A DNA stretch of 64,000 bases, from contig NZ_FQYR01000003.1 in NCBI RefSeq assembly GCF_900141815.1, positions 744,001-808,000 of the forward strand, given 5' to 3'. Below, one piece after another: positions 1-64,000 of the stretch (position 1 is the first letter of the stretch; the number at the start of each line of letters is the position of its first letter). The notes under the pieces were generated by a model, which was not told where the DNA came from, ran no database searches, and saw only the letters and a program-made list of their open reading frames with translations. The DNA is from Rubritalea squalenifaciens DSM 18772 (GTDB lineage Bacteria; Verrucomicrobiota; Verrucomicrobiia; Verrucomicrobiales; Akkermansiaceae). The translations under genes and the position numbers were made by a program.

Positions 1-99
1 GATAGCAGAAATTAGAGAGCGGATGGTGGTGAGAGCAACCTTGTCTTTGGACTTCATTGCATCTTTCATGTCTGACTTGAGAGTTTCTTGAATGCTCAT
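1..99 (-). CDS. yqeY: GatB/YqeY domain protein, 5' part only
   Basis: The 33 visible codons begin at an ATG at 99 and read leftwards off the window. The peptide starts MSIQETLKSDMKDAMKSKDK and continues with a VALTTIRSLISAI stretch, which is the typical YqeY N-terminus (a short helix, then the KxKDKxxLxTxRxLxxAI pattern). YqeY proteins are small helical proteins related to the tail domain of GatB and are thought to act with tRNA or amidotransferase-like partners; their role is poorly defined. No strong Shine-Dalgarno sequence precedes the start. The gene is divergent from the ExbD gene at 206. The remaining roughly 115 codons lie outside the window. Confidence 0.8.
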   Translation of the reverse strand, partial: MSIQETLKSDMKDAMKSKDKVALTTIRSLISAI

Positions 100-205
100 A
101 GCTCAACTGTGTGCAGCTTCATGGAACATGCAAGTGTGAAGTGATGGGGGAGATGAATGCTGCGGGGAAATCTAATAAAAGATGCGCATGGTTCGTTAAC
201 TTCAT

Positions 206-652
206 ATGGCTAGTTCTAAATCCGAACAACTATTGAAGGACGACGAGCCAATGATGGATATTTCATCACTGATCGACGTGTGTTTTTTGCTGCTTATCTT
301 CTTTCTCGTCACTTCGACGATTTTGCCGACCGAGAGAGACCTGATGTTGAAGTTGCCTGATGGCAGGGGTGTCCCCTCTGAGGATGTAGTGATTAACTTG
401 AGTGTCGATGCTCAGGGGCAAATCAAAATGAAGAGTGGGGGAGTAGAGGAAGTTATCGATAGTGATAGCAATAATCGAAATCTACCCAAGCTGGTAGATC
501 GGCTACAACTGTTCAAGATGGCCGCCGGACCCAATGACGTTGTGGCGATGATCGATGTCGACGACGCAGCAAGTCAGCAGCGTTTTATAGATGTCATGAA
601 CTGCCTCGCAGGAGAAGAGGTTACCAAGGTGGCTTTCACGGCTAGAGATTAA
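206..652 (+). CDS. ExbD/TolR-type biopolymer transport protein
   Basis: 148 residues. A short cytoplasmic N-terminus is followed by the ExbD signature, an acidic PMMDISSLIDVCFLLLIFF segment at about residues 15-33 that forms the single membrane helix with its proton-carrying Asp. After it comes a periplasmic domain. Family members couple proton flow through an ExbB/TolQ channel to TonB- or Tol-type energy transfer across the envelope. No ExbB partner is present downstream, where a DUF1080 gene follows after 42 bases, and only yqeY lies upstream inside the window, so the partner must be elsewhere. The periplasmic part contains an Asn/Asp-rich stretch near residues 85-93. ExbD family assignment is secure; the cargo system is unknown. 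Confidence 0.85.
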   Translation: MASSKSEQLLKDDEPMMDISSLIDVCFLLLIFFLVTSTILPTERDLMLKLPDGRGVPSEDVVINLSVDAQGQIKMKSGGVEEVIDSDSNNRNLPKLVDRLQLFKMAAGPNDVVAMIDVDDAASQQRFIDVMNCLAGEEVTKVAFTARD

Positions 653-694
653 TTTCAACTTGGCAAAAACGCAGTGTAGGGACACCTTGTTGAC

Positions 695-1402
695 ATGTTC
701 ACCACTCTAGGAAAAACAATCACAATGGCACTTGGTGTCTGCGCGCTGGGATCCACCCTGCTCGCAGCCGAGGTGGAGCAGCCAGATGAAAGCAAAGGCT
801 GGAAGAAACTCTTCGACGGCAAAACAACCAAAGGGTGGCGCACCTATAACCAGAGGGAAGCTAAGCCTCAATGGCAAGCTGTTGATGGTGCGCTCACACT
901 AACGAAGCCCGGCGGCGGCAATCTTATTACTGAAGGGCAGTATGAGAACTTTGATCTCCGCTTGGAATGGAAAATTCCGAAAGGTCGTAATAGTGGGCTC
1001 TTTATTGGTGCAAAGGAGAGTGAACGAGTGATTTACCAGGATGCTATCGAAATGCAGATCCTCGGAAATACAGGCTTTCCAAAGCTTGATGACTACCACA
1101 TTGCGGGTTCAATCTACGGTTTCTTTCCAAGTAAGAGGGAATGGGCAAAGCCTGACGGAGAGTGGAACAAAGTCAGAATCCTTAAGAAAGACGGAAACAT
1201 CAAAGTTTTCTTTAATGATCAAGTTGTTGCAGACTTCAAGCCTTCTAGCGAAGAGTTTGCTCAGATGATTGCTAAGACGAAGTTTAAGGCTTGGCCTCAG
1301 TTCGGGAAGCATGAAAAGGGGCATATTGGCTTCCAGGACCATGGAGATAGTCACGGCCTCGCAATCCGGAATATTTGGATCAAAGAGCTTGATGCGAAGT
1401 AA
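695..1402 (+). CDS. Secreted DUF1080 (3-keto-disaccharide hydrolase-type) protein
   Basis: 235 residues with a signal peptide ending near ...GSTLLAAEV (about residue 26). The mature part opens with the hallmark KGWKKLFDGKTTKGWRTY and continues with ENFDLRLEWKIPKGRNSGLF, IYQDAIEMQILGN and GHIGFQDHGD, all characteristic of the DUF1080 jelly-roll fold. The family (3-keto-disaccharide hydrolase, concanavalin-like) is greatly expanded in Planctomycetes and Verrucomicrobia, and some members hydrolyse 3-keto-glycosides. It probably acts in the periplasm on a carbohydrate, but the substrate cannot be read from sequence. It sits between the ExbD gene and a secreted transglutaminase gene on the same strand (42 and 23 base gaps), so the three may be co-transcribed. 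Confidence 0.85.
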   Translation: MFTTLGKTITMALGVCALGSTLLAAEVEQPDESKGWKKLFDGKTTKGWRTYNQREAKPQWQAVDGALTLTKPGGGNLITEGQYENFDLRLEWKIPKGRNSGLFIGAKESERVIYQDAIEMQILGNTGFPKLDDYHIAGSIYGFFPSKREWAKPDGEWNKVRILKKDGNIKVFFNDQVVADFKPSSEEFAQMIAKTKFKAWPQFGKHEKGHIGFQDHGDSHGLAIRNIWIKELDAK

Positions 1403-1425
1403 TTAGCGGTAATAGTACCGACATC

Positions 1426-2589
1426 ATGCATCATAGACACAAAGCACTTTGCTTCATTTTGCTCTCGATCTCCTGTAGCGGAAGCCTTCGAGCTGAGCAA
1501 CCGGCTTACATAGGCGGGGCTGGAGATAATCAGCAGGAGATCGTAAGTGCTTTGCAAAAAATTACTCCAGAGCAGAGAGACGGACTGGTCTTTCTGCTCA
1601 AACACATGCCCGAATCCGACCTTAAGACTCTCAAGGCGGATTTTCTACTGCAAAACGTTGATTTTGCCTACCGCGCCAGGAATTCATTCGTCTGGGCTAA
1701 AGAGGTTCCAGAGGAGATCTTCCTCAATGATGTTCTTCCTTATGCCTCACTTGACGAGAGGCGTGACAATTGGCGAGGAGACTTTTACAAAAGGTTTAGT
1801 AATGTCGTTAAGGAGGCCAAATCTCTGGATGAGGCCTGTCTCTTGGTTAACAAGCAGATCAAGGAGGTTGTTAAGGTTGAATACAACACCAAGCGGAAGA
1901 AGCCAAACCAAAGCCCCTATGAGTCCATGGAACAAGGGATGGCTAGCTGCAGTGGTCTTTCCATTCTCTTGGTTAATGCCCTGCGTTCTGTGGGCATTCC
2001 AGCTCGGGTAGCAGGCATTCCGGCGTGGACAACAAAGCATGGAAACCACAACTGGGTAGAATACTGGTCACCTAAAGACAAACAGTGGCATTTTATTGAG
2101 TATTATCCAGACGCTAATGGTCCTGACCACTCATGGTTTGTCGCGGATGCGCAACAGGCAAACCCTAAGAGTTTTATCCACAGCATTTATGCTACGTCCT
2201 GGAAATCGACAGGCATCCATTTTCCCATGGTTTGGGATATGGAGAGTAAAATGGTTCCTGGGGTAAATGTGACCGAGCGTTACTTGAGTAAAGACCCCAC
2301 TGCAGATAAGGACCTGTGTGAGTTACGTATAGATTTCACGAACGAATCCGGGACTCGTGAGGCCATAGACATTCGAGTAGTTCAAGGTGATGTAGTGCTA
2401 CATCAAGGGAAAACACCGGGGCCGCAGGACGACATGAACCGCTTTTTCCAGGCAAAAGTCAAAAAGGAGCAACTTTATCAGATTGTCTGGGCAGTAGACG
2501 GCCAAACCAAACCTCAAATAAAAGAAATTAAGCCAACCAAAGATGATGGCTGGCTTAATGTAAAACTTGGTGCTGGAAAGGCTAACTGA
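1426..2589 (+). CDS. Secreted transglutaminase-like protein
   Basis: 387 residues with an N-terminal signal peptide (LCFILLSISCSGSLRAEQ, cleavage near residue 24; the Cys at 17 could alternatively form a lipobox). The transglutaminase-like core lies at about residues 135-240: Cys175 in GMASCSGLSILLVNALRSVG, His208 in GNHNWVEYW and Asp229 in IEYYPDAN form the expected papain-like triad. Such proteins act as periplasmic peptidases or transpeptidases; the substrate is unknown. The C-terminal 120 residues look like a beta-sandwich add-on. The gene starts 23 bases after the DUF1080 gene. Its TGA stop lies one base from the stop of the convergent methyltransferase gene. Confidence 0.85.
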   Translation: MHHRHKALCFILLSISCSGSLRAEQPAYIGGAGDNQQEIVSALQKITPEQRDGLVFLLKHMPESDLKTLKADFLLQNVDFAYRARNSFVWAKEVPEEIFLNDVLPYASLDERRDNWRGDFYKRFSNVVKEAKSLDEACLLVNKQIKEVVKVEYNTKRKKPNQSPYESMEQGMASCSGLSILLVNALRSVGIPARVAGIPAWTTKHGNHNWVEYWSPKDKQWHFIEYYPDANGPDHSWFVADAQQANPKSFIHSIYATSWKSTGIHFPMVWDMESKMVPGVNVTERYLSKDPTADKDLCELRIDFTNESGTREAIDIRVVQGDVVLHQGKTPGPQDDMNRFFQAKVKKEQLYQIVWAVDGQTKPQIKEIKPTKDDGWLNVKLGAGKAN

Positions 2590-2590
2590 G

Positions 2591-3754
2591 CTAGCGAGAG
2601 GGTGTCAGCTGTAATGTGAAACCTTTCAGGTATTCTGTCTCAGGTATCGCTGGGATGACAGGGTGATCAAGCCTTTGACCGTGTGTCGCTATGAGTCGCA
2701 ATGTGCGCTTCGCATCAACTGAGGCACTCACAATGTTTTCAAGAAATAGCTCTCTAGTGGCGTGATGTGAACAACAATAGGTGGATACGATCCCGCCTTT
2801 TTCGAGCAACTTGATGCCTCTGAGGTGAATTTCTTTATAACCGCGCATGGCATCATTCAGAGTCTTTTTGTTTCTCGTGAATGAAGGCGGATCCAGGATC
2901 ACAAGATCAAATTTCTCCTCGCAATGCTTCAAGTAATCAAAGGCATTGTGTTTGATGGCCTCAATTTCAACACCGTTGAGCTCAGCATTACGCTTCACCG
3001 AGTCAATCGCGCTCTCAGAAATATCTACCGCCGTTACACTGGCAGCACCTGCTTTTGCGCAGGCCAGTGCGAATCCGCCTTGATTACAGAAACAATCTAG
3101 GACCCTCTTGCCCTTGGCTAATTTGGCAATGGCCGCATGGGCGTCAAGCTGGTCCAGATAGAGGCCGGTCTTCTGGCCATCCAGCAAATCAACTTCAAAA
3201 ATGACTCCATTAGCCTCAACGACAAATGCGCCTGGGTTATCCCCGTACACCAGCTCAACACGCTCCTCAATTCCCTCAGCCTTCAGCATCGGGGAGTCAT
3301 TGCGATGGATGATCGATTTGGGGGCCAACAGCTCAACCAGCGTATACACGATCAGATCACGGCAGCGATCCATGGCCAGCGTTAGTGTCTGGAGAACCAG
3401 ATGGTCGCCGTAGCGGTCCACGATAATGCCTGGAAGGGCATCAGATTCACTCCAGACTACGCGGCAAAGATTAGGATCAACACCTGGACTGTCTTCCCTG
3501 AGCTGAATGGATTGTGAGATCCTACGCTTGAAGAACTCTGGCTCAAGCTTCTGCTTGCGGCGGGATATTCTACGGGCGACGATCTGCGAATTAGGATTGT
3601 AAATGGCAGTGCCTAGTGGTCGATCCCGGAAGTCTTTGAGGCTAATTACCTCACCAGGTTCAGGGTTTCCAAATACCTTCTGCACTTCACTGGAGTAAAC
3701 CCAGTCGTGACCGTGGAAAATTCTGGAGCGTGGTTTTACGACGATGCCTGGCAT
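2591..3754 (-). CDS. Class I SAM-dependent rRNA methyltransferase, RlmI/RlmL-C type
   Basis: 387 residues from the ATG at 3754. The longer upstream reading adds 48 residues unlike the family, so the start at MPGIVVKPRSRIFHGHDW is chosen; this is the usual beginning of the N-terminal PUA domain. Next come a ferredoxin-like linker (GDHLVLQTL region) and the Rossmann methyltransferase domain, with RVLDCFCNQGGFALACAKAG as the SAM-binding motif I and DLVILDPPSF as the DPPSF catalytic loop that places a cytosine or adenine. RlmI methylates 23S rRNA at m5C1962. The exact target of this homologue cannot be told from sequence. The gene is monocistronic on the minus strand between two plus-strand genes. 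Confidence 0.85.
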   Translation of the reverse strand: MPGIVVKPRSRIFHGHDWVYSSEVQKVFGNPEPGEVISLKDFRDRPLGTAIYNPNSQIVARRISRRKQKLEPEFFKRRISQSIQLREDSPGVDPNLCRVVWSESDALPGIIVDRYGDHLVLQTLTLAMDRCRDLIVYTLVELLAPKSIIHRNDSPMLKAEGIEERVELVYGDNPGAFVVEANGVIFEVDLLDGQKTGLYLDQLDAHAAIAKLAKGKRVLDCFCNQGGFALACAKAGAASVTAVDISESAIDSVKRNAELNGVEIEAIKHNAFDYLKHCEEKFDLVILDPPSFTRNKKTLNDAMRGYKEIHLRGIKLLEKGGIVSTYCCSHHATRELFLENIVSASVDAKRTLRLIATHGQRLDHPVIPAIPETEYLKGFTLQLTPSR

Positions 3755-3934
3755 ATTAAAAAATGTTGAGGTGTGCGATAGTGGGCAATCTCCCAGATCG
3801 ATGGGCTGGATGCGCGTTTCTTGAGCTGATCTAGGCGAAGCGGAGGCCTCTGTCAGGCATTTTCTAGCTAGGTTTGAGTGTTTTTCCTCTTGAACCACGG
3901 GTGGCTAGGCATTAAACCCTCGAATTACAACGCT

Positions 3935-4210
3935 ATGGGTAAGCAATATAACAAAGTAATCAAACGCAGACGCCGCAGAGAATACCTGCGCCGTAAGAAG
4001 CAGCAGGCTGGTAACAGCGTTGCTACCAAAACGACTACAGCTAAAGAAGCAGCACCTGCTGATGAGGCTGAGGAGAAAAAGCCAGTAGCCAAGAAGGCTG
4101 CAGCCAAGAAGACAGCTAAAAAAGCTGCCAAGAAGACTGCCGCTAAGAAGACAGCTAAAAAAGCTGCCAAGAAGGCTGCTAAGAAAGCTCCTAAGAAGAC
4201 AGAGGAATAA
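3935..4210 (+). CDS. Small Lys/Ala-rich histone H1-like basic protein
   Basis: 91 residues from the ATG at 3935 (an upstream in-frame ATG at 3878 would overlap the methyltransferase start region and adds an unlikely leader). The N-terminus MGKQYNKVIKRRRRREYLRR is very basic with five Arg in a row. A short Thr/Glu linker follows, then a tail of KKAAAKKTAKKAAKK-type repeats to the end, which resembles histone H1 C-termini and bacterial Hc1/AlgP-like tails. It probably binds DNA or RNA non-specifically. The tail DNA holds near-identical repeated units, so length variation by slippage is likely. An intrinsic terminator follows at 4241. Confidence 0.65.
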   Translation: MGKQYNKVIKRRRRREYLRRKKQQAGNSVATKTTTAKEAAPADEAEEKKPVAKKAAAKKTAKKAAKKTAAKKTAKKAAKKAAKKAPKKTEE

Positions 4211-4240
4211 GCTATCCTCAAAACAAGATTTATTGTCTAG

Positions 4241-4275
4241 AACCGGCACCGCGCTTTGCGATGCCGGTTTTTTCT
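4241..4275 (+). terminator. Intrinsic terminator after the histone-like gene
   Basis: Perfect 8-bp stem AACCGGCA/TGCCGGTT (4241-4248 and 4262-4269) followed by a T run. It lies 30 bases after the basic protein stop and just before the NYN gene start at 4284. Confidence 0.8.
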
Positions 4276-4283
4276 TAGTTTTT

Positions 4284-4679
4284 ATGCAGTCGATCCTAAT
4301 TGTAGATGGTCACAGCGCTATCTTTGCCACAGAATATTTACTCCAGCTACATAGGGATAATCCAGGCATGGCTCGCACTGAGCTGCACAGGGAGTTAACC
4401 CGTTTTCAGGACACTTCTTCCTATGCTGTGGTACTTGTTTTCGACGGCAAAGGCCATGACAGGGATCAACCACTTCGCGGCGAGGAGGACATCATGGTCA
4501 TCTACAGCAAAACAGGGGAAACTGCTGACACCGTCATCGAGAGGCTTGCGGCACGGTTTGCCGACAAATACCAATTAGTGGTGGCATCTAATGACCGCAT
4601 GGTTTTAGATTGCGTATCAGCTTTTGGTGCAACACCGAGCAGCATCCGGAGCATGTGGGCAATGATTGATCACTACTAA
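4284..4679 (+). CDS. YacP-like NYN-domain ribonuclease
   Basis: 131 residues from ATG 4284, which follows the preceding terminator. The start MQSILIVDGHSAIFATEYLL gives the NYN/PIN-fold first acidic residue (VDG). Later acidic motifs are VVLVFDGKGHDRD, the TADTVIERLA helix and VVASNDRMVLDC, which together make the usual Asp quartet for metal-dependent RNA cleavage. This matches the YacP/Rae1 family, whose Bacillus member is a ribosome-associated endoribonuclease. It is shorter than Rae1 (about 170 residues). The next gene begins 125 bases later. The family call is good; the RNA target is unknown. Confidence 0.75.
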   Translation: MQSILIVDGHSAIFATEYLLQLHRDNPGMARTELHRELTRFQDTSSYAVVLVFDGKGHDRDQPLRGEEDIMVIYSKTGETADTVIERLAARFADKYQLVVASNDRMVLDCVSAFGATPSSIRSMWAMIDHY

Positions 4680-4804
4680 ACCCTGCTTTAATACTAGAAC
4701 AATTCCCCTAATATTGTAAGTTTAGCTCGCGTATGTAGATAAGTGCGCAGCTAAGGTTTGTGGACTTTCACTGTAGCTTTTCGAATATGACCCGATACCC
4801 TCAT

Positions 4805-7534
4805 ATGACCAAACATCTCTCCATCGTTCTCGCTTCCAGTCTTGTGATTTCTTCGCAAATCGGGGCTGAGCCTCCAGCTGAGCCCAGAAATAGCGAGATT
4901 GCGCCGTTGATACGCAAGCTCTCACATCCTGACTTTCAGACCAGAGAGGACGCTAGCAAGGAAATTTGGCAGTTTGGGGTGGATGCGGTTCCTTATCTGG
5001 AGGATGCCTCAAAATCAAAAGATCCTGAGGTTGCCGCGAGAGCTGAAGTGCTGATCCGCAATATCGCTGCCGGCATCTTGCCTAACACACCTCCAGAGAT
5101 CGCTGAATTAATCGACAAATACAGCCAGAACAATGTCAACGGCAAGCTGGCCATCCTCAGAGAACTCAGTGATAAGCGCGCCTACAAACAGATGCTACAT
5201 ATGCTCTCGTGGGAAAAAAATAACGCCCATCGAGATCTTTTGCTCAGAGATTTCCGAAATATCGGCCTGCTAGCTGCGCGACAAGCGATTCTGAAGAATG
5301 ATCTTGATGAAGCTATAGAGCTGCTAAAGTTATCACCACGTGAAGAGAATACCCTCAGGGCTCTGGCTTTTTTACTCAAGCGAACCGGGAAAATTGATGA
5401 TGAAATTGCCCGCATCCAAAAATTCAAAGCCAATGAAAACATCGATGAATGGCTGAAAATTCTGCTTCAGATCAAGGGGGACAAGAAGCTACTCAAGCAA
5501 TTCGCTGAAAATCGTGGAGACGCGGATGTTCTCTCGACAGTGGCTGTATTGGATGGGGACCCAGTTCCTGCCTTCGATTTGATTGAGGGGCAGTTAAAGG
5601 ATTCGGCCAGTTTGGCTGGCCTAAAAATGATTCGATCCACGGTTCTGAACCAGGGCGACCCCAAAAAAGCTGAGAAAAAAGCAGATAAACTAGCCCAAGC
5701 AATACTTGATGCCGCTCAATCAACTCAGAATGAGAGAGAGATGGAGCCAGCGTTGAGATCGCTCTTTGCAGGAGGTTATCAGGATATGGCTGGTGAGCTA
5801 TTTTCACGGTATGATGACACTCAATACTCTCAATACCTTGATGCCTATGAAAGGCCTACTCAGGCGTTAGAGGTCATGGGAATCCCGTCTGCCAAAGATG
5901 CCCCCAAAGAGTATTACGATTGGGTCAAGGATTCCGTGAAGCGCTCCATTACAGAAGACCAGGATAGTGAGTCAGGCCATCAGGCGCGCATTTTAGAAGC
6001 GGCTATATTCTATTTCTCAAGAGGGGAGGTAGAAATTGCGCGCTCTACCCTCAAAGAGCTTCTGATTGTGCTCGAGAAAGAAGGTCTTGATAGATGGCAT
6101 GAAGTCGTCCGCAGCCTTCCTGAGGCTGGCATGTCTGAGATGGCTGTGGAGTTTATTTTAGAGCGAGGTAATGCAAACAATGATCTCGATAATATGGTCA
6201 ACGCTCTTTACGGGGATACCCTAGCCATCAATCGAATATGGAAGAGCTTGCGCGATAGAGAGAACACGATCGAAAAAGACTTTGTCGACATGTCCATCCT
6301 TATGGGGATGTATCGTTCGAAACTTGCCGAAGGGAAGAAGCTTGAGGCATATGTGCTGGAGAAAGCCAAGAAAAGTGGCCGCAATGCCTACATCGACATG
6401 CTTTTCAGTCTCGCTGAGGCTGCTACTGTAAGGAATGATCTCGCTGGAAGTCTGGACTACTATCGAGTGATCAGCAAGCTGGGCAAAGAAGTTGCTGATC
6501 GCGGTGACTGGAGAAGTCATTACCGTGAGCTCGCTGAGGGCCTTCAGAGCTGGAAGGACTACATTTCTGCTTATGAACTTCAGGAAAACAATCTGCGAGA
6601 GCTTCCTGTTGAGATGGCGAAATATGCTATTTCATTAAAAAAAGTAGGCCGTAACCGGGATGGGGATGAGCAGCTGGAGAAGGCTGTGACTATGACCCTG
6701 AGTATTCCAACGGAATACAATGAGATCGCCCTTTTGCTCTATGGTGCAGGCTACAAAGATCAAGCCATACAAATGTGGGAAGATACTTTAATCGGGTTCA
6801 AGCCGACGGACTGGGAATTCCATTACACGCTACAATACATGGGCCTCTTATCCCGTTATCACATTTTGAAGGGTGACTGGAAAATGGCGTCAACAGTCGC
6901 CAGTGTTGAGGCAGCGCTCAGTCTCAAAAATTTGTCACGTGATTTCAGCCCGGCGTACTCATTGCGTAGCGGATTCTACGCCTTTTTCACAAGCGGCATG
7001 CTGGACTACCATTCAAACAGAAAGGAGGTAGCTATCTGGAAGCTGCATAAAGCCCATCAAATGGGTATCGGAGACGGCCTGTTAGCCGATGAGTTCTACC
7101 CATCTATGCGGAATACGAGCTTAGCCAAAGAGTACGATGCTTGGTTTGGCGATGCTTATGCCTTTTTGGAAAAGGTTCTTCAAAAATACCCCAACGCACA
7201 CAACACTCACAATACCATTGCTTGGCTCGGGTCCCGTGCCGTTAGGAATCTGGAAGGGTCACTCACCCATGCTCAAAAAGCGGTTGAGTTAGCCCCTAAG
7301 CAGGGCGCTTATTTAGATACCTTGGCTGAAGTTTACTTCGCGAGAAGAGACCGCAGATCTGCCGTCAAGTGGAGCCAGGCCGCAGTACAATCAGTCTCTG
7401 ACGGTTCAATGGCGTATCAGCGGGCTCAAGATACAGTATACAAGAGTCACATAGACCTCACTGATCAGATGAAAAGGTTCAAGACTGAGGAGTTCCCGTC
7501 TGCTGAAGTGAAACCATCGACCAAGAAGAACTAA
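4805..7534 (+). CDS. Large secreted HEAT/TPR repeat protein
   Basis: 909 residues from ATG 4805, chosen because it gives a clean signal peptide (MTKHLSIVLASSLVISSQIGA, cut before EPP). Residues about 27-85 form a HEAT-like unit common in Planctomycetes/Verrucomicrobia (LSHPDFQTREDASKEI ... AVPYLEDASKSKDPEVAARAE). The long middle consists of degenerate alpha-helical repeats. The C-terminus carries clearer TPRs (NTIAWLGSRA...LTHAQKAVELAP, then GAYLDTLAEVYFARRDRRSAVKWSQ). No enzyme motif was recognised; it is probably a periplasmic scaffold. The next gene, a YugP-like membrane protein, starts 6 bases after the stop, so the two are very likely co-translated and may act together. Confidence 0.7.
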   Translation: MTKHLSIVLASSLVISSQIGAEPPAEPRNSEIAPLIRKLSHPDFQTREDASKEIWQFGVDAVPYLEDASKSKDPEVAARAEVLIRNIAAGILPNTPPEIAELIDKYSQNNVNGKLAILRELSDKRAYKQMLHMLSWEKNNAHRDLLLRDFRNIGLLAARQAILKNDLDEAIELLKLSPREENTLRALAFLLKRTGKIDDEIARIQKFKANENIDEWLKILLQIKGDKKLLKQFAENRGDADVLSTVAVLDGDPVPAFDLIEGQLKDSASLAGLKMIRSTVLNQGDPKKAEKKADKLAQAILDAAQSTQNEREMEPALRSLFAGGYQDMAGELFSRYDDTQYSQYLDAYERPTQALEVMGIPSAKDAPKEYYDWVKDSVKRSITEDQDSESGHQARILEAAIFYFSRGEVEIARSTLKELLIVLEKEGLDRWHEVVRSLPEAGMSEMAVEFILERGNANNDLDNMVNALYGDTLAINRIWKSLRDRENTIEKDFVDMSILMGMYRSKLAEGKKLEAYVLEKAKKSGRNAYIDMLFSLAEAATVRNDLAGSLDYYRVISKLGKEVADRGDWRSHYRELAEGLQSWKDYISAYELQENNLRELPVEMAKYAISLKKVGRNRDGDEQLEKAVTMTLSIPTEYNEIALLLYGAGYKDQAIQMWEDTLIGFKPTDWEFHYTLQYMGLLSRYHILKGDWKMASTVASVEAALSLKNLSRDFSPAYSLRSGFYAFFTSGMLDYHSNRKEVAIWKLHKAHQMGIGDGLLADEFYPSMRNTSLAKEYDAWFGDAYAFLEKVLQKYPNAHNTHNTIAWLGSRAVRNLEGSLTHAQKAVELAPKQGAYLDTLAEVYFARRDRRSAVKWSQAAVQSVSDGSMAYQRAQDTVYKSHIDLTDQMKRFKTEEFPSAEVKPSTKKN

Positions 7535-7540
7535 GCACCC

Positions 7541-8215
7541 ATGTGGCGTCTCATAATTTTGGTCTCCGCTATTCCTTTTATCGCTGGAGGCTTGGCAGCA
7601 CATCTACTCGGGGTCCGCTTTCTCAAGCGCAGTATGCAGACGCATCTCGATGTAGAGACTCTCATGAAGAAACTATTGCTGTTATCAGGTCATGCGGATG
7701 ACGTGGTTCAATACAGCACGAAATACTGGAGCGCTGCTTCTAATCTGAATGAAAAACAATTTGTGCTGGATGAAAAAATCCGCACGAATAGGGACGTTAA
7801 CTCACTCGCGCATGCGGCTATCCAGTTTGGTCTTTATAGCTTGCAAAGAGAACACTCGGCAACCATCCAATGGCGCGTGAAAGTAGTTAAATCTGGCTAC
7901 CTCCTACCTACCTTTGTCATCCTGATCGCGCTCTTCACGAGCCTTGTGGGCAAGTTGCCGGTTAAGATTGCCTTGGCGGCGGTGGCTGCGAGTTTCGGCT
8001 TCATCACTGTCATGCTTTGGCTCAGCATGCCCGTCGAGCGAGAGGCAGGTAAGTATGCCGCTGAACTCATAGAGGAACACAGGCTGTTCGCACGTATCCG
8101 AGAGGAAGAAGCGGTGGTTAGAGCCATTCATGCAACTGTATGGACGTCTTTAATTCCAGGCGTGCTGCGCAAATTAATTGTAGGCTCACCAGCAATAAAA
8201 AGCCCGGACTCATAG
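7541..8215 (+). CDS. YugP-like membrane protein lacking the zinc-peptidase motif
   Basis: 224 residues. An N-terminal helix (residues 3-24) is followed by a soluble part and two closely spaced helices (about 120-136 and 140-162). The layout and the LWLSMPVEREAGKYAAELIEE stretch after the last helix resemble the YugP family of membrane zinc metallopeptidases, where LPVEFxAS follows the hydrophobic pair. In that family an AHExGHAxQ motif stands about 30 residues before the helices; here the aligned stretch reads SLAHAAIQFG (88-97), so the HExxH is absent. It is therefore predicted to be a non-catalytic relative. It follows the HEAT/TPR gene by 6 bases. The YugP relationship is inferred by pattern only and is the weakest part of this call. 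Confidence 0.5.
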   Translation: MWRLIILVSAIPFIAGGLAAHLLGVRFLKRSMQTHLDVETLMKKLLLLSGHADDVVQYSTKYWSAASNLNEKQFVLDEKIRTNRDVNSLAHAAIQFGLYSLQREHSATIQWRVKVVKSGYLLPTFVILIALFTSLVGKLPVKIALAAVAASFGFITVMLWLSMPVEREAGKYAAELIEEHRLFARIREEEAVVRAIHATVWTSLIPGVLRKLIVGSPAIKSPDS

Positions 8216-8228
8216 ACAGAGCCGGGCT
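8193..8228 (-). terminator. Intrinsic terminator of lysA
   Basis: Stem AGCCCGG/CCGGGCT (8201-8207 and 8222-8228) with a T tract on the minus strand (As at 8197-8200). It lies 37 bases past the lysA stop and overlaps the 3' end of the convergent YugP-like gene. Confidence 0.8.
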
Positions 8229-8264
8229 GTAATGGTTTGGGCAGTCAAGCTGCACAGGTCGGTC

Positions 8265-9554
8265 TTAGACTAGCTCTGCAGCGACGATGTCTTCAACAGT
8301 TTGTCTTGGGCGCACTACTTTTGATTCACTGCCATCCACTAGAATTTCTGCGGGGAGGCCGCGTGTATTGTAGTTGGAAGCCATGACATAACCGTATGCA
8401 CCTGCGCTGAGAAGAGCGATCACATCACCTTCATCAAAGTTTGGTAGCGGGCGATTCTGGCAGAAGAAGTCACCAGTTTCACAAATAGGGCCTACTACAT
8501 CAACAGTCTCGGTGGTATCATCAGCGGGCTCTCTAACTGGTGCGATATCGTGATGACCTTCATAGAGCGCAGGGCGAATCAGATCATTCATTCCAGCGTC
8601 AACCACCTTGAACGTTTTGGCAGTGCCTTTCTTCTCATAGAGACAGCGCGTAAGCATGACGCCGGCATTACCTGCAATGTAGCGGCCTGGTTCCACCAAG
8701 ATCTTCAATCCAAGTCCCTTGAGGTGGGGCAGGATGCCTGCACAATATTGCTCGATCGTCAGCGGGCGCTTGTCTTCAAGCTGGTTGGCCCACCACTCAG
8801 GCTTGCCTGAATCGAGGGACTCATCATAAACGATCCCTACGCCGCCACCGATAGAGAAAAATTCTATATCGTAGAGCCCTTTGAGATCAGCAGCAAGTGG
8901 AGCCACTTTCTCGACAGCTTCAATGAAAGGTGTGACTGATGTGAGTTGGGAGCCGATGTGCATCTGCAAGCCACGCAGTTTGATATTCTGAAGCTTAGCG
9001 GCACGCCCGTAGGCATCACGGATAAATTCAAAATCAATGCCGAACTTGTTTTCTGACTTCCCGGTAGAGATATACTTGTGAGTCTTTGCGTCTACATTTG
9101 GATTCACGCGGAGGGCAACAGGAGCAACAAGTCCCAGTTCACCAGCAACTTTATCGATGAATACGACCTCAGCCTCGCTCTCAGCATTGAAGCAGTAGAT
9201 ACCTTGTTTAAGAGCATACTCAATCTCTTCGCGTGTCTTGCCAACACCGGCAAAGGTGCATTTTGCCGGGTCGCCACCAGCTTTGATGACTCGATACAGC
9301 TCACCGCCGGATACGATATCGAATCCGCTTCCTAGCTCAGCTAGTAGACGCAGCACTGAGATGTTTGAGTTAGCTTTAACTGCGTACTCAATCGCGTGAT
9401 CCACCTCGCTCAACGCTGCATCAAGTCGGGTGTAGTGATCGCGAAACGTGTTGGCACTATAGACGTAAGTCGGAGTGCCGTAGGTGTCTGCAATGGTCTG
9501 CAAGCTCACGTCTTCACAGTGAAGCTCGCCATTATGATAATGGAATGAATGCAT
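8265..9554 (-). CDS. lysA: Diaminopimelate decarboxylase
   Basis: 429 residues, a normal LysA length. It converts meso-diaminopimelate to lysine with PLP. The PLP lysine lies in AIEYAVKANSNISVLR (about residue 64); the alanine-racemase-type barrel contains the glycine-rich SIGGGVGI, and the C-terminal domain carries VEPGRYIAGNAGV, GPICETGDFF and LSAGAYGYVMASNYN, which complete the active site across the dimer. It is the last gene of scpB-pheA-lysA on the minus strand, 25 bases after pheA, and is followed by a strong terminator. Start at the ATG at 9554, MHSFHYHNGELHCEDV, fits the family. Confidence 0.95.
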   Translation of the reverse strand: MHSFHYHNGELHCEDVSLQTIADTYGTPTYVYSANTFRDHYTRLDAALSEVDHAIEYAVKANSNISVLRLLAELGSGFDIVSGGELYRVIKAGGDPAKCTFAGVGKTREEIEYALKQGIYCFNAESEAEVVFIDKVAGELGLVAPVALRVNPNVDAKTHKYISTGKSENKFGIDFEFIRDAYGRAAKLQNIKLRGLQMHIGSQLTSVTPFIEAVEKVAPLAADLKGLYDIEFFSIGGGVGIVYDESLDSGKPEWWANQLEDKRPLTIEQYCAGILPHLKGLGLKILVEPGRYIAGNAGVMLTRCLYEKKGTAKTFKVVDAGMNDLIRPALYEGHHDIAPVREPADDTTETVDVVGPICETGDFFCQNRPLPNFDEGDVIALLSAGAYGYVMASNYNTRGLPAEILVDGSESKVVRPRQTVEDIVAAELV

Positions 9555-9579
9555 AGTGTTTAATGAAATTTAGAATAGA

Positions 9580-10653
9580 TTAGATGTCTGTTACGTCTGG
9601 GTAGCTCCCTAGGAGCTTGACGAGTGAGCAGTGACGAGAAAGCTCATCGAGCGCCGCTGCTACATTCTCGTCTTCACAGTGTCCAGCCAAGTCTACGTAG
9701 AAAATGTACTCCCAGTCCCTCTGCTTTGAAGGGCGTGACTCGATCTTGGACATGTTGATCGCGCAGGATTCGAATGAGGTCAAGGCCTTCACCAAGGATC
9801 CGGGCTGATCCTTCATGCTGAACAAGATGGAAGTTCTGTCATTGCCGGTAGGCGGGCACGTTTTCTCACCAATGACGAGGAAGCGTGTCGTGTTTGTAGC
9901 TCTGTCCTGTATACACTCTTCCATCATATGCAGGTCGTACATTTCAGCTGCCAATGGGCCTCCGAGTGCGGCAGCACCTTGGTGCGCATTTTCTTTGGCT
10001 AGTTTGGCGGCTTTAGTTGTGGAGGAAACCTCCACGAGATCCGCCTTAGGGAAATTCTGGAGAATCCAGTTGCGACACTGTCCGAACACCTGTGGGTGCG
10101 AATAGAGGGTCTTAATTTCCTCACGCGGGATGCTGGCCATTAACCCGTTCTCGATTCGAAGCAGGATTTGAGCACAAATGCGGAGAGGGGAGTCTACGAA
10201 CAAATCAAGGGTGTGAGACACAGCGCCTTCGGTAGAGTTCTCAATTGGTACGACACCGTAACTCGCTTTTCTGCGGGCCACTTGATCAAATACTTCGGCA
10301 AAGTTAGCTTGGGGCAAGTACTCCACTGAGTGGCCAAATTTCTTGATGGCAGCCTGATGAGTCCAGGTTCCTTCAGGACCCAGGTAGGCGATTTTGAGAT
10401 CATCCTCCAGCGCAAGTGCTGCGGACATAATTTCTCTATAAATGGCCCTAATAGACTTTTCAGGAAGTCTTCCTTGGTTTTTCTCAACAAGCTTTCTGAG
10501 CAGGCTTTCCTCACGTTCGGGGGCGTAGATCTGAAGGCCCTCTTGCTTCTTGATTTCTCCAACGATATGTACGCACTCAGCCCTCTGGGATAATAGGTCC
10601 AGAAGCTGGGTGTCGATGGAATCAATTTTCTTACGTATGTCGTCTAAAGGCAC
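9580..10653 (-). CDS. pheA: Bifunctional chorismate mutase / prephenate dehydratase
   Basis: 357 residues. Residues 1-80 are the AroQ chorismate mutase helices (LDDIRKKIDSIDTQLLDLLSQR, then IYAPEREESLLRKL). From about residue 87 the prephenate dehydratase domain begins at KIAYLGPEGTWTHQAAIKKFG, with VPIENSTEGAVSHTLDL and the NTTRFLVIG end motif. The C-terminal ACT domain (TSILFSMKDQPGSLVKALTSFE, then ESRPSK) is the usual phenylalanine feedback sensor. The product is phenylpyruvate for phenylalanine synthesis. It lies between scpB (54-base gap) and lysA on one strand. Confidence 0.95.
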   Translation of the reverse strand: MPLDDIRKKIDSIDTQLLDLLSQRAECVHIVGEIKKQEGLQIYAPEREESLLRKLVEKNQGRLPEKSIRAIYREIMSAALALEDDLKIAYLGPEGTWTHQAAIKKFGHSVEYLPQANFAEVFDQVARRKASYGVVPIENSTEGAVSHTLDLFVDSPLRICAQILLRIENGLMASIPREEIKTLYSHPQVFGQCRNWILQNFPKADLVEVSSTTKAAKLAKENAHQGAAALGGPLAAEMYDLHMMEECIQDRATNTTRFLVIGEKTCPPTGNDRTSILFSMKDQPGSLVKALTSFESCAINMSKIESRPSKQRDWEYIFYVDLAGHCEDENVAAALDELSRHCSLVKLLGSYPDVTDI

Positions 10654-10707
10654 GGCGCTAATATAGTGTTTGTAAAATGGTAGGGGACAAAATCCCTGAA
10701 ACGTCTG

Positions 10708-11442
10708 CTAGGCATTTGAACCTTCTTGATCGACTGATGTGCCGCCATCAAGTTCAAGCGTTGCTTCCTCTTTGTCAGATGCAGGCTGAGATTGATCTTC
10801 CTCATCAGATTTTGGCTCAGGAAGCTTCACTGTCCTCAGTTCTCCAGCGTTGGGAAGATCGTCGATAGACTTAATCCCGAAGTGTTCATAAAATAAATCA
10901 GTCGTCTCGTATAGCAAAGGGCGTCCAGGAAGGTCCGCGCGGCCACCAATACGAACTAATTCACGATCCAATAGTTTCTGAATCATGCCGTCACATGAGA
11001 CGCCACGAACAGCTTCCATAGCAGCTTTAGTGATAGGTTGACGGTAAGCAATAATCGCAAGGGTCTCCATAGCTGGACCACTCAAGCGTTGAGGCTTCTG
11101 GCCGGGAAACAGCTGGCGTACAAAATCAGCATACTCCGGCTTCGTATAGAATTTCCAACCCTTGGCGCGCTCAATGATGACAAAGGCACGGTGATTGGCA
11201 TCATAAAATCTATTCAGGCTAGCCAGAGCCTCTGAAACTTGCTCCTCAGATGTGGTGGCAAGACTAGCCAGTGACGGATCTAATGTGCGGTGTTCGCAAG
11301 AATCTCCGGCATCTTCATTTTCGACTTTGATTAATTCGTCAGCCTCAGCAACACGCGCACGAACAAGTCTAGCTAGTTCGTGGGTTGGTAATGGATCTTC
11401 GGATGCAATCAGAAGTGCTTCGAGAATGGCTGTCAGTTCCAT
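10708..11442 (-). CDS. scpB: Segregation and condensation protein B
   Basis: 244 residues from ATG 11442; a GTG four codons upstream is possible. Two winged-helix domains make up the protein: MELTAILEALLIASEDPL at the N-terminus and GPAMETLAIIAYRQPITKAAMEAVRGVS, the ScpB signature, in the second, followed by RPLLYETTDLFYEHFGI. ScpB works with ScpA and SMC in chromosome condensation. The acidic C-terminal tail of about 50 residues (EPKSDEEDQSQP...) is longer than usual and probably disordered. scpA is not next to it. The gene leads the scpB-pheA-lysA run. Confidence 0.9.
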   Translation of the reverse strand: MELTAILEALLIASEDPLPTHELARLVRARVAEADELIKVENEDAGDSCEHRTLDPSLASLATTSEEQVSEALASLNRFYDANHRAFVIIERAKGWKFYTKPEYADFVRQLFPGQKPQRLSGPAMETLAIIAYRQPITKAAMEAVRGVSCDGMIQKLLDRELVRIGGRADLPGRPLLYETTDLFYEHFGIKSIDDLPNAGELRTVKLPEPKSDEEDQSQPASDKEEATLELDGGTSVDQEGSNA

Positions 11443-11569
11443 AGATAGATGCACAGACTAGATACGGGGTGAACGAATGCAAGTACAAGACGCTTCATAC
11501 GATGAAAGACCCAAATAAACTCAAAACGCATCCGACCAGCGAATTCACCCATGGATTCATTACTTATAC

Positions 11570-11604
11570 ATAACTTCGCACAATGTATGTAATGCGGATA
11601 TCGT
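11570..11604. other. loxP/dif-resembling sequence in intergenic DNA
   Basis: The 21 bases from 11570 match the loxP left arm plus spacer at 18 positions (arm 11/13, spacer 7/8, compared from memory), but the right arm matches only about 6/13. The same stretch can be laid out as an 11-6-11 Xer site with about 7/11 agreement in each arm in the reverse orientation. It lies in the 247-base gap between scpB and the lipoprotein gene. Function is unproven. Confidence 0.2.
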
Positions 11605-11689
11605 AACTGTGGTCTACAGCCCTACTCCCAATCACCCTGAAAAAGGATGATCTTGACGTTCGGGAATCAGCTGCGAAGTATTGTTAGTA

Positions 11690-12229
11690 ATGAAGCACCT
11701 CATGAGATCCCTTGCTCTCGCAGCTGTAGCCTGCAGCTCATCACTGACTCTTACCAACTGCGCCGGCACATACGGCGGATACGGCAAACCTAATATGGGA
11801 ACCACGCCTACCACCGAGGAGCGCTCACTGCAGATCAGCTCGGAACCTACAGGCAACTTCTACTATGGTCGCCGCTATTTCGTCTATAAGACCCGCTTTT
11901 GGGGTTACCTACGAAAGCCGAGGCAGCCATGGTCAGAGGCTGCGCTTGTCATCATGAATGAAAATTCAACCTATCAGCCCGACCGCCTGCCTGAAGATGG
12001 TCCCTATGACGAGCGCCACGGCTATGACCAAAACTACAATTACAAAATTACTGGCTCATACACAGGTCGTAAAATATACGACCCCAACAGCAACCTGTTT
12101 CTCCCGGAATTTAGAGCGACTAGCTTCAAGCTGATTGATCGTTCACCAGGTTGGCTATTTAGCCCCGCCGACCACTATAATCCAAGCGTCATCACATTGA
12201 CGAATAAATCGGTACAGATGCCGCGCTAG
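11690..12229 (+). CDS. Lipoprotein of unknown function
   Basis: 179 residues from ATG 11690 (a TTG three codons earlier is less likely). The signal sequence MKHLMRSLALAAVACSSSLTLTNC ends in a lipobox LTNC, so the mature protein is lipid-anchored. The mature part is rich in Tyr, Gly and Pro (CAGTYGGYGKPNM; FYYGRRYFVYKTRFWGYLRKP; YDERHGYDQNYNYKITG) and ends with SPADHYNPSVITLTNKSVQMPR. No family was recognised. It faces the scpB operon across a 247-base divergent gap and converges on the GGCT-like gene. Confidence 0.6.
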   Translation: MKHLMRSLALAAVACSSSLTLTNCAGTYGGYGKPNMGTTPTTEERSLQISSEPTGNFYYGRRYFVYKTRFWGYLRKPRQPWSEAALVIMNENSTYQPDRLPEDGPYDERHGYDQNYNYKITGSYTGRKIYDPNSNLFLPEFRATSFKLIDRSPGWLFSPADHYNPSVITLTNKSVQMPR

Positions 12230-12247
12230 TGACCGGTGCGGGGTTAG

Positions 12248-12613
12248 TCAAGGTGACTCCGCATCCATCCAATCTCCGCTCTCAATAAGCTCGAGCTCTT
12301 CCGTTGCCGGCAAATACTCCCAGACAATAGCCTGGTCGCAGTTCTCGCATTTACGCACCTGCACACTTTTCTTTTGGTATTCACCACCCTCGTATTCATC
12401 TAGGGCCGCCATCATCGAGTCTCCAATTCTGTATACCTCCCCGATCACCTCACTGGCGTCATCTCTATCATTGGAGAGCTTGATACCCGGATACCAATCG
12501 ACACGATATAGTCTACCGCTCACGACTCCAGGGCCAAGAAGCTCTGCACCAGCCATGCGAAAGCTATTGGACGCCCCCTGCCTTAGCGAGCCATAGACAA
12601 ACACCTCAAACAT
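12248..12613 (-). CDS. Gamma-glutamylcyclotransferase (AIG2-like) family protein
   Basis: 121 residues. The start MFEVFVYGSLRQGASNSFRM contains the YGSLxxG substrate loop of the GGCT/BtrG fold. GRLYRVDWYPGIKL follows, then the acidic residue in MAALDEYEGGEYQKKSVQV that serves as general acid/base. Family members release 5-oxoproline from gamma-glutamyl amines or peptides. The substrate here is not predictable. It lies 68 bases downstream of obg on the same strand. Confidence 0.75.
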   Translation of the reverse strand: MFEVFVYGSLRQGASNSFRMAGAELLGPGVVSGRLYRVDWYPGIKLSNDRDDASEVIGEVYRIGDSMMAALDEYEGGEYQKKSVQVRKCENCDQAIVWEYLPATEELELIESGDWMDAESP

Positions 12614-12681
12614 GAATCACGCAAGCCTCACGTAAAGATCGTGTTAAATACTCATAAGCCACACAGGGTCAACATGTTAAC

Positions 12682-13731
12682 CTACTTATTCGGTTGGTAC
12701 GCTACCGTTTCACAGAGGAAGCTGCGAACATCATCAAGCCCCTCTTCTTGGTCAGCTGAAATCGGGATGATTTTCACCTTCGGGAATCGCTGTTTGAAGT
12801 TCTTAAGGTTTTCATCAGCCCCCTCCAAGTCCATTTTGTTGGCGATCACGATCCAGTCAAATTTAGCCAGATCTTCATCGTACATACTTATTTCTGCACG
12901 CAGGGTTTGCAGGTCTTCAATAGGATCTCGACCGTCAACTCCTGCCATGTCGATTACGAAAAGCAATAAGTGGCAGCGTGTGATGTGCCTGAGGAATTCA
13001 TGACCCAGGCCACGGTTCTGGTGAGCGCCTTCAATAAGCCCAGGGATATCAGCTACTGTGCATCGCTTGAATCCAGGAAATTCAACCACACCCACCATAG
13101 GCTTTAAGGTGGTGAATGGATATGAGGCGATCTTCGGCTTAGCTGCTGAGAGCTTGCTTACCAATGTAGACTTGCCTGCATTCGGGAATCCCACCATGCC
13201 GGCGTCAGCAATTCTTCTCAACTCAAAATAGAAGACCCCCAGATCTCCCTCGGTTCCCAGAGTATGCTCTTCGGGCGCGCGATTGGTGGACGACTTGTAG
13301 TGCCAGTTCCCTTTTCCTCCCTTGCCCCCTTTACAGAGGACATATGTCTGGCCATGCTCGGTCAAATCAACAACAGGATCAAGATCGATGCCTTCATCTC
13401 GTTCCATGGCGACAGCCTCCTGAAGGTCTATTGCGGGACTGCGATAAATCACGGTGCCCGGCGGGACCTTGGCGATAACTGTCTTGCCATTCTTGCCGTG
13501 CTTGCGCTGGCCAGCGCCATGACCACCACCTTTGGCGACCAACTTAGGATCGTAGAAGAAAGCTTTCAGGTTATCTGTGTGGTTGGAGCACTCAATGATG
13601 ATATCACCGCCATCACCGCCATCACCCCCATCTGGACCACCCTTGGGCAGATATTTTTCCCTGCGGAAATGGACGACTCCATTACCACCATCTCCTGCCT
13701 TGCAATATACTCGGATGTGATCGACAAACAT
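12682..13731 (-). CDS. obg: Obg family GTPase
   Basis: 349 residues. The N-terminal glycine-rich Obg fold covers residues 1-160 (VYCKAGDGGNGVVHFRREK, GGPDGGDGGDGGD). The G domain follows: G1 GFPNAGKST (181-189), switch I with PFTTL, G3 DIPGLIEGA (228-236) and G4 NKMD (298-301). Obg associates with the 50S subunit and helps ribosome assembly and the stringent response. The C-terminal OCT domain of some homologues is absent, as is common in Gram-negatives. Unlike the frequent rplU-rpmA-obg arrangement, no ribosomal protein genes lie upstream; the 284-base gap to rpsP is divergent. Confidence 0.95.
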   Translation of the reverse strand: MFVDHIRVYCKAGDGGNGVVHFRREKYLPKGGPDGGDGGDGGDIIIECSNHTDNLKAFFYDPKLVAKGGGHGAGQRKHGKNGKTVIAKVPPGTVIYRSPAIDLQEAVAMERDEGIDLDPVVDLTEHGQTYVLCKGGKGGKGNWHYKSSTNRAPEEHTLGTEGDLGVFYFELRRIADAGMVGFPNAGKSTLVSKLSAAKPKIASYPFTTLKPMVGVVEFPGFKRCTVADIPGLIEGAHQNRGLGHEFLRHITRCHLLLFVIDMAGVDGRDPIEDLQTLRAEISMYDEDLAKFDWIVIANKMDLEGADENLKNFKQRFPKVKIIPISADQEEGLDDVRSFLCETVAYQPNK

Positions 13732-14015
13732 AATAGTTCAGAATTGTATGAGGGTTTGATAACCTGCGGGCGCGCTACATAACAGCAAAACCCGATTCGG
13801 CAACCAACAAATGCTCCCCGTTCAACTAATTTTGTGTCTTTCAAGGCCTTAAAGGCGCTCCAAAACACCTAATTTAGCCTGAAATTTGACGTTAGTTAAG
13901 AAATATGAATCATTTTCCTAAATTTTCTCTTGGCAAACATGCCTGATTCGTGCAAGTTCCCGCCCCCGTCGCAGACAGATGTGCGACGAAGCAATTTTTA
14001 ACAAGATCCTAGATC

Positions 14016-14267
14016 ATGGTAGCACTTCGACTCAACCGCCAAGGTACAAAAGACCGCCCTTACTACAAAATCGTAGCTGTGGACAGCCGCGCACGCCGTG
14101 ACGGCCGCTACATCGAGCAGATTGGTAACTACAATCCAATGATTGAGGGTGTTAACTACAACCTCGACCTCGACAAGGCTGAGAAGTGGATCAAAAACGG
14201 TGCTCAGCCATCTGACACAGTTTCAAGCATCATCAAGAAGGCCCGCAAGGCTGCTCTTGAAGCTTAA
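14016..14267 (+). CDS. rpsP: 30S ribosomal protein S16
   Basis: 83 residues, normal length. [20 protein letters not shown] followed by [20 protein letters not shown] is the S16 signature. S16 binds 16S rRNA early in 30S assembly. In many bacteria it is followed by rimM, trmD and rplS, but here a terminator follows at once and purF is convergent, so the gene is monocistronic. Confidence 0.97.
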
Positions 14268-14293
14268 TCCATCTTCCCTACAAAGTTTTCATT

Positions 14294-14326
14294 AAGCCGT
14301 CCGCTTTTAGCAGACGGCTTTTTTAC
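14294..14326 (+). terminator. Intrinsic terminator of rpsP
   Basis: Stem AAGCCGTC/GACGGCTT (14294-14301 and 14313-14320) followed by a T run to 14324, 27 bases after the rpsP stop. Confidence 0.85.
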
Positions 14327-14375
14327 GTTCCCTCCTCACGTGTTATAATGTAGCTCGCTCGATCTAATCTAGGCA

Positions 14376-14410
14376 TCAAAAAAGCACCTACCATGTTAAT
14401 GGTAGATGCT
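14376..14410 (-). terminator. Intrinsic terminator of purF
   Basis: Minus-strand hairpin AGCATCTACCAT / ATGGTAGGTGCT (14399-14410 and 14383-14394, one G-U pair) followed by a T run on that strand, 30 bases past the purF stop. Confidence 0.85.
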
Positions 14411-14439
14411 TTACGAAAATTTAATAAGCGCCTGACTGG

Positions 14440-16368
14440 CTACACCAGCGGAAGATCGTAACTGCGACCAGATTTACCCTCGAACCAGTTAATGTAGGCA
14501 GCGTTCACTGTAGCCATTCCACCAGGAGTCGGGAAGTCACCAGTGAAATACCAATCACCACATGGCCCTTTGATCGAAGCATGAAGGTTATCGATGGTCT
14601 GGAAGATGATCTGAACCTCACCGTCCCAGTCTACATCTTCAGGGTAGACCATGCGACTGACTTCAGCTGAGATTTGATCGTCAGTGAAGCACTCATAAAC
14701 GCGCTTCACTTGATTAACTCGCTCTTCAGCCGGCTTACGAAGCTCTTCCTTGCAAGCTTCGTAAATTTCCTTAAGGAGCTCATTGTTGCCCTCACGCTCA
14801 TGGAGAGCCACTGCAGCCTGGAAGGCAATGAACTTGCCAAGTTCGGACATATCAATGCCGTAACAGTCAGGGTAGCGGATTTGAGGCGCTGTAGAGCAAA
14901 CAACAATCTTCTTAGGATTCGTTCTAGAGAGAATCTTTAGAATAGATTGCTTCAAGGTGGTTCCTCGAACAATCGAATCATCCAGCATCACGAGTGTATC
15001 CACCGGCTTCACCAAGTCATAAGTGATGTCGTAAACGTGGGATACCAACTGAGCCCTGCCTTTCTCCTGGGAGATGAAGGTGCGCATTTTGATGTCCTTA
15101 TGCGCCACCTTTTCAGATTTCGGCCAGTTTCTCAAAATTACTTTATCAAGCATCTCTACATCGAGAGTGCCGTTTTCGATGGCTTCCACAAGCTCGGCGC
15201 GGACCTGCTGACGGCGATACATGCGCAAGCCATCCATAAGTCCATAGTACGCGGTCTCCGCCGTGTTTGGAATGAATGAGAATACAGCCTTGTCGAAGTC
15301 ATTATTCATGGCATCAACCACCTGATCCACAAGAGCCGCCCCCATAGCCTTACGTTCACGATAGATAGAAGGGTCGTTACCTCGTGAGAAATAGATGCGC
15401 TCAAAGGAGCACGGGGCCTTTTGAACCTCTGGATGGAAGCGCTCAGTGCGAATCTCGCCGTTATGGCCTATAATGGTCACATTACCGGGCTCCATCTCTT
15501 TGACCTGCTCCTTGTTGGCCTCAAAGACAGTCATGAGAGGTACACGTTCTGAAGCGAATGCTATCACTTCATCATCAATATAATAATGGCATGGACGAAT
15601 GCCGCGAGGATCACGCATGACAAACGTGTCCCCGTTACCTACGGCGCCGCAGATCGCATAACCTCCATCCCAAGATTTAGCTGATTCACTGATTATCTGC
15701 AGCAAGTCAAGATTCTCAGAGATCATGGCGGGAATCTCTTGGCCGTCCACTCCCTTGTCACGCAGTTCACGATAAAGATCCGTGTGTGCCTCATCCAGGT
15801 GGAAGCCCAATTCCTCAAGTACAGTTTGCGTATCTGTACCAAAAACCGGGTGCTGCCCCCTTTCGATCAACTTCTGATTCAATGCTCCTGCATTGGTCAT
15901 ATTGAAGTTACCTTGAACCAGAAGAGTTCTTGTTGGCCAGTTACTGCGACGCAGGTATGGGTGACAGGAGCCCTCATCAAAGCGACCTGAGGTTCCATAG
16001 CGCAGGTGCCCCATCAATACTTCACCACCGAAATCGAATACGTTTTTAACGCTGCCAGCGGAGCTGGGATCGAGCATCTGCTTGCGGGCAAGCTTGTTGA
16101 ACGTTTTGATCTCTTTATTGAAGACTGTAGCCAAGGAGTCCTTGCGGGCATCGCGGCGGCGAAAGATGTATGGCTGCCCGAGTGGCATACCCAGCTTACA
16201 GCAACCGATGCCAATACCATCTTGACCACGATTGTGCTGCTTCTCCATGAGAAGGAAGAGCTTGTTCAAGCCCCACAGCGGAGTGCCGTATTTTTCAATA
16301 TAATAGGAAATAGGCTTTCTAAGGCGGATCAAGGCGATGCCGCACTCATGCTTTAAAAAGTCGCTCAT
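14440..16368 (-). CDS. purF: Amidophosphoribosyltransferase, long form
   Basis: 642 residues; the common form is about 470-510. It catalyses the first committed purine step, making phosphoribosylamine from PRPP and glutamine. The N-terminal glutaminase nucleophile is Cys9 in KHECGIALIRL, which implies removal of an eight-residue propeptide. EKQHNRGQDGIG, GHLRYGTSG and VQGNFNMTN follow in the Ntn domain. The phosphoribosyltransferase PRPP loop is VMLDDSIVRGTT (460-471). Extra segments around residues 375-430 and a C-terminal extension after residue 540 match the longer Bacteroidetes-type enzyme as I recall it. purM and purH lie upstream on the same strand, with terminators between. Confidence 0.93.
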   Translation of the reverse strand: MSDFLKHECGIALIRLRKPISYYIEKYGTPLWGLNKLFLLMEKQHNRGQDGIGIGCCKLGMPLGQPYIFRRRDARKDSLATVFNKEIKTFNKLARKQMLDPSSAGSVKNVFDFGGEVLMGHLRYGTSGRFDEGSCHPYLRRSNWPTRTLLVQGNFNMTNAGALNQKLIERGQHPVFGTDTQTVLEELGFHLDEAHTDLYRELRDKGVDGQEIPAMISENLDLLQIISESAKSWDGGYAICGAVGNGDTFVMRDPRGIRPCHYYIDDEVIAFASERVPLMTVFEANKEQVKEMEPGNVTIIGHNGEIRTERFHPEVQKAPCSFERIYFSRGNDPSIYRERKAMGAALVDQVVDAMNNDFDKAVFSFIPNTAETAYYGLMDGLRMYRRQQVRAELVEAIENGTLDVEMLDKVILRNWPKSEKVAHKDIKMRTFISQEKGRAQLVSHVYDITYDLVKPVDTLVMLDDSIVRGTTLKQSILKILSRTNPKKIVVCSTAPQIRYPDCYGIDMSELGKFIAFQAAVALHEREGNNELLKEIYEACKEELRKPAEERVNQVKRVYECFTDDQISAEVSRMVYPEDVDWDGEVQIIFQTIDNLHASIKGPCGDWYFTGDFPTPGGMATVNAAYINWFEGKSGRSYDLPLV

Positions 16369-16399
16369 GAATCAATATGTTCGGTGATTGATTGAAAAA

Positions 16400-16431
16400 T
16401 AATAAGTTGAGGTGCCGGAAAGTGGCACCTC
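16400..16431 (-). terminator. Hairpin between purM and purF, likely terminator
   Basis: Perfect 8-bp stem GAGGTGCC/GGCACCTC (16409-16416 and 16424-16431). On the minus strand an AT-rich, moderately T-rich stretch follows. It lies 18 bases past the purM stop. The T run is weaker than at the other two pur terminators. Confidence 0.6.
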
Positions 16432-16448
16432 TTGTAAAGTTTGGCAAA

Positions 16449-17444
16449 TTAAGCTTCGCGCTCAACTACGCGAACACCCTCCTGGGATACCACCTTGCCA
16501 ATGACATGTCCGCCCGGGCCGGCCTTGAGGATCTTGTCAGTATCCTCAGGTGACACGATGCATACCCAGCCGATACCCATATTGAAAGTGTGGAACTTAT
16601 CCTCAGCATCCACGTACTTGAAGACTTTGCGCATTACCGGATTGTCCCAGAACGGGATTTCCAAGTCAGCCCCAAGACCACGGAAGAGGCGCTCCAAGTT
16701 CTCAGGTAAACCTCCACCCGTGATGTGAGCCATTGCTTTTGGGGTCACACCTGCTTCACGAACATCCTTAACGACATCGTGGTAAAGGCGCGTCGGAGCA
16801 AGCATTTCACGCACCTCCTCAGCGGAGAAATCAGAACCGTGCTCAGCCAGGACGCGACGGATAAGGCTCCAGCCGTTGGCGTGTGGTCCATCAGATGCAT
16901 AGCCCACCAGAACATCACCCTCCTTCATCGTGGATGGATCAATCAGGTTCTGCTTCTCAGAGCAGCCAATGCAGAAACCGCTAAGCTCAACAACATCCTC
17001 CGGGACGATGCCCGGCATTTCAGCAGTTTCACCACCTGCAAGTATGCATCCGCAATCTTCCAGGTAGTCACACATTCCAGCAATGAGGGCTGTAATGCGT
17101 GGCTTATCGAGTTTGGCGATACCGATATAATCAAGAAAAAGCAACGGATCCCCACCAGTGGTGAGAATGTCGTTCACACTCATTGCAACAAGGTCCTTGC
17201 CTGCAATCGCAAGTTCATCATGCTCAAGCAAAAGCTCAAGTTTGGTGCCCACTCCATCACAGCCTGTGACGATAACGGGTTCTTTGTATTCACTGAGATC
17301 ATATGCTGCAGCGAAGAGACCGAACGCTCCGTGAAGTTGACGCTGCTGCTGAGTGCGACGCACATGTGTACCGATGTCTCCCACGAGGGCTGCTGCCTCT
17401 CGTGTGTCGACTCCTGATTCTTTGTAGGTAAGCTTGCCTGCCAT
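16449..17444 (-). CDS. purM: Phosphoribosylformylglycinamidine cyclo-ligase (AIR synthase)
   Basis: 331 residues from ATG 17444. The reading is open for 26 more codons upstream to another ATG at 17522, but MAGKLTYKESGVDTREAAAL aligns with the family N-terminus (SLSYKDAGVDI in E. coli), so the inner start is preferred. Motifs are VIVTGCDGVGTKLELL, DLVAMSVNDILTTGGDPLLF, AGGETAEMPG and HITGGGLPENL. It closes the imidazole ring of AIR with ATP. A purine-rich AGGGGG stretch lies about 24 bases before the chosen start, farther than usual. It sits between purH and purF. Confidence 0.93.
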   Translation of the reverse strand: MAGKLTYKESGVDTREAAALVGDIGTHVRRTQQQRQLHGAFGLFAAAYDLSEYKEPVIVTGCDGVGTKLELLLEHDELAIAGKDLVAMSVNDILTTGGDPLLFLDYIGIAKLDKPRITALIAGMCDYLEDCGCILAGGETAEMPGIVPEDVVELSGFCIGCSEKQNLIDPSTMKEGDVLVGYASDGPHANGWSLIRRVLAEHGSDFSAEEVREMLAPTRLYHDVVKDVREAGVTPKAMAHITGGGLPENLERLFRGLGADLEIPFWDNPVMRKVFKYVDAEDKFHTFNMGIGWVCIVSPEDTDKILKAGPGGHVIGKVVSQEGVRVVEREA

Positions 17445-17550
17445 GGTGTGGCTTTGTTGTAACAGTCCCCCTCCACGTGGCAAGTCCCAAGCGGAGAGTT
17501 TTCTATTTTCTGGATTAATCATTCTGCTTCAAACTCATTCATAGATGAAG

Positions 17551-17579
17551 CAAAAATGCGCACCAATTAAGGTGCGCAT
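17551..17579 (-). terminator. Intrinsic terminator of purH
   Basis: Perfect 9-bp stem ATGCGCACC/GGTGCGCAT (17556-17564 and 17571-17579) followed on the minus strand by a T run, 24 bases past the purH stop and upstream of purM. Confidence 0.85.
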
Positions 17580-17602
17580 GAAAAACGTTTGAATGCTAGT
17601 GA

Positions 17603-19147
17603 TTAGTGGCGGAAGTGACGATGACCGGTGAAGACCATGGAAATGCCAGCCTCATCAGCAGCAGCTATGACCTCCTCATCCCTGATGGAGCCACCAGGCT
17701 GGATACATGCTGTGGCTCCTGCTGCAATGGCTGCCTGAAGCCCATCAGCAAATGGGAACATCGCGTCAGAGGCGATCACGCTACCATTGAGGGATAAGCC
17801 AGCTTCCTCCGCCTTCCAAACCGCGATGCGGGATGAATCAACGCGGCTCATTTGGCCTGCACCGATGCCGAGTGTGCGATCGGACTTGGCATAAACGATT
17901 GCATTGGACTTCACGTGCTTAACCACGCGCCAAGCAAAGCGCATTGCGCGCATTTCCTCCTCTGTTGGCGGGCGCTTGGTGACTACGCGCTCTTCAAGAT
18001 TGTCCAGACCAAGGGCTGTATGATCACGATCCATAACCATGAGGCCTCCTGGGCAAGAGCGGATCACTGGAGCCTTCTTAGCAATAGCGTAGGCGTCTTC
18101 ATTCATTTTGATCAGGCGGAGGTTCTTCTTTTTCTGAAGAATAGCGCGAGCTTCAGGCTCGAAGTCTGGAGCAATGATCACATCAGTAAAGATCGTAGAG
18201 ATGATCTTGGCAAGCTTCTCAGTAAGAGGTCGATTCACAACGATTACCCCACCAAATGGAGCTTGTGTATCAGTTTCGAACGCACGCTGCCAAGCCTCGC
18301 GCAAGCATTCATCATCCTGCCCCACGCCGCACGGGTTAGTGTGCTTAAGGATTGCAACGGTAGGACGGGCAAAATCACAGATTAGATCAGCTGCGGCTTC
18401 AATATCTAGAATATTTGTGTAGCTGAGCTCCTTACCCTGGAGCTGGACAAAGCAATCACTGAAATCGCCGTAGAGAGTAGATGCCTGATGAGGATTATCC
18501 CCGTAGCGAAGTTCACGCTCGAAAGGCAAAGTGATGGAGAATGAAGAGCGTGTGCCCTCTGCCGCCTGGCTGAGGTAGTTGGTGATTGCGCCGTCATACT
18601 GAGAAGTTCTAAGGAATACTTTGACCGCGAGCTCTTCACGAAGCTTGAGCGTAGTATCCCCTTCGTGCTCCTTCATCTCCTCGACTACGCGCTCGTAATC
18701 GGCAGAGTCTGTCACCACGGTGACGCTCTTGTAGTTCTTGGCAGCACTGCGCAGCATGGATGGCCCACCAATATCGATATTCTCAATAGCCTGCTCAAGA
18801 GTCACATCAGGCTTCGCGATAGTCTCCTCGAACGGGTAAAGGTTTACGACGACCAGATCAATCGGCGGGATGTCATTATCCTTAGCTTGAGCGATATGCT
18901 CTGAGTTGTCTCTTTTATGAAGTAGACCTCCGTGCACTTTAGGGTGCAGCGTTTTGACACGTCCCTCAAAAAGCTCAGGAGCTCCTGTGTAGCTGGATAC
19001 GTCAATAACAGGCAGGCCTGCGTCTCGAATGGCAGCAGCTGTGCCACCGGTAGAGAGAAGCTCTACGCCAAAATCATGGAGTTGCTTGGCGAAGTCGACC
19101 AGGCCGGTCTTATCGGATACTGAAAGAAGTGCACGTTGAATAGCCAT
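17603..19147 (-). CDS. purH: AICAR transformylase / IMP cyclohydrolase
   Basis: 514 residues from ATG 19147 ([20 protein letters not shown], the standard start); an upstream in-frame extension is not family-like. Residues 1-150 form the MGS-like IMP cyclohydrolase domain ([35 protein letters not shown]). The rest is the AICAR transformylase domain with [44 protein letters not shown] in three conserved blocks, and the C-terminal [19 protein letters not shown]. It makes IMP in the last two steps of purine synthesis. Confidence 0.96.
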
Positions 19148-19383
19148 ATTGTCAGGTATAAATTCTACCGTCGCTGGTTGGAAGCGGCGGAAACACGTCC
19201 CTATAATACCTCCCCTGCATCTACAAGAGCAATGTGCGCACTCCACTCCACATTAATGGAATGCCTGCTTAACAATCAACATCTACGAGAAGAATGCATG
19301 ACAAAGCTTAGATTTTTTTGAAAATCAGGGTTGCAATCCCGATTATTCCGGTCTTAAAGTCCGCCCGCAATACCAAGCAACGT

Positions 19384-19468
19384 GCGCACGTGGCGGAATT
19401 GGTAGACGCGCTGTCTTCAGGCGGCAGTGCCCTAGGGCGTGGAGGTTCGACTCCTCTCGTGCGCACCA
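19384..19468 (+). tRNA. tRNA-Leu (anticodon CAG)
   Basis: 85 bases. The acceptor arm GCGCACG (19384-19390) pairs with CGTGCGC (19458-19464), followed by an encoded CCA. The D-loop GGAATTGGTAGACGCG, the long variable arm GTGCCCTAGGGCGT and the T-loop GGTTCGACTCC are typical of class II leucine tRNAs. The anticodon loop TTCAGGC gives CAG and reads CUG codons. It is transcribed divergently from purH and followed by its own terminator. Confidence 0.95.
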
Positions 19469-19474
19469 TTTATA

Positions 19475-19505
19475 AACCACCCTATCAACGGGTGGTTTTT
19501 TTGTT
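19475..19505 (+). terminator. Intrinsic terminator of tRNA-Leu
   Basis: Perfect 8-bp stem AACCACCC/GGGTGGTT (19475-19482 and 19490-19497) followed by a run of Ts, directly after the tRNA 3' end. Confidence 0.9.
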
Positions 19506-19718
19506 TTTGGCGCAGGCCATTTGAACCAACTTATTGTCTATTAGCGTCCAATTCCAGTCATTCATTAAGACCAATGTTAGCCGTAGATCTATCGATCTTA
19601 GTATTAGAAGTTAGAACATGTGTTCATTTGTCTACGTAGCTAACAAGTCGTTCAAACAAAATAATTGAGAGACTAACTTAATATCATCAATAAATGCATG
19701 AAACGATATCATAATGTT
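19506..19718. other. AT-rich intergenic stretch with inverted repeats, no gene seen
   Basis: No convincing reading frame lies between the tRNA terminator and the promoter at 19719. It holds an imperfect inverted repeat, GTTAGCCGTAG at 19576-19586 against CTACGTAGCTAAC at 19632-19644, and inside it a short palindrome GAACATGTGTTC (19614-19625). The base composition is visibly more AT-rich than the flanking genes. Confidence 0.5.
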
Positions 19719-19747
19719 TTGACAAAAGCACTGCCATGCAGTTCAAT
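19719..19747 (+). promoter_or_regulatory. Sigma70-like promoter of the AP2-like gene
   Basis: A perfect -35 TTGACA (19719-19724), a 17-base spacer and a -10 TTCAAT (19742-19747, 4 of 6) stand 36 bases before the ATG at 19783. It is the clearest consensus promoter noticed in the window. Confidence 0.5.
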
Positions 19748-19782
19748 GGTAGAGGACCAGATAACCCGTAACCACTTGACAT

Positions 19783-20043
19783 ATGAAATCTAAGAAGAAC
19801 CTAACCAGATTCACTTACGAAACAACAGCCTTCCAAGGCTGGCGTCTCTGCTTAAGCAGAGCTGGATCCACTTTTACCAAGTATTTTTCCGACAAAAAAT
19901 ACGGTGGTGGACGTAAGGCGTTGAAGGCTGCTGATGAAACACTCAAGAGTCTTAAGGATCTGATTGATAATTCTCGCAGAGTGAATGGTAAACTCAGCAA
20001 GACTACTATCAAGAAGGCCGAAAAGATTCTAAAGGACGCGTAA
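19783..20043 (+). CDS. Small basic AP2/integrase-DBD-like protein
   Basis: 86 residues, strongly basic. The core (residues about 9-45) reads YETTAFQGWRLCLSRAG then FTKYFSDKKYGGGRKALKAA, a pattern of three strands and a helix seen in AP2/ERF-like and phage integrase N-terminal DNA-binding domains (GWRVxLxRxGxxYxKYFxxxxYGGxxxAL). The last 40 residues are helical and Lys-rich. It is therefore probably a stand-alone DNA-binding protein. It is monocistronic, with its own promoter and terminator, beside tRNA-Leu in AT-rich DNA. No Shine-Dalgarno sequence is evident. The domain assignment is by pattern memory. Confidence 0.55.
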   Translation: MKSKKNLTRFTYETTAFQGWRLCLSRAGSTFTKYFSDKKYGGGRKALKAADETLKSLKDLIDNSRRVNGKLSKTTIKKAEKILKDA

Positions 20044-20095
20044 TTGCGTGTTCATAATCCGAATCTAACCTCAACAAGCTACCCCGCTCAAAATA

Positions 20096-20128
20096 AAAAA
20101 CGCAGACCTTAACGGGCCCTGCGTTTTT
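20096..20128. terminator. Bidirectional intrinsic terminator
   Basis: Stem AAAAACGCAG/CTGCGTTTTT (20096-20105 and 20119-20128) gives a T run on both strands and serves the AP2-like gene (+) and the convergent DUF2071 gene (-). Confidence 0.85.
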
Positions 20129-20140
20129 ATTTTTTATCTA

Positions 20141-20875
20141 TTAGCAAAGCTCGACTCCCCAGACTGCTACTTCCAGTTTCTTGGCGAACTGAGCGCAATA
20201 GGGTGCGCCACTCAAATCGAAGCCAAAAGCTTCACCTATACCATTCTTGTCGATCTGATACTGGACTTTTTGGAGTGGCCACTGCCTGTGATGCACCTCG
20301 CCTCGATATAGTTTACCGCTTTTAGAGCATGCGTAGAGGCAATAACGTTCACAAAGCCACTCCTCCAGACTACCTCTTTCAGCTTTACACGTTTCACCAA
20401 CAGGTTGATATACCCCATCAAACGAAGCCCCGGAACACTCGCGGCTAGAACGATAGTGAATTGATCCATCCGCATTCGCTACAGAACTCATGTTTGCCTT
20501 GAAGTACGGTAGATGAAAGAATTTACGGGCAGCCCATACAGCCAGACTCTGATCGGCATCTAAACTGTAAAACCACACCCCAGGCTTGTCATCTCGCTTC
20601 ACATAAGTCCGTAGATTCAACTCTGGAAAATTTGAGACACCAGGGATAGAAGGTAAACCACGCATCATGACTCCTTCCATGCGAAATGGGACTACACTAA
20701 TCCATGCATCGCCATCATAGGTGTCTACTTCCAAGCCGTCTGGCAGAGTAGCTTGAATCTGGGCTTTTCGGACAGGCCAGTGAAAAAACGCCAGATCCAA
20801 CCAATACTGTTTCCAACTAGGTCGGCTATCAACCAGCGGCCACGGCCGGTGAGAAGTGTGATTCAGGCAGTCCAT
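20141..20875 (-). CDS. YqjF-like DUF2071 family protein
   Basis: 244 residues from ATG 20875, which overlaps the TGA of the upstream antiporter gene in a TGATG arrangement, so translation is probably coupled. The sequence RPSWKQYWLDLAFFHWPV near the start, then LPDGLEVDTYDGDAWISVVPF, FPELNLRTYV and GVWFYSLDADQSLAVWAARKFFHLPY, is the pattern of the DUF2071 (YqjF, COG3361) family, which adopts an acetoacetate-decarboxylase-like fold. Biochemical function is unknown. An in-frame extension to 20977 would overlap the antiporter gene by 100 bases and is rejected. Confidence 0.8.
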   Translation of the reverse strand: MDCLNHTSHRPWPLVDSRPSWKQYWLDLAFFHWPVRKAQIQATLPDGLEVDTYDGDAWISVVPFRMEGVMMRGLPSIPGVSNFPELNLRTYVKRDDKPGVWFYSLDADQSLAVWAARKFFHLPYFKANMSSVANADGSIHYRSSRECSGASFDGVYQPVGETCKAERGSLEEWLCERYCLYACSKSGKLYRGEVHHRQWPLQKVQYQIDKNGIGEAFGFDLSGAPYCAQFAKKLEVAVWGVELC

Positions 20876-21873
20876 CAGATGATTCCTTGGTCCATACAGT
20901 ACCTTACAACACTGTATGTTAAATAACCAAAGAGCAAAAGCCAACCTTCGATACGATTGAGAGCCATCCTGGACCACATAAACAGGGTGATCACTATGGT
21001 AAGACCGAGCATGACCATCTTATCCAAAGAGGCAATGTTCTGCTCCGCAATCGGATGCACCATGGCGGTAATGCCGATAACCGTGAGGATATTGAAAATG
21101 CAGGACCCGATGGCATTCCCCGTAATGATGTCACCCTGTCCCTTCCTGATAGCTACAATAGAAGTAGCCAGCTCAGGCAGAGAGGTGCCAAAGGCAAAGA
21201 GAAAAAGTGCGATGATGGCCTCAGAAACGCCAAACCATTTAGCCACCTCTGCTCCATGTTCAACAAGCCACTGAGAGCCAAACTTAAGTGCCACCAGGCC
21301 AACAATGATCAAAAGTACGCTCTTCACCATCTGACTGGCGCCAGATTTTTTCATTTCCTCTACCTCTTCCTCACTGAATTCCTCGTAATCCCCTGCTCCT
21401 TTTTCCTTTCTGGCCTCAATCAGGCTAGCAGTCACATAGATGATGATGCCCGCAAAAAGAATGCCGCCTTCCCAGCGCTCAATGCGCTTATCCCATAGCA
21501 TCGCCACAAAGACGAGTGAAGTGATGATGAGGATGGGCATCTCCCGTTTGATGATTTGTAGATGGATGACCACAGGCTTCATGGCCGCAGCCACACCGAG
21601 TATCAGAGCGATATTGCATATGTTTGACCCGATGATGTTACCCAAGGCCACATCTGGTTGCCCGTTTAAATTAGCCTGTAGTGAGACCAAAAGCTCTGGA
21701 GCACTTGTGCCAAAAGCGACTACCGTCAATCCCACCACGAGAGGTGAAATACCTAGCTTGATCGCTATGCTGGACGCACCTCCAACAAGCCATTCTGCGC
21801 CGAAATAGAGCGCCACAAGTCCGCCGATGATAAAGAGAAAATGTATGATGATGGGATCCACGTCGCGGAGCAT
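20875..21873 (-). CDS. Calcium/sodium antiporter, CaCA family (YrbG-type)
   Basis: 332 residues from ATG 21873. It has ten predicted membrane helices in two inverted halves. The two alpha-repeat motifs are visible: VVAFGTSAPELLVSLQA with GNIIGSNICNIALILG in the first half, and FAFGTSLPELATSIVA with GNAIGSCIFNILTVIG in the second; their acidic residues bind the exchanged ions. A cytoplasmic loop of charged residues (EEFSEEEVEEMKK) separates the halves. It is divergent from leuB and its stop overlaps the start of the DUF2071 gene. Confidence 0.92.
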   Translation of the reverse strand: MLRDVDPIIIHFLFIIGGLVALYFGAEWLVGGASSIAIKLGISPLVVGLTVVAFGTSAPELLVSLQANLNGQPDVALGNIIGSNICNIALILGVAAAMKPVVIHLQIIKREMPILIITSLVFVAMLWDKRIERWEGGILFAGIIIYVTASLIEARKEKGAGDYEEFSEEEVEEMKKSGASQMVKSVLLIIVGLVALKFGSQWLVEHGAEVAKWFGVSEAIIALFLFAFGTSLPELATSIVAIRKGQGDIITGNAIGSCIFNILTVIGITAMVHPIAEQNIASLDKMVMLGLTIVITLFMWSRMALNRIEGWLLLFGYLTYSVVRYCMDQGII

Positions 21874-21939
21874 GCACTGGGTCTCGGCTGTGTCCAACAA
21901 CTTTTGGCGAATTGGTGGCCATCTTTTTGCAATTATTAA

Positions 21940-23085
<1,146 letters not shown>

Positions 23086-23111
23086 TTCCCAGAGCCAATA
23101 TCGATCTAAAC

Positions 23112-23146
23112 AAAAAAGGAGGGCTATTACTGAGCCCTCCTTTTTT
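23112..23146. terminator. Bidirectional intrinsic terminator between leuB and lpxD
   Basis: Stem AAGGAGGGCT/AGCCCTCCTT flanked by As and Ts (arms near 23115-23124 and 23133-23142), which works for leuB on the plus strand and lpxD on the minus strand. Confidence 0.9.
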
Positions 23147-23156
23147 ATGGGTGATC

Positions 23157-24194
23157 TTACTCGTTCAATTTTGCCTTAAGCTCCTTAATTTCAGCCATCA
23201 ACTTAGGGATCTTGGAGACATAAGCCTGCCTCTTGTGCTCTTCTGCCACAGGCCTTGCCGGCAGTCCGTGATACATGGCACCGCCCTCAAGCGATTTGGT
23301 GACACCCCCACGGGATAGAATGACGGCTTGGTCGCCGATGGTTAAGTGACCAGCTACGCCTGCCTGAGCTGCGATGGTGACATAATTTCCTAATTCACTA
23401 CTACCAGCTATGCCTGTTTGGGCAACAACGAGGCAATGCTTGCCTGTCTTCACGTTGTGGGCAATCTGCACCAAATTATCAATCTTGGACCCTTCGCCAA
23501 TAACTGTCTTACCAAAGCGGGCGCGGTCAATGGTGGTGTTCGCACCGATTTCGACATCATCCTCGATCACTACAATACCAAGCTGGTCCACTTTCTCATG
23601 CTTTCCATTTACCAGCTCATACCCATATCCATCGGAGCCGATAACGCAGCCGGGCTGCAGTGAGACTCGATTTCCCAATTCACAAAACTCGCGGACTGTG
23701 GCATTAGCCCCAATCAAACAATCCTGACCGATTTTCACGCCTTCGGAAACTACGGCACCAGCGCAGACTTGAGTGCCATCACCAATCTCGCAACCGTCTT
23801 CAATAACCGCACCAGCCATAATGGAGACTTTGTCCGGATTAAATATCACATCATCGCCCACAATCGCCCTAGGATGAACTCCTGGTTTAAAGACCCGCTG
23901 CCTGCTGGCAAACTTCTTAACCAGCTCTCCAAAAGCATAAGATGGGTTTTCAACCTCAATTAAAACCGGGCCTGTTGGTTTGTCAGGGAGACCAGCAGGA
24001 ACGAGAACTAAGCCGGCCTTGGTTGTTAAAAAATCCTGATAGTATTTCTGATTACCAAGAAAAGAAGCGTCCTTGGCTTCGGCTTCGGCAAGTGAATTAA
24101 CACTCGCAAACTCTCCTTCAGCGGCTTCTGAGATGATCTTGCCGCCTGTGATTTCTATTATTTCCTGAACACTGAGCTTCACGAACAAGACCAT
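23157..24194 (-). CDS. lpxD: UDP-3-O-acylglucosamine N-acyltransferase
   Basis: 345 residues from ATG 24194; a GTG at 24182 (VKLSVQEIIEITGG) with AGGA upstream is an equally good start. It adds the second acyl chain in lipid A synthesis. A uridine-binding N-terminal domain (VNSLAEAEAKDASFL, then LVLVPAG) is followed by left-handed beta-helix hexapeptide repeats (IGDGTQVCAGAVVSEGVKIG, then IGANATVREF). His in QIAHNVKTGKHC is the expected catalytic residue, and the C-terminal helix contains MAEIKELKAKLNE. Its presence indicates a lipopolysaccharide outer membrane. It stands alone, without fabZ, lpxA or bamA next to it. Confidence 0.93.
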   Translation of the reverse strand: MVLFVKLSVQEIIEITGGKIISEAAEGEFASVNSLAEAEAKDASFLGNQKYYQDFLTTKAGLVLVPAGLPDKPTGPVLIEVENPSYAFGELVKKFASRQRVFKPGVHPRAIVGDDVIFNPDKVSIMAGAVIEDGCEIGDGTQVCAGAVVSEGVKIGQDCLIGANATVREFCELGNRVSLQPGCVIGSDGYGYELVNGKHEKVDQLGIVVIEDDVEIGANTTIDRARFGKTVIGEGSKIDNLVQIAHNVKTGKHCLVVAQTGIAGSSELGNYVTIAAQAGVAGHLTIGDQAVILSRGGVTKSLEGGAMYHGLPARPVAEEHKRQAYVSKIPKLMAEIKELKAKLNE

Positions 24195-24368
24195 CCTACA
24201 GAAACACACTCCTTGTCAGTTCCGTTTTCTAATATTTTTAAAGCCGCGCATTTTAATACTACTCATATTAAACATGAGTTTCAGTTTTCGCGAAGTTTTG
24301 GCTTGGCGAGTTACCATTTCGCATGAATATAGCTCTGTATTATTTAATACACACCTATTACCCGATCA

Positions 24369-24415
24369 AACAGGGGGCTAGCTCAACCTATGGGCTAGTC
24401 CCCTGTTATTTTTTA
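24369..24415 (+). terminator. Strong intrinsic terminator with no gene in front of it
   Basis: A 14-bp stem (AACAGGGGGCTAGC against GCTAGTCCCCTGTT, one G-U pair) with a short loop and a run of six Ts ends 55 bases before the IscA-like start. No plus-strand gene precedes it, because the upstream gene lpxD is divergent. It may end a small RNA or act as a leader attenuator. Confidence 0.8.
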
Positions 24416-24469
24416 ACTAATCAGAAGATTCGGGCTTCAATAATTGTAATGCGCTTGCATATTCCCCGC

Positions 24470-24829
24470 ATGTCAGCGGTGAACTACAAAACAGGTAACG
24501 AAAAACTCATCAAAGTCCTTGATGGGGCCTCACAGCACCTGAACGCATTACTCAAGAAGCAAGGTCGTCCAGATGGAGCTCTGAGAATTGCTGTTGTTGG
24601 CGGTGGTTGCTCCGGCTTGCAGTATAAGATGGATCTCACGGATGGTCCTCGTGACCGCGACATTCTCGTAAGAAGCAACGAGGTCAATGTGGTCATCGAC
24701 CCAAAGAGCGCGCTGTTCGTGGCAGGTAGTGAGCTCGATTACTCAGATGATCTGCAGCAAGGCGGCTTCAAGGTGTCCAACCCGAACGCTCAGGTCACCT
24801 GCTCTTGCGGAGAGAGTTTTGCAGCCTAG
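24470..24829 (+). CDS. HesB/IscA-family iron-sulfur cluster carrier
   Basis: 119 residues from ATG 24470 (MSAVNYKTGNEKLIKVL). The frame stays open for 49 codons upstream, but that part runs through the terminator hairpin and is not family-like. The three cluster-binding cysteines are present: GGGCSGLQYKMDL and the C-terminal CSCGESF pair. A-type carriers pass Fe-S clusters to apoproteins. No isc or suf genes are adjacent. The stop TAG and the stop of the convergent lipoprotein gene share the palindrome CTAG (24826-24829). Confidence 0.88.
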   Translation: MSAVNYKTGNEKLIKVLDGASQHLNALLKKQGRPDGALRIAVVGGGCSGLQYKMDLTDGPRDRDILVRSNEVNVVIDPKSALFVAGSELDYSDDLQQGGFKVSNPNAQVTCSCGESFAA

Positions 24830-25737
24830 CGCGAAGAGCGCTTGGCCTTCTCGTCAGCAATATATTGTCGATCTTCGACGGACAGCTTTCTCTCGTGAGT
24901 TCTCGATAAATTGCCGTCTGGATCTACCAGTAGCAGCTGCCCGTTGTGGTATCTCTTTAGCTTGGCAAAAACACTGCGGCCACGGTTGTCGTGCCAAATA
25001 CGGTAACCGCGCTTTTCCATCGACTCCTTCCACTTGCCGTAATCTTGCATAGCTACACGATAAGCCTGCCTCAGACGTCCAAAGTAAAACTCGGCATTCC
25101 CTCCCTTGTAACCAGCATAATTACCAAAAACAGAATCTCGTGGAGAGAGTACCACTACTACAGGCGCGCCAAGAACGTTGTAACGCTCTTTGAGTTTCTT
25201 GACATATTCTTTCTTCCTGAGCCGCACTGCCGTGTCCCCTTCCACAACATTCGAATCCACCTGTAATCTGACTACTTTGTCTTCAGCCCAGTCCTTGAAA
25301 ACCTTGGTTGAGAACACTTCTCTGTCCAATAATTTACAGGTTGGACTATGCTTGGAATTGGTAAACCATATCAGTACTGGAGAACCTGAGCGTCGAGCTA
25401 CTTTCATGGCTTCAGAGTGACTTTCATACCAGTCATTACTAACGGGGTTTTCCCAAGTCTCAACTAGTGCCTCTGGGGCAGCATCTGGATCCTCATCAGA
25501 CAAATAATAAATGCTATCCTCATCAGGCAGCTGGTCAGCGGTGACACGTGGAGTCACCTTGTTCAAATCACCCAGAAACCCACCACTATTGGCCTCATTC
25601 ACATCATGAGATTCCTTCTTGCTCCTCATATCGTCCGCTTTTTGATTTATAGCTGTAGCGGAATTCTTGAGCATGCCACAGCTACTCAAGACGACTGAGC
25701 ATGCAGACAAAAGACTGAATAACGATAGGCGATTCAT
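24826..25737 (-). CDS. Thioredoxin-fold lipoprotein
   Basis: 303 residues. The signal sequence MNRLSLFSLLSACSVVLSSC ends in a lipobox LSSC (Cys20). After a low-complexity spacer, residues about 100-225 resemble the thioredoxin_7/DUF255-like fold: SHSEAMKVARRSGSPVLIWFT, the active-site position reading HSPTCK (Cys134 only, the first Cys of CxxC being Ser131), then LDREVFSTKVFKDWAEDKVV and GAPVVVVLSP. With a single cysteine it is unlikely to be a dithiol oxidoreductase in the classical sense. The last 70 residues are basic. It is lipid-anchored and probably periplasmic. Confidence 0.7.
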   Translation of the reverse strand: MNRLSLFSLLSACSVVLSSCGMLKNSATAINQKADDMRSKKESHDVNEANSGGFLGDLNKVTPRVTADQLPDEDSIYYLSDEDPDAAPEALVETWENPVSNDWYESHSEAMKVARRSGSPVLIWFTNSKHSPTCKLLDREVFSTKVFKDWAEDKVVRLQVDSNVVEGDTAVRLRKKEYVKKLKERYNVLGAPVVVVLSPRDSVFGNYAGYKGGNAEFYFGRLRQAYRVAMQDYGKWKESMEKRGYRIWHDNRGRSVFAKLKRYHNGQLLLVDPDGNLSRTHERKLSVEDRQYIADEKAKRSSR

Positions 25738-25901
25738 GCGGGAACGCTAATTTAGCAGCAGAACAACTTCAAGAATCATTGTCAGTGATCAAATAAACTC
25801 CCGCACTCCCGCGTTGGGGTATGCAACAACTCATAAGAAATTGTCATTGCGGGCTCTTCTAATCGGGGCTATTCCAAGCACATCTTTCCGAGCAACAAGT
25901 C

Positions 25902-27620
25902 ATGAGAAAACTCACATTCATCCTTACACTATTTATTACCATCTTTGGGTTAAGCAGTTATGTAATCGCCGCGGGTGCGGTTGAGCCAGCTTACGAAAAA
26001 GAAGAATATCATCTCGATGCGGATCAATATGCCAAATTCCCCCTTCCGCTCAGCAAGTATGAGAAAAAAACAACTGAGGATGGAAAAACCGATCTCGGCG
26101 CCACACTGAAATACCGTGCTACTCAGCAAAACGGCTTCAACCTCTGGGCCACCATTATTTTCGTCTGCGCCATCGTTCACACTTTCTTGGCAGGTTTCTT
26201 CACGGAAATGGCCCACAAGCACGAAAAGCGCCATCAAGAGAAAATCAAAGCAGAAGGCCGTACTGCCTGCGCCAAGCCTCATGACGATGCCAAAGATGAT
26301 GTTTCTTTCCGTGCTCACCTATTCCATTTCCTTGGTGAGGTAGAGGCCATTTTCGGTATCTGGGTAATTGCTCTTGTTGCTGCTATTTTCTACTTCTTCG
26401 GCATTTCTGAGCATGGCTTCGCCGAAGGTATGGGAGTTGGCTTCAAGCAAGTGGAGTATTATCTCGGAAAAGACGTTAACTTCACCGAGCCGCTGTTCGT
26501 TGTTATCATCATGGCGATTTCGGCAACACGTCCAGTCGTGCGTTTTGCAGAGAAAATCGTAGGCTCAGTCGCTCGCCTTCTTGGCGGAGGCCCTGCTGGC
26601 TGGTGGCTCTCTGTACTCACCATTACTCCTCTTCTTGGGTCTTTCATCACAGAGCCTGCTGCTATGACCATTTCAGCGATGCTCTTGGCCAAATGGTTCT
26701 ATTCAAAGCGCCCTCCAGCATTGTTCGCCTACGCCACACTTGGTCTTTTGTTTGTGAACGTATCCGTTGGCGGTACTCTCACTCACTTTGCCGCTCCTCC
26801 TGTTCTCATGGTTGCTGCCAAGTGGAATTTCGGACTTGGATTCATGTTCATCAACTTCGGTTGGAAGGCCGCCATTGCCATTCTAGCCAGTAACGCTATT
26901 TACTACGCTGCTTTCCGTAAGCATTTCGCCGATCTTGCAAAGCGTCTGGACGGTACTGAAGACAACAAAATCAAGTGGGCTGACCGTGAAGACCCGATCC
27001 CTGGTTGGGTCACTCTTTGCCACCTCATTTTCCTTGCCTGGACAGTGCTGACTGCTCACTACCCAGTACTCTTCATTGGCGGATTCATGTTCTTCATCGG
27101 TTTCACTCAAGCTACAGGCCACCACCAGAATGAGGTAAGCATGAAGTCACCACTCCTCGTTGGTTTCTTCCTCGCTGGTCTCGTGATTCACGGTAAATGC
27201 CAAGCTTGGTGGATTGAACCTCTGCTCACTACCTTCGATAACAAGTACATTCTCATGTTTGGGTCTACCTTGCTCACTGCCTTCAACGATAACGCAGCGA
27301 TCACCTATCTTGCCTCACAGGCACCAGGCCTACCTATCATGTCCAAGTATGCCGTACTTGCGGGCGCCGTTACTGGTGGTGGTCTGACCGTCATCGCGAA
27401 CGCCCCGAACCCTGCTGGCCAGTCCCTTCTTGGTAAATACTTCGACGGAGGAGTAGCCCCAGCCAAGCTAGCCATGGCAGCAATCATTCCTACGATCATC
27501 TGTGGCGCAGCCTTCATGAGCATCCCAACTAGTGGCATGTATGAAGACCCTAAACCAAAAGTAGAGGTTACTGCTACCGATAGCCATGATCACGACGACC
27601 ACAATGGTCACGATCACTAA
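25902..27620 (+). CDS. Putative Na+/H+ antiporter (PF07399 type)
   Basis: 572 residues. An N-terminal signal-like helix (FILTLFITIFGLSSYVIA) precedes about ten membrane segments. Motifs such as ITPLLGSFITEPAAMTISAM, NVSVGGTLTHFAAPPVLMVA, TAFNDNAAITYLAS and GGGLTVIANAPNPAGQSLL are those of the Na_H_antiport_3 family found in Chlamydiae, Verrucomicrobia and relatives. The C-terminus is a His/Asp-rich tail (DSHDHDDHNGHDH) that could bind metal ions, and a basic loop with MAHKHEKRHQEK lies after the second helix. ribE starts 22 bases downstream and may be co-transcribed. Confidence 0.85.
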   Translation: MRKLTFILTLFITIFGLSSYVIAAGAVEPAYEKEEYHLDADQYAKFPLPLSKYEKKTTEDGKTDLGATLKYRATQQNGFNLWATIIFVCAIVHTFLAGFFTEMAHKHEKRHQEKIKAEGRTACAKPHDDAKDDVSFRAHLFHFLGEVEAIFGIWVIALVAAIFYFFGISEHGFAEGMGVGFKQVEYYLGKDVNFTEPLFVVIIMAISATRPVVRFAEKIVGSVARLLGGGPAGWWLSVLTITPLLGSFITEPAAMTISAMLLAKWFYSKRPPALFAYATLGLLFVNVSVGGTLTHFAAPPVLMVAAKWNFGLGFMFINFGWKAAIAILASNAIYYAAFRKHFADLAKRLDGTEDNKIKWADREDPIPGWVTLCHLIFLAWTVLTAHYPVLFIGGFMFFIGFTQATGHHQNEVSMKSPLLVGFFLAGLVIHGKCQAWWIEPLLTTFDNKYILMFGSTLLTAFNDNAAITYLASQAPGLPIMSKYAVLAGAVTGGGLTVIANAPNPAGQSLLGKYFDGGVAPAKLAMAAIIPTIICGAAFMSIPTSGMYEDPKPKVEVTATDSHDHDDHNGHDH

Positions 27621-27642
27621 ACTGTAAAGAAATCATCAAGCG

Positions 27643-28233
27643 ATGTTCACAGGTCTTGTAGAATCTACTGGCACAATCACCCAGATCGAGAATCTGGGTG
27701 AGCAAGCCCGCTATACCGTCCAACTGCCGTTTTACGCAGAGTTGGCATTAGGCGACTCTGTGGCAACTAATGGATGCTGCCTCACTGTGGCATCGCTCGA
27801 TCAAGATACCGCGTCTTTTGATATTCTCAGCCAGACTTTGAAGGTGACCTCACTGGGTCATCTCAAGGTCGGCTCATTAGTGAACCTTGAACGTGCTCTA
27901 CGCCCTAGTGACCGATTGGGTGGCCATTTTGTTCAAGGCCACGTAGATGGCACGGGTGAAATTCTTGATCTATCCGAGCACGGTCAAGACCACCGCTTTG
28001 AAGTCAGTTTGCCAGAGTCCATCTACAAGTATTGTATCGGCAAAGGCTCTCTGGCCGTAGATGGAATCTCTCTAACGATTGCAGAGCTCACCGACAACTC
28101 GGCAGTCTTCTGGATCACTCCACACACCTTTGAGCACACTAACCTTGCTGACAAGAAACTTGGTGACCCTGTCAACTTGGAAGCCGATTTGCTAGCCAAG
28201 TACACTGAGAAGCTCCTCAGTTCAAAAGCCTAG
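27643..28233 (+). CDS. ribE: Riboflavin synthase alpha subunit
   Basis: 196 residues made of two similar lumazine-binding barrels. The start MFTGLVESTGTI and the repeats ATNGCCLTVASL and AVDGISLTIAEL, each followed by a PHTFEHTNL- or LSQTLKVTSLG-type segment, are diagnostic. It dismutates two 6,7-dimethyl-8-ribityllumazine molecules to riboflavin. The other rib genes are not nearby, and no FMN riboswitch could fit in the 22-base gap upstream. Its TAG stop overlaps the convergent rsgA stop in a CTAG palindrome. Confidence 0.95.
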   Translation: MFTGLVESTGTITQIENLGEQARYTVQLPFYAELALGDSVATNGCCLTVASLDQDTASFDILSQTLKVTSLGHLKVGSLVNLERALRPSDRLGGHFVQGHVDGTGEILDLSEHGQDHRFEVSLPESIYKYCIGKGSLAVDGISLTIAELTDNSAVFWITPHTFEHTNLADKKLGDPVNLEADLLAKYTEKLLSSKA

Positions 28234-29336
28234 TAGCGCTCGGGACGCTCACGCTTCTCGTGATCGATCCTATCCGCAAGGTTTCTGGCCTTGATCTTGT
28301 GGTCACGTTTAGCTCGGCGTTCAGTCAGCATTTGACGCTTCTTACGTCTTCTTTTTAATTCAGCAATCTCGTCTTCGAGCTTAAGGTAGCTTTCGTATCG
28401 TCGCTCATCCAGTTCACCCGACTCCACTGCAGCACAAATAGCGCAGCCTTTATCTGAGCCATGCTTACAATCGTGGAACTTGCAATGGGACGCCAGCTCC
28501 TCGATATCTGCAAAACTCTCCCTCAGCGTGGTTTCATCTGTCCACATCTGGACTTCTCTTATACCAGGGTTATCAATGAGGATCCCACCACCTTCGAGTA
28601 CGATGAGCTCTCTAGCCGTCGTGGTATGACGTCCTTTCCCGGTTAGCTCATTCACCTCACTAGTCCATTGCCACTCTTCACCCATGAGCTGGTTGACAAG
28701 AGTCGATTTACCCACACCACTGGAGCCCACAATGGTGATACTCACTCCCGGCTCAAGATACTTCTTAAGCACTTCTAGTCCTTCATTCTTCGCTGCACTG
28801 GTAACATAGACGTCTGCCTCGGAGGACAACTCTTCGATCTCTAGTTTAGCTTCCTCGTTGAGTTCGGCCGGGAATAGATCACTCTTGTTTACAAGTACGA
28901 CCGCTTTAGCCCGGCTTCTCTCTATGAGGGTGAAGTACCGCTCCATACGACGCGGATTGAAATCACTTCCAGCATCGGTAACCACAACGACAATGCTGAC
29001 ATTGGCAGCCATCACCTGTTCCTCACTGCTCTTGCCTGGCGCCTTTCTTGAAAAGCATGTCTGGCGTGAGAGCCTGGCCCGAATAACCGTATCTTCACCC
29101 TCACCACCGACATCCAGAGCCACCCAGTCACCTACCGCTGGCAATTCAGCATCACTCTCCGCATCATGGTAGACCTTGCCACCCATGACGACCTCCAATT
29201 CCTCACCGCCCTCGAGTAAAGCTCCGTAAGTAATTTTATTGTCACGAATCAAGCGCGCAGGCACCCACCCTTTTTTGGTAAAAGGTTTAAACTCGGAGGC
29301 AAACTCCTGATTCCATCCCAGATCTTCGAGCGTCAT
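28230..29336 (-). CDS. rsgA: Ribosome small subunit-dependent GTPase A
   Basis: 368 residues. An N-terminal OB-fold (VPARLIRDNKITYGALLEGG, then VGDWVALDV) is followed by the circularly permuted GTPase: G4 VLVNKSDLF comes before the Walker loop IVGSSGVGKSTLVNQLMG and the switch region GKGRHTTTARELIVL with DNPGIREVQMW. The C-terminal zinc knuckle is CKFHDCKHGSDKGCAI. It assists late 30S maturation. A Lys/Arg-rich C-terminal tail follows. It lies 18 bases downstream of menE on the same strand and may be transcribed with the men genes. Confidence 0.95.
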   Translation of the reverse strand: MTLEDLGWNQEFASEFKPFTKKGWVPARLIRDNKITYGALLEGGEELEVVMGGKVYHDAESDAELPAVGDWVALDVGGEGEDTVIRARLSRQTCFSRKAPGKSSEEQVMAANVSIVVVVTDAGSDFNPRRMERYFTLIERSRAKAVVLVNKSDLFPAELNEEAKLEIEELSSEADVYVTSAAKNEGLEVLKKYLEPGVSITIVGSSGVGKSTLVNQLMGEEWQWTSEVNELTGKGRHTTTARELIVLEGGGILIDNPGIREVQMWTDETTLRESFADIEELASHCKFHDCKHGSDKGCAICAAVESGELDERRYESYLKLEDEIAELKRRRKKRQMLTERRAKRDHKIKARNLADRIDHEKRERPERY

Positions 29337-29354
29337 TCTTAGGAAAAGTAAGCG

Positions 29355-30473
29355 TTATTCTGTTGTTTTGTCACCTGCGAATCGGCCTTTCACCCACTCT
29401 TCTACGTCTGCGCGGCGGATTTTCCCCAGAGGACTCCGAGGAAATTCCGACATCACCAATAATTCCTTGATGGCGCACAAGCCCCTATTCGCGTGATCAG
29501 GCAAACGGCTGGCCGAGTCTTCGCTAACGGCCACCAATACCAGGCCCCTTCTCTGATCGGGAATAGGAACTACAATAATCTCTTTGCCTAGCAACTCACA
29601 TAGATTGTCCTCTACGACTTGCAGATCTACCAGTTCACCAAGAATTTTCACACCACGACCGAATCTTCGAAGAAACTTCAATCGTCCCCCCTGAAGCAAT
29701 ACTTCATCTTGAGTAGTAAACCACCCCTCACTGTCTACAGGAGACTGGAAACTATAACCTTCATGTTCACGCACCACGTAGCCGCTGAATAGCGGCTCAC
29801 CTTTAATCCGCAACCGGCCATCATCATCTATCGATGTATCCCATCCTTTAAGAATTTTGAGCCAGTAGTCTCCGCTATCACCCGTGGCTATTTGAGAAGA
29901 CGCTTCAGACATGCCGTAGCTGCGCAACAGCGGCCATCCTAATTCAATGGCTTTCTGGTAGATCTCATCATTCAAATGACCTCCGCCCACGACAATTGTC
30001 TCGATACATGACGGCGCTGTACTTCCAAGACTTACAAGGTCGACTACCTGTGCAGGAACGAGTGATGCGCATTGTGCTTGCAGCTCTTCAATCTGACTAA
30101 TGAATGATTCGGCGCTCCATTTACCCCGGCAGAGATGCACGCTACCGCCGGATAGGTAAGATCGTGCTATGACCCCAAAGCCGCCCACGTGATATATGGG
30201 TATGGTAAGGAGCGATTTACATGACTTTTTGAGATTGGTGTGACCTATAACCGCACGAGCTGAAGCAAGTAGTGCCTCCTTGGAAATTGCTACCCATTTT
30301 GGAGACCCGGATGAGCCTGAGGTTTGGAAGAATACATGCGCTTTCATTTCGGCTCCATCGCGAAGCCAAGACTCTAAGGAATGGATTTCATCAGCCTGTG
30401 AATCAGCTGCGAGTACTAAATTTGAGTCCGACTCCCAAAATGCATCAGATAAAAGCTCCTTAATGAGTCGCAT
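29355..30473 (-). CDS. menE: o-Succinylbenzoate-CoA ligase
   Basis: 372 residues from ATG 30473, two bases after the menC stop (TAACGATG); an ATG at 30494 overlapping menC is the alternative. It is an ANL-superfamily adenylating enzyme: FQTSGSSGSPKWVAIS is the phosphate-binding loop, LRSYGMSEASSQIA the A5 region, and GRLRIKGEPLFSGYV followed by EGWFTTQDEV the hinge region before the small C-terminal domain ending in SPLGKIRRADVEEWV with the catalytic Lys. It is short compared with typical MenE (about 450 residues). Context as the last gene of menH-menB-menA-menC-menE supports the role. Confidence 0.9.
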   Translation of the reverse strand: MRLIKELLSDAFWESDSNLVLAADSQADEIHSLESWLRDGAEMKAHVFFQTSGSSGSPKWVAISKEALLASARAVIGHTNLKKSCKSLLTIPIYHVGGFGVIARSYLSGGSVHLCRGKWSAESFISQIEELQAQCASLVPAQVVDLVSLGSTAPSCIETIVVGGGHLNDEIYQKAIELGWPLLRSYGMSEASSQIATGDSGDYWLKILKGWDTSIDDDGRLRIKGEPLFSGYVVREHEGYSFQSPVDSEGWFTTQDEVLLQGGRLKFLRRFGRGVKILGELVDLQVVEDNLCELLGKEIIVVPIPDQRRGLVLVAVSEDSASRLPDHANRGLCAIKELLVMSEFPRSPLGKIRRADVEEWVKGRFAGDKTTE

Positions 30474-30475
30474 CG

Positions 30476-31438
30476 TTACTTCAGCTTTTCCCATTTCACA
30501 TCCTCCAGAAGATCATCAAATCCAAAACCAGTGCCACCTGGCGACTGCCATTGGGGTGACGGATCACCCATGCGCTCAATAAAAGCATCAGGTTCAAATA
30601 ATCCATGAGTCATCAAGCCTGCGACTGGGTCCTCCAGACCATAAAACCTTTTTTCCACTTTCCCAGAGCACCACGCTGCGTAACACTGACCTATGGGATG
30701 GTCCATGTAGCTGGTGAAGACGAGCTCCCATCCTTCAATCATCGCTCTAGCACACAAAGGTGTAATGTCATCTAAAGCGGGCTTTGCAATGGCGTAGGTG
30801 AATTGACCTCGGGCTTCCTCAACCTTGCGATCCACTGCCAGCGGAATACCGTAAAGTGACCGAATCCCGGCCCAGTCACGATCATTCACCTCGCATGGAT
30901 CCTCTAAGAAATCAATTTTCACTCGCAGGCTCTCGTTGAGAGATTTAATGAATGCACGAATGCCGCCGCCATCCAGCACATTGTTAAAATCCAGCCTCCA
31001 CCTTAGATTAGGATAGCGCTCGTGCATGGCGTTCAAGAGCTCTACTTCCTCAGCTACACGTCTACCCGCTTTCATCTTCACCACCTCAAACCCAGCAGCT
31101 ACCGCTTCCTCTATTCGTTCGGATCCGCCTACAATGGTAGCATGACTCCTTGGGACTTCGACCTTGTCAAAAACGCTAACTCCTTGACTCCTGGCACGGC
31201 CATCCACCATAGCACACTTAATAGCTGACCTAACGAGAGGTCGGAAGAACCTGCCCTTCCTCAAATCCTCAATCAACTCTTCCAGTGATGGATCTCCTAA
31301 CTCACGCCAAGGGTGAATGCACCCCACTCCGTCACCAATCTTGATCAGAACCCCCTTGTGGCGCGTTCTATCAGAGCGGCTATTCAATCCAAATCGACTG
31401 ACTAGCTCGTAGTGATGAATGTAAATATCCGACCGCAT
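30476..31438 (-). CDS. menC: o-Succinylbenzoate synthase
   Basis: 320 residues from ATG 31438, seven bases after the menA stop; an upstream extension would overlap menA. It is an enolase-superfamily enzyme: the first Lys pair is in VVKMKAGR, the metal ligands are Asp in RLDFNN, Glu in FLEDPCE and Asp in LAVDRK, and the second catalytic Lys is in YAIAKPALDD. It dehydrates SHCHC to o-succinylbenzoate in menaquinone synthesis. The C-terminal part resembles the shorter Bacteroidetes/E. coli-type MenC. Confidence 0.9.
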   Translation of the reverse strand: MRSDIYIHHYELVSRFGLNSRSDRTRHKGVLIKIGDGVGCIHPWRELGDPSLEELIEDLRKGRFFRPLVRSAIKCAMVDGRARSQGVSVFDKVEVPRSHATIVGGSERIEEAVAAGFEVVKMKAGRRVAEEVELLNAMHERYPNLRWRLDFNNVLDGGGIRAFIKSLNESLRVKIDFLEDPCEVNDRDWAGIRSLYGIPLAVDRKVEEARGQFTYAIAKPALDDITPLCARAMIEGWELVFTSYMDHPIGQCYAAWCSGKVEKRFYGLEDPVAGLMTHGLFEPDAFIERMGDPSPQWQSPGGTGFGFDDLLEDVKWEKLK

Positions 31439-31445
31439 GATTTGA

Positions 31446-32321
31446 CTATAGGAGGCAAGCTGCAGTAAATAAACCTCCAAAGAGGATTAGTTGCAGCCCC
31501 CCCAATGCCAGGTATTTATTGTAGATTCTACCAGGCTCTCGTTTAATCACTTGAGCGCAGATTGTCGCCCCAAGCAACATGAAGAGCGAGGGAAGAATAA
31601 ACAACTCGACCTGCCCGAAATAGATCCAAGCTAATCCTAGTAAAAAGGCCAAAAGTGTTTCGATCACGATAATGATCTTCCCCCCTTTGACGCCTAGCTT
31701 TACAGCCAAGGTTCGCTTGTCATTTGATCGATCCTCATCGACGTCGCGGAGATTGTTAATAGAGATAAGGACTGCACTAAGAAGCCCGATCTGAAGACCT
31801 AACAGTATTGATTCCGCTGACCAAGTACCTGTCTGCATAAAGAACGTGCCCGCTACGGCCACCACTCCGAAAAAGAAGATTACAAAAATCTCTCCTAGTC
31901 CCCTGTACGCCAAAGGTACTGGTCCTCCAGTATAACCATAGCATAGATACAGTGATGGAATCCCTATCGCCACTACTGGCCATCCGCGCTGAGCATAGAG
32001 GAAATAACCAAACACTCCACTAATCAATAAGCAGAGGACAGCGAATAGATAGACTGTCCGTCTCGACAAAAGTCCGCTCGCCGTTGCTCTGATCGGACCT
32101 AGACGATGCTCGGTATCAGCACCTTTATCATTATCAATGGCATCATTGAAGAAATTGGTGGCAATCTGAATCCAGATCGCCCCCATCAGAGTACAAGAAG
32201 CCAACCAGAGATCAAAGATCCCCAGTAATTTCCATGTAAGCATGCAGCCCAGCCAGACCGGCACAATGGCGGCCGGAAGTGTCTTTGGGCGGGCTGCCAG
32301 GATGTACGGCTTGAGGTTCAT
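31446..32321 (-). CDS. menA: 1,4-Dihydroxy-2-naphthoate prenyltransferase
   Basis: 291 residues with eight to nine membrane helices of the UbiA superfamily. The first Asp-rich motif is NFFNDAIDNDKGAD (residues about 56-69), and the second is NNLRDVDEDRSNDKRTLAV. It attaches the isoprenoid tail to DHNA, giving demethylmenaquinone. It lies between menB (14-base gap) and menC (7-base gap to the chosen start) on the minus strand. Confidence 0.95.
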   Translation of the reverse strand: MNLKPYILAARPKTLPAAIVPVWLGCMLTWKLLGIFDLWLASCTLMGAIWIQIATNFFNDAIDNDKGADTEHRLGPIRATASGLLSRRTVYLFAVLCLLISGVFGYFLYAQRGWPVVAIGIPSLYLCYGYTGGPVPLAYRGLGEIFVIFFFGVVAVAGTFFMQTGTWSAESILLGLQIGLLSAVLISINNLRDVDEDRSNDKRTLAVKLGVKGGKIIIVIETLLAFLLGLAWIYFGQVELFILPSLFMLLGATICAQVIKREPGRIYNKYLALGGLQLILFGGLFTAACLL

Positions 32322-32335
32322 AGACCTAAACCAAA

Positions 32336-33151
32336 TTATGGCAGTCGAGGAAACTTGCCGAAGTCCGGCTTGCGTTTCTCTTTCCAGGCATCTCTACCTT
32401 CCTGAGCCTCTGCGCTCATGTAGTAGAGCAATGTGGCATTGCCAGCCAGCTCCTGAATGCCGGCTTGGCCGTCCAAGTCCGCATTGAAGCCAGCTTTAAG
32501 ACAGCGCAATGCCAATGGGCTGTGCTGAAGCATTTCTCGGCACCATTGGAGTGTTTCTTTCTCAAGATCAGCTAGTGGCACCACTGTATTCACCATTCCC
32601 ATATCCAGAGCCTCTTGGGCAGAATATTGACGGCAGAGATACCATATTTCACGAGCCTTCTTCTGACCCACGTGACGAGCCAAGTAGCTAGCGCCAAAAC
32701 CTCCATCGAAGCTGCCAACTTTAGGCCCAGTCTGACCAAAAATGGCATTATCAGCAGCAATCGTTAGATCGCAAACCACATGAAGAACGTGTCCTCCACC
32801 AATCGCGAATCCGCTTACCATTGCCACAATCGGCTTTGGCATGGAGCGAATTACCTTCTGAACATCAAGAATATTTAAGCGAGGGACGCCGTCATCGCCA
32901 ACGTAGCCCTCATCACCACGCACCTTGATGTCGCCACCTGCACAAAATGCCATATCCCCTTCGCCAGCCAGGATGACAACGCCAACCTTAGGATCTTCAT
33001 GGGCGAGATGAAATGCTAGGAGTAGTTCTTTAACGGTCAACGGCCTGAATGCATTACGCACCTCAGGACGATTAATGGTAATTTTAGCAATCTGTCCATT
33101 CTCGGTAGTTTCATACCGAATATCCTCGAAATCTTTAGCTGTGGTCCACAT
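32336..33151 (-). CDS. menB: 1,4-Dihydroxy-2-naphthoyl-CoA synthase
   Basis: 271 residues of the crotonase fold. ARISRPEVRN-like [14 protein letters not shown], the oxyanion-hole segments [19 protein letters not shown] and [40 protein letters not shown] in overlapping parts, and the C-terminal [13 protein letters not shown], which closes the neighbouring active site, are MenB hallmarks. It cyclises o-succinylbenzoyl-CoA. It follows the menH-like gene by 27 bases. Confidence 0.96.
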
Positions 33152-33178
33152 AGCGCCGTCAGCATCGCTCTTCTAACT

Positions 33179-33922
33179 CTATTGCTCAAGAAATTCCTGC
33201 ACCTTTGCTGAAAAGATTTCTGGCTTCTCCCAAGGCACTCGATGACCGCAATCTGGAACAACACACAACTCCCCCTGCTGGAGTACACTCACAGCCTGCT
33301 TTGCCACTTCTAAAAACTTCGTATCCCTCTCACCGACGACCCACAAAACAGGGCAATTTATACCTGAGAGCCGAGGCAGCAGGTCATCTTGTGCTCCTAC
33401 ACTCCAGTCCATGAATGAGCGGGCCACTGCCTCCCTGCGCTTCTTGAGCTGACTCCTGTCAGGCATACTGATCCCAGACAGAACAGACTGCTCATTCCAC
33501 TCCTGCAAAAACTCTTCCCAATGACCTTTTAGCGCCTTTGCGGCCCACTCAGCATCCTTCGCCTGTCGTTGACTTCTCTCGGAAGAAGGTAGACCAGTGT
33601 GTGCCGATACAATAACGGCCTTTCTCCAGCGTTTAGGTTGATCGAGTAGTGCATGTAACGCCAGCCTGCCACCCATTGAATACCCCAAGATATCTGGCGA
33701 TTTATCTTGCACCTCGCGATTGAAAGCCGCACCAAACTTACTCAGAGGCATAGGGCAGCACGCCAGAAACTGCCATAGATCTATCTTTGCAAGCCGCTGA
33801 TTTTGTGCCTTTAAGTCTGCTGCCAGATGATTCCAATCACTGGCCTGCCCTAGTGCTCCATGTAGCGCATAAATCATAATTTTAGGTGAACGATGTGTTC
33901 TGAGGAAATGCTCAATCACCAT
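33179..33922 (-). CDS. menH: MenH-like alpha/beta hydrolase
   Basis: 247 residues from ATG 33922; starts at 33964 or at MIYALHGALG (33877) are also possible. The alpha/beta-hydrolase landmarks are ALHGALGQASDWN (oxyanion loop), ILGYSMGGRLALH with the nucleophile Ser, VVGERDTKF with the acid and VPDCGHRVPWEKPE with the His. The Ser-containing GYSMGGR and its place at the head of the men cluster support SHCHC synthase (MenH), which eliminates pyruvate from SEPHCHC. Sequence alone would allow another esterase. It is divergent from the PHP gene at 34001. Confidence 0.75.
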   Translation of the reverse strand: MVIEHFLRTHRSPKIMIYALHGALGQASDWNHLAADLKAQNQRLAKIDLWQFLACCPMPLSKFGAAFNREVQDKSPDILGYSMGGRLALHALLDQPKRWRKAVIVSAHTGLPSSERSQRQAKDAEWAAKALKGHWEEFLQEWNEQSVLSGISMPDRSQLKKRREAVARSFMDWSVGAQDDLLPRLSGINCPVLWVVGERDTKFLEVAKQAVSVLQQGELCVVPDCGHRVPWEKPEIFSAKVQEFLEQ

Positions 33923-34000
33923 GCATTTCGGCAGATCAGTGGACTTATAACTTGAACCTGACACTAATCACAAGCAGAACGTCCCCAACACTATTACCCG

Positions 34001-34798
34001 ATGCCAGCAGACTACCACACACACACGCCACTTTGCCAACACGCCGAAGGTGAACCTGAAGCCTTTGTGGATGCTGCGATAGCTGCAGGAGTCACAGAAT
34101 ACGGCATCTCTGACCACGCCCCCTTTATTCCTGAGCCATTTGATGACTGGCGCATGCTCGACGAACAGTTCCCACTCTATTTACAGTGGATTGAGAGGGC
34201 TCGAGCACACGCTGGAGAGCGCCTAACAGTCAGAGCAGGAATGGAGTGTGACTGGATTACTGGCTGCGAGGAGTGGACGCGTGAACTCCGTAACCGATAC
34301 GAGTGGGATTACCTGATCGGTTCCGTCCATTACCTTGAAGATAAATGGGATTTCGACAATCCAAAGTGGCTTGGCAAATGGGCTGATACGGATGTTGGGC
34401 TGGTTTGGGAGCAATACTGGAACACTTATATACAAATGGCCGACAGTGGCCTGTTTGATATACTGGGTCATCCAGACCTGATCAAAAAATTTGGATTCAG
34501 ACCTGATGGTGATTTAAGCAGATTTTACGAGCCAGTAATCGATGCCATTGCAACCTCTGGATCGGCGATCGAGCTCAATACCGCCGGGTGGCACAAGCCC
34601 TGTGCAGAGCAGTACCCTCACTCTGAGTTCCTGGAGTTGGCAAGAGATGCGGGTATCGACCTTGTCATTTCTTCCGATGCGCACCATCCATCCGAGATAG
34701 CCAGAGACTTTGACAAAGCAATTACTCTAGCGAAAGCTGCGGGATACGAACAAACGGTTCTCTTCGACAAGGGCTCCAGGAAATACGAAGCTCTCTAA
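34001..34798 (+). CDS. PHP-domain histidinol-phosphatase (HisJ/HisK type)
   Basis: 265 residues. The PHP metal-binding motifs are ADYHTHTPLCQHAEG at the start, GISDHAPF, GMECDWITGCEEW, IGSVHYLEDKW, ILGHPDLIKKFG and ISSDAHHPSEIARDF, in the usual order for Bacillus-type histidinol phosphatases. It would dephosphorylate histidinol phosphate in histidine synthesis, although other phosphoesterase activities are possible in this family. No other his genes are in the window. Its TAA overlaps the stop of the convergent apaG (34795-34798). Confidence 0.88.
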   Translation: MPADYHTHTPLCQHAEGEPEAFVDAAIAAGVTEYGISDHAPFIPEPFDDWRMLDEQFPLYLQWIERARAHAGERLTVRAGMECDWITGCEEWTRELRNRYEWDYLIGSVHYLEDKWDFDNPKWLGKWADTDVGLVWEQYWNTYIQMADSGLFDILGHPDLIKKFGFRPDGDLSRFYEPVIDAIATSGSAIELNTAGWHKPCAEQYPHSEFLELARDAGIDLVISSDAHHPSEIARDFDKAITLAKAAGYEQTVLFDKGSRKYEAL

Positions 34799-35175
34799 CC
34801 TGGCACAGTGAGCTCAAAATCCGGAATAGGCACATAGAATCGTGTGCCAGAATCCGTGACTCCAAAGAAAGCTCCCTGCACGGATGCATCACTCGCTACC
34901 GTGTGATAACTGTTGTAGGAAAACTCGTCACCAGGCATGATCTCAGGAGTCTGCCCCACCACCCCTTTGCCTTCAACTACCAGAGTTTCACCAGCAGTCT
35001 CTTTGACTACCCACTTGCGAGCTTTGATCGTTATCGCCTCATCCGAATTGTTGAGAATCGTGATAAAATAGACAAATGGATGCGGTTTGTCTGGCGGGGA
35101 TTCCAAATTAGGCACGTGCATCACTTCATTTAGCTGCACTTCCACGCCCTCGATTTGTCCAAACTTATAGCTCAC
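34795..35175 (-). CDS. apaG: ApaG domain protein
   Basis: 126 residues, full length for ApaG. HPFVYFITILNNSDEAITIKAR in overlapping short motifs, then RKWVVKETAGETLVVEGKGVVGQTPEIMPG in the same order as the family, and FSYNSYHTVASDASVQGAFFG form the immunoglobulin-like sandwich. ApaG has been linked to cobalt/magnesium tolerance in Salmonella; the molecular role is unclear. It overlaps the convergent PHP gene by four bases and lies 53 bases past the YfbK-like gene start side. Confidence 0.88.
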   Translation of the reverse strand: MSYKFGQIEGVEVQLNEVMHVPNLESPPDKPHPFVYFITILNNSDEAITIKARKWVVKETAGETLVVEGKGVVGQTPEIMPGDEFSYNSYHTVASDASVQGAFFGVTDSGTRFYVPIPDFELTVPG

Positions 35176-35228
35176 GGGCGAAGCTTACTCAGATGAAATG
35201 AATGCTGCAATTCTCATCCCAGACTAAA

Positions 35229-36578
35229 TTACTTTTGCAGGCTATTCCGGATCACATTAAGAGATTTTTGAGTCTCCTCATCCAGCTCATCCTCCTTGAG
35301 ACTATCCAGCAACTCCAATGTCACCTCTCTGTCATCAGGGATATTAAACTTCAGGCATTGTGCCCAAGCTGCCATCGTCAGGGCCAGACGGACATCCTTG
35401 GATGCATTTCGCCAGTCCCTCTTTGCGTACTCAACTCCAAAGCTCCGGTGATCTGCATCCTCAACTCCAGACGCATTCACATGAACCAGAAGCGCTTTAT
35501 GCCCTTCTTCGAGCTCCATGCCAGGATCCACTTCGTACATCACCATCTGGCCATAACCTGACTGCATTTTGATCATGGTCGGAGCGATGACCCCCTTGGC
35601 GGCAGAGGTTTGATTGTATCCTAATAGTCGATAGGCGTTGATTTGATGCCCGAATGTAAGACCAACCTCCACCATGGGCTCCTCATCAGAGTTGTTCCTG
35701 AGATTAACCAGAGCAATCAACTTACCCTCGTCCCACGGACTATGCAATAATTCAGCCCCAGCATCGATACCGCCAATGATAAAGTCCTTTGGCTGGTCGT
35801 AACTGAAGTGATTGATCAGTTCCTCCACCCTGACATCCTGCGAGATGGGGCGAAGCCCTGCTTGTAGAGCTTGAGTAACCCATTTCCAGCTCGCGTTTCC
35901 TGACACAAGTGGAACCCGAGTAGATGGGTCATTAGAGACCATTCTCCATTCATTTGGTTTTTCCAGGTTCTCATCACCATCACTGTGCCTTACGCGGTCA
36001 GTGGCGCGCTTTTGAATCTCATCCCGAAACTCTCTAGGCTGTAATTCCATGCCTCTCGCAACAGTCATAGCCTCGCCCTCTGAAGAAGGCTGGGATGAAG
36101 TAACTTCAGCTGGCTTGGATTGCTCATTCTCGGTCCAGTCACTCGGATTCTCAGAGACGCGGGCTACTAGGTCGGATGCAGGGATGTCTTCAATGGTTTG
36201 AACGTCCACAAGGTCCATGTTGTCGTCATGAATCAATGCATTGTTCAAAATCACGAAGCAAGCTGTCAGCACAGCTGCTGCGGAAAGAATAACGGTAAGT
36301 GGACGCTTCCACGCAGACTGGCGCATCGAGGTAATATTGTCCGCTACGGGAACCTTACCCGCTTGGTGAATCGCTGCGCGCTGATCAGGATGCAATTTGA
36401 GCGAATCATTGGAGCCAAAGCCTGACGCCAGCAAATCATTCAAAGCGACAAGCTCATTGACGTACTTTCTTAGCTCCGGCTTGCTCTTGATCGCCAGGCG
36501 CACGGCCTCGGCTTCCTTTTGAGGAAGCTCTCCGAAGGCGTATGCCGTCAAGCGCGGGTCGTTTTCGTCGATTTTCAT
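35229..36578 (-). CDS. Anti-sigma/YfbK-like membrane protein without a VWA domain
   Basis: 449 residues. Residues 1-60 are an anti-sigma-like start (DPRLTAYAFGELPQKEAEAV). One membrane helix spans about 93-112, followed by a low-complexity linker (113-225). Residues 229-295 match the N-terminal part of YfbK-type von Willebrand proteins (WKWVTQALQAGLRPISQDVR, VEELINHFSYDQP, then SPWDEGKLIAL). Residues 301-410 match their C-terminal DUF3520 part (INAYRLLGYNQTSA, GQMVMYEVDPG, VRLALTMAAWAQCLK). The VWA domain with its DxSxS metal site, which normally lies between these blocks, is missing. It follows the ECF sigma gene by 19 bases and is presumably its anti-sigma factor. Confidence 0.75.
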   Translation of the reverse strand: MKIDENDPRLTAYAFGELPQKEAEAVRLAIKSKPELRKYVNELVALNDLLASGFGSNDSLKLHPDQRAAIHQAGKVPVADNITSMRQSAWKRPLTVILSAAAVLTACFVILNNALIHDDNMDLVDVQTIEDIPASDLVARVSENPSDWTENEQSKPAEVTSSQPSSEGEAMTVARGMELQPREFRDEIQKRATDRVRHSDGDENLEKPNEWRMVSNDPSTRVPLVSGNASWKWVTQALQAGLRPISQDVRVEELINHFSYDQPKDFIIGGIDAGAELLHSPWDEGKLIALVNLRNNSDEEPMVEVGLTFGHQINAYRLLGYNQTSAAKGVIAPTMIKMQSGYGQMVMYEVDPGMELEEGHKALLVHVNASGVEDADHRSFGVEYAKRDWRNASKDVRLALTMAAWAQCLKFNIPDDREVTLELLDSLKEDELDEETQKSLNVIRNSLQK

Positions 36579-36597
36579 GTCTTAGGGGATATGGTAA

Positions 36598-37131
36598 TCA
36601 ATTTAAAATGTCTGAGGGGACGAGTTCCTTCAGCTTCTTCAGTCCTTTGTGAAGCAGGAAACCTACGTTTCCCGTTGTGAGGCCAGTCGCCTCGCTGATT
36701 TCTTGGTAGCTCAGTCCTTGTTCGTATTTCATGCGAATGACCTGCTGCTGATTCTCGCTAAGTTGTCCGAGATACTGCATGACCTGGTTCACTCTCTCTT
36801 GCTGATCGATCCTTGTGTCCGGTCCGGGTTCGCTACTCTCCTCGCGGGAAAACGCTTCGTCATCCACACTTATCATACGCTTCTCCTTACGAAGCACGTC
36901 GAGCGCCCGGTTGCGACACACGGTAAACAACCAGCTTTTTAGGCCCTCCTTCACCTTTTCCACATCCTGCTGGTACAGGCGGATAAAGGTGTCCTGGACG
37001 ACATCCCGGGCCCTGTCATGATCATGAACAATGCCGATCGCGTACCCGATAAGCGGGGACTCATATTGGCTGAGTGCATGCTCTACCAATTGTTCAGGCG
37101 TTGTAATCATAGCTAGCTCGTGGCTGTCCAT
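36598..37131 (-). CDS. ECF-type RNA polymerase sigma factor
   Basis: 177 residues. Region 2 contains YAIGIVHDHDRARDVVQDTF and IRLYQ, with SWLFTVCRNRALDVLRKEKR, all typical of ECF sigmas. Region 4 is QLSENQQQVIRMKYEQGLSYQEISEATGLTTGNVGFLLHKGLKKL, read as two overlapping helices of the DNA-binding HTH. It probably directs a regulon under the control of the membrane protein encoded 19 bases downstream. Such pairs in Verrucomicrobia often include YfbK-like partners. The start used is the ATG at 37131; an internal ATG seven codons later is possible. Confidence 0.9.
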   Translation of the reverse strand: MDSHELAMITTPEQLVEHALSQYESPLIGYAIGIVHDHDRARDVVQDTFIRLYQQDVEKVKEGLKSWLFTVCRNRALDVLRKEKRMISVDDEAFSREESSEPGPDTRIDQQERVNQVMQYLGQLSENQQQVIRMKYEQGLSYQEISEATGLTTGNVGFLLHKGLKKLKELVPSDILN

Positions 37132-37277
37132 CGGAAGGACTATTCACCTGCAAAAACGATTAAACCAAGACTTTCTTAGCACCTAGTTAAGATTTTTTAG
37201 ATTATTTTCTACCCCCTTAATTTGACCTCACAAGATTCACTACTGACAAAATTACGATTTTAGCCCAAACAGAGGGC

Positions 37278-37766
37278 ATGCGAACAGCTGTATATGCTGG
37301 ATCCTTTGATCCTCCGACGAATGGACACCTGTGGATGATTGAGCGCGGGCTTGAATTGTTCGACAGGCTGGTTGTCGCCATCGGCTCTAATCCTGCAAAG
37401 ACATATACTTTCACGGTCGAAGAGCGAATGGAGCTTTTGCGTGATTCCCTCCCCTCCTGCGAGAGACTCACTATCGCCAATTTTGACAACCGCTATTTGG
37501 TGGATTATGCAAAGGAAGTTGATGCCCAGTACATCCTCCGCGGGATCAGGTCATCGGACGATTACGAATATGAAAGAGTCATGAGACACATCAATTACGA
37601 CATGGCTCCAGATATCACCACTACCTTCCTCATGCCCCCACGTGATATTGCCGAGCTCTCATCAAGTATGATTAAGGGACTCACCGGTCCTAAAGGCTGG
37701 GAATCCATTGTTCGACGCTATGTTCCCGCCCCCGTCATGGAGAAACTTCAGGATAGAGTTAGTTAA
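37278..37766 (+). CDS. coaD: Phosphopantetheine adenylyltransferase
   Basis: 162 residues. [20 protein letters not shown] carries the TxGH nucleotidyltransferase motif, and [12 protein letters not shown] and the C-terminal [10 protein letters not shown] fit the ISSTxIR-type ending. It makes dephospho-CoA from phosphopantetheine and ATP, the penultimate step of CoA synthesis. It is divergent from the ECF sigma gene. The upstream gap has a TTGACC at 37222 but no convincing -10 box. Confidence 0.93.
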
Positions 37767-37847
37767 AAATTCCTAACATTCACCAGATTTGCACGTATAG
37801 TGCACACAGTAACGCTTCTAGCTACAGGATATAGCCGCAAATAATTC

Positions 37848-38831
37848 ATGGATCACGAAACACTCTCAGCCGCAGTTGAAGAAAATTACACATGGATCAG
37901 CCGTGTAAAACAAGAAATGGCAAAGGTCCTTGTCGGGCAAAGTGAACTTATTGACTCACTGTTAGTTGGCCTCCTCACCAATGGCCATATTCTCCTTGAG
38001 GGTGTTCCGGGTCTCGCAAAAACTCTCGCCATCAAATCTCTAGCCGGCTGTATGCAGGCAGATTTCGCACGGCTCCAGTTTACCCCTGACCTGCTACCAG
38101 CAGACCTAGTCGGCACGATGATCTACAACCCCCAGGAAACGAGCTTTTCTGCCAAGCTGGGTCCGATTTTCAGCAATCTTATTCTCGCTGATGAAATCAA
38201 CCGTGCCCCAGCAAAAGTCCAGTCTGCTCTATTGGAAGCCATGCAGGAGAGACAGGTCACCATTGGCGATAAGACCTACCCCCTGCCGGATCCCTTCCTA
38301 GTTCTCGCTACACAGAACCCGATCGATCAAGAGGGCACTTATACCCTCCCTGAGGCTCAGCTGGACCGTTTCCTGCTTAAGGTCACCGTTGGTTATCCTA
38401 GCAAGGAAGAAGAACTCTCCATTCTCGACAGAATGGCGACCTCCGAGAAAGCCCCTTCCACATCTGCGGTTGTTGATACGGAGACGGTGTCCAAAAGCCG
38501 TAAACTTGTGAACGAAATCTACATCGACCCGGCCGTAAGAGAGTACATTGTAGAGCTAGTGCACTGCACAAGACAGCCTGGCAAGGTAGATACGTCACTG
38601 GCTCCACTGATTCGCGCAGGAGCCTCACCACGCGCCACGATCAACATGGCATTGGCAGCCAGAGCCCGTGCTTTCATGCAGGGTCGCGCCTTCGTCACTC
38701 CTCAGGACGTCAAAGATCTCGCACTGAATATTTTCCGCCATAGAATTCTGCCAAGCTATGAGGCTGAGGCAGAATCCATCAGCAACGACACTATTGTTGA
38801 ACGTATCCTCCAACGCGTTGTTGTCCCCTAA
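37848..38831 (+). CDS. MoxR-family AAA ATPase
   Basis: 327 residues. Walker A is GVPGLAKTL, Walker B is LADEINRAPAKVQSALLEAMQERQ in its usual extended form, and the sensor segments are VLATQNPIDQEGTYTLPEAQLDRF and GASPRATINMALAARARAF. MoxR ATPases act as chaperones that insert cofactors or activate VWA-domain partners. Here the customary DUF58 and VWA genes do not follow; the next gene is an outer-membrane lipoprotein 14 bases downstream. The family call is secure and the partner is unknown. Confidence 0.92.
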   Translation: MDHETLSAAVEENYTWISRVKQEMAKVLVGQSELIDSLLVGLLTNGHILLEGVPGLAKTLAIKSLAGCMQADFARLQFTPDLLPADLVGTMIYNPQETSFSAKLGPIFSNLILADEINRAPAKVQSALLEAMQERQVTIGDKTYPLPDPFLVLATQNPIDQEGTYTLPEAQLDRFLLKVTVGYPSKEEELSILDRMATSEKAPSTSAVVDTETVSKSRKLVNEIYIDPAVREYIVELVHCTRQPGKVDTSLAPLIRAGASPRATINMALAARARAFMQGRAFVTPQDVKDLALNIFRHRILPSYEAEAESISNDTIVERILQRVVVP

Positions 38832-38845
38832 CTGATCTCCGACCC

Positions 38846-40246
38846 ATGCTTAGAGTACTGACTATATCCTCTCTATCAGTGGCCCTCACTGCGTGTTCAG
38901 GGCTCGTAAAGACTAAGAGTCAAGATAGTGTATCTATCAAAACTCCAGGCAATTGGCATGCCGTCTCCAAAGGGCAGCATGGAAAAATCTCGACAGGTTG
39001 GCTCAGTGACTTCGATTCAAAAGAGATGAAGAAATTCGTCTACGAAGCCGTCTCCAACAACCCATCGCTCAATGCCAGTGCTGCAAGACTCAGAGCGACC
39101 AGGGAAGGAACCATCGGAGCCTATGCGGACCTATTACCCCGTGTTTCAGCCTCGTCATCCGGCTCACGCTCTAGAAGTCCAAACGAGCCGGGCCCATCGG
39201 TGACTTCATCGAGCTACAACCTTTCACTCAATGCATCCTGGGAACCTGATATCTGGGGGAGGCTAAGAGATTTACAACAGGCAAACTATGCCGGCTATTT
39301 AGCTTCAGTTGAAGACTACCGTGCAGCACGCCTCTCACTTGCTGCCAATACCGCCAAGGCTTGGTGTAACCTGATTTCTGCTGAAAGTCAGCTAGAGCTG
39401 GCGCGCGTGACACTAGCCAGCTTCCAGAAGAACAACTCCATCGTAGAGCGCAACTACAAGGCGGGTGTCCCCGGCACACGGGCTTTAGCTGTTCAGTTAA
39501 GCCGTAACAACGTGGCTTCTGCCCAACGCTCAGTATCTTCTAGACTACAGGATAGAAACCAAGCTGCGCGACAGTTAGAGCAATTGGTCGGCCGCTATCC
39601 AGCTGGACTCGTCAAAGGCGCCAAGGAGCTCCCCAAGATGAGGGAGAATATTCCATCCGACATCCCAGCTTCACTTCTCCTAAGGCGTCCGGATCTGGCT
39701 GCTGCTCAGTATCAGGTTTTTCAGTCCGCCAAAATCGCTGATGCCAGCCAAAAGAATCTGTTGCCATCAATCAGCCTAACAAGTAGAGCTTCGACTTCAT
39801 CTCGACGCTTCGGCGACATTTTTAACCCGCAATATATCGCCTCCAGCGTGGCTGCCTCCCTCGCCCAGACAGTCTATCAAGGCGGTGAACTCAAGGCAAA
39901 TGCCCGTGCAGCTCTTGATAGAAACAGGGCGTCCATTCATGATTTCAGCACCAGGGCTATCGCTGCATTTAGAGAGGTAGAGGACGCGCTCGAAGCCGAG
40001 CGCTCACTCAAAGAGCAAGAGGAGTTTCTTCTTGTGGAAGTAAAGCAAGCTACACTAGCTGAGAGATCAGCAGAGCTCGACTACTCCGAGGGGGTTGACG
40101 ACTCGGGAATTCTCGAAATCCTGGAATCACAACGGAGAGCCAATAACGCTCGCGCATCACTCATCGCCCTCCGTAACAGGCGCATCCAGAACAGGATAGA
40201 CCTACACCTAGCTCTCGGAGGAGACTTCCACACCGAATCCAAGTAA
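38846..40246 (+). CDS. Outer-membrane efflux lipoprotein, NodT/TolC family
   Basis: 466 residues. A lipoprotein signal (MLRVLTISSLSVALTAC, lipobox LTAC) is followed by two OEP repeats. Typical motifs are LNASAARLRATREG, LNASWEPDIWGRLRD, AWCNLISAESQLELA, DIPASLLLRRPDLAAAQYQV and LDYSEGVDDSGILEILESQ. It would form a trimeric channel for a tripartite pump. No RND pump or membrane-fusion protein gene is next to it, so the inner-membrane partner lies elsewhere. It starts 14 bases after the MoxR gene and is 61 bases before lepB. Confidence 0.9.
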   Translation: MLRVLTISSLSVALTACSGLVKTKSQDSVSIKTPGNWHAVSKGQHGKISTGWLSDFDSKEMKKFVYEAVSNNPSLNASAARLRATREGTIGAYADLLPRVSASSSGSRSRSPNEPGPSVTSSSYNLSLNASWEPDIWGRLRDLQQANYAGYLASVEDYRAARLSLAANTAKAWCNLISAESQLELARVTLASFQKNNSIVERNYKAGVPGTRALAVQLSRNNVASAQRSVSSRLQDRNQAARQLEQLVGRYPAGLVKGAKELPKMRENIPSDIPASLLLRRPDLAAAQYQVFQSAKIADASQKNLLPSISLTSRASTSSRRFGDIFNPQYIASSVAASLAQTVYQGGELKANARAALDRNRASIHDFSTRAIAAFREVEDALEAERSLKEQEEFLLVEVKQATLAERSAELDYSEGVDDSGILEILESQRRANNARASLIALRNRRIQNRIDLHLALGGDFHTESK

Positions 40247-40307
40247 ACAGGCTTTAAAGTTTTCCTCGCAATCACTCCGGCCATCCACCAATCTCCACGC
40301 ATCAGTT

Positions 40308-41567
40308 ATGTTCACTCCAAAATGGAAAAAGGAAGCCAAGATGCTTCACAAGGGCTCCAAGAAGTTTCTTCACTACAAGAGAGACCTCCTCAAGGAAGAC
40401 CGAATCTCTGAGATCGAAGCTCGCCGCTTGGACCTCAAGAAGGCCATCAAGGGCAAGGACAAGGAGGCCGCTCTTGAAGCCGGAAAACAGCTACAGGCCA
40501 CCTGTGAAAACGCCCTGCCCCGCTACAAGGGTCCAGACGCACTCACTGAAAACGTCGAGGTCTTTTTTGTAGCCATTGTGATCGCCCTTGGCCTGAGAAC
40601 TTATTATCTCCAGCCTTTCCGGATCCCCACGAATTCCATGAAGCCTACACTCAACGGCTTTATTGGTGAGGAGCTATCACAAGACAAGTGGCCAGCCTAC
40701 CCTATTCGTATTGCACAAATCGCGACACATGGTCGCGACTACATTTCAGTAAAAACTGACAAAGAAGACAAAATTGTCGACCTCAAGGAATATCAGGCAC
40801 TCCATTTCTTTACGCGTACAAAGATTGTATTCAGCAGCGGACGTACTGAAACGGTGCCCGGCTCAGCTCGCGCACTGATTGATGTGATGAACAGAGATGA
40901 GATCACAAAACTAGCAGGCATTAAGTTGGCACCAGAGGACGACGAAAACTTCATGAAAGTTTTGATGCAGACCACGCTTCCAGCAAATTTCACGGTTGCC
41001 GAGGGTTACGTGAGCTCAGGTGACCTAGTCCTCGTCGACAAGTTTTCCTATCACTTCCGCTCTCCTAAGGCCGGGGAAGTTTTCGTATTCGATACTCGCA
41101 AGATCAGAGAAATTCGGGATAAGCCGGGTTACGGTTCTCACTACATCAAGCGCCTCATTGGGGTGCCGGGAGACACTATTGCACTTGAGGGCGGAGAGAC
41201 TCGCATGAACCCGTACAACGGCATGCCTAAGAAAGAAATCCCTTCTGGAAGAAGCATCTACTACGATACGCAAATATACCGGAACGGTAAGAAAATGACC
41301 GCACCTGGGGTGCTGAGAGTCGAGTCCAAAGAGGGCTACTACGACGGGTACTCCACGATGGATCGCCTCAAACGTGGAAGCGAGAATGCTGTCAAACTGG
41401 CCTACAAACCATCAACAGGACTCTCTGAGTACTGGGCCATGGGGGACAACTCACAAAACTCATCAGATTCACGCGATTGGGGCACAGTGAAAGAATTTAA
41501 CGTGCTTGGCCCTGCCCTATTCTCACTCTGGCCATTCGGTTCAGGGCATTGGGGAATTATCAAATAA
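40308..41567 (+). CDS. lepB: Signal peptidase I
   Basis: 419 residues, longer than E. coli LepB (324) owing to a charged N-terminal extension of about 80 residues and an insert in the periplasmic domain. One membrane helix lies at about 84-97. The catalytic Ser110 is in RIPTNSMKPTL, the general base Lys281 in HYIKRLIGVPGD, and the box E GDNSQNSSDSRDWG is near the end. It removes signal peptides from secreted proteins. The squalene/phytoene synthase gene starts 5 bases downstream. Confidence 0.92.
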   Translation: MFTPKWKKEAKMLHKGSKKFLHYKRDLLKEDRISEIEARRLDLKKAIKGKDKEAALEAGKQLQATCENALPRYKGPDALTENVEVFFVAIVIALGLRTYYLQPFRIPTNSMKPTLNGFIGEELSQDKWPAYPIRIAQIATHGRDYISVKTDKEDKIVDLKEYQALHFFTRTKIVFSSGRTETVPGSARALIDVMNRDEITKLAGIKLAPEDDENFMKVLMQTTLPANFTVAEGYVSSGDLVLVDKFSYHFRSPKAGEVFVFDTRKIREIRDKPGYGSHYIKRLIGVPGDTIALEGGETRMNPYNGMPKKEIPSGRSIYYDTQIYRNGKKMTAPGVLRVESKEGYYDGYSTMDRLKRGSENAVKLAYKPSTGLSEYWAMGDNSQNSSDSRDWGTVKEFNVLGPALFSLWPFGSGHWGIIK

Positions 41568-41572
41568 GACCT

Positions 41573-42403
41573 ATGTCTGAAGCCAGTGAAATCACCAAGA
41601 AAGCCAAGTCCAATTTGGCTTTCGCCTTTGCCTGCCTGCCTCGAGACAGACGAGCAGACATGGTGACCTTTTATGCTTTCTGCCGGGTGATTGATGATCT
41701 GGCCGATGATCCCGATATCCCTAAAGACGACAAAATTGCTGGCTTAGAGTCGTGGAAAGCCTGTTTCACCTCTCCTCCTGAGAATCTTGATGCATTGCAG
41801 CAAGATATGCTGGAGATCAGGGATCGCTATGCAATCGATAACCAGCTGTTCCTTGAGCTCATTGCAGGCTGCGAATCCGATCTAAATCCCAACCGTCGGT
41901 TTGGTTCTTGGGAAGAACTGGAAAAGTACACCTACCGGGTAGCTTGCTGTGTAGGCCTCATCTCGATTAAGATTTTTGGCTGCAAACACAAAAAATCAGA
42001 AGACTACGCCGTAGCTCTAGGCCACGCCCTCCAACTTACGAATATCCTTCGTGATGTGGGTGAAGATCTCGACGACAATGTGCGGGTCTATTTGCCGGAA
42101 AATGACATGATACGCTTCCAGTATACTGAGCGTGACCTCATTGGCCGCGTTTATGATGGTAGGTTCATCTCCATGATGAACTACATTGCAGATCGTGCTG
42201 AGGCTTTCTATCAGGAAGCTGTCGACAGTCTTCACCCTGACGACAAATCAGCCCTGAAATCCGCTGAAGCCATGCGTAAGATCTACCACGCGATCCTCGT
42301 TAAAATGCGTGGTGATCACTTCAACGTGTTTGAGAAACGCTACACACTCTCCAAGCCCAGAAAAATCTGGTCACTACTCACCACCTTTGGTGGCATCGGC
42401 TAA
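41573..42403 (+). CDS. Squalene/phytoene synthase family protein
   Basis: 276 residues from ATG 41573, just after the lepB stop; an upstream ATG at 41549 would overlap lepB. The two Asp-rich prenyl diphosphate-binding motifs are FCRVIDDLADDPD and LTNILRDVGEDLDD, with RVYLPENDM after the second. Family members condense two FPP or GGPP units head to head. Whether this one makes squalene, a squalene precursor (HpnC/HpnD type) or phytoene cannot be decided. No desaturase or cyclase gene is near. Confidence 0.88.
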   Translation: MSEASEITKKAKSNLAFAFACLPRDRRADMVTFYAFCRVIDDLADDPDIPKDDKIAGLESWKACFTSPPENLDALQQDMLEIRDRYAIDNQLFLELIAGCESDLNPNRRFGSWEELEKYTYRVACCVGLISIKIFGCKHKKSEDYAVALGHALQLTNILRDVGEDLDDNVRVYLPENDMIRFQYTERDLIGRVYDGRFISMMNYIADRAEAFYQEAVDSLHPDDKSALKSAEAMRKIYHAILVKMRGDHFNVFEKRYTLSKPRKIWSLLTTFGGIG

Positions 42404-42446
42404 AAAAGTCTGGCCGTTCTCACCCCCAAAAGTTAAGACATTAGAC

Positions 42447-42764
42447 ATGAAAGCCACATTCACCCTCTGTGCCGCAGCTGCTTTATCCCTGTTAATCTCA
42501 TCTTGCTCCGCACCCAATGGCATCGTTGATTCTGCCGTTGATTTCGACGACAACTATCCGATGGGATATTATCATAAAAACGGCTACGTTATCAGCCCTT
42601 ATAAGCCACATAACATTATGAATGTGAAAGGCATGACTTCCGGGCACTTGGCAAGAGACCCCTCGACTGCGGATGTGGATCCGACTACAGGCAAACCTAT
42701 CATGAAGACCGCCAAAATCTTCCGCATCCCAGAGCCGCCTGCTCGTAAAGCAGCAGCAAACTAA
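42447..42764 (+). CDS. Small lipoprotein of unknown function
   Basis: 105 residues from ATG 42447. MKATFTLCAAAALSLLISSC ends in a lipobox ISSC. The mature 85 residues include YPMGYYHKNGYVISPYKPHN and a Lys/Ala-rich end. No family was recognised. It lies 43 bases after the prenyl synthase gene and before a terminator, so it may end the lepB transcript. Confidence 0.6.
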   Translation: MKATFTLCAAAALSLLISSCSAPNGIVDSAVDFDDNYPMGYYHKNGYVISPYKPHNIMNVKGMTSGHLARDPSTADVDPTTGKPIMKTAKIFRIPEPPARKAAAN

Positions 42765-42785
42765 ACCGATTTTTCAATCAAACAA

Positions 42786-42813
42786 AAAAGGCCACTCGAA
42801 ATAGTGGCCTTTT
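42786..42813. terminator. Bidirectional intrinsic terminator
   Basis: Stem AAAAGGCCACT/AGTGGCCTTTT (42786-42796 and 42803-42813), followed by Ts on both strands. It serves the lipoprotein gene (+) and the gene at 42843 (-). Confidence 0.88.
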
Positions 42814-42842
42814 ACTTTTTACAGCTCGTATCTCTGCAAATG

Positions 42843-43406
42843 CTATTCCTGAATACCCGGGATTTCCGGTTCAGGGGCTGGAGTGTCATCTGGAGGAGAC
42901 ACGTCTGGCGCTTCGTCAGGTGGTTGAATGCCAGGGATTTCAGGATCAGGAGCAGGCTCATCTTCTGGCGATTCAGGCTCTACAACAGGTGGAGCACCTG
43001 GAGCCAGAGGCACGTTAGCCGTCAACATCCCCTGAGGCACAACGGCTGCGTTCGATACGTAACCTACTTCACCCGTCATGGCTTGAACTTGAATGAAGTT
43101 ACCTTCTGGAGTGAGCACCTTAAGCACAACCCCCTGCGCTAAAACTCCCTTGGGTTTCGTGCTAGGCCCTGGCTTGCTTGCATAAAAGGCCGTATTGGGA
43201 AGTGAAGTTTCCACATAATCTCCAGCCATTAAACCACCATTGATGTCGGCATCTCCACTAGATGGTGTGCTCGACGTAAAACTTGATCCACCGGCCAAGT
43301 CTAAGGGGTTAATCCCTGATCCACCCTCAAGAGGTTGATTCAATTTCCCGCAACTAACACAAGCTGTGATAGGACCTAAATAGAGTAAAAAGCTCGAAAG
43401 ACGCAT
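42843..43406 (-). CDS. Lipoprotein with SH3-like domain and Pro-rich tail
   Basis: 187 residues. The signal sequence ends near ITACVSC, giving a likely lipobox at Cys19. A domain at about residues 65-130 (VLKVLTPEGNFIQVQAMTGE, then VGYVSNAAVVPQG) looks like a bacterial SH3 that binds peptidoglycan. The C-terminal 50 residues are Pro/Asp/Glu-rich and repeat PEIPGIQ twice (EPEIPGIQE at the end). The tail could span the periplasm. No close family is known to me. Confidence 0.6.
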   Translation of the reverse strand: MRLSSFLLYLGPITACVSCGKLNQPLEGGSGINPLDLAGGSSFTSSTPSSGDADINGGLMAGDYVETSLPNTAFYASKPGPSTKPKGVLAQGVVLKVLTPEGNFIQVQAMTGEVGYVSNAAVVPQGMLTANVPLAPGAPPVVEPESPEDEPAPDPEIPGIQPPDEAPDVSPPDDTPAPEPEIPGIQE

Positions 43407-43437
43407 ACTAGTATAATGCGTTGATTTCTAAGGTTGG

Positions 43438-44325
43438 TCAACGGTTTCCTTCCACTCGTTTTAGCCCCTTCAAATAGGATCTGAGACCGACCCGCCAATC
43501 AGGGACTTCTAATCCTGACGATACTAGGCGGGTGGAGCGCATAGCAGTCCACCTGGGTCGCCGCGCCCTAAAAGCTTCAATATCTACCATTTTGCTCGAT
43601 CTTGGAGCACTGATTTTTGCCGAAACTAGGCCCAGTTCCTCAGCTGCACTTATTACCTCTTGTGCATACTGTAACCAGCTCACTTGTGGTCCAGTGCTAG
43701 TTAGGTGTACCAGGCCAGAAAAACCCTCAGCTAACAAATGTGTACACATTTTCACTAGATCGTCAGAATAATTTGGCACTGAGTATTTATCTGAGATGTA
43801 GGTGCCCGGCCAGTCCTCAGCAGTCATCTGCCGGAGAACCTGGTCAACAAAGGTCTTCCTGCCCGGTCCAAATATCCAACTCACTCTGGCAACGATGGCA
43901 CTAGGGTGCGCATGCATAACTGCGCACTCACCCTCTAATTTTGTAACACCGTAATGATTGATAGGGTTCGTGCCTGAGCTTTCGTCACACCATCCTTCCT
44001 GCTCCCCATCAAAGACATAGTCCGTACTAAAGTGCACCATCTTGGCTGATCGGGACGCGCATTCCTCAGCCATGATTTGTGGAGCCTTCGCATTAATGCT
44101 GGTAGCTAGATCAGGCTGATTCAAACACTGCTCAAGACCTGTCATTCCTGCGCAGTTCAGGAGGACGTCAAATTCACAATTTCGGAGGTGACGCGCAAGA
44201 TGAGTCCCATCGGCCAAATCTACCTCATCCCGACTCAGTGAGCGGACATCACACTGGCTCTCTTTTAATAGTCTGGTGAACGCTTCACCTAACAAGCCCT
44301 TTGCGCCAATTACTAGATACTTCAT
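43438..44325 (-). CDS. dTDP-4-dehydrorhamnose reductase-like (RmlD) NAD(P)-dependent reductase
   Basis: 295 residues of an extended short-chain dehydrogenase. The nucleotide loop is VIGAKGLLGEAFTRLL, the middle has VLLNCAGMTGLEQC and HFSTDYVFDGEQEGWCDES, and the catalytic pair is in YGVTKLEGE. SWIFGPGRKTFVDQVLRQM fits RmlD/StrL proteins. The other rml genes are absent, but manC lies 470 bases away on the other strand, which fits a sugar-nucleotide role. The exact substrate is not certain. Confidence 0.82.
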   Translation of the reverse strand: MKYLVIGAKGLLGEAFTRLLKESQCDVRSLSRDEVDLADGTHLARHLRNCEFDVLLNCAGMTGLEQCLNQPDLATSINAKAPQIMAEECASRSAKMVHFSTDYVFDGEQEGWCDESSGTNPINHYGVTKLEGECAVMHAHPSAIVARVSWIFGPGRKTFVDQVLRQMTAEDWPGTYISDKYSVPNYSDDLVKMCTHLLAEGFSGLVHLTSTGPQVSWLQYAQEVISAAEELGLVSAKISAPRSSKMVDIEAFRARRPRWTAMRSTRLVSSGLEVPDWRVGLRSYLKGLKRVEGNR

Positions 44326-44343
44326 GCCTAATCAAAATAAAAA

Positions 44344-44373
44344 GCGCCCATGCTCATATGGAGCTATGGACGC
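44344..44373 (-). terminator. Intrinsic terminator of the small membrane protein gene
   Basis: Minus-strand stem GCGTCCAT/ATGGGCGC (one G-U pair; 44366-44373 and 44344-44351) followed by a T run, 24 bases past the stop at 44397 and before the RmlD-like gene. Confidence 0.75.
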
Positions 44374-44396
44374 CTCATGAAATCTTATGCTGGCTA

Positions 44397-44705
44397 TTAA
44401 CCGATATACATTTCCTCACCGAATTCGTCTTCTGCCGATACACCAGCATCACGAATGCCTTCAAGAGTTCTACGGCTACCACGCTTGGTGTTCGGACCTG
44501 CTACTTTGTTTTTGACGGCATCAACAACTGTAGGAGTCAAGGCTGCCACGCCAAGGCATGCGAGGGAAAATGCGATAGGGCGACGAGCGCCGCGGTGCAT
44601 CATGTCGCCAACCAAGATCCCAGCTGCCAAACCCAGAAGAGTCGGAGCTGCTGCAGAAGATTTATCCATCCAGTTTTTAGGTGACTCGGAGTGTCCGTAT
44701 TCCAT
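44397..44705 (-). CDS. Small membrane protein of unknown function
   Basis: 102 residues. Two hydrophobic segments, AAPTLLGLAAGILVGDMM (about 19-36) and IAFSLACLGVAALTPTVVDAV (about 44-64), are followed by a charged C-terminus ending EDEFGEEMYIG. No family was recognised. It is divergent from manC (94-base gap) and has its own terminator. Confidence 0.6.
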   Translation of the reverse strand: MEYGHSESPKNWMDKSSAAAPTLLGLAAGILVGDMMHRGARRPIAFSLACLGVAALTPTVVDAVKNKVAGPNTKRGSRRTLEGIRDAGVSAEDEFGEEMYIG

Positions 44706-44798
44706 AAAGGAAACTTAACCTCAGACTAGCCAATAAAAAAAGCTCAAATCTGGCTCATTATGACTTTTCCTAGGATTCATGCCTGATACTCCTAGCTC

Positions 44799-45872
44799 AT
44801 GGCAAACACCTATGCACTGATTCTCGCAGGCGGAAGCGGCACACGCTTCTGGCCACTTTCTCGTGATTCCAGACCTAAGCAGCTTCTCAATCTTTTTGGA
44901 GACAACACCTTACTGAATCAGACGATCAGCCGCCTAGAAGGCCTGATTCCTAAAGAAAACATCCTGATCCTCACGAATGAGCTGCAGATTGACGCGGTTC
45001 GCCAAGTTGCCAGCGAACTACCTGCTGAGAATATTTTTGCAGAGCCCGCCAAGCGTGACACCGCCCCGGCCGTTGCTCTGGGCATTGGTTTGGTTGCTGC
45101 ACGTGATCCCGAGGCCACCATGGTTGTCTTGCCCGCTGATCAGCTGATTCAGGACGTGGACTCCTTTCAAAACGTCCTCAGCGATGCCGTGACAACCGCA
45201 CAGAACAATCACGCACTACTCACCATCGGCATCAAGCCCACCTGGGCCTGCCCATCTTTCGGCTATATTGAGCGAGGCCAACGCTTCCAAGGTGCTGAGT
45301 CTGCGCTTGAAAACCCTCCGTTCGAGGTGATTCGCTTCCGTGAAAAACCAAACCCTCAGCTTGCTGAACAATTCATCGCCCAAGGCAATTTCGCCTGGAA
45401 CGCAGGTATGTTTATTTGGTCGATTCCGACGGTCATCCAAGAACTCTCTGAGCACACTCCGGAACTCGCAAAATTTATCGGAGAATTGAGAAACTCCAGT
45501 GACATCAATGCGACAGTCGCTGCACAATTTCCTAGCCTCACCCCTATCTCCATCGATTACGCTCTGATGGAAAAAGCCTCACGAGTGCTCAACATTGAAG
45601 CTTCCTTTGACTGGGACGACGTTGGCTCCTGGATCTCCGTTGCCAAATACCTGAACGAAGACGAACAGGCCAACCGAACGAATACAGAACTCATCGAGGT
45701 CGACTCCCAAAACAACATCGTGTTCACAAAGAACAAAGAGAAGAAGATTGCCCTGCTGGGTGTTGACGACCTCATCGTTGTTGAGACGGATGACTCCATC
45801 TTGATCGCCAATAAGCATCAGGCCGACGATATCAAAAAAATCGTCTCCAAGCTCCCACCGGAACTCAAGTAG
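44799..45872 (+). CDS. manC: Mannose-1-phosphate guanylyltransferase
   Basis: 357 residues. The nucleotidyltransferase signature ILAGGSGTRFWPLSRDSRPKQ is at residues 8-28, followed by EPAKRDTAPAVALGIG, VLPADQLI, GNFAWNAGMFIW and SIDYALMEKA, and SFDWDDVGSW near the end. It makes GDP-mannose from mannose 1-phosphate and GTP. The C-terminal cupin isomerase domain of bifunctional ManC enzymes is absent, so it is the monofunctional form. It converges on the phosphorylase gene with a 14-base gap. Confidence 0.93.
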   Translation: MANTYALILAGGSGTRFWPLSRDSRPKQLLNLFGDNTLLNQTISRLEGLIPKENILILTNELQIDAVRQVASELPAENIFAEPAKRDTAPAVALGIGLVAARDPEATMVVLPADQLIQDVDSFQNVLSDAVTTAQNNHALLTIGIKPTWACPSFGYIERGQRFQGAESALENPPFEVIRFREKPNPQLAEQFIAQGNFAWNAGMFIWSIPTVIQELSEHTPELAKFIGELRNSSDINATVAAQFPSLTPISIDYALMEKASRVLNIEASFDWDDVGSWISVAKYLNEDEQANRTNTELIEVDSQNNIVFTKNKEKKIALLGVDDLIVVETDDSILIANKHQADDIKKIVSKLPPELK

Positions 45873-45886
45873 TAGGTAGCTACGAT

Positions 45887-47548
45887 CTATTTCGCGAGGT
45901 AGATCTTCTTGTAGTACTCATCAGCCATGCGGTCTGAGTCGAAGAATGGGACCACGTCACTCATGCTATTATGCACCAGTTTCCACCATTGGTCGGGCTG
46001 GTCATAATACATGGGTAGCATTTCTGTATTCAAGATTTGGTAGAACCCCCGCATATCATGGTGGTCACGAGCTTCATCTGTAAGGCTGCGGTCGGCTTCT
46101 GGAATAATAAATGCATTGTGCCCGTGGTCAGCAAACTCACAAATCCAGCCGTCATAGGTAGAGCAATTGACACTCCCATTCATGGCAGCAGACATACCAG
46201 AGGTTCCTGAGGCCTCTCGCGTAACAATCGGATTATTGAGCCACACATCAGAGCCATCCTTGAGTAATTTCGAAAGAGACAACTCATAACCAACAAGTAC
46301 CGCCATGTTTTTATGGTGGTTTGATAGCTCGCAAAGACGATTAAATTGATTCACCGCTCCTTGGTCTGTCGGGAACGGCTTGCCCGCCCAGATCACTTGA
46401 ACTGGCTTGTTAGCCCTCTCTAACATCTTCACGAAGCTCTCAAGATCTCTGGTTATTAGGTCAGCCCTTTTGTAGCCCGCAAACCTTCTTGCCCATACAA
46501 TAGTGAAGACATCAGGGTCAAACAGACGCCCCGTCTGATTAGCCACTTCATCAAACAACTTCGCTTTCAGTCTCCATTTGCGTGAGGCGATGGCTGGATA
46601 ATCTCCTTCCAACCTTGCGGCCTCGAGCTTGGCGTCCACCCAGTACTTCTTATTCTGCGCATTGGTAACATGGGAAATTTCGCAGACACCTTTCGCATCC
46701 TTCCACATCGCACGAGCTACATGCCCATGAAGCTCCGATACGGCATTAGCCAACTTGCTCACACGCAAGGCTACCAATGTATGATTAAAGGTGTCGCCAT
46801 GAATCCCTGTAACCTTCTTGAGCGTATGATCATCCAATCCGGAGAAGAAGGTGAACTTCTTGAGTAAATCGTAGGATGTCTTCTCATTCCCTGCTTCTAC
46901 TGGGGTATGAGTCGTGAATACAAATTTCTTGCGCACGGATTTGAGTGAGCCACCTTTCTTGAGCTCATAGAAGACCGATGACAAGGCGTGAGCCTCATTG
47001 AGGTGCCAAACATCAGGGTCCACTCCCAATTCCTCTAGCAGCTTGGCACCTCCCACTCCAAGAAGTATATACTGAGCAATCCTAGTTAACTCATCTGCAT
47101 CATAAAGCCTATACGAGATAGTTCTAGAAATGTGGTCATTCTCTTCAATATCTGTCGTCAGAAAAAACATCGGCGCCGTACCAAAAGTTTCTGATGGAAG
47201 ATAATACGCCTTCACCCAGACATGGTGACCATGTACGGGTATGGTGAACTTAATGCCGGTATCCTTCAGGAAATGATAGACCTTTCTCCTGTGAGCTACC
47301 GCCATCCCCCGGCTCTCTGAACGTACTTGATTGTAATAGCCATAGGACCACAGGATACCAATCCCTGCCACATTCTGTTTCAGGTCATGAGCACTGCGCA
47401 TGTGTGATCCAGCCAAAAACCCAAGACCTCCAGAATAAATCTTCAACACCTGATCCAAGGCAAACTCCATGGAGAAGTAGGCAACACTTTTCTTGTAGCT
47501 AGAAGCTATCTTGTAATGTGGCTGATAGGGCTTGGGTAAATAGCTCAT
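45887..47548 (-). CDS. Alpha-glucan (glycogen) phosphorylase family protein with Ser at the PLP-lysine site
   Basis: 553 residues, the short form of glycosyltransferase family 35. KSVAYFSMEFAL starts the N-terminal domain; YSGGLGFLAGSHM, NEAHAL, FTTHTPVEAGNE, FAGYKRADL and IVTREASGTSGM are family motifs. In active phosphorylases the last motif continues with a Lys that binds PLP; here residue 453 is Ser (codon at 46190-46192) in EASGTSGMSAAMNGSVN. Either the protein is not a PLP enzyme of the classical kind or this clade uses another arrangement. C-terminal motifs WICEFADHGHNAF continue the fold. It presumably acts on alpha-1,4-glucans. Confidence 0.82.
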   Translation of the reverse strand: MSYLPKPYQPHYKIASSYKKSVAYFSMEFALDQVLKIYSGGLGFLAGSHMRSAHDLKQNVAGIGILWSYGYYNQVRSESRGMAVAHRRKVYHFLKDTGIKFTIPVHGHHVWVKAYYLPSETFGTAPMFFLTTDIEENDHISRTISYRLYDADELTRIAQYILLGVGGAKLLEELGVDPDVWHLNEAHALSSVFYELKKGGSLKSVRKKFVFTTHTPVEAGNEKTSYDLLKKFTFFSGLDDHTLKKVTGIHGDTFNHTLVALRVSKLANAVSELHGHVARAMWKDAKGVCEISHVTNAQNKKYWVDAKLEAARLEGDYPAIASRKWRLKAKLFDEVANQTGRLFDPDVFTIVWARRFAGYKRADLITRDLESFVKMLERANKPVQVIWAGKPFPTDQGAVNQFNRLCELSNHHKNMAVLVGYELSLSKLLKDGSDVWLNNPIVTREASGTSGMSAAMNGSVNCSTYDGWICEFADHGHNAFIIPEADRSLTDEARDHHDMRGFYQILNTEMLPMYYDQPDQWWKLVHNSMSDVVPFFDSDRMADEYYKKIYLAK

Positions 47549-47673
47549 GGTATAGGCTGAGGGGTATGCAATTAGACTATAGTTAGCTTGATACTACGCA
47601 TTGGTCAAAAACCATTTATATGCCAGACCTTCTTTATCTGAATAGGTGCAATACGTAGCAATATCTTCACTTC

Positions 47674-48567
47674 TCAACCTCGTGGATGAAAGCGGTTATG
47701 AATATTCTTCAGCCGCTTTTGATCAACATGCGTGTAGATCTGAGTCGTAGAAATATCCGCGTGACCAAGCATCTCCTGAATCACGCGGAGGTCAGCACCA
47801 TTCTCGAGTAAGTGAGTCGCAAATGAATGGCGGAGCAAATGGGGGTATAGGTTCGTTTCAATACCTGCATTCTTAGCCCTTTCCTTTACAATATCTCTTA
47901 CTCTATCAGGACTGAGCGGCCCACCACGCACAGAGATGAAGATATGTGAGGATGTCTTTGGGCCAACAAGCTGCGGTCTCTCCAGACGAAGGTAGGACTG
48001 TACGCAATCCATGGCGGTCTTCCCCACGGGCACCACCCTTGTTTTGTTACCTTTGCCGGTGACTCGAATGAACGCTTCATCCATATCTAAATTTTCAAGT
48101 CTAGCCGTGCATAATTCAGACAGCCGCAAACCAGAGGCATAAAACAACTCCAGAATGGCCCTGTCACGCTTGCCCAAGCGTTTATTGAGATCAACTGATT
48201 CGAGCATGCCTTTGACCATATTCGCATCCAGTGAATCTGGTAGCGACTTCTCCACCTTTGGCGACAACAAAGGCTCAGCAATATCTGCCACCAAGACGCC
48301 ACGCGAAGCGAGGAAACGCGAAAATATCTTCAAATGCACCGTTAGTATGCGAAGAGACGAATTCCCCAACCCCTCATTTTTTCTGAAGCCAAGATAGTTA
48401 GATAACTCCTGGGTTCCCAAGTCATACAGAGAGAGGCCTTTGTCGTTCAGCCAGAGATCAAGCCCCTCCAAGCTTTGGCGGACGGAATCCTGATAGGCCT
48501 GTGAAAGCCCCCTCTCTGTAGCCAGATAGAGAAGAAACCCAGATATGTGTTGTCTGATGTCACTCAT
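47674..48567 (-). CDS. xerD: Tyrosine recombinase XerC/XerD-type
   Basis: 297 residues, standard Xer length. The N-terminal SAM-like domain (FLLYLATERGLSQAYQDS) is followed by the catalytic domain with Arg148 in ASGLRLSEL, Lys172 in TGKGNKTR, His243 and Arg246 in HLLRHSFATHLLENG, His269 in LGHADISTTQ and Tyr278 in IYTH. It resolves chromosome dimers at dif with a partner recombinase. XerD is favoured over XerC by the sequence around HSFATHLLENGADLR, but the two are hard to separate. No integron or phage genes are near. It precedes the phosphorylase gene by 125 bases on the same strand. Confidence 0.88.
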   Translation of the reverse strand: MSDIRQHISGFLLYLATERGLSQAYQDSVRQSLEGLDLWLNDKGLSLYDLGTQELSNYLGFRKNEGLGNSSLRILTVHLKIFSRFLASRGVLVADIAEPLLSPKVEKSLPDSLDANMVKGMLESVDLNKRLGKRDRAILELFYASGLRLSELCTARLENLDMDEAFIRVTGKGNKTRVVPVGKTAMDCVQSYLRLERPQLVGPKTSSHIFISVRGGPLSPDRVRDIVKERAKNAGIETNLYPHLLRHSFATHLLENGADLRVIQEMLGHADISTTQIYTHVDQKRLKNIHNRFHPRG

Positions 48568-48718
48568 GGGTCAATAGGGCCTACGATCCGCTGGCTCCCT
48601 GAGCCAGGCTCACATGCTATCAACAATGGAGAGGTGCCGTCCATCCAGAATAAAAACTGCCTCCAATCTAGTCATCTGGCCACTCTGGTTTTCTAGCAGT
48701 TCTCTTGGAGGAATCAGA

Positions 48719-49180
48719 TCAAGCGCTGAAATGCTCAGCTAAAATATCCCTCAGACCTTTGGCGTCTTGCTCATCGAATGAGGCTAACTCGGTAGAATCT
48801 ACATCAAACACAGCCAAGAGATTCCCGTTTTGATCGAGCACTGGAACCACGATTTCGCTCCGAGAGCGCGCATCACAAGCAATGTGACCTGGAAAGGTGT
48901 GCACATCCGCCACTACCTGTATCTCCTTGGTTTCAGCAGCCTTACCGCAGACTCCTTTTCCGAAAGCAATTCTCAAACAACCCGGTGTTCCCTGATAAGG
49001 CCCGATGACAAGTCCCCCATCCAGAGCGCGGTAGAAACCAGTCCAATAGTAGTAATCAAAGGTAGTGTGTAGCACAGAGGCAATGGAAGCCATCTTGACG
49101 ACGACGTCTGTCTCCCCTGACAGGAGACCGCGTAGCTGAGTAGCTGCCAATTGGTACAAATCCTTTTTACTCTGCTCCAT
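48719..49180 (-). CDS. msrC: Free methionine-(R)-sulfoxide reductase, GAF domain
   Basis: 153 residues from ATG 49180; a longer reading would lie inside the upstream glycosyltransferase gene. The GAF-domain features of fRMsr are complete: FDYYYWTGFYRA, three cysteines in PGCLRIAFGKGVCGKAAE and HIACDARSRSEIVVPV, and VFDVDSTELASFDEQD near the end. It reduces free Met-(R)-sulfoxide. Its start overlaps the 3' end of the glycosyltransferase gene by 14 bases, so translation is probably coupled, although the functional link is not obvious. Confidence 0.88.
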   Translation of the reverse strand: MEQSKKDLYQLAATQLRGLLSGETDVVVKMASIASVLHTTFDYYYWTGFYRALDGGLVIGPYQGTPGCLRIAFGKGVCGKAAETKEIQVVADVHTFPGHIACDARSRSEIVVPVLDQNGNLLAVFDVDSTELASFDEQDAKGLRDILAEHFSA

Positions 49181-50789
49181 ATGCTTTATCGTACTGATCC
49201 TTGGGAGCACTCTCTTCATAGACCTTGTCTTGTGTGTCCAGTGCTGAAACTTTCTCAAATACGACGACTACATATTTGTCGCGAGCGGTTGATGCTCCCT
49301 TTTTGGGATAAGCTTTGTCCCAGAACTTCACTGGCTTCCAGTCAGTACTCTCGGTGAACGAGCTGAACTTGGTGCGATTCTGATTATCTGAGTATCCAGC
49401 ATCCCATATAAATACGGTGCCTTGCGGAAGTTTGAATAAAGGAGAGTTCTCTAAGTCTACTCGCTCCTTGGTTGCCCATATTCCCTGCGTAAACGGATGA
49501 GCCACGTGGCTTGCCAACACGAGAGTGTCTTCCGGGTAATGCTCAGCAACCCACTGAGAAGCATCGACTACTCGCTGAGATAATTCGCCCTTTTCCATGG
49601 GCTTGGCCACAAGGCCGTAGTGCTGCTCCTTGTCTCCTTGATTGATCGCTTCCCAATCTTGGTAGACCACCTGATGGTGGGCCATATTGACACCTTGATA
49701 AATAATCGCAGAGAGAATCGCCAGAACACTGACAAATTTCCAGCGAGGCTGAGGACCCTGCTTCAAAAAGGCACCTATAAAGTGAGCTCCAAGAAGCGCA
49801 AAGAGAGGCGCCATAGGCATGAGGAAGTGATAATAGCCACCTGAGGCAAAAGCACCTCGCCAGAAAATGAGCGAATGCACCACAAAATACATGATGTAGG
49901 TGAGGAGCGGCAGACTCCATTGAGCCCAGCGCCCCTTCAATTTAAGCAGGCCGCAAGCTGAGAGGATGATGGAGAATAAGCCTACCCCACCAATCAGCAG
50001 AGGCACGTAGTGGTAGATTGGTCCACTGCCATACATGTCTGTTGGCTTGGGAGCAAAATAGATCTCGTATGGCTTGCTACCCTCAATGAGATAGGCAGCC
50101 AAGTTATAGCAAATAATCGCTGATACAGTGCTTAGTCCGTACAGGCTATCTCGTCCCAGAGCCTTAAACACATCCTTGTCTGAGCAACGACCCTGCACCG
50201 CTTCAATGCATCTACGGCCAAAGCCTCCCTCTTGGGAGGTTACCCAGAGACCCCAGAGCCCTGTGATGAGGATGCCTTCGTGACGAATTAAGGACAGATA
50301 ACCAAAGCAGAATCCAGCCCAGTGCCAGTATTTCCTGTTAAGACCAAACCAGATTCCCAGAATCCAGAAGAGCATGAACGGAGTCTGCGTTAGCACTGGA
50401 TAAGACAGTTCAGGAAACCAAGATTGAAACAGCATCAGGACTGGGATTGCCCATACTGCGGTAATTTTGAGTTTCTTAGCTACCAAGGCGGTAATCCAGA
50501 TGGATACCAGCGCCAAGCCAAAGGTGTACAAACGCGTGGCGGTGAACCCGAGCGGAGCAGCCACAAAATGCACCATGTTTCTTCCCGGACGAGTCCAGTG
50601 ATTGAAGATTTGCTCATGATTCTCCCACACGCTGCGAGAGAACAGATAATGACTCAACTCATCGTCCAGAATCCATCCCGTATTATTGAATAGACGATAC
50701 AGGATCCATGTGATGCCAAGTGCCAAGCCCCCCCATAAAAAGGAGAGTTTCATCGCGCGTAGGCTTTTCTGACCAACAGGGTTGCTCAT
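49167..50789 (-). CDS. Multi-spanning GT-C glycosyltransferase (PMT/ArnT-like)
   Basis: 540 residues with about ten membrane helices in the N-terminal 370 residues. The first periplasmic loop holds acidic residues right after helix 1 (WILDDELSHYLFSRS), the DD/DE site used by GT-C enzymes that take polyprenyl-phosphate sugars. Later loops contain GRNMVHF and YYHFLMPMAP. The C-terminal periplasmic part is soluble. It lies 42 bases after a DPM1-like GT2 gene and, with GtrA before it, looks like the third member of a GtrA-GtrB-Gtr-type module that modifies a surface glycan or protein. The sugar and acceptor are unknown. Confidence 0.75.
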   Translation of the reverse strand: MSNPVGQKSLRAMKLSFLWGGLALGITWILYRLFNNTGWILDDELSHYLFSRSVWENHEQIFNHWTRPGRNMVHFVAAPLGFTATRLYTFGLALVSIWITALVAKKLKITAVWAIPVLMLFQSWFPELSYPVLTQTPFMLFWILGIWFGLNRKYWHWAGFCFGYLSLIRHEGILITGLWGLWVTSQEGGFGRRCIEAVQGRCSDKDVFKALGRDSLYGLSTVSAIICYNLAAYLIEGSKPYEIYFAPKPTDMYGSGPIYHYVPLLIGGVGLFSIILSACGLLKLKGRWAQWSLPLLTYIMYFVVHSLIFWRGAFASGGYYHFLMPMAPLFALLGAHFIGAFLKQGPQPRWKFVSVLAILSAIIYQGVNMAHHQVVYQDWEAINQGDKEQHYGLVAKPMEKGELSQRVVDASQWVAEHYPEDTLVLASHVAHPFTQGIWATKERVDLENSPLFKLPQGTVFIWDAGYSDNQNRTKFSSFTESTDWKPVKFWDKAYPKKGASTARDKYVVVVFEKVSALDTQDKVYEESAPKDQYDKAYGAE

Positions 50790-50831
50790 GACGCTAGGGT
50801 GTGTGGTTTAGAGGTGTAAAAAACCTCAATG

Positions 50832-51602
50832 CTAGCGTTCGGCTACAGAGAGTTGGCCGTTATTATCGAGAACCATGACATTCTTGTTTCGTCTCCAGAT
50901 GCCATATTTAAAGATGCAATAGATCGCTCTCACGCCATCCTTCCAGCCGATGTGCTTGCCCTCACTGAATGAGCGTGGGTAGTAAGAAATAGCCACTTCC
51001 ATGACGCGCAGTCTCCTACGTGCAATTTTTGCGGTAATCTCAGGCTCAAACCCAAATCGATTCTCCTCCACTTCGATATTTTGGATCACCTCGCGCTTGA
51101 AGGCTTTGTAGCAGGTCTCCATGTCAGTCACATAGAGATCCGTCGCCATATTGGAAAGCGTGGTTAAAAAGCGGTTACCCATCGTATGCCAGAACCTAAG
51201 GACGCGTCTTGGATTGTCTCTGAGATAGCGGGAGCCATAGCAAACATCACATTTCCCTTCGATCAGAGGAGTTACAACGAGCTCAAATTCATTGGGGTCG
51301 TATTCCAAGTCAGCGTCTTGCACAATAACATAGGGTAACGTGGCGCCTTGGAAACCTGTCCGCAGAGCAGCTCCCTTGCCCTGATTGACTTCGTGACGAA
51401 GAAGGTGAACCGCAGGCTCACTTTCAGAAATTTTGGAAACGATTTCTGCAGTCTTGTCCTTTGAGCAGTCATCGACAACGATCACCTCGCCTACCAAATC
51501 GACCTGGAGAACTGCCTCAATGACTTGGGCGACAGTCTTCTCCTCATTGTAAGCTGGAATAACAACAGTTAAGGGTTTTGCAGTGCTAGTAGTAGATGTC
51601 AT
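50832..51602 (-). CDS. Family 2 glycosyltransferase (polyprenyl-phosphate sugar synthase type)
   Basis: 256 residues. It starts with VVIPAYNEEKTVAQVIEAVL, followed by VDDCSKDKTAEIV, the catalytic DADLEYDP and CYGSRYLRDNPRR, and YKAFKREVIQNI. These are the DPM1/GtrB-like motifs. There is no C-terminal membrane pair of the GtrB kind, so it is of the soluble DPM1 form. It would load a sugar onto polyprenyl phosphate for the GT-C protein encoded downstream. GtrA is encoded 36 bases upstream. Confidence 0.85.
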   Translation of the reverse strand: MTSTTSTAKPLTVVIPAYNEEKTVAQVIEAVLQVDLVGEVIVVDDCSKDKTAEIVSKISESEPAVHLLRHEVNQGKGAALRTGFQGATLPYVIVQDADLEYDPNEFELVVTPLIEGKCDVCYGSRYLRDNPRRVLRFWHTMGNRFLTTLSNMATDLYVTDMETCYKAFKREVIQNIEVEENRFGFEPEITAKIARRRLRVMEVAISYYPRSFSEGKHIGWKDGVRAIYCIFKYGIWRRNKNVMVLDNNGQLSVAER

Positions 51603-51638
51603 CGATCAAGACTTTTGGGATAAAGGAGATTCACCACA

Positions 51639-52157
51639 CTAACGGGCGAATACCAAGAATTTTCGAGCAATAAAGTTCACCAGAGCGGAGCTCACAGCAA
51701 AGGCTCCGACGGCGACAAGGTTCGGGTACCCTGCATTGATCATCCACATTTTACCAACTTCCCCACCGCAAAAACTGATGGCTGAGACGAGAGTGAAGAT
51801 CATAAGCTCTCTCCATGGGTCATGCTTGCCAGGAGTGAAGACAAAGAATCGGTTGGTAAAATAAGCAAATAAGTTGGATGGGATAAATGCTGCAAATAAA
51901 ACCCATCTCACATTAACTTGCTTTACCTCAATAGGCAGATCATCAGACATGTACTCAGGCGCAAACACCCGAAACCCTTGCACCACCAACAGCAGGACGA
52001 TCATCGACAGCACGCCGCAGAAGGCATACTTAAAGAACTGTGCCCACAAAGGGCCCTCTTTGAGCTTAAGCTCTTGAAAAATGATTCTAGGCTGAAGCGG
52101 CACCTCACCTAAGACGGGGAGAACAATGGAGAGGCTATGTTTACGCTCACTGGCCAT
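51639..52157 (-). CDS. GtrA family membrane protein
   Basis: 172 residues, four membrane helices in the last 130 residues. FFKYAFCGVLSMIVLLLVV, FAAFIPSNLFAYFTNRFFVF and FAVSSALVNFIARKFLVFAR are the GtrA pattern. GtrA proteins are thought to flip polyprenyl-phosphate sugars across the membrane. The first 40 residues are an extra cytoplasmic segment. It is the first gene of the three-gene glycosylation module with the GT2 and GT-C genes. Confidence 0.85.
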   Translation of the reverse strand: MASERKHSLSIVLPVLGEVPLQPRIIFQELKLKEGPLWAQFFKYAFCGVLSMIVLLLVVQGFRVFAPEYMSDDLPIEVKQVNVRWVLFAAFIPSNLFAYFTNRFFVFTPGKHDPWRELMIFTLVSAISFCGGEVGKMWMINAGYPNLVAVGAFAVSSALVNFIARKFLVFAR

Positions 52158-52164
52158 AATGCAT

Positions 52165-52198
52165 AAAAAACGCAGCTGGTATAGTCACACAGCTGCGT
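52165..52198 (-). terminator. Intrinsic terminator of the bactofilin gene
   Basis: Perfect 9-bp stem ACGCAGCTG/CAGCTGCGT (52170-52178 and 52190-52198) followed on the minus strand by a T run, 27 bases past the bactofilin stop. Confidence 0.88.
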
Positions 52199-52224
52199 CT
52201 GTAAACATTGAATTGGTGTCAAGA

Positions 52225-52545
52225 TTAGCCACCGATCTCAGTGCGGCCTGAAAGTGATGCACCCTCTTCCATGCTGAGCATCTTGGTTTTGATGTCGCCC
52301 TCAAGCTTGGAGTTAGTCTTGAGTTCGCAGCGATCGGATTGGATGGTGCCTTCGACTTTCCCGTAAAGCTTCACTTCGCCAGCCTTGATATCACCTTTGA
52401 TCTGAGCATTCTCACCAATGGTAACCTTACCTTTATCAGAAGCGATTTCACCTTCGATTTTACCATCAATGATCATATCATTTGAGAACTTGATGGAACC
52501 AGTGATCTCGATTCCGCTTGCCAGAACGTTGGTTGCATTTGCCAT
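52225..52545 (-). CDS. Bactofilin-family polymer-forming protein
   Basis: 106 residues from ATG 52545 (an upstream in-frame reading into the gap is not family-like). The DUF583 beta-helix is evident: ASGIEITGSIKFSNDMIIDG starts it, then KIEGEIASDKGKVTIGENAQ and IKGDIKAGEVKLYGKVEGTI as regular six- to eight-residue turns. Bactofilins assemble into filaments that localise cell-wall or motility proteins. It is among the shortest in the family. It lies downstream of an acidic hypothetical gene on the same strand. Confidence 0.88.
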   Translation of the reverse strand: MANATNVLASGIEITGSIKFSNDMIIDGKIEGEIASDKGKVTIGENAQIKGDIKAGEVKLYGKVEGTIQSDRCELKTNSKLEGDIKTKMLSMEEGASLSGRTEIGG

Positions 52546-52627
52546 AACTAAACGTAAATCAGCACAGATCCCTTCAGAGAGCAAATCTATTATTTCAGTC
52601 GCGTGCTTTTTTATGAAAAAACTTTCA

Positions 52628-53032
52628 TCAGGCCTCTTCTGATTCCTCTTCGAGGACGAATTCCGCCCAGGCAATCTCTTCATTCAAGACTTCGAGAGCA
52701 GCATCCATCAATGCGTCGAGGTCAGGCTCATCACTCTGGAAGTGAAAGCCAAGCAAAGCGCCTCCATGGACAATAGGCGGCTCTTCTTCATCAAGATCGG
52801 ACTCACGTACGTAATACCAATCCAAGATGCCCTCACGAACATTTGGGTTCCACTGAGCAACGAGTTCAAGGATGGCAATAGGATCATCATCGCCAGCATC
52901 GCGCTGATTAGCAAGATCCTCCCCATCACATTCCAGCCCTGCTACCATATCAATTTGAATGGTTGACTGATTTTCGCCGAGCAATTCTTCAATGTCAGTG
53001 AAGTCTGGTGAATCTTTAGAGATGATTTTCAT
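52628..53032 (-). CDS. Acidic protein of unknown function
   Basis: 134 residues, strongly acidic (EESDLDEEEPP- and LEEESEEA-like stretches). The middle has AILELVAQWNPNVREGILDW and YYVRESDLDEEEPPIVHGG, with LNEEIAWAEFVLE near the end. No signal peptide or membrane segment is seen. No family was recognised. It lies 82 bases before the bactofilin gene and may share its transcript. Confidence 0.6.
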   Translation of the reverse strand: MKIISKDSPDFTDIEELLGENQSTIQIDMVAGLECDGEDLANQRDAGDDDPIAILELVAQWNPNVREGILDWYYVRESDLDEEEPPIVHGGALLGFHFQSDEPDLDALMDAALEVLNEEIAWAEFVLEEESEEA

Positions 53033-53089
53033 ACGCGCCGAAGGTCATACATCCCCCCTCGATCTGCAAGGTAGATTTACCCCTAGCAG

Positions 53090-53119
53090 CATAAAAAAGG
53101 AGATGCTCTCGCATCTCCT
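53090..53119 (-). terminator. Intrinsic terminator of frr
   Basis: Perfect 9-bp stem AGGAGATGC/GCATCTCCT (53098-53106 and 53111-53119) with a four-base loop and a T run on the minus strand, 31 bases after the frr stop. Confidence 0.88.
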
Positions 53120-53149
53120 GGAGTAAATTCTATTGTTAGTCTGGCTGGA

Positions 53150-53716
53150 TCAGACAGTCATGACTTCCTTCTCCTTCGCAGCAGTCTCTTCATCGATCTG
53201 CTTGACGAATTTGTCGGTAAGCTCCTGAACGCTCGCTTCGAAATCACGAAGACTGTCCTCGGTAAGCACGTTGTCGTTCTTCATCTTCTTGCCTGAGTCC
53301 ATGCCCTCCTTGCGGCAGCCACGGATACGAACCTTGGTATCTTCACTGATGGTACGCACACGCTTCACCATTTGCTGGCGGCGCTCTTCGGTAAGCTCAG
53401 GAATAGGAAGACGAAGAGTCTTTCCTTCATTGACTGGGTTAAAACCAAGTTGAGCTTCACGGATAGCACGATCGATATCGTTAATCGTAGAGGCGTCGTA
53501 TGGCTGGATGAGGATCTGACGAGGTTCTGGCGTAGTGATCACAGCCAACTCGCGGAGCTTCATTTTGCTGCCATAGGCTTTCACTTCAACTACAACGCCA
53601 TCAACGAGCGCAGGAGACGCCTTGCCGGTACGGACTGAGGCAAACTCTGAGCCCATGTACTCAACGGCTTGCTCCATGGACATCTCCAATTCTTCCAATA
53701 CTTCTTGAGGTTCCAT
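53150..53716 (-). CDS. frr: Ribosome recycling factor
   Basis: 188 residues, standard length. EFASVRTGKASPALVDGVVV, LAVITTPEPRQILIQPYDAS, LRLPIPELTEERRQQMVKRV and the helix with VRIRGCRKEGMDSGKKMKN are frr hallmarks. It splits post-termination ribosomes with EF-G. It follows pyrH by 17 bases, the common pyrH-frr pairing. Confidence 0.97.
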   Translation of the reverse strand: MEPQEVLEELEMSMEQAVEYMGSEFASVRTGKASPALVDGVVVEVKAYGSKMKLRELAVITTPEPRQILIQPYDASTINDIDRAIREAQLGFNPVNEGKTLRLPIPELTEERRQQMVKRVRTISEDTKVRIRGCRKEGMDSGKKMKNDNVLTEDSLRDFEASVQELTDKFVKQIDEETAAKEKEVMTV

Positions 53717-53733
53717 AATATATATCTGTTAGT

Positions 53734-54474
53734 TTAAACTTCGTCGCTATCTTTGCTTACAATCGTGCCGATGTCTTGACCGACAATCGCTTTGGTAATG
53801 TTGCCATGAACATTAAGATCAAAAACAATGATTGGAATATCATTATCCATGCAGAGCGTGAATGCTGTAGAGTCCATCACCTTGAGTTGCTCCACGATGC
53901 ATGTCTGGAATGACACTTTGTTGAAACGCTTTGCCTCAGGATTCTTCTTGGGATCAGCATCGTAGACTCCATCGACCATAGTCGCCTTGAGGATAGCATC
54001 TGCCCCCATTTCACTAGCTCGGAGAGCCGCGGTCGTATCTGTGGAGAAGAACGGGCTGCCAGTACCGGCTGCAAAAACAACTACTCTGCCCTCCTTAAGT
54101 TGGCGTGATGCCTTGCGTCGGATAAACGGCTCAGCAACATTCTTCATTTCGATAGCAGACTGGACAATGCAAGGCACTCCTTCAGCCTCCAATGCACTCT
54201 GCACAGCCAGAGCATTCATCACTGTAGCAAGCATACCTACATAATCTGCAGTCGCTCGATCCATGCCCCTAGCGCTCGCGCTCGCTCCACGCCAGAAATT
54301 ACCGCCACCGACTACGATAGCGATTTCCATTCCAGTGGAATGAGCGGCTTTAATTTCACAAGCGATTCGCTCAACAATTTCTGGGGAGATGTTATCTTGG
54401 CTTCCTGATTCTCGCAGGGCTTCTCCACTCAGTTTAAGGACTACACGTTTGAAGGATCGATCAGTTTTACTCAT
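53734..54474 (-). CDS. pyrH: Uridylate kinase
   Basis: 246 residues. RVVLKLSGEALRE at the start, VVGGGNFWRGASA and ADYVGMLATVMNALAVQSAL are typical UMP kinase motifs of the amino-acid-kinase fold, together with TTDTAALRASEMGADAILKA and VDGVYDADPK. It makes UDP from UMP. It is the first gene of the pyrH-frr pair; rpsB and tsf, often upstream, are not here. Confidence 0.96.
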   Translation of the reverse strand: MSKTDRSFKRVVLKLSGEALRESGSQDNISPEIVERIACEIKAAHSTGMEIAIVVGGGNFWRGASASARGMDRATADYVGMLATVMNALAVQSALEAEGVPCIVQSAIEMKNVAEPFIRRKASRQLKEGRVVVFAAGTGSPFFSTDTTAALRASEMGADAILKATMVDGVYDADPKKNPEAKRFNKVSFQTCIVEQLKVMDSTAFTLCMDNDIPIIVFDLNVHGNITKAIVGQDIGTIVSKDSDEV

Positions 54475-54558
54475 AGCGCGGCTGCGTTTAGGAAACAGGT
54501 CAGCTGATGAATTGAAAAGCTTATTCCTTAAATGAGGTCGATTTTTCCCCAGCCGATC

Positions 54559-55173
54559 CTAGAATTTATGGATTTCGCCTTCTGTTGGAAGCTCGTCCTC
54601 ATCCTCAGGCTCCTCGATCAGAGGCTCAATCTTCGGCACTTTAATGACGAACTGCTCACCTAGTTCCCGGAAACTTTGATTCTTGAGGCCTAGACCTTCA
54701 ATGCTAATGGCGCACTTCAAATCTTTACGTAGATGGGCGTCAGCATATGCCTGCAAGGTTTTCTTGATGGCAGTCACGGCCAGCTTAATGGAATCCCGGG
54801 CACCAACTTCCATGTCCTCTGGTGTGACTATCTTGGAAAGATCAAAGACGATCAACAGACCTTTGTCATTGAGTGTAGGCTGGACCGAGATATTGTAGAG
54901 CACTAACAGATTAGCCTCCTTCTCTTCGTAGGTCCCGATACTTTGCATTTGATGCTGGAGACCAACAGCACATACCAGCGCCTCTGGCAATGCACCAGAG
55001 AGAACCATGGGACGAGACATCACCACCCCAAATGCAACCCCGCTCTCCATCCCAGGCACGCCATCAACATCAGTGCCGTGCAATGATATTGGCTGCCAAA
55101 CCGGATACACCGCCTTGGTGGACGAGAAGGCAGTTAAGGCCGTTGCGATAAGTACAGTTAGAGTCTTAAGCAT
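54559..55173 (-). CDS. Secreted protein of unknown function
   Basis: 204 residues with a signal peptide (MLKTLTVLIATALTAFSSTKA, cut near residue 21). The mature part begins VYPVWQPISLHGTDVDGVPG and includes GVAFGVVMSRPMVLSGALPEALVCAVG and an acidic C-terminus (LIEEPEDEDELPTEGEIHKF). No domain or catalytic motif was recognised. It lies between fmt (30-base gap) and pyrH on the same strand. Confidence 0.6.
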   Translation of the reverse strand: MLKTLTVLIATALTAFSSTKAVYPVWQPISLHGTDVDGVPGMESGVAFGVVMSRPMVLSGALPEALVCAVGLQHQMQSIGTYEEKEANLLVLYNISVQPTLNDKGLLIVFDLSKIVTPEDMEVGARDSIKLAVTAIKKTLQAYADAHLRKDLKCAISIEGLGLKNQSFRELGEQFVIKVPKIEPLIEEPEDEDELPTEGEIHKF

Positions 55174-55203
55174 GACATTGTTACCCTAGATGGATAGATC
55201 CGG

Positions 55204-56166
55204 CTAGGCGAGTGAAAAGAGTTTATCTCCCACGGAAAGTGGTGATGCCTTCAGAAAATCCTCCACCCCCATGCGGCGGCTGCCCTCAACCTGCAGCTCA
55301 TGTATGCGAACAGAGCCAGAACCACAGGCGACGATTAATTCACCATCTAGTTTCAGCACTTCGCCGGGTTCACCGCTGAGTCCAGATACGACATCCAGCC
55401 CAGGGAAGATCTTGATCCTCTTGGTACGGCCTTTAGCATCCTGGAAACAAGTATAAGTGCCAGGCCATGGATCATAGGCGCGCACCCTTCTCTCAATCTG
55501 CTCAGCTGAACTCCCCCAATCAATCTGGCCGTGTTCACGCAGCAACTTGGGAGAATAACTAGCCAAGGAATCATCCTGGGCAGTGCGCGATGCAACACCA
55601 TCGAACAATTCCTGGAGAGCCTGCAACATAGCCCCGGGAGCGACTGCGGCCAACTCGTCATGAAGTTGCCCTCCAGTGGTTGCTGACCCAATGGCCACCT
55701 TACTACTAAGAATGATATCACCCTCATCAAGCCTTGGAGAGACATGCATCACTGTGATACCCGTCTCGGAATCCCCTTCATCAATAGCGCTCTGAATACA
55801 GGAAGCACCTCTGAATTTGGGGAGCAGGGACGCATGCAAGTTGATACAGGCAACACTCGGCATCTCCAGTAACGCTTTCGGCAGAATTTGGCCATAGGCC
55901 ATCACCACAATCACATCGGCAGCAAGTGCCCGAATCTTCTCAAGCTCGTCAGCCCCCCTCACCTTTTCTGGCTGCAAGACCTGAATACCATGACTCAAGG
56001 CAACTTCTTTGATCTGCGGTGGTGTCATCACCATTTTACGGCCGACTGGCTTATCAGGCTGAGTTACGAGAGCCACAAGTTCGTAATTACTGGACAGCAG
56101 AGCCTCGAAGGAAGGAATGGCGATATCGCCAGTCCCCATGAAAAGGATACGTTTCTTATCTTGCAT
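55204..56166 (-). CDS. fmt: Methionyl-tRNA formyltransferase
   Basis: 320 residues. The N-terminal hydrolase/formyltransferase domain has RILFMGTGDIAIPSFEALL, VVMAYGQILPKALLEMP, the catalytic Asn-His in CINLHASLLPKFRGASCIQ and Asp in LDEGDIILSS. The C-terminal domain (RRVRAYDPWPGTYTCF) binds tRNA. It formylates initiator Met-tRNA. def is not next to it. It is downstream of adk on the same strand. Confidence 0.95.
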   Translation of the reverse strand: MQDKKRILFMGTGDIAIPSFEALLSSNYELVALVTQPDKPVGRKMVMTPPQIKEVALSHGIQVLQPEKVRGADELEKIRALAADVIVVMAYGQILPKALLEMPSVACINLHASLLPKFRGASCIQSAIDEGDSETGITVMHVSPRLDEGDIILSSKVAIGSATTGGQLHDELAAVAPGAMLQALQELFDGVASRTAQDDSLASYSPKLLREHGQIDWGSSAEQIERRVRAYDPWPGTYTCFQDAKGRTKRIKIFPGLDVVSGLSGEPGEVLKLDGELIVACGSGSVRIHELQVEGSRRMGVEDFLKASPLSVGDKLFSLA

Positions 56167-56180
56167 GACGTCTAGGTATG

Positions 56181-56206
56181 AAAAAAGAGCTGCCGAGGCA
56201 GCCCTT
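56181..56206 (-). terminator. Intrinsic terminator of adk
   Basis: Minus-strand stem GGGCTGC/GCAGCTC with a CTCG loop (one G-U pair) followed by six Ts, 20 bases after the adk stop and before fmt. Confidence 0.75.
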
Positions 56207-56226
56207 TAGGAAAAAGTAGAAAAAGG

Positions 56227-56859
56227 TTAAATAACCACTTTATTCATCTCTCCGTATACTGGAAGCTCCAGAATACGACTGATGATATCATTGAGAACTT
56301 TGATCGGCTGCTGAGCAGCATCGATATCAGTACGAATGGACTCAGGGTAGAACTCCAGGATTGGCTTGGTTTCGGCCTCATAGGTTCTGATGCGCTCCTC
56401 GATCACCTTGTCTGATGCATCATCCATGCGGTTATCTCTCAGGGCACGTTTACGCATGCGGCGAGCGAGTTCTTCGCGATTTGGGCAAGAAAGATGGAAG
56501 ACCTGAAGCACATCAACATACTCAGAAAGGATTTCAGCCTGACGAACATTACGTGGAATGCCGTCTAGCACCAAGATGTCTGCATCCGGGAAATAAACAT
56601 GGCTATCTTTCCAGTTTTCGATCTGTGCCTTCCACAACTCGATCGTCAGCTCATCTGGAACAAGCTGGCCCTTACTGGAGTACTCAACAAATTTTTTACC
56701 AAGTTCAGTGCGGGTATCCAGTGAGCGGAAGACGTCACCACAGGCGCAATGGAAGAAGCGCGGCACCATGCCTAATGCTTTGCCTTGAGTGCCTTTGCCG
56801 GACCCAGGAGCACCAAGAATGAGAATTGCAGGTCGCTTTGAGCGGGTTTCTGTTGCCAT
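56227..56859 (-). CDS. adk: Adenylate kinase family protein
   Basis: 210 residues. The P-loop ILGAPGSGKGTQGKALG is at residues 15-31, the AMP-binding part has HCACGDVFRSL, KGQLVPDELTIELW and VLDGIPRNVRQAEIL, and the LID-like segment with RMRKRALRDNRMDD is shortened. IEERIRTYEAETKPILEFY is typical of adenylate kinases. The GDVFR replaces the common GDMLR, and the short LID lacks a zinc knuckle. Role as adenylate kinase is likely, though another nucleoside monophosphate kinase is possible. Confidence 0.85.
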   Translation of the reverse strand: MATETRSKRPAILILGAPGSGKGTQGKALGMVPRFFHCACGDVFRSLDTRTELGKKFVEYSSKGQLVPDELTIELWKAQIENWKDSHVYFPDADILVLDGIPRNVRQAEILSEYVDVLQVFHLSCPNREELARRMRKRALRDNRMDDASDKVIEERIRTYEAETKPILEFYPESIRTDIDAAQQPIKVLNDIISRILELPVYGEMNKVVI

Positions 56860-56910
56860 AGAAGCGGCAGTGTAGTGCCCACTACCTCGAGCGCAAGAGG
56901 AATTCTGCGC

Positions 56911-57804
56911 TCATGACACCAGGCTAGCCACATGACTCTTGGCTGCCTCAAGAAACTCCTGGGTAATCGGCTTCAGTGATCCTTGATACACGGCCCCGAT
57001 GACTAGTGGAGGAAAGCCGTCCAATGGCAGCAACTGACACCCCTGATAAAGATTGACCCCAGGGATAGCCACAGTGATCCCCGCGCCGAAGCCTCTCCCC
57101 ACATAGCGCTGGATCACATCGAGTGCATTCACTTCCATACTGACCTCCCAGCGTACCGATTGCTGATTGAGGCCTTGTTGAAACAACCTCTGCAGGGTCT
57201 CATTAGCCGGCAAGCCCACCAGAGGGATTTTACCAATTTTACCATCACCATAAGGGCAATCTTCAAGCAGATCTTCCAGGCTACTCACTTTGCAGGATGC
57301 TGGAACAGCTAAAGCCAGGGGGATCCTCATTAACTCAATGGACTTAAGCCCATCACTCAAGCGGTCATGTAACACGGTGACGGCCACATCGGCCTGCTGA
57401 GATGTCAGCAAGCCAAAGACTTCGGAAGGCTCAACCTCCTTCAAAGTCAACTTCAGATCCGGGGTTTTCAGCTTGAGCTTCTCAAGTACCTCAGGAAGAT
57501 GGTTACCGAGGACTGAAGCCGACGCGGCAATCCTCAGATGGCTACTCTCCTCACCTTTCAACCGCTCCTCGATATCTGCCAGACGCGAAAAGAACGGGTA
57601 GGCAAAATCATACAAATCCTCACCCGCTTTAGTAAGGGCGAATGGCCGGCGATTAAACAGCTTTACCCCAAGCTCGTTTTCAAGCTGTAGGATCTGCCCA
57701 CTGACCGCAGGTTGCTGAATGCCATAGGGCATTTTTCTAACCGCAGCAGTAATTCCCTCATACTTGGCTACGTAGTAGAACAACTCTAGGTGGTGAACAT
57801 TCAT
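56911..57804 (-). CDS. LysR-family transcriptional regulator
   Basis: 297 residues from ATG 57804 (MNVHHLELFYYVAKYEGITA). The N-terminal winged HTH continues with GIQQPAVSGQILQLENELGV and FNRRPFALTKAGEDL. The C-terminal effector domain (LRIAASASVLGNHLPEVLEKL onward) has the usual periplasmic-binding fold. An earlier in-frame ATG is not family-like. The divergent DUF2238 gene starts 125 bases away and is a plausible target, as LysR regulators often control the neighbouring divergent gene. Confidence 0.88.
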   Translation of the reverse strand: MNVHHLELFYYVAKYEGITAAVRKMPYGIQQPAVSGQILQLENELGVKLFNRRPFALTKAGEDLYDFAYPFFSRLADIEERLKGEESSHLRIAASASVLGNHLPEVLEKLKLKTPDLKLTLKEVEPSEVFGLLTSQQADVAVTVLHDRLSDGLKSIELMRIPLALAVPASCKVSSLEDLLEDCPYGDGKIGKIPLVGLPANETLQRLFQQGLNQQSVRWEVSMEVNALDVIQRYVGRGFGAGITVAIPGVNLYQGCQLLPLDGFPPLVIGAVYQGSLKPITQEFLEAAKSHVASLVS

Positions 57805-57928
57805 CAGACATATGTTTAACAGGATATGTCCACCTATGGCAATCAACTATCACCATGGAGTAGCACCACACTTTCTCTTTCCAAGTCAGAATCAGTTTGT
57901 TAGCAGATGAAGAGTGTAAATAAATATT

Positions 57929-58552
57929 ATGATGAATTCCTACCAGAAACACACTCCCCTGATGGGACTCATCGTTTTCAACTGCCTCTATATTGCTGGT
58001 GCCGTGGTAATGGCCATGCTAAACGGCAACACTGAATTCGTTTACTATGTGAGCGTGCTGATACTTCTTATTATCGGCGCATTCATAGCACACAAAAAGA
58101 TCAATTATACTGCCCCCTTGCTCTGGGCACTCTCATTTTGGGGCCTAGCCCACCTAGCTGGTGGGCTGCTTGCCATCCCGGAAAATTGGCCCACCGATGG
58201 CGGCAAGCGGGTACTCTATTCGCTCTGGCTAATTCCAGGGAAGCTGAAGTACGACCAAATCGTCCACTGCTACGGCTTTGCAGTCACCACATGGCTCAGC
58301 TGGCAGACACTAGCGTCTATCATTCACCAGCGATACAAGCGACGCCTGCAGCCCACCTTCGGGGTCGTACTACTCTGTGCTACATCCTCTATGGGCTATG
58401 GTGCACTAAATGAAGTCATCGAATTCTTTGCAACTCTCATAATTTCTGAGACTAATGTGGGTGGATACGCAAACACCAGTTGGGACCTAGTTTATAATAC
58501 CATTGGTGCCCTCCTGGCAGCTATTGCCATCTCGGCCAAGCAACGCTACTAA
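57929..58552 (+). CDS. DUF2238 (YjdF-like) inner-membrane protein
   Basis: 207 residues with about six membrane helices. The loop and helix around KYDQIVHCYGFAVTTWLSW and the later GYGALNEVIEFFATL, followed by GGYANTSWDLVYNTIGALLA, match the DUF2238 pattern (YDxxVHxxxGF, NExxEF, DTxWDLxxNxxGA). These acidic and His residues may bind metal. Function is unknown. It is divergent from the LysR gene and 8 bases before the PhnA-like gene. Confidence 0.78.
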   Translation: MMNSYQKHTPLMGLIVFNCLYIAGAVVMAMLNGNTEFVYYVSVLILLIIGAFIAHKKINYTAPLLWALSFWGLAHLAGGLLAIPENWPTDGGKRVLYSLWLIPGKLKYDQIVHCYGFAVTTWLSWQTLASIIHQRYKRRLQPTFGVVLLCATSSMGYGALNEVIEFFATLIISETNVGGYANTSWDLVYNTIGALLAAIAISAKQRY

Positions 58553-58560
58553 AACTGAAT

Positions 58561-58965
58561 ATGGCTAAAGGATACGATCAGCACAAGGAGCGCATGGAGA
58601 CCCTCAACTACTTCGGTAAAGATTTGGCGCGACGGGCGAAATCCAAGTGTGAGCTCACTGGTGAGTCGAACACACCACTCGTGATTTATGAGGTCCCCCC
58701 CGTACCGAAGGATCCCGATTTTGACCGATGCCTGATGATCAGCGAGAATGCTGCCGCTCAAATCAACAATCCAAAGATCCTGGTTCCTGATGACTGGCGC
58801 TACCTCAGAGAGTTGATTTGGAGTGAACAGGAACTCGTACAAATCATGGCATGCCGAATTCTTAGTTATATCGCTCAATCAGAGCCTTGGGCTCAATCGG
58901 TTCTCGATGACGCCTATCTAGATGATAGTATAACGGATGCCGCCATGGCCAACCCAATCGCCTAA
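58561..58965 (+). CDS. PhnA-like protein with degenerate zinc ribbon
   Basis: 134 residues. MAKGYDQHKERMETLNYFGK, then LARRAKSKCELTGES and YEVPPVPKDPDFDRCLMISE, follow the PhnA-family N-terminus (MAKGNxQHxERxxxLxxLGKxLxRRxKSxCELC ... EVPPxPxEP). In homologues the zinc ribbon has CELC and CxxC pairs; here they read CELT (Cys30) and CLMI followed by SENA (Cys57), so two ligands or more are lost. The rest includes WRYLRELIWSEQELVQIMACR. PhnA proteins are not phosphonate enzymes in most species and the role is unknown. It is the first of a tight three-gene run. Confidence 0.72.
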   Translation: MAKGYDQHKERMETLNYFGKDLARRAKSKCELTGESNTPLVIYEVPPVPKDPDFDRCLMISENAAAQINNPKILVPDDWRYLRELIWSEQELVQIMACRILSYIAQSEPWAQSVLDDAYLDDSITDAAMANPIA

Positions 58966-58979
58966 TTCAAACCGCCCAC

Positions 58980-59561
58980 ATGAAAAGCCCACTCCATCCA
59001 GAGACTGAACTCGTGGAATTCGAGCTAGAACCAGGTCTGACTTCTTGGCAGTGCCCCATATCCAAAGGCCACTGGATTCAAGCACCTGCCTACTGGCAGT
59101 GGCACTCCACCCAGCCCACGTCTCACACTCACAGCACTGTAAGCAAGCATGAGTACCAGCCTGTCAGAGAAGCAAGAGCAGGTGACGGTCCTCACAACGG
59201 AAATCGTCCAGCCTTACTATGCCCTGAGAGCCATTGCCTATTGGTGAGATATCGGGTTGGTGAAGGGCTCAGTTTTTATGTAGACCGTAGTCCGAGCACA
59301 GGCGGGATATGGCTTGACCCAGGAGAATGGGAAGCCCTGAAAAAACATGGTCTCCATGCCTCCCTTCACATGATCTTCAGCTCATCATACCAACGAAAAG
59401 TGAGCATCCAGGAGGCTGAAGACTCTATGAATGCACGCTTTTTCAGTGAAATGTCACGGATGGATGCCGACCGCCTCAAGTCATTTGCAGAATGGCTCGT
59501 GGATCAACCAAACAAACGACGCATCGTAGCCTGGCTACACGAACATATTGGTAATGAGTAA
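58980..59561 (+). CDS. TFIIB-type zinc-ribbon-like protein with cysteines replaced
   Basis: 193 residues. A first ribbon-like block reads WQCPISKGHWIQAPAYWQW, and a second reads LLCPESHCLLVRYRVGEG, then FYVDRSPSTGGIWLDPGEWE. The second block is the zf-TFIIB pattern (CPxC ... CxxCGGxWLDxGEL), but the cysteine positions are Ser or Thr (CPES, DRSPSTGG). The C-terminal 70 residues are helical. It probably keeps the fold without zinc. The next gene overlaps its stop by eight bases, and the PhnA-like gene lies 14 bases upstream. Confidence 0.68.
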   Translation: MKSPLHPETELVEFELEPGLTSWQCPISKGHWIQAPAYWQWHSTQPTSHTHSTVSKHEYQPVREARAGDGPHNGNRPALLCPESHCLLVRYRVGEGLSFYVDRSPSTGGIWLDPGEWEALKKHGLHASLHMIFSSSYQRKVSIQEAEDSMNARFFSEMSRMDADRLKSFAEWLVDQPNKRRIVAWLHEHIGNE

Positions 59562-60381
59562 GCTAAGAAAATATTTAGTTGGCGATCTAAGCTGGAAACG
59601 AATGGTCCTCTCCCTCATCAGCATCTATCTGATGCTGCTCGTAGTCGCGGTATTCTTTGCGCACAAACTGGTGTTTTACCCACCGAGTGATCATTATGAT
59701 GAAACCCTCCCCCACTTAACTCTTATCGACGACGGCCAAGGCGGAAAGATCGCCACAGTCCATTACCAGGCCGCCAAGGGCAAGCCAACCATCTTCTGGT
59801 CCCACGGCAATGCAGAGGACATTGGCCAACTAACAGACCTGTTTCGGGAGTTTTCAGGCTTAGGATATGGAGTGATTGCCTACGACTACCCTGGTTATGG
59901 GCTAAGTGATGGTGCCGCCACGGAAAAGACATGTTACGCCACCATCGACAAAGTTTGGTCTCATGCCACTGAAAAACTCGGCATCAAGGAACAGGATATC
60001 ATCCTGCTTGGACAATCAGTGGGTACTGGACCTACCGTGTATCTTGCAGCAAAAAACCAGCCTGCCTGCGTCGTCCTCCTGGCTCCATTCACCAGCATTT
60101 ATCGTGTCGGCGTCAAATACCCCATATTCCCCTGTGACATGTTTCCTAACATCAGCAGAATCAAAGATGTCCACTCACCTCTACTCGTGGTGCATGGGAA
60201 GAATGATTCAGTCATCCCACACGAACATGGGCAGCAGCTCGTGGCCAAGCATCAGGGAGTCAACCAACTGATCAGCCTGGAGAAAACAGACCACAATGAC
60301 ATTTACTTCCGGAACTTAGACTTTGTCGTTAGCGAGATTAACCATTTCGCCGAAGCTCATCACTCTGTCATCGAAGAGTAA
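59554..60381 (+). CDS. Membrane-anchored alpha/beta hydrolase (ABHD13/17-like)
   Basis: 275 residues from ATG 59554, which overlaps the preceding stop by eight bases. An N-terminal helix (VLSLISIYLMLLVVAVFFAH, about 18-37) anchors the protein. The hydrolase core has IFWSHGNAEDIGQL (oxyanion loop), YDYPGYGLSDG, ILLGQSVGTGPTVYLA with the nucleophile Ser, the acid in VHGKNDSVIP and His in LEKTDHNDIYF. It is related to bacterial BEM46/ABHD17-type serine hydrolases; the substrate is unknown. Its end overlaps the convergent Nudix gene by 22 bases. Confidence 0.82.
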   Translation: MSKLRKYLVGDLSWKRMVLSLISIYLMLLVVAVFFAHKLVFYPPSDHYDETLPHLTLIDDGQGGKIATVHYQAAKGKPTIFWSHGNAEDIGQLTDLFREFSGLGYGVIAYDYPGYGLSDGAATEKTCYATIDKVWSHATEKLGIKEQDIILLGQSVGTGPTVYLAAKNQPACVVLLAPFTSIYRVGVKYPIFPCDMFPNISRIKDVHSPLLVVHGKNDSVIPHEHGQQLVAKHQGVNQLISLEKTDHNDIYFRNLDFVVSEINHFAEAHHSVIEE

Positions 60382-60836
60382 GTGCTCAGATCTACTTCGA
60401 AAAAATCCCACATCACCTGCCTATACACCTCAAGCTTGAAGTCTGGTAGCCACTCTTCGTGAAAATCCTCCGGGTGAACCCAGTCATAATCCCTGAACTC
60501 GGGGTTGTTTTTGCCAATATAGGGAGACGGGGCCCATTTCTTAAGCTGGCACAGATAGTAGGTCTGCTTCTGGCCATCGTACTTCTTCTTTTTCCTGATC
60601 TTGGGAGGATACAGATATCGGTACCCTCCCTTTTTCTCCAAGACCTTATAATGAGATTTTTTCAAGCCTACCTCCTCCCACACCTCTCGATAAAGAGCTT
60701 CTTTTTTCCTCTCACCTTTGTCTACACCACCTTGTGGAAATTGCCAAGATCCGTGGAAATTCTTACGCTCGCAGACTAGAACCTCACCACGATGGTTCAT
60801 GATCAGGGCTGCTACATTGGATCGGTACGTTGGCAT
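60360..60836 (-). CDS. rppH: RppH-like Nudix hydrolase
   Basis: 158 residues. The Nudix box GGVDKGERKKEALYREVWEE continuing VGL is complete (GX5EX7REUXEEXGU). RSNVAALIMNHRGEVLVCER and the QFPQGG segment are RppH hallmarks, and PEFRDYDWVHPEDF is in the expected later position. RppH removes pyrophosphate from mRNA 5' ends; related enzymes cleave diadenosine polyphosphates. It overlaps the convergent hydrolase by 22 bases. Upstream on its strand there is a TTTACA with an AATAAT 19 bases later, a possible promoter. Confidence 0.88.
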   Translation of the reverse strand: MPTYRSNVAALIMNHRGEVLVCERKNFHGSWQFPQGGVDKGERKKEALYREVWEEVGLKKSHYKVLEKKGGYRYLYPPKIRKKKKYDGQKQTYYLCQLKKWAPSPYIGKNNPEFRDYDWVHPEDFHEEWLPDFKLEVYRQVMWDFFEVDLSTYSSMTE

Positions 60837-60938
60837 TCGTTAAAATTATTAACCTGTGCACGTCTGTCCTGTAAATCAGGTTTTGACAGAAACTCCTGTA
60901 ACCGTTCACTTGTTAAATCGTAGACACAAAAAAGCACT

Positions 60939-61469
60939 ATGAAATCTTTTGCCAAAACAATCACCTATTCTGCCATCATTGCAATGGCGGCTCTCAGCCC
61001 CACCACAGCATTCTCCCAAGACGACCAGAAAGACAATTCTGATGTCGTGAATTCTGTGAGGCGTTTTTGGCAGGCTGATCTTCCTGGGGGGCGCTACATG
61101 GTCGCCCTGGACCGCCTCTCATCCGTAAGCATGCACAGCTACATGATCAAAGGAGCCGTGGTGCACGAAGTAAATATCGAAACACAGGGCGCCCTAGCGA
61201 CTCGTATATACGTCATTGAAGCTCTCGGGGAAAACGGCAATTCCAACATCGCCCAAAACCTGATCAACCGTGCCAAACAACTAGGTGACCAGGCCGCCAA
61301 GCGTACTGGCAGTGATGCTAACACCGTCGTCACCAAAGAATACCCAATCACCACTCACGCCAAGACTGTTGAGTATCGCCTCTATGAAATAGCAGACCTC
61401 AACCAACTCTACAGCTCAATTACTAAAGCCTGGCGAGAGAACCGAGGTAGAAAGTTTACCGTAAAATAA
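60939..61469 (+). CDS. Secreted protein of unknown function
   Basis: 176 residues with a signal peptide (ending ALSPTTAFSQ, cut near residue 26). The mature protein includes VNSVRRFWQADLPGGRYMVALDRL, split here by short motifs only, then VVHEVNIETQGALATRIYVIE and TVEYRLYEIADLNQLY. No family was recognised. A TTGACA lies at 60883 but without a fitting -10 box. A terminator shared with the convergent topoisomerase gene follows. Confidence 0.6.
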   Translation: MKSFAKTITYSAIIAMAALSPTTAFSQDDQKDNSDVVNSVRRFWQADLPGGRYMVALDRLSSVSMHSYMIKGAVVHEVNIETQGALATRIYVIEALGENGNSNIAQNLINRAKQLGDQAAKRTGSDANTVVTKEYPITTHAKTVEYRLYEIADLNQLYSSITKAWRENRGRKFTVK

Positions 61470-61483
61470 ACCTCCTTCATTTG

Positions 61484-61511
61484 AAAAGGCTGACCGGCAG
61501 GTCAGCCTTTT
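61484..61511. terminator. Bidirectional intrinsic terminator
   Basis: Perfect 12-bp stem AAAAGGCTGACC/GGTCAGCCTTTT with a GGCA loop (61484-61495 and 61500-61511), followed by T runs for both the secreted protein gene (+) and the topoisomerase gene (-). Confidence 0.92.
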
Positions 61512-61518
61512 TCTTTAC

Positions 61519-63513
61519 TTATTTCCCTTGGAAAAGGTCACCCTCTCCTTCGGATAAATCCTTAGGCGCACGTACTACCCGGTCTACAGCATGCTTAGTT
61601 ACCAGATTGCCACGGACACTTCGCCCTTTAACGGCAATCTCTCCAAAGTGGAATGGTCTGGCAAGGTTGCGCAACCTCAGTGCAGCCTTGAGGTGAACTA
61701 CCACCACATTGTTAGAGCTCTCTTCTTCAGAGTCGTGGACCGCGAAGTAAAAGACTCGGCTACCTTTGGGCCCTTTGGCAATCTCATACTCTTTCTCTCG
61801 AGTAACGCCGCCGATCTTGAAGCGCTTGGCGCGCACTGGACCATCACGCCCCTCACGGTAAATCATTGAGTAAATTTTCTCCTCATCTTTACGGAAGACG
61901 GCTATGTGAAGTGGACGCTTACCGACGAAAAACTTCTCGGCAACCTTCATCACCTTCATCACTCCGTCAGAGTTGAAGACCACAACATCGTCAAGTTCCG
62001 AGCATTTTTCGACAGCTTCCTCCTTCTTCAGGCCAAAACCAGCAAAACCATTCTTGCGATCTACGTAAAGAGTCTCGTTGGCGATCACAACCTGGGTACG
62101 ATCAACAACCTCGAACTCCTGCAGAACCGTCTTTCGCTCACGCCCTTTACCGAACTTCTTCTTGAGGTTTTCGAAGTACCTGATGGTGAAGCGAGTCAAG
62201 TTACGCAGATTCTTTTCTACTTCTTCAATATTTTCCTCCAAGACTCTGATGGCTTCATCTGCCTTGAAGCTGTCGTATTTGGAAATCCGCTTAATCCTGA
62301 TTTCGGTAAGACGAACAATGTCATCCTGGGTAACCTCACGCTTGAGCAGTTTCTTGAATGGCTTGAGCCCCTTGTCGATGGCCTCAATGACAGCCTCCCA
62401 AGTTTCACACTCCTCGATGTCGCGATAGATGCGATTCTCAATAAAGATCTTCTCCAAGGAGCTGAAATGCCACTTGTCATTGAGCTCACCCAATTTGATC
62501 TCAAGCTCCTGCTGTAACAAATCCTTGGTCAGGTAAGCGCTGTGCTTAAGGATGTCATTGACCCCCATGAAGCGTGGTTTACCATCGATAATCACACAGG
62601 CATTCGGCGAGATGCTGACACCGCAATCCGTAAAGGCATAGAGGGCATCCCTTGTAATCTCTGGATCCGCACCTGCAGGCAAATGCACCAAGATGTCTGC
62701 GTTCGCTGCAGTATTGTCCTCAATCTTGGAGATCTTGATTTTGCCCTTTTCATTAGCCGCGACGATACTGTCCATCAATCCGCCGGTTGTAACACCGAAT
62801 GGCACCTCGGTAATCCTAAGCAACTTCTTGCTGTCGATGTCCACCTTCGCTCTGACTCGTATCTTCCCACCACGTAGGCCTTCACGATAATCGCTGGCGT
62901 CCATGATTCCACCAGTCGGGAAATCTGGATACAGGGAATATGGTTCCTTACGTAGAGCTGAAATGCTCGCATCGATCAGCTCTATGAAGTTATGAGGCAA
63001 AATTTTACACGCCAAGCCCACGGCAATCCCCTCGACCCCTTGGGCAAGAAGCAAAGGAAACTTCATGGACAATGCAACCGGCTCTTTATTTCGCCCGTCA
63101 TAACTCGGCGTCCAGTCCGTAGTCTTTGGGTTAAAGCTGATCTCCTTGGCAAATGGAGTTAGTCGGGCCTCAATATATCGAGGAGCTGCAGCTCGGTCGC
63201 CCGTGAGAACGTTACCCCAGTTACCCTGGGTATCGATCAATAAGTCTTTCTGACCTAAGCCCACCATGGCATCCCCAATGGAAGCGTCACCATGCGGATG
63301 GTACTTCATGGTATTCCCAACGATGTTCGCAACTTTGTTGTAGCGGCCATCATCCATCTCATCCATGGAGTGCAATATACGGCGCTGCACTGGCTTCAAA
63401 CCGTCGTCAATATGAGGCACCGCGCGCTCAAGTATTACATAACTCGCGTAATCCAGGAAATAGTCTGAGTACATATCACGCAAACTCACTTCCGGCATTT
63501 CTTCCTGACTCAT
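61519..63513 (-). CDS. Type IIA topoisomerase subunit A (ParC/GyrA-like)
   Basis: 664 residues, short for ParC (about 750) or GyrA (about 870). The breakage-reunion domain is complete: YASYVILERAVPHIDDGLKPV, RRILHSMDEM, NTMKYHPHGDASIGDAMVGL and the catalytic Tyr113 in APRYIEARLTP. A coiled region with ISKYDSFKADEAIRVLEENI follows. The C-terminal pinwheel is reduced to about four blades, with no GyrA-box of the QRRGGKG type seen. This favours a ParC-like decatenating enzyme over gyrase. The matching B subunit gene is not in the window, although it may lie beyond; the next gene is a divergent transporter. Confidence 0.88.
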   Translation of the reverse strand: MSQEEMPEVSLRDMYSDYFLDYASYVILERAVPHIDDGLKPVQRRILHSMDEMDDGRYNKVANIVGNTMKYHPHGDASIGDAMVGLGQKDLLIDTQGNWGNVLTGDRAAAPRYIEARLTPFAKEISFNPKTTDWTPSYDGRNKEPVALSMKFPLLLAQGVEGIAVGLACKILPHNFIELIDASISALRKEPYSLYPDFPTGGIMDASDYREGLRGGKIRVRAKVDIDSKKLLRITEVPFGVTTGGLMDSIVAANEKGKIKISKIEDNTAANADILVHLPAGADPEITRDALYAFTDCGVSISPNACVIIDGKPRFMGVNDILKHSAYLTKDLLQQELEIKLGELNDKWHFSSLEKIFIENRIYRDIEECETWEAVIEAIDKGLKPFKKLLKREVTQDDIVRLTEIRIKRISKYDSFKADEAIRVLEENIEEVEKNLRNLTRFTIRYFENLKKKFGKGRERKTVLQEFEVVDRTQVVIANETLYVDRKNGFAGFGLKKEEAVEKCSELDDVVVFNSDGVMKVMKVAEKFFVGKRPLHIAVFRKDEEKIYSMIYREGRDGPVRAKRFKIGGVTREKEYEIAKGPKGSRVFYFAVHDSEEESSNNVVVVHLKAALRLRNLARPFHFGEIAVKGRSVRGNLVTKHAVDRVVRAPKDLSEGEGDLFQGK

Positions 63514-63644
63514 ATGATAACTGATCGATTAATTGGTTAACTTAGGTTAAATATCGCTGCCAACCCCCACTGGCGTCAAGGTGATTTCCTAAATCACCTC
63601 GCTGCTTGGCAAAGCAGAAAAACAGATCATACTAGCAATTGCAA

Positions 63645-64000
63645 ATGAGTAACGACAACCAGAGCGATTTCATACCTAGTGAGGAAGAGGACGAACACAA
63701 GGCTTCGTTACGTGATAGTATTAGAAGGATGACTAACGTGCAGCTTGGCATCTTGTTACTCGCTGGTGCTTACACGCTCTACTTTGTCCGCCCTGTGCTC
63801 CTCCCGGTCATACTAGCACTCCTCATAACACTCATTCTCAACCCTATACAAAAGTTTCTACACGAAAAACTTCACATCCTATCTCCAGTAGCCGCGTTAA
63901 TGATTCTTATGATGGTTACCTCAGGAGTGGGTGCTGCCATCATCTATTTATCCGAGCCTGCTTATGAGTATTCGGAAAAACTCCGTGATGATATCGTAAA
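63645..64000 (+). CDS. AI-2E/PerM-type transporter, 5' part only
   Basis: About 118 codons are visible from ATG 63645 and the frame runs off the right edge. An acidic N-terminus (MSNDNQSDFIPSEEEDEH) is followed by a helix LGILLLAGAYTLYFV, the VRPVLLPVILALLITLILNP pair typical of the AI-2E transporter family (UPF0118), and a further helix LMILMMVTSGVGAAIIYL. Family members have about eight helices and about 350-400 residues; they move signalling molecules or ions. It is divergent from the topoisomerase gene (131-base gap). Confidence 0.8.
   Translation, partial: MSNDNQSDFIPSEEEDEHKASLRDSIRRMTNVQLGILLLAGAYTLYFVRPVLLPVILALLITLILNPIQKFLHEKLHILSPVAALMILMMVTSGVGAAIIYLSEPAYEYSEKLRDDIV

Follow-up and report, generated by a model that had tools for sequence, protein, structure and literature searches.

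The locus analyzed here raises the question of what kind of regulator is left when a YfbK-type protein carries no VWA domain. The 449-aa protein concerned is encoded in a window of 64,000 nucleotides from Rubritalea squalenifaciens, directly downstream of an ECF sigma factor gene, as listed in Table 1. The sigma factor is recognized by Sigma70_r2 (42.7 bits), r4_2 (53.5 bits), and TIGR02937 (100.7 bits), each above its cut-off. The two genes are separated by 19 bp, the spacing given in an earlier, sequence-only reading of this DNA, and the peptides quoted in that reading were all found in the 449-aa protein. Two further YfbK proteins, both bearing a VWA domain, are encoded elsewhere in the genome on contigs C5 and C2, which makes the window protein the third of its kind in the genome and the one without a VWA domain. 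The C5 gene directly follows another ECF sigma gene, and this second pair (C5:481285-484146, L002), in which the VWA domain is present, does not share the CTAAGAAA motif described below (4 mismatches). On the 3' side of the anti-sigma gene lies a small ApaG-like gene, at 34795-35175 on the minus strand of the window and at L040:7322-7711 in Rubritalea profundi. Membership of a defence system was set aside, as a PADLOC search gave a best match with an E-value of 0.006 and 14.1 bits, and so was an origin from viruses, as viral contigs searched with one peptide pattern contained no relative.

Table 1. Position of the sigma operon, its parts, and genes of the candidate target family in the same genome.
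Feature	Position	Strand	Basis or remark
449-aa membrane anti-sigma-like protein	35229..36578	minus	ORF
Helical anti-sigma-like domain of the 449-aa protein	aa 1-75		N-terminal
Predicted membrane helix of the 449-aa protein	aa about 91-114		hydropathy peak
VWA-less YfbK scaffold of the 449-aa protein	aa 208-449		beyond the putative periplasmic linker
Hairpin turn aa 296-301, where the VWA domain is missing	35676..35693	minus	model and profile alignment
ECF sigma factor, 177 aa	36598..37131	minus	profile matches above cut-off
GTGAATAGTCC, shortly before the start codon of the sigma gene	37137..37147	minus	sequence
Promoter-like motif CTAAGAAA (37179-37172), N13, CGTTT (37158-37154)	37154..37179	minus	sequence and conservation
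Stretch within target-family gene L207	C7:57955-58374
Target-family gene	C4:57614-58048
Target-family gene	C4:58928-59374
Target-family gene	C4:684135-684557
Target-family gene	C2:409373-409804

The domain content was analyzed with profiles. PF12450 matches residues 208-286 with 34.3 bits (cut-off 25), in agreement with the N-terminal YfbK block that had been read from the sequence. The C-terminal DUF3520 block fared less evenly, since PF12034 (YfbK_C) gave no match to the window protein itself but was matched in 22 of 30 VWA-less orthologues (alignment A1, scanned singly); PF12450 was matched in all 30 when these were scanned in the same way (E ≤ 0.01). The absence of a VWA domain between the two blocks was borne out, in that no VWA family was matched at E ≤ 0.01 in any of the 30 orthologues, nor in the 32 VWA-less proteins of alignment A2, a set that overlaps with them. 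As a control, PF00092 and PF13519 match 26/26 relatives that had been selected for insert length. The VWA-less orthologues are 427-482 aa long, and in every one of them the sigma gene lies directly upstream, with gaps from -14 to 85 bp. Of 145 genomes of the same bacterial family, 100 gave a match, many of these matches covering the N-terminus alone, and the architecture was measured for the window protein and the best 29 others. Genome contigs yielded no relative when scanned with the 449-aa protein by itself; scanned with an alignment, they yielded 216 relatives in 307 stretches, the best 80 of which were kept. In a wider set an adjacent sigma gene was found for 55/55 VWA-less rows and 43/49 VWA-bearing rows, with the anti-sigma domain taken as the gene start since several ORF starts were over-extended in another frame. 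Both forms therefore exist beside ECF sigma genes, which is what the sequence-only reading had proposed to look for among the orthologues. The VWA-less form is thus a stable family and not a one-off deletion.

The site at which the domain is missing was located by comparison of two predicted structures. A PDB sequence search with the whole 449-aa protein returned no solved relative at E ≤ 10, and an AlphaFold model was used (mean pLDDT 79.4). In this model the C-terminus is a closed beta-sandwich with a helical bundle, and residues 113-205 are mainly low-confidence coil and helix. The main strands are predicted at 271-279, 287-295, 302-309, 313-318, 343-352, 361-370, and 376-383, and helices occupy 394-448 after the last of these; the turn listed in Table 1 is flanked by the second and third strands. 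In the model of the VWA-bearing relative L091, strands 276-285 and 288-300 are succeeded by the VWA domain (about 311-490), after which come strands 492-503, 508-514, 541-550, 581-590, and 597-605 and helices 616-675. The order of the main strands is the same in both models, and the VWA domain of L091 falls between the strands that form the hairpin of the window protein. The profile alignments place the break at the same point. VWA-bearing relatives break at about positions 292-298 of the VWA-less profile, with an insert of 166-195 residues (180-195 in 48/52) that holds a VWA domain with the DxSGS motif, and VWA-less relatives align without a break except for two with inserts of 21 and 38 residues, which were counted as VWA-less. 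When the two forms were aligned with hhalign, a probability of 100 and an E-value of 1.1e-51 were obtained over 453 columns, with the gap at the VWA domain; the aligned columns extend over the PF12034 block. A VWA fold hidden in residues 113-225 or 265-300 was also considered, and is ruled out by the predicted structure, in which neither region contains one. In comparison with the VWA-bearing anti-sigma/YfbK form (among L051-L133), the N-terminus and scaffold are common, as are the sigma neighbour in most cases and the promoter motif in part, while a short turn in the window protein stands in place of the inserted domain. In comparison with the YfbK family (PF12450 - VWA - PF12034), PF12450 and the main-strand order are likewise common, whereas the window protein lacks the VWA domain and adds an anti-sigma-like N-terminus, a membrane helix, and an ECF sigma neighbour. 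To our knowledge, E. coli YfbK has none of these three additions.

A possible solved counterpart of the scaffold is ArnB, which ranked first when the VWA-bearing model was compared with the PDB by Foldseek (E 2.4e-15). The sandwich and bundle of the window model align with the Sec23-Sec24 core of ArnB (8s05_A) with Z = 7.9 and rmsd 4.1 over 156 residues, model positions 269-449 falling on chain positions 2-354. GAE/adaptin-ear domains are level with this at Z = 8.0-8.6; values of 7.9-8.6 lie in the band that the comparison tool calls common, and the N-terminal half of the window model was barely covered. As described in the ArnB report, the beta-sandwich of ArnB is split in sequence by the vWA and then followed by the helical bundle, and the predicted structure of E. 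coli YfbK is named a structural orthologue of ArnB (PMC12852372). ArnB has a vWA trunk and is phosphorylated, and the window protein has no vWA; no anti-sigma domain is mentioned in the passages on ArnB considered here (PMC12852372).

The N-terminal half of the protein was then considered with regard to its anti-sigma assignment. Helices are predicted at residues 8-14, 20-32, 34-53, and 64-74, and the curated models remain below their cut-offs, with 30.8 bits for NF052375 (cut-off 100) and 12.8 bits for zf-HC2 (cut-off 22.2), and a zinc-type anti-sigma domain was rejected on the latter score. When the domain profile was compared with the PDB, 3hug_B, which we take to be the anti-sigma factor RslA, was the best match with E 8.5e-4, unrelated chains following closely at 9.9e-4. 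At E ≤ 0.01, RskA_N was matched in 2/26 and zf-HC2 in 7/26 of the VWA-bearing relatives. The anti-sigma N-terminus claimed from the sequence is the weaker of the assignments made here, and the label draws mainly on position, topology, and sigma adjacency. Regarding topology, a single hydropathy peak above 1.6 was observed, at residue 93, with 4 K/R and 1 D/E before the helix and 0 K/R and 6 D/E after it. A single membrane helix, as had been proposed, is predicted from these values, with the N-terminus inside, the positive charges lying on the N-terminal side. Class I anti-sigma factors are alike in their short helical N-terminus, one membrane helix, and ECF sigma neighbour, and differ in that the window protein scores below the curated cut-offs; according to a survey of class I, about 44% of them are without the zinc motif (PMC7406223). 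The terms 'von Willebrand' and 'VWA' are absent from the main text of that survey (PMC7406223).

The region upstream of the sigma gene indicates how the pair may be controlled. Among spaced words in front of the sigma gene at the ten genus loci, CTAAG-N16-CGTT was the most frequent, being present at 8/10, and in five shuffled control sets the best spaced word occurred in at most 3 loci. The extended form, CTAAGAAA-N13-CGTTT, was found with 0-1 mismatch upstream of the sigma gene in 25/55 distinct VWA-less and 6/42 distinct VWA-bearing cases (36/71 and 7/43 with duplicates included), and the reversed motif, used as a control, in 0/97. The VWA-bearing upstreams with the motif include Acidobacteriota and Bdellovibrionota. 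The motif is common to sigma genes of both forms, so both forms can be regarded as one regulatory system. That sigma genes of both forms, in different phyla, are preceded by this motif is a new observation. As regards the protein itself, none of the matches listed from the open full-text literature was a paper on an anti-sigma factor of YfbK type or one without a VWA domain; the ECF classification literature may mention such a protein. Between the promoter motif and the sigma start codon lies GTGAATAGTCC, the same 11 bases being present at 7/10 genus loci (L001, L007, L010, L011, L013, L014, and L016); it is out of frame with the gene in the window and possibly represents the first bases of the message. 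In the 12 genus genomes the exact motif occurs 13 times and the reversed pattern once. Nine of the 13 are at the sigma gene, two are at genes of the family discussed below, and two were judged to be chance, namely C3:815209, which is antisense inside a gene, and one on G041:C33, which is at the start of a coding frame. The motif in the window is one of two exact matches in its own genome; with up to 2 mismatches that genome gives 68 matches, fewer than the 120 of the control. Motifs with 1 mismatch were also seen there before lipoprotein-like and secreted-protein-like genes (L157 and L158).

Outside the sigma operon, the exact spacer-13 motif stands about 34 and 62 bp upstream of two membrane-protein genes, L169 and L162, respectively, whose products have a common N-terminus and linker. 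This N-terminus occurs in 12/12 genus genomes and in 117/145 genomes of the bacterial family. With L162 and L169 left out, the motif (0-1 mismatch) was found in 13/22 distinct upstreams of the family in the genus, against a mean of 0.005 and at most 1 in 200 shuffles that keep single-base make-up only; with these two genes and a further two that belong to a different genus included, the count was 15/26. Outside the genus the motif is sparse, as up to 2 mismatches had to be allowed for 5/21 target upstreams to show it, compared with a mean of 0.36 and a maximum of 2 in shuffles. Three of the five target-family genes of the own genome show 1 mismatch, one shows 2 (C2:409373, measured from its likely start), and one shows 5. 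L207 has 1 mismatch at spacer 14, and its protein ends in a VWA domain over the cut-off (Pfam VWA, 36.5 bits); the ends of L206 and L202 are alpha-toroid-like and PA14-like, respectively, both below cut-off. The own-genome loci labelled L207, L202, L206, and L201 carry VWA, PA14-like, toroid-like, or unassigned ends. The KPSAPSSS-type linker of this family is also present in the VWA-bearing YfbK proteins of the own genome (L002 and L003).

The target family is therefore proposed as a candidate regulon of the sigma/anti-sigma pair in this genus. It should be noted that all 13 genus motifs have spacer 14, compared with 13 at the sigma operon, so another sigma factor could read them. It is possible, if on balance doubtful, that the targets are driven from a related promoter by some other sigma factor and that the pair in the window controls its own operon only; the occurrence of just two exact spacer-13 matches in the own genome points in the same direction as the spacer. 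Against this, the exact spacer-13 matches at L162 and L169 precede genes of the target family itself, and the distance between the anti-sigma gene and a gene of the target family is as short as 1.9-2.6 kb in at least 8 genomes, which belong to two other genera. Co-occurrence of the two is not strict, as weak target matches were seen in g3 genomes without an anti-sigma match, and in several g7 and g13 genomes an anti-sigma match is present and a target-family match absent.

Taking the candidate regulon together with the layout of the protein, we consider it likely that the window protein acts as an anti-sigma factor in the membrane, that its periplasmic sensor is a trimmed one, and that it controls an autoregulated envelope regulon. 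In such a system the N-terminal helical domain would keep the ECF sigma factor bound at the membrane, a single helix would span the membrane, and the flexible linker would carry the beta-sandwich and helical bundle in the periplasm, the periplasmic part corresponding to the ArnB/Sec23-Sec24 core without its VWA trunk. Sensing of an envelope change by this scaffold appears the most likely cause of sigma release. The scaffold might gain or lose a partner, or the protein might be cut, and the sigma factor would then be set free; a site-2-type protease family (PF02163) is present in the own genome and also in all 14 control genomes. Subsequently, the released sigma factor would use CTAAGAAA-N13-CGTTT to transcribe the operon that encodes it; in this genus it would also turn on modular membrane-anchored envelope proteins from promoters with spacer 14, the proteins switched on ending in VWA, alpha-toroid-like, or PA14-like domains. 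The system now has a promoter that can be tested and, within the genus, a set of modular envelope proteins as its candidate regulon. It is unlikely, by comparison, that the C-terminal domain is a constant structural anchor to an envelope partner, with the sigma factor freed by turnover of the protein. GAE/adaptin-ear domains bind peptides, and the resemblance of the sandwich to them is a weak hint of such an anchor, with which the presence of the PF02163 family is also compatible; the conservation of the scaffold, seen in the PF12450 matches of all 30 orthologues, suggests more than a tether.

Under the favoured reading of a trimmed sensor, the manner in which the VWA domain disappeared was analyzed with trees of the scaffold and of the adjacent sigma genes. 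Scaffold trees, for which 96/104 rows were kept by column filling and, in one tree, 4 more with long branches were left out, need 4 changes between the forms, and a single VWA-less clade was not rejected by the AU test (p 0.09) on the tested tree of 48 hand-picked rows. The sigma-gene trees need 6 changes. A single VWA-less clade is rejected by them with p-AU 2.4e-79, and a single clade confined to Opitutaceae and kin is rejected as well (p-AU 0.0003); these trees should not be biased by the VWA loss itself and assume that sigma and anti-sigma genes travel together, the tested tree leaves out one long row, and the bootstrap of the first sigma tree had not settled. Owing to this rejection the loss looks repeated, and the VWA domain was probably lost more than once in Verrucomicrobiota. 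The layout, the sigma neighbour of all 30 orthologues, the profile gap, the two models, and the promoter common to the sigma genes all fit the earlier proposal that the outer scaffold was kept and the VWA domain lost. Two corrections to that proposal arise, namely that the loss probably occurred more than once and that the term "adhesion domain" for the VWA of the relatives is an assumption.

The direction of change was judged from distribution. In the set examined, which is uneven in that it consists of the best 80 of 216 relatives and the class of the window, VWA-bearing forms occur in Planctomycetota, Lentisphaerota, Acidobacteriota, Bdellovibrionota, Myxococcota, and Verrucomicrobiota, and VWA-less forms only in Verrucomicrobiota and the window's own class. 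The VWA-bearing form is probably ancestral. The opposite course, in which the VWA-less scaffold is older and the VWA domain was inserted in other lineages, is decidedly unlikely. Gain and loss are not separated by the trees, and a single VWA-less clade is compatible with the scaffold tree, as the value of 0.09 above indicates; gain fits poorly, however, with the spread of the VWA-bearing form over six phyla against the confinement of the VWA-less one, with the VWA-less rows placed among VWA-bearing ones in Opitutaceae and kin by the sigma tree, and with the presence of both YfbK families in E. coli in the control scans. A large domain is thus absent from precisely one hairpin of a regulator that has remained in use, which probably happened several times, and natural pairs with and without the VWA domain offer a way to ask what this domain does in signalling.

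The presence of a VWA end in L207 suggests a further arrangement, which we hold to be very unlikely, in which the sigma factor induces this membrane-anchored VWA protein and the latter docks on the empty sandwich of the anti-sigma protein; if true, the VWA domain supplied in trans would complete a sensor split over two proteins, into which the regulon feeds back. Membrane-tethered vWA proteins with a linker are reported in Verrucomicrobia among inner-membrane vWA force transducers (PMC12204202). L207 likewise combines the N-terminus of its family, a linker, and a VWA domain over the cut-off, and any membership of the same family as those proteins is putative. Finally, a decayed or mis-assembled YfbK-type anti-sigma gene in one genome, which the failure of PF12034 to match the window protein could suggest, deserves next to no credence, as a recent deletion or pseudogene is ruled out by 30 orthologues that agree in layout, have open frames, and lie beside a sigma gene, the closed fold is predicted well, and the promoter motif is kept. 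The ORF at L130:759-3455 joins an ECF sigma factor to an anti-sigma-like domain and to a YfbK scaffold with a VWA domain, and it lies upstream of a separate sigma/VWA-less pair in the same genome.
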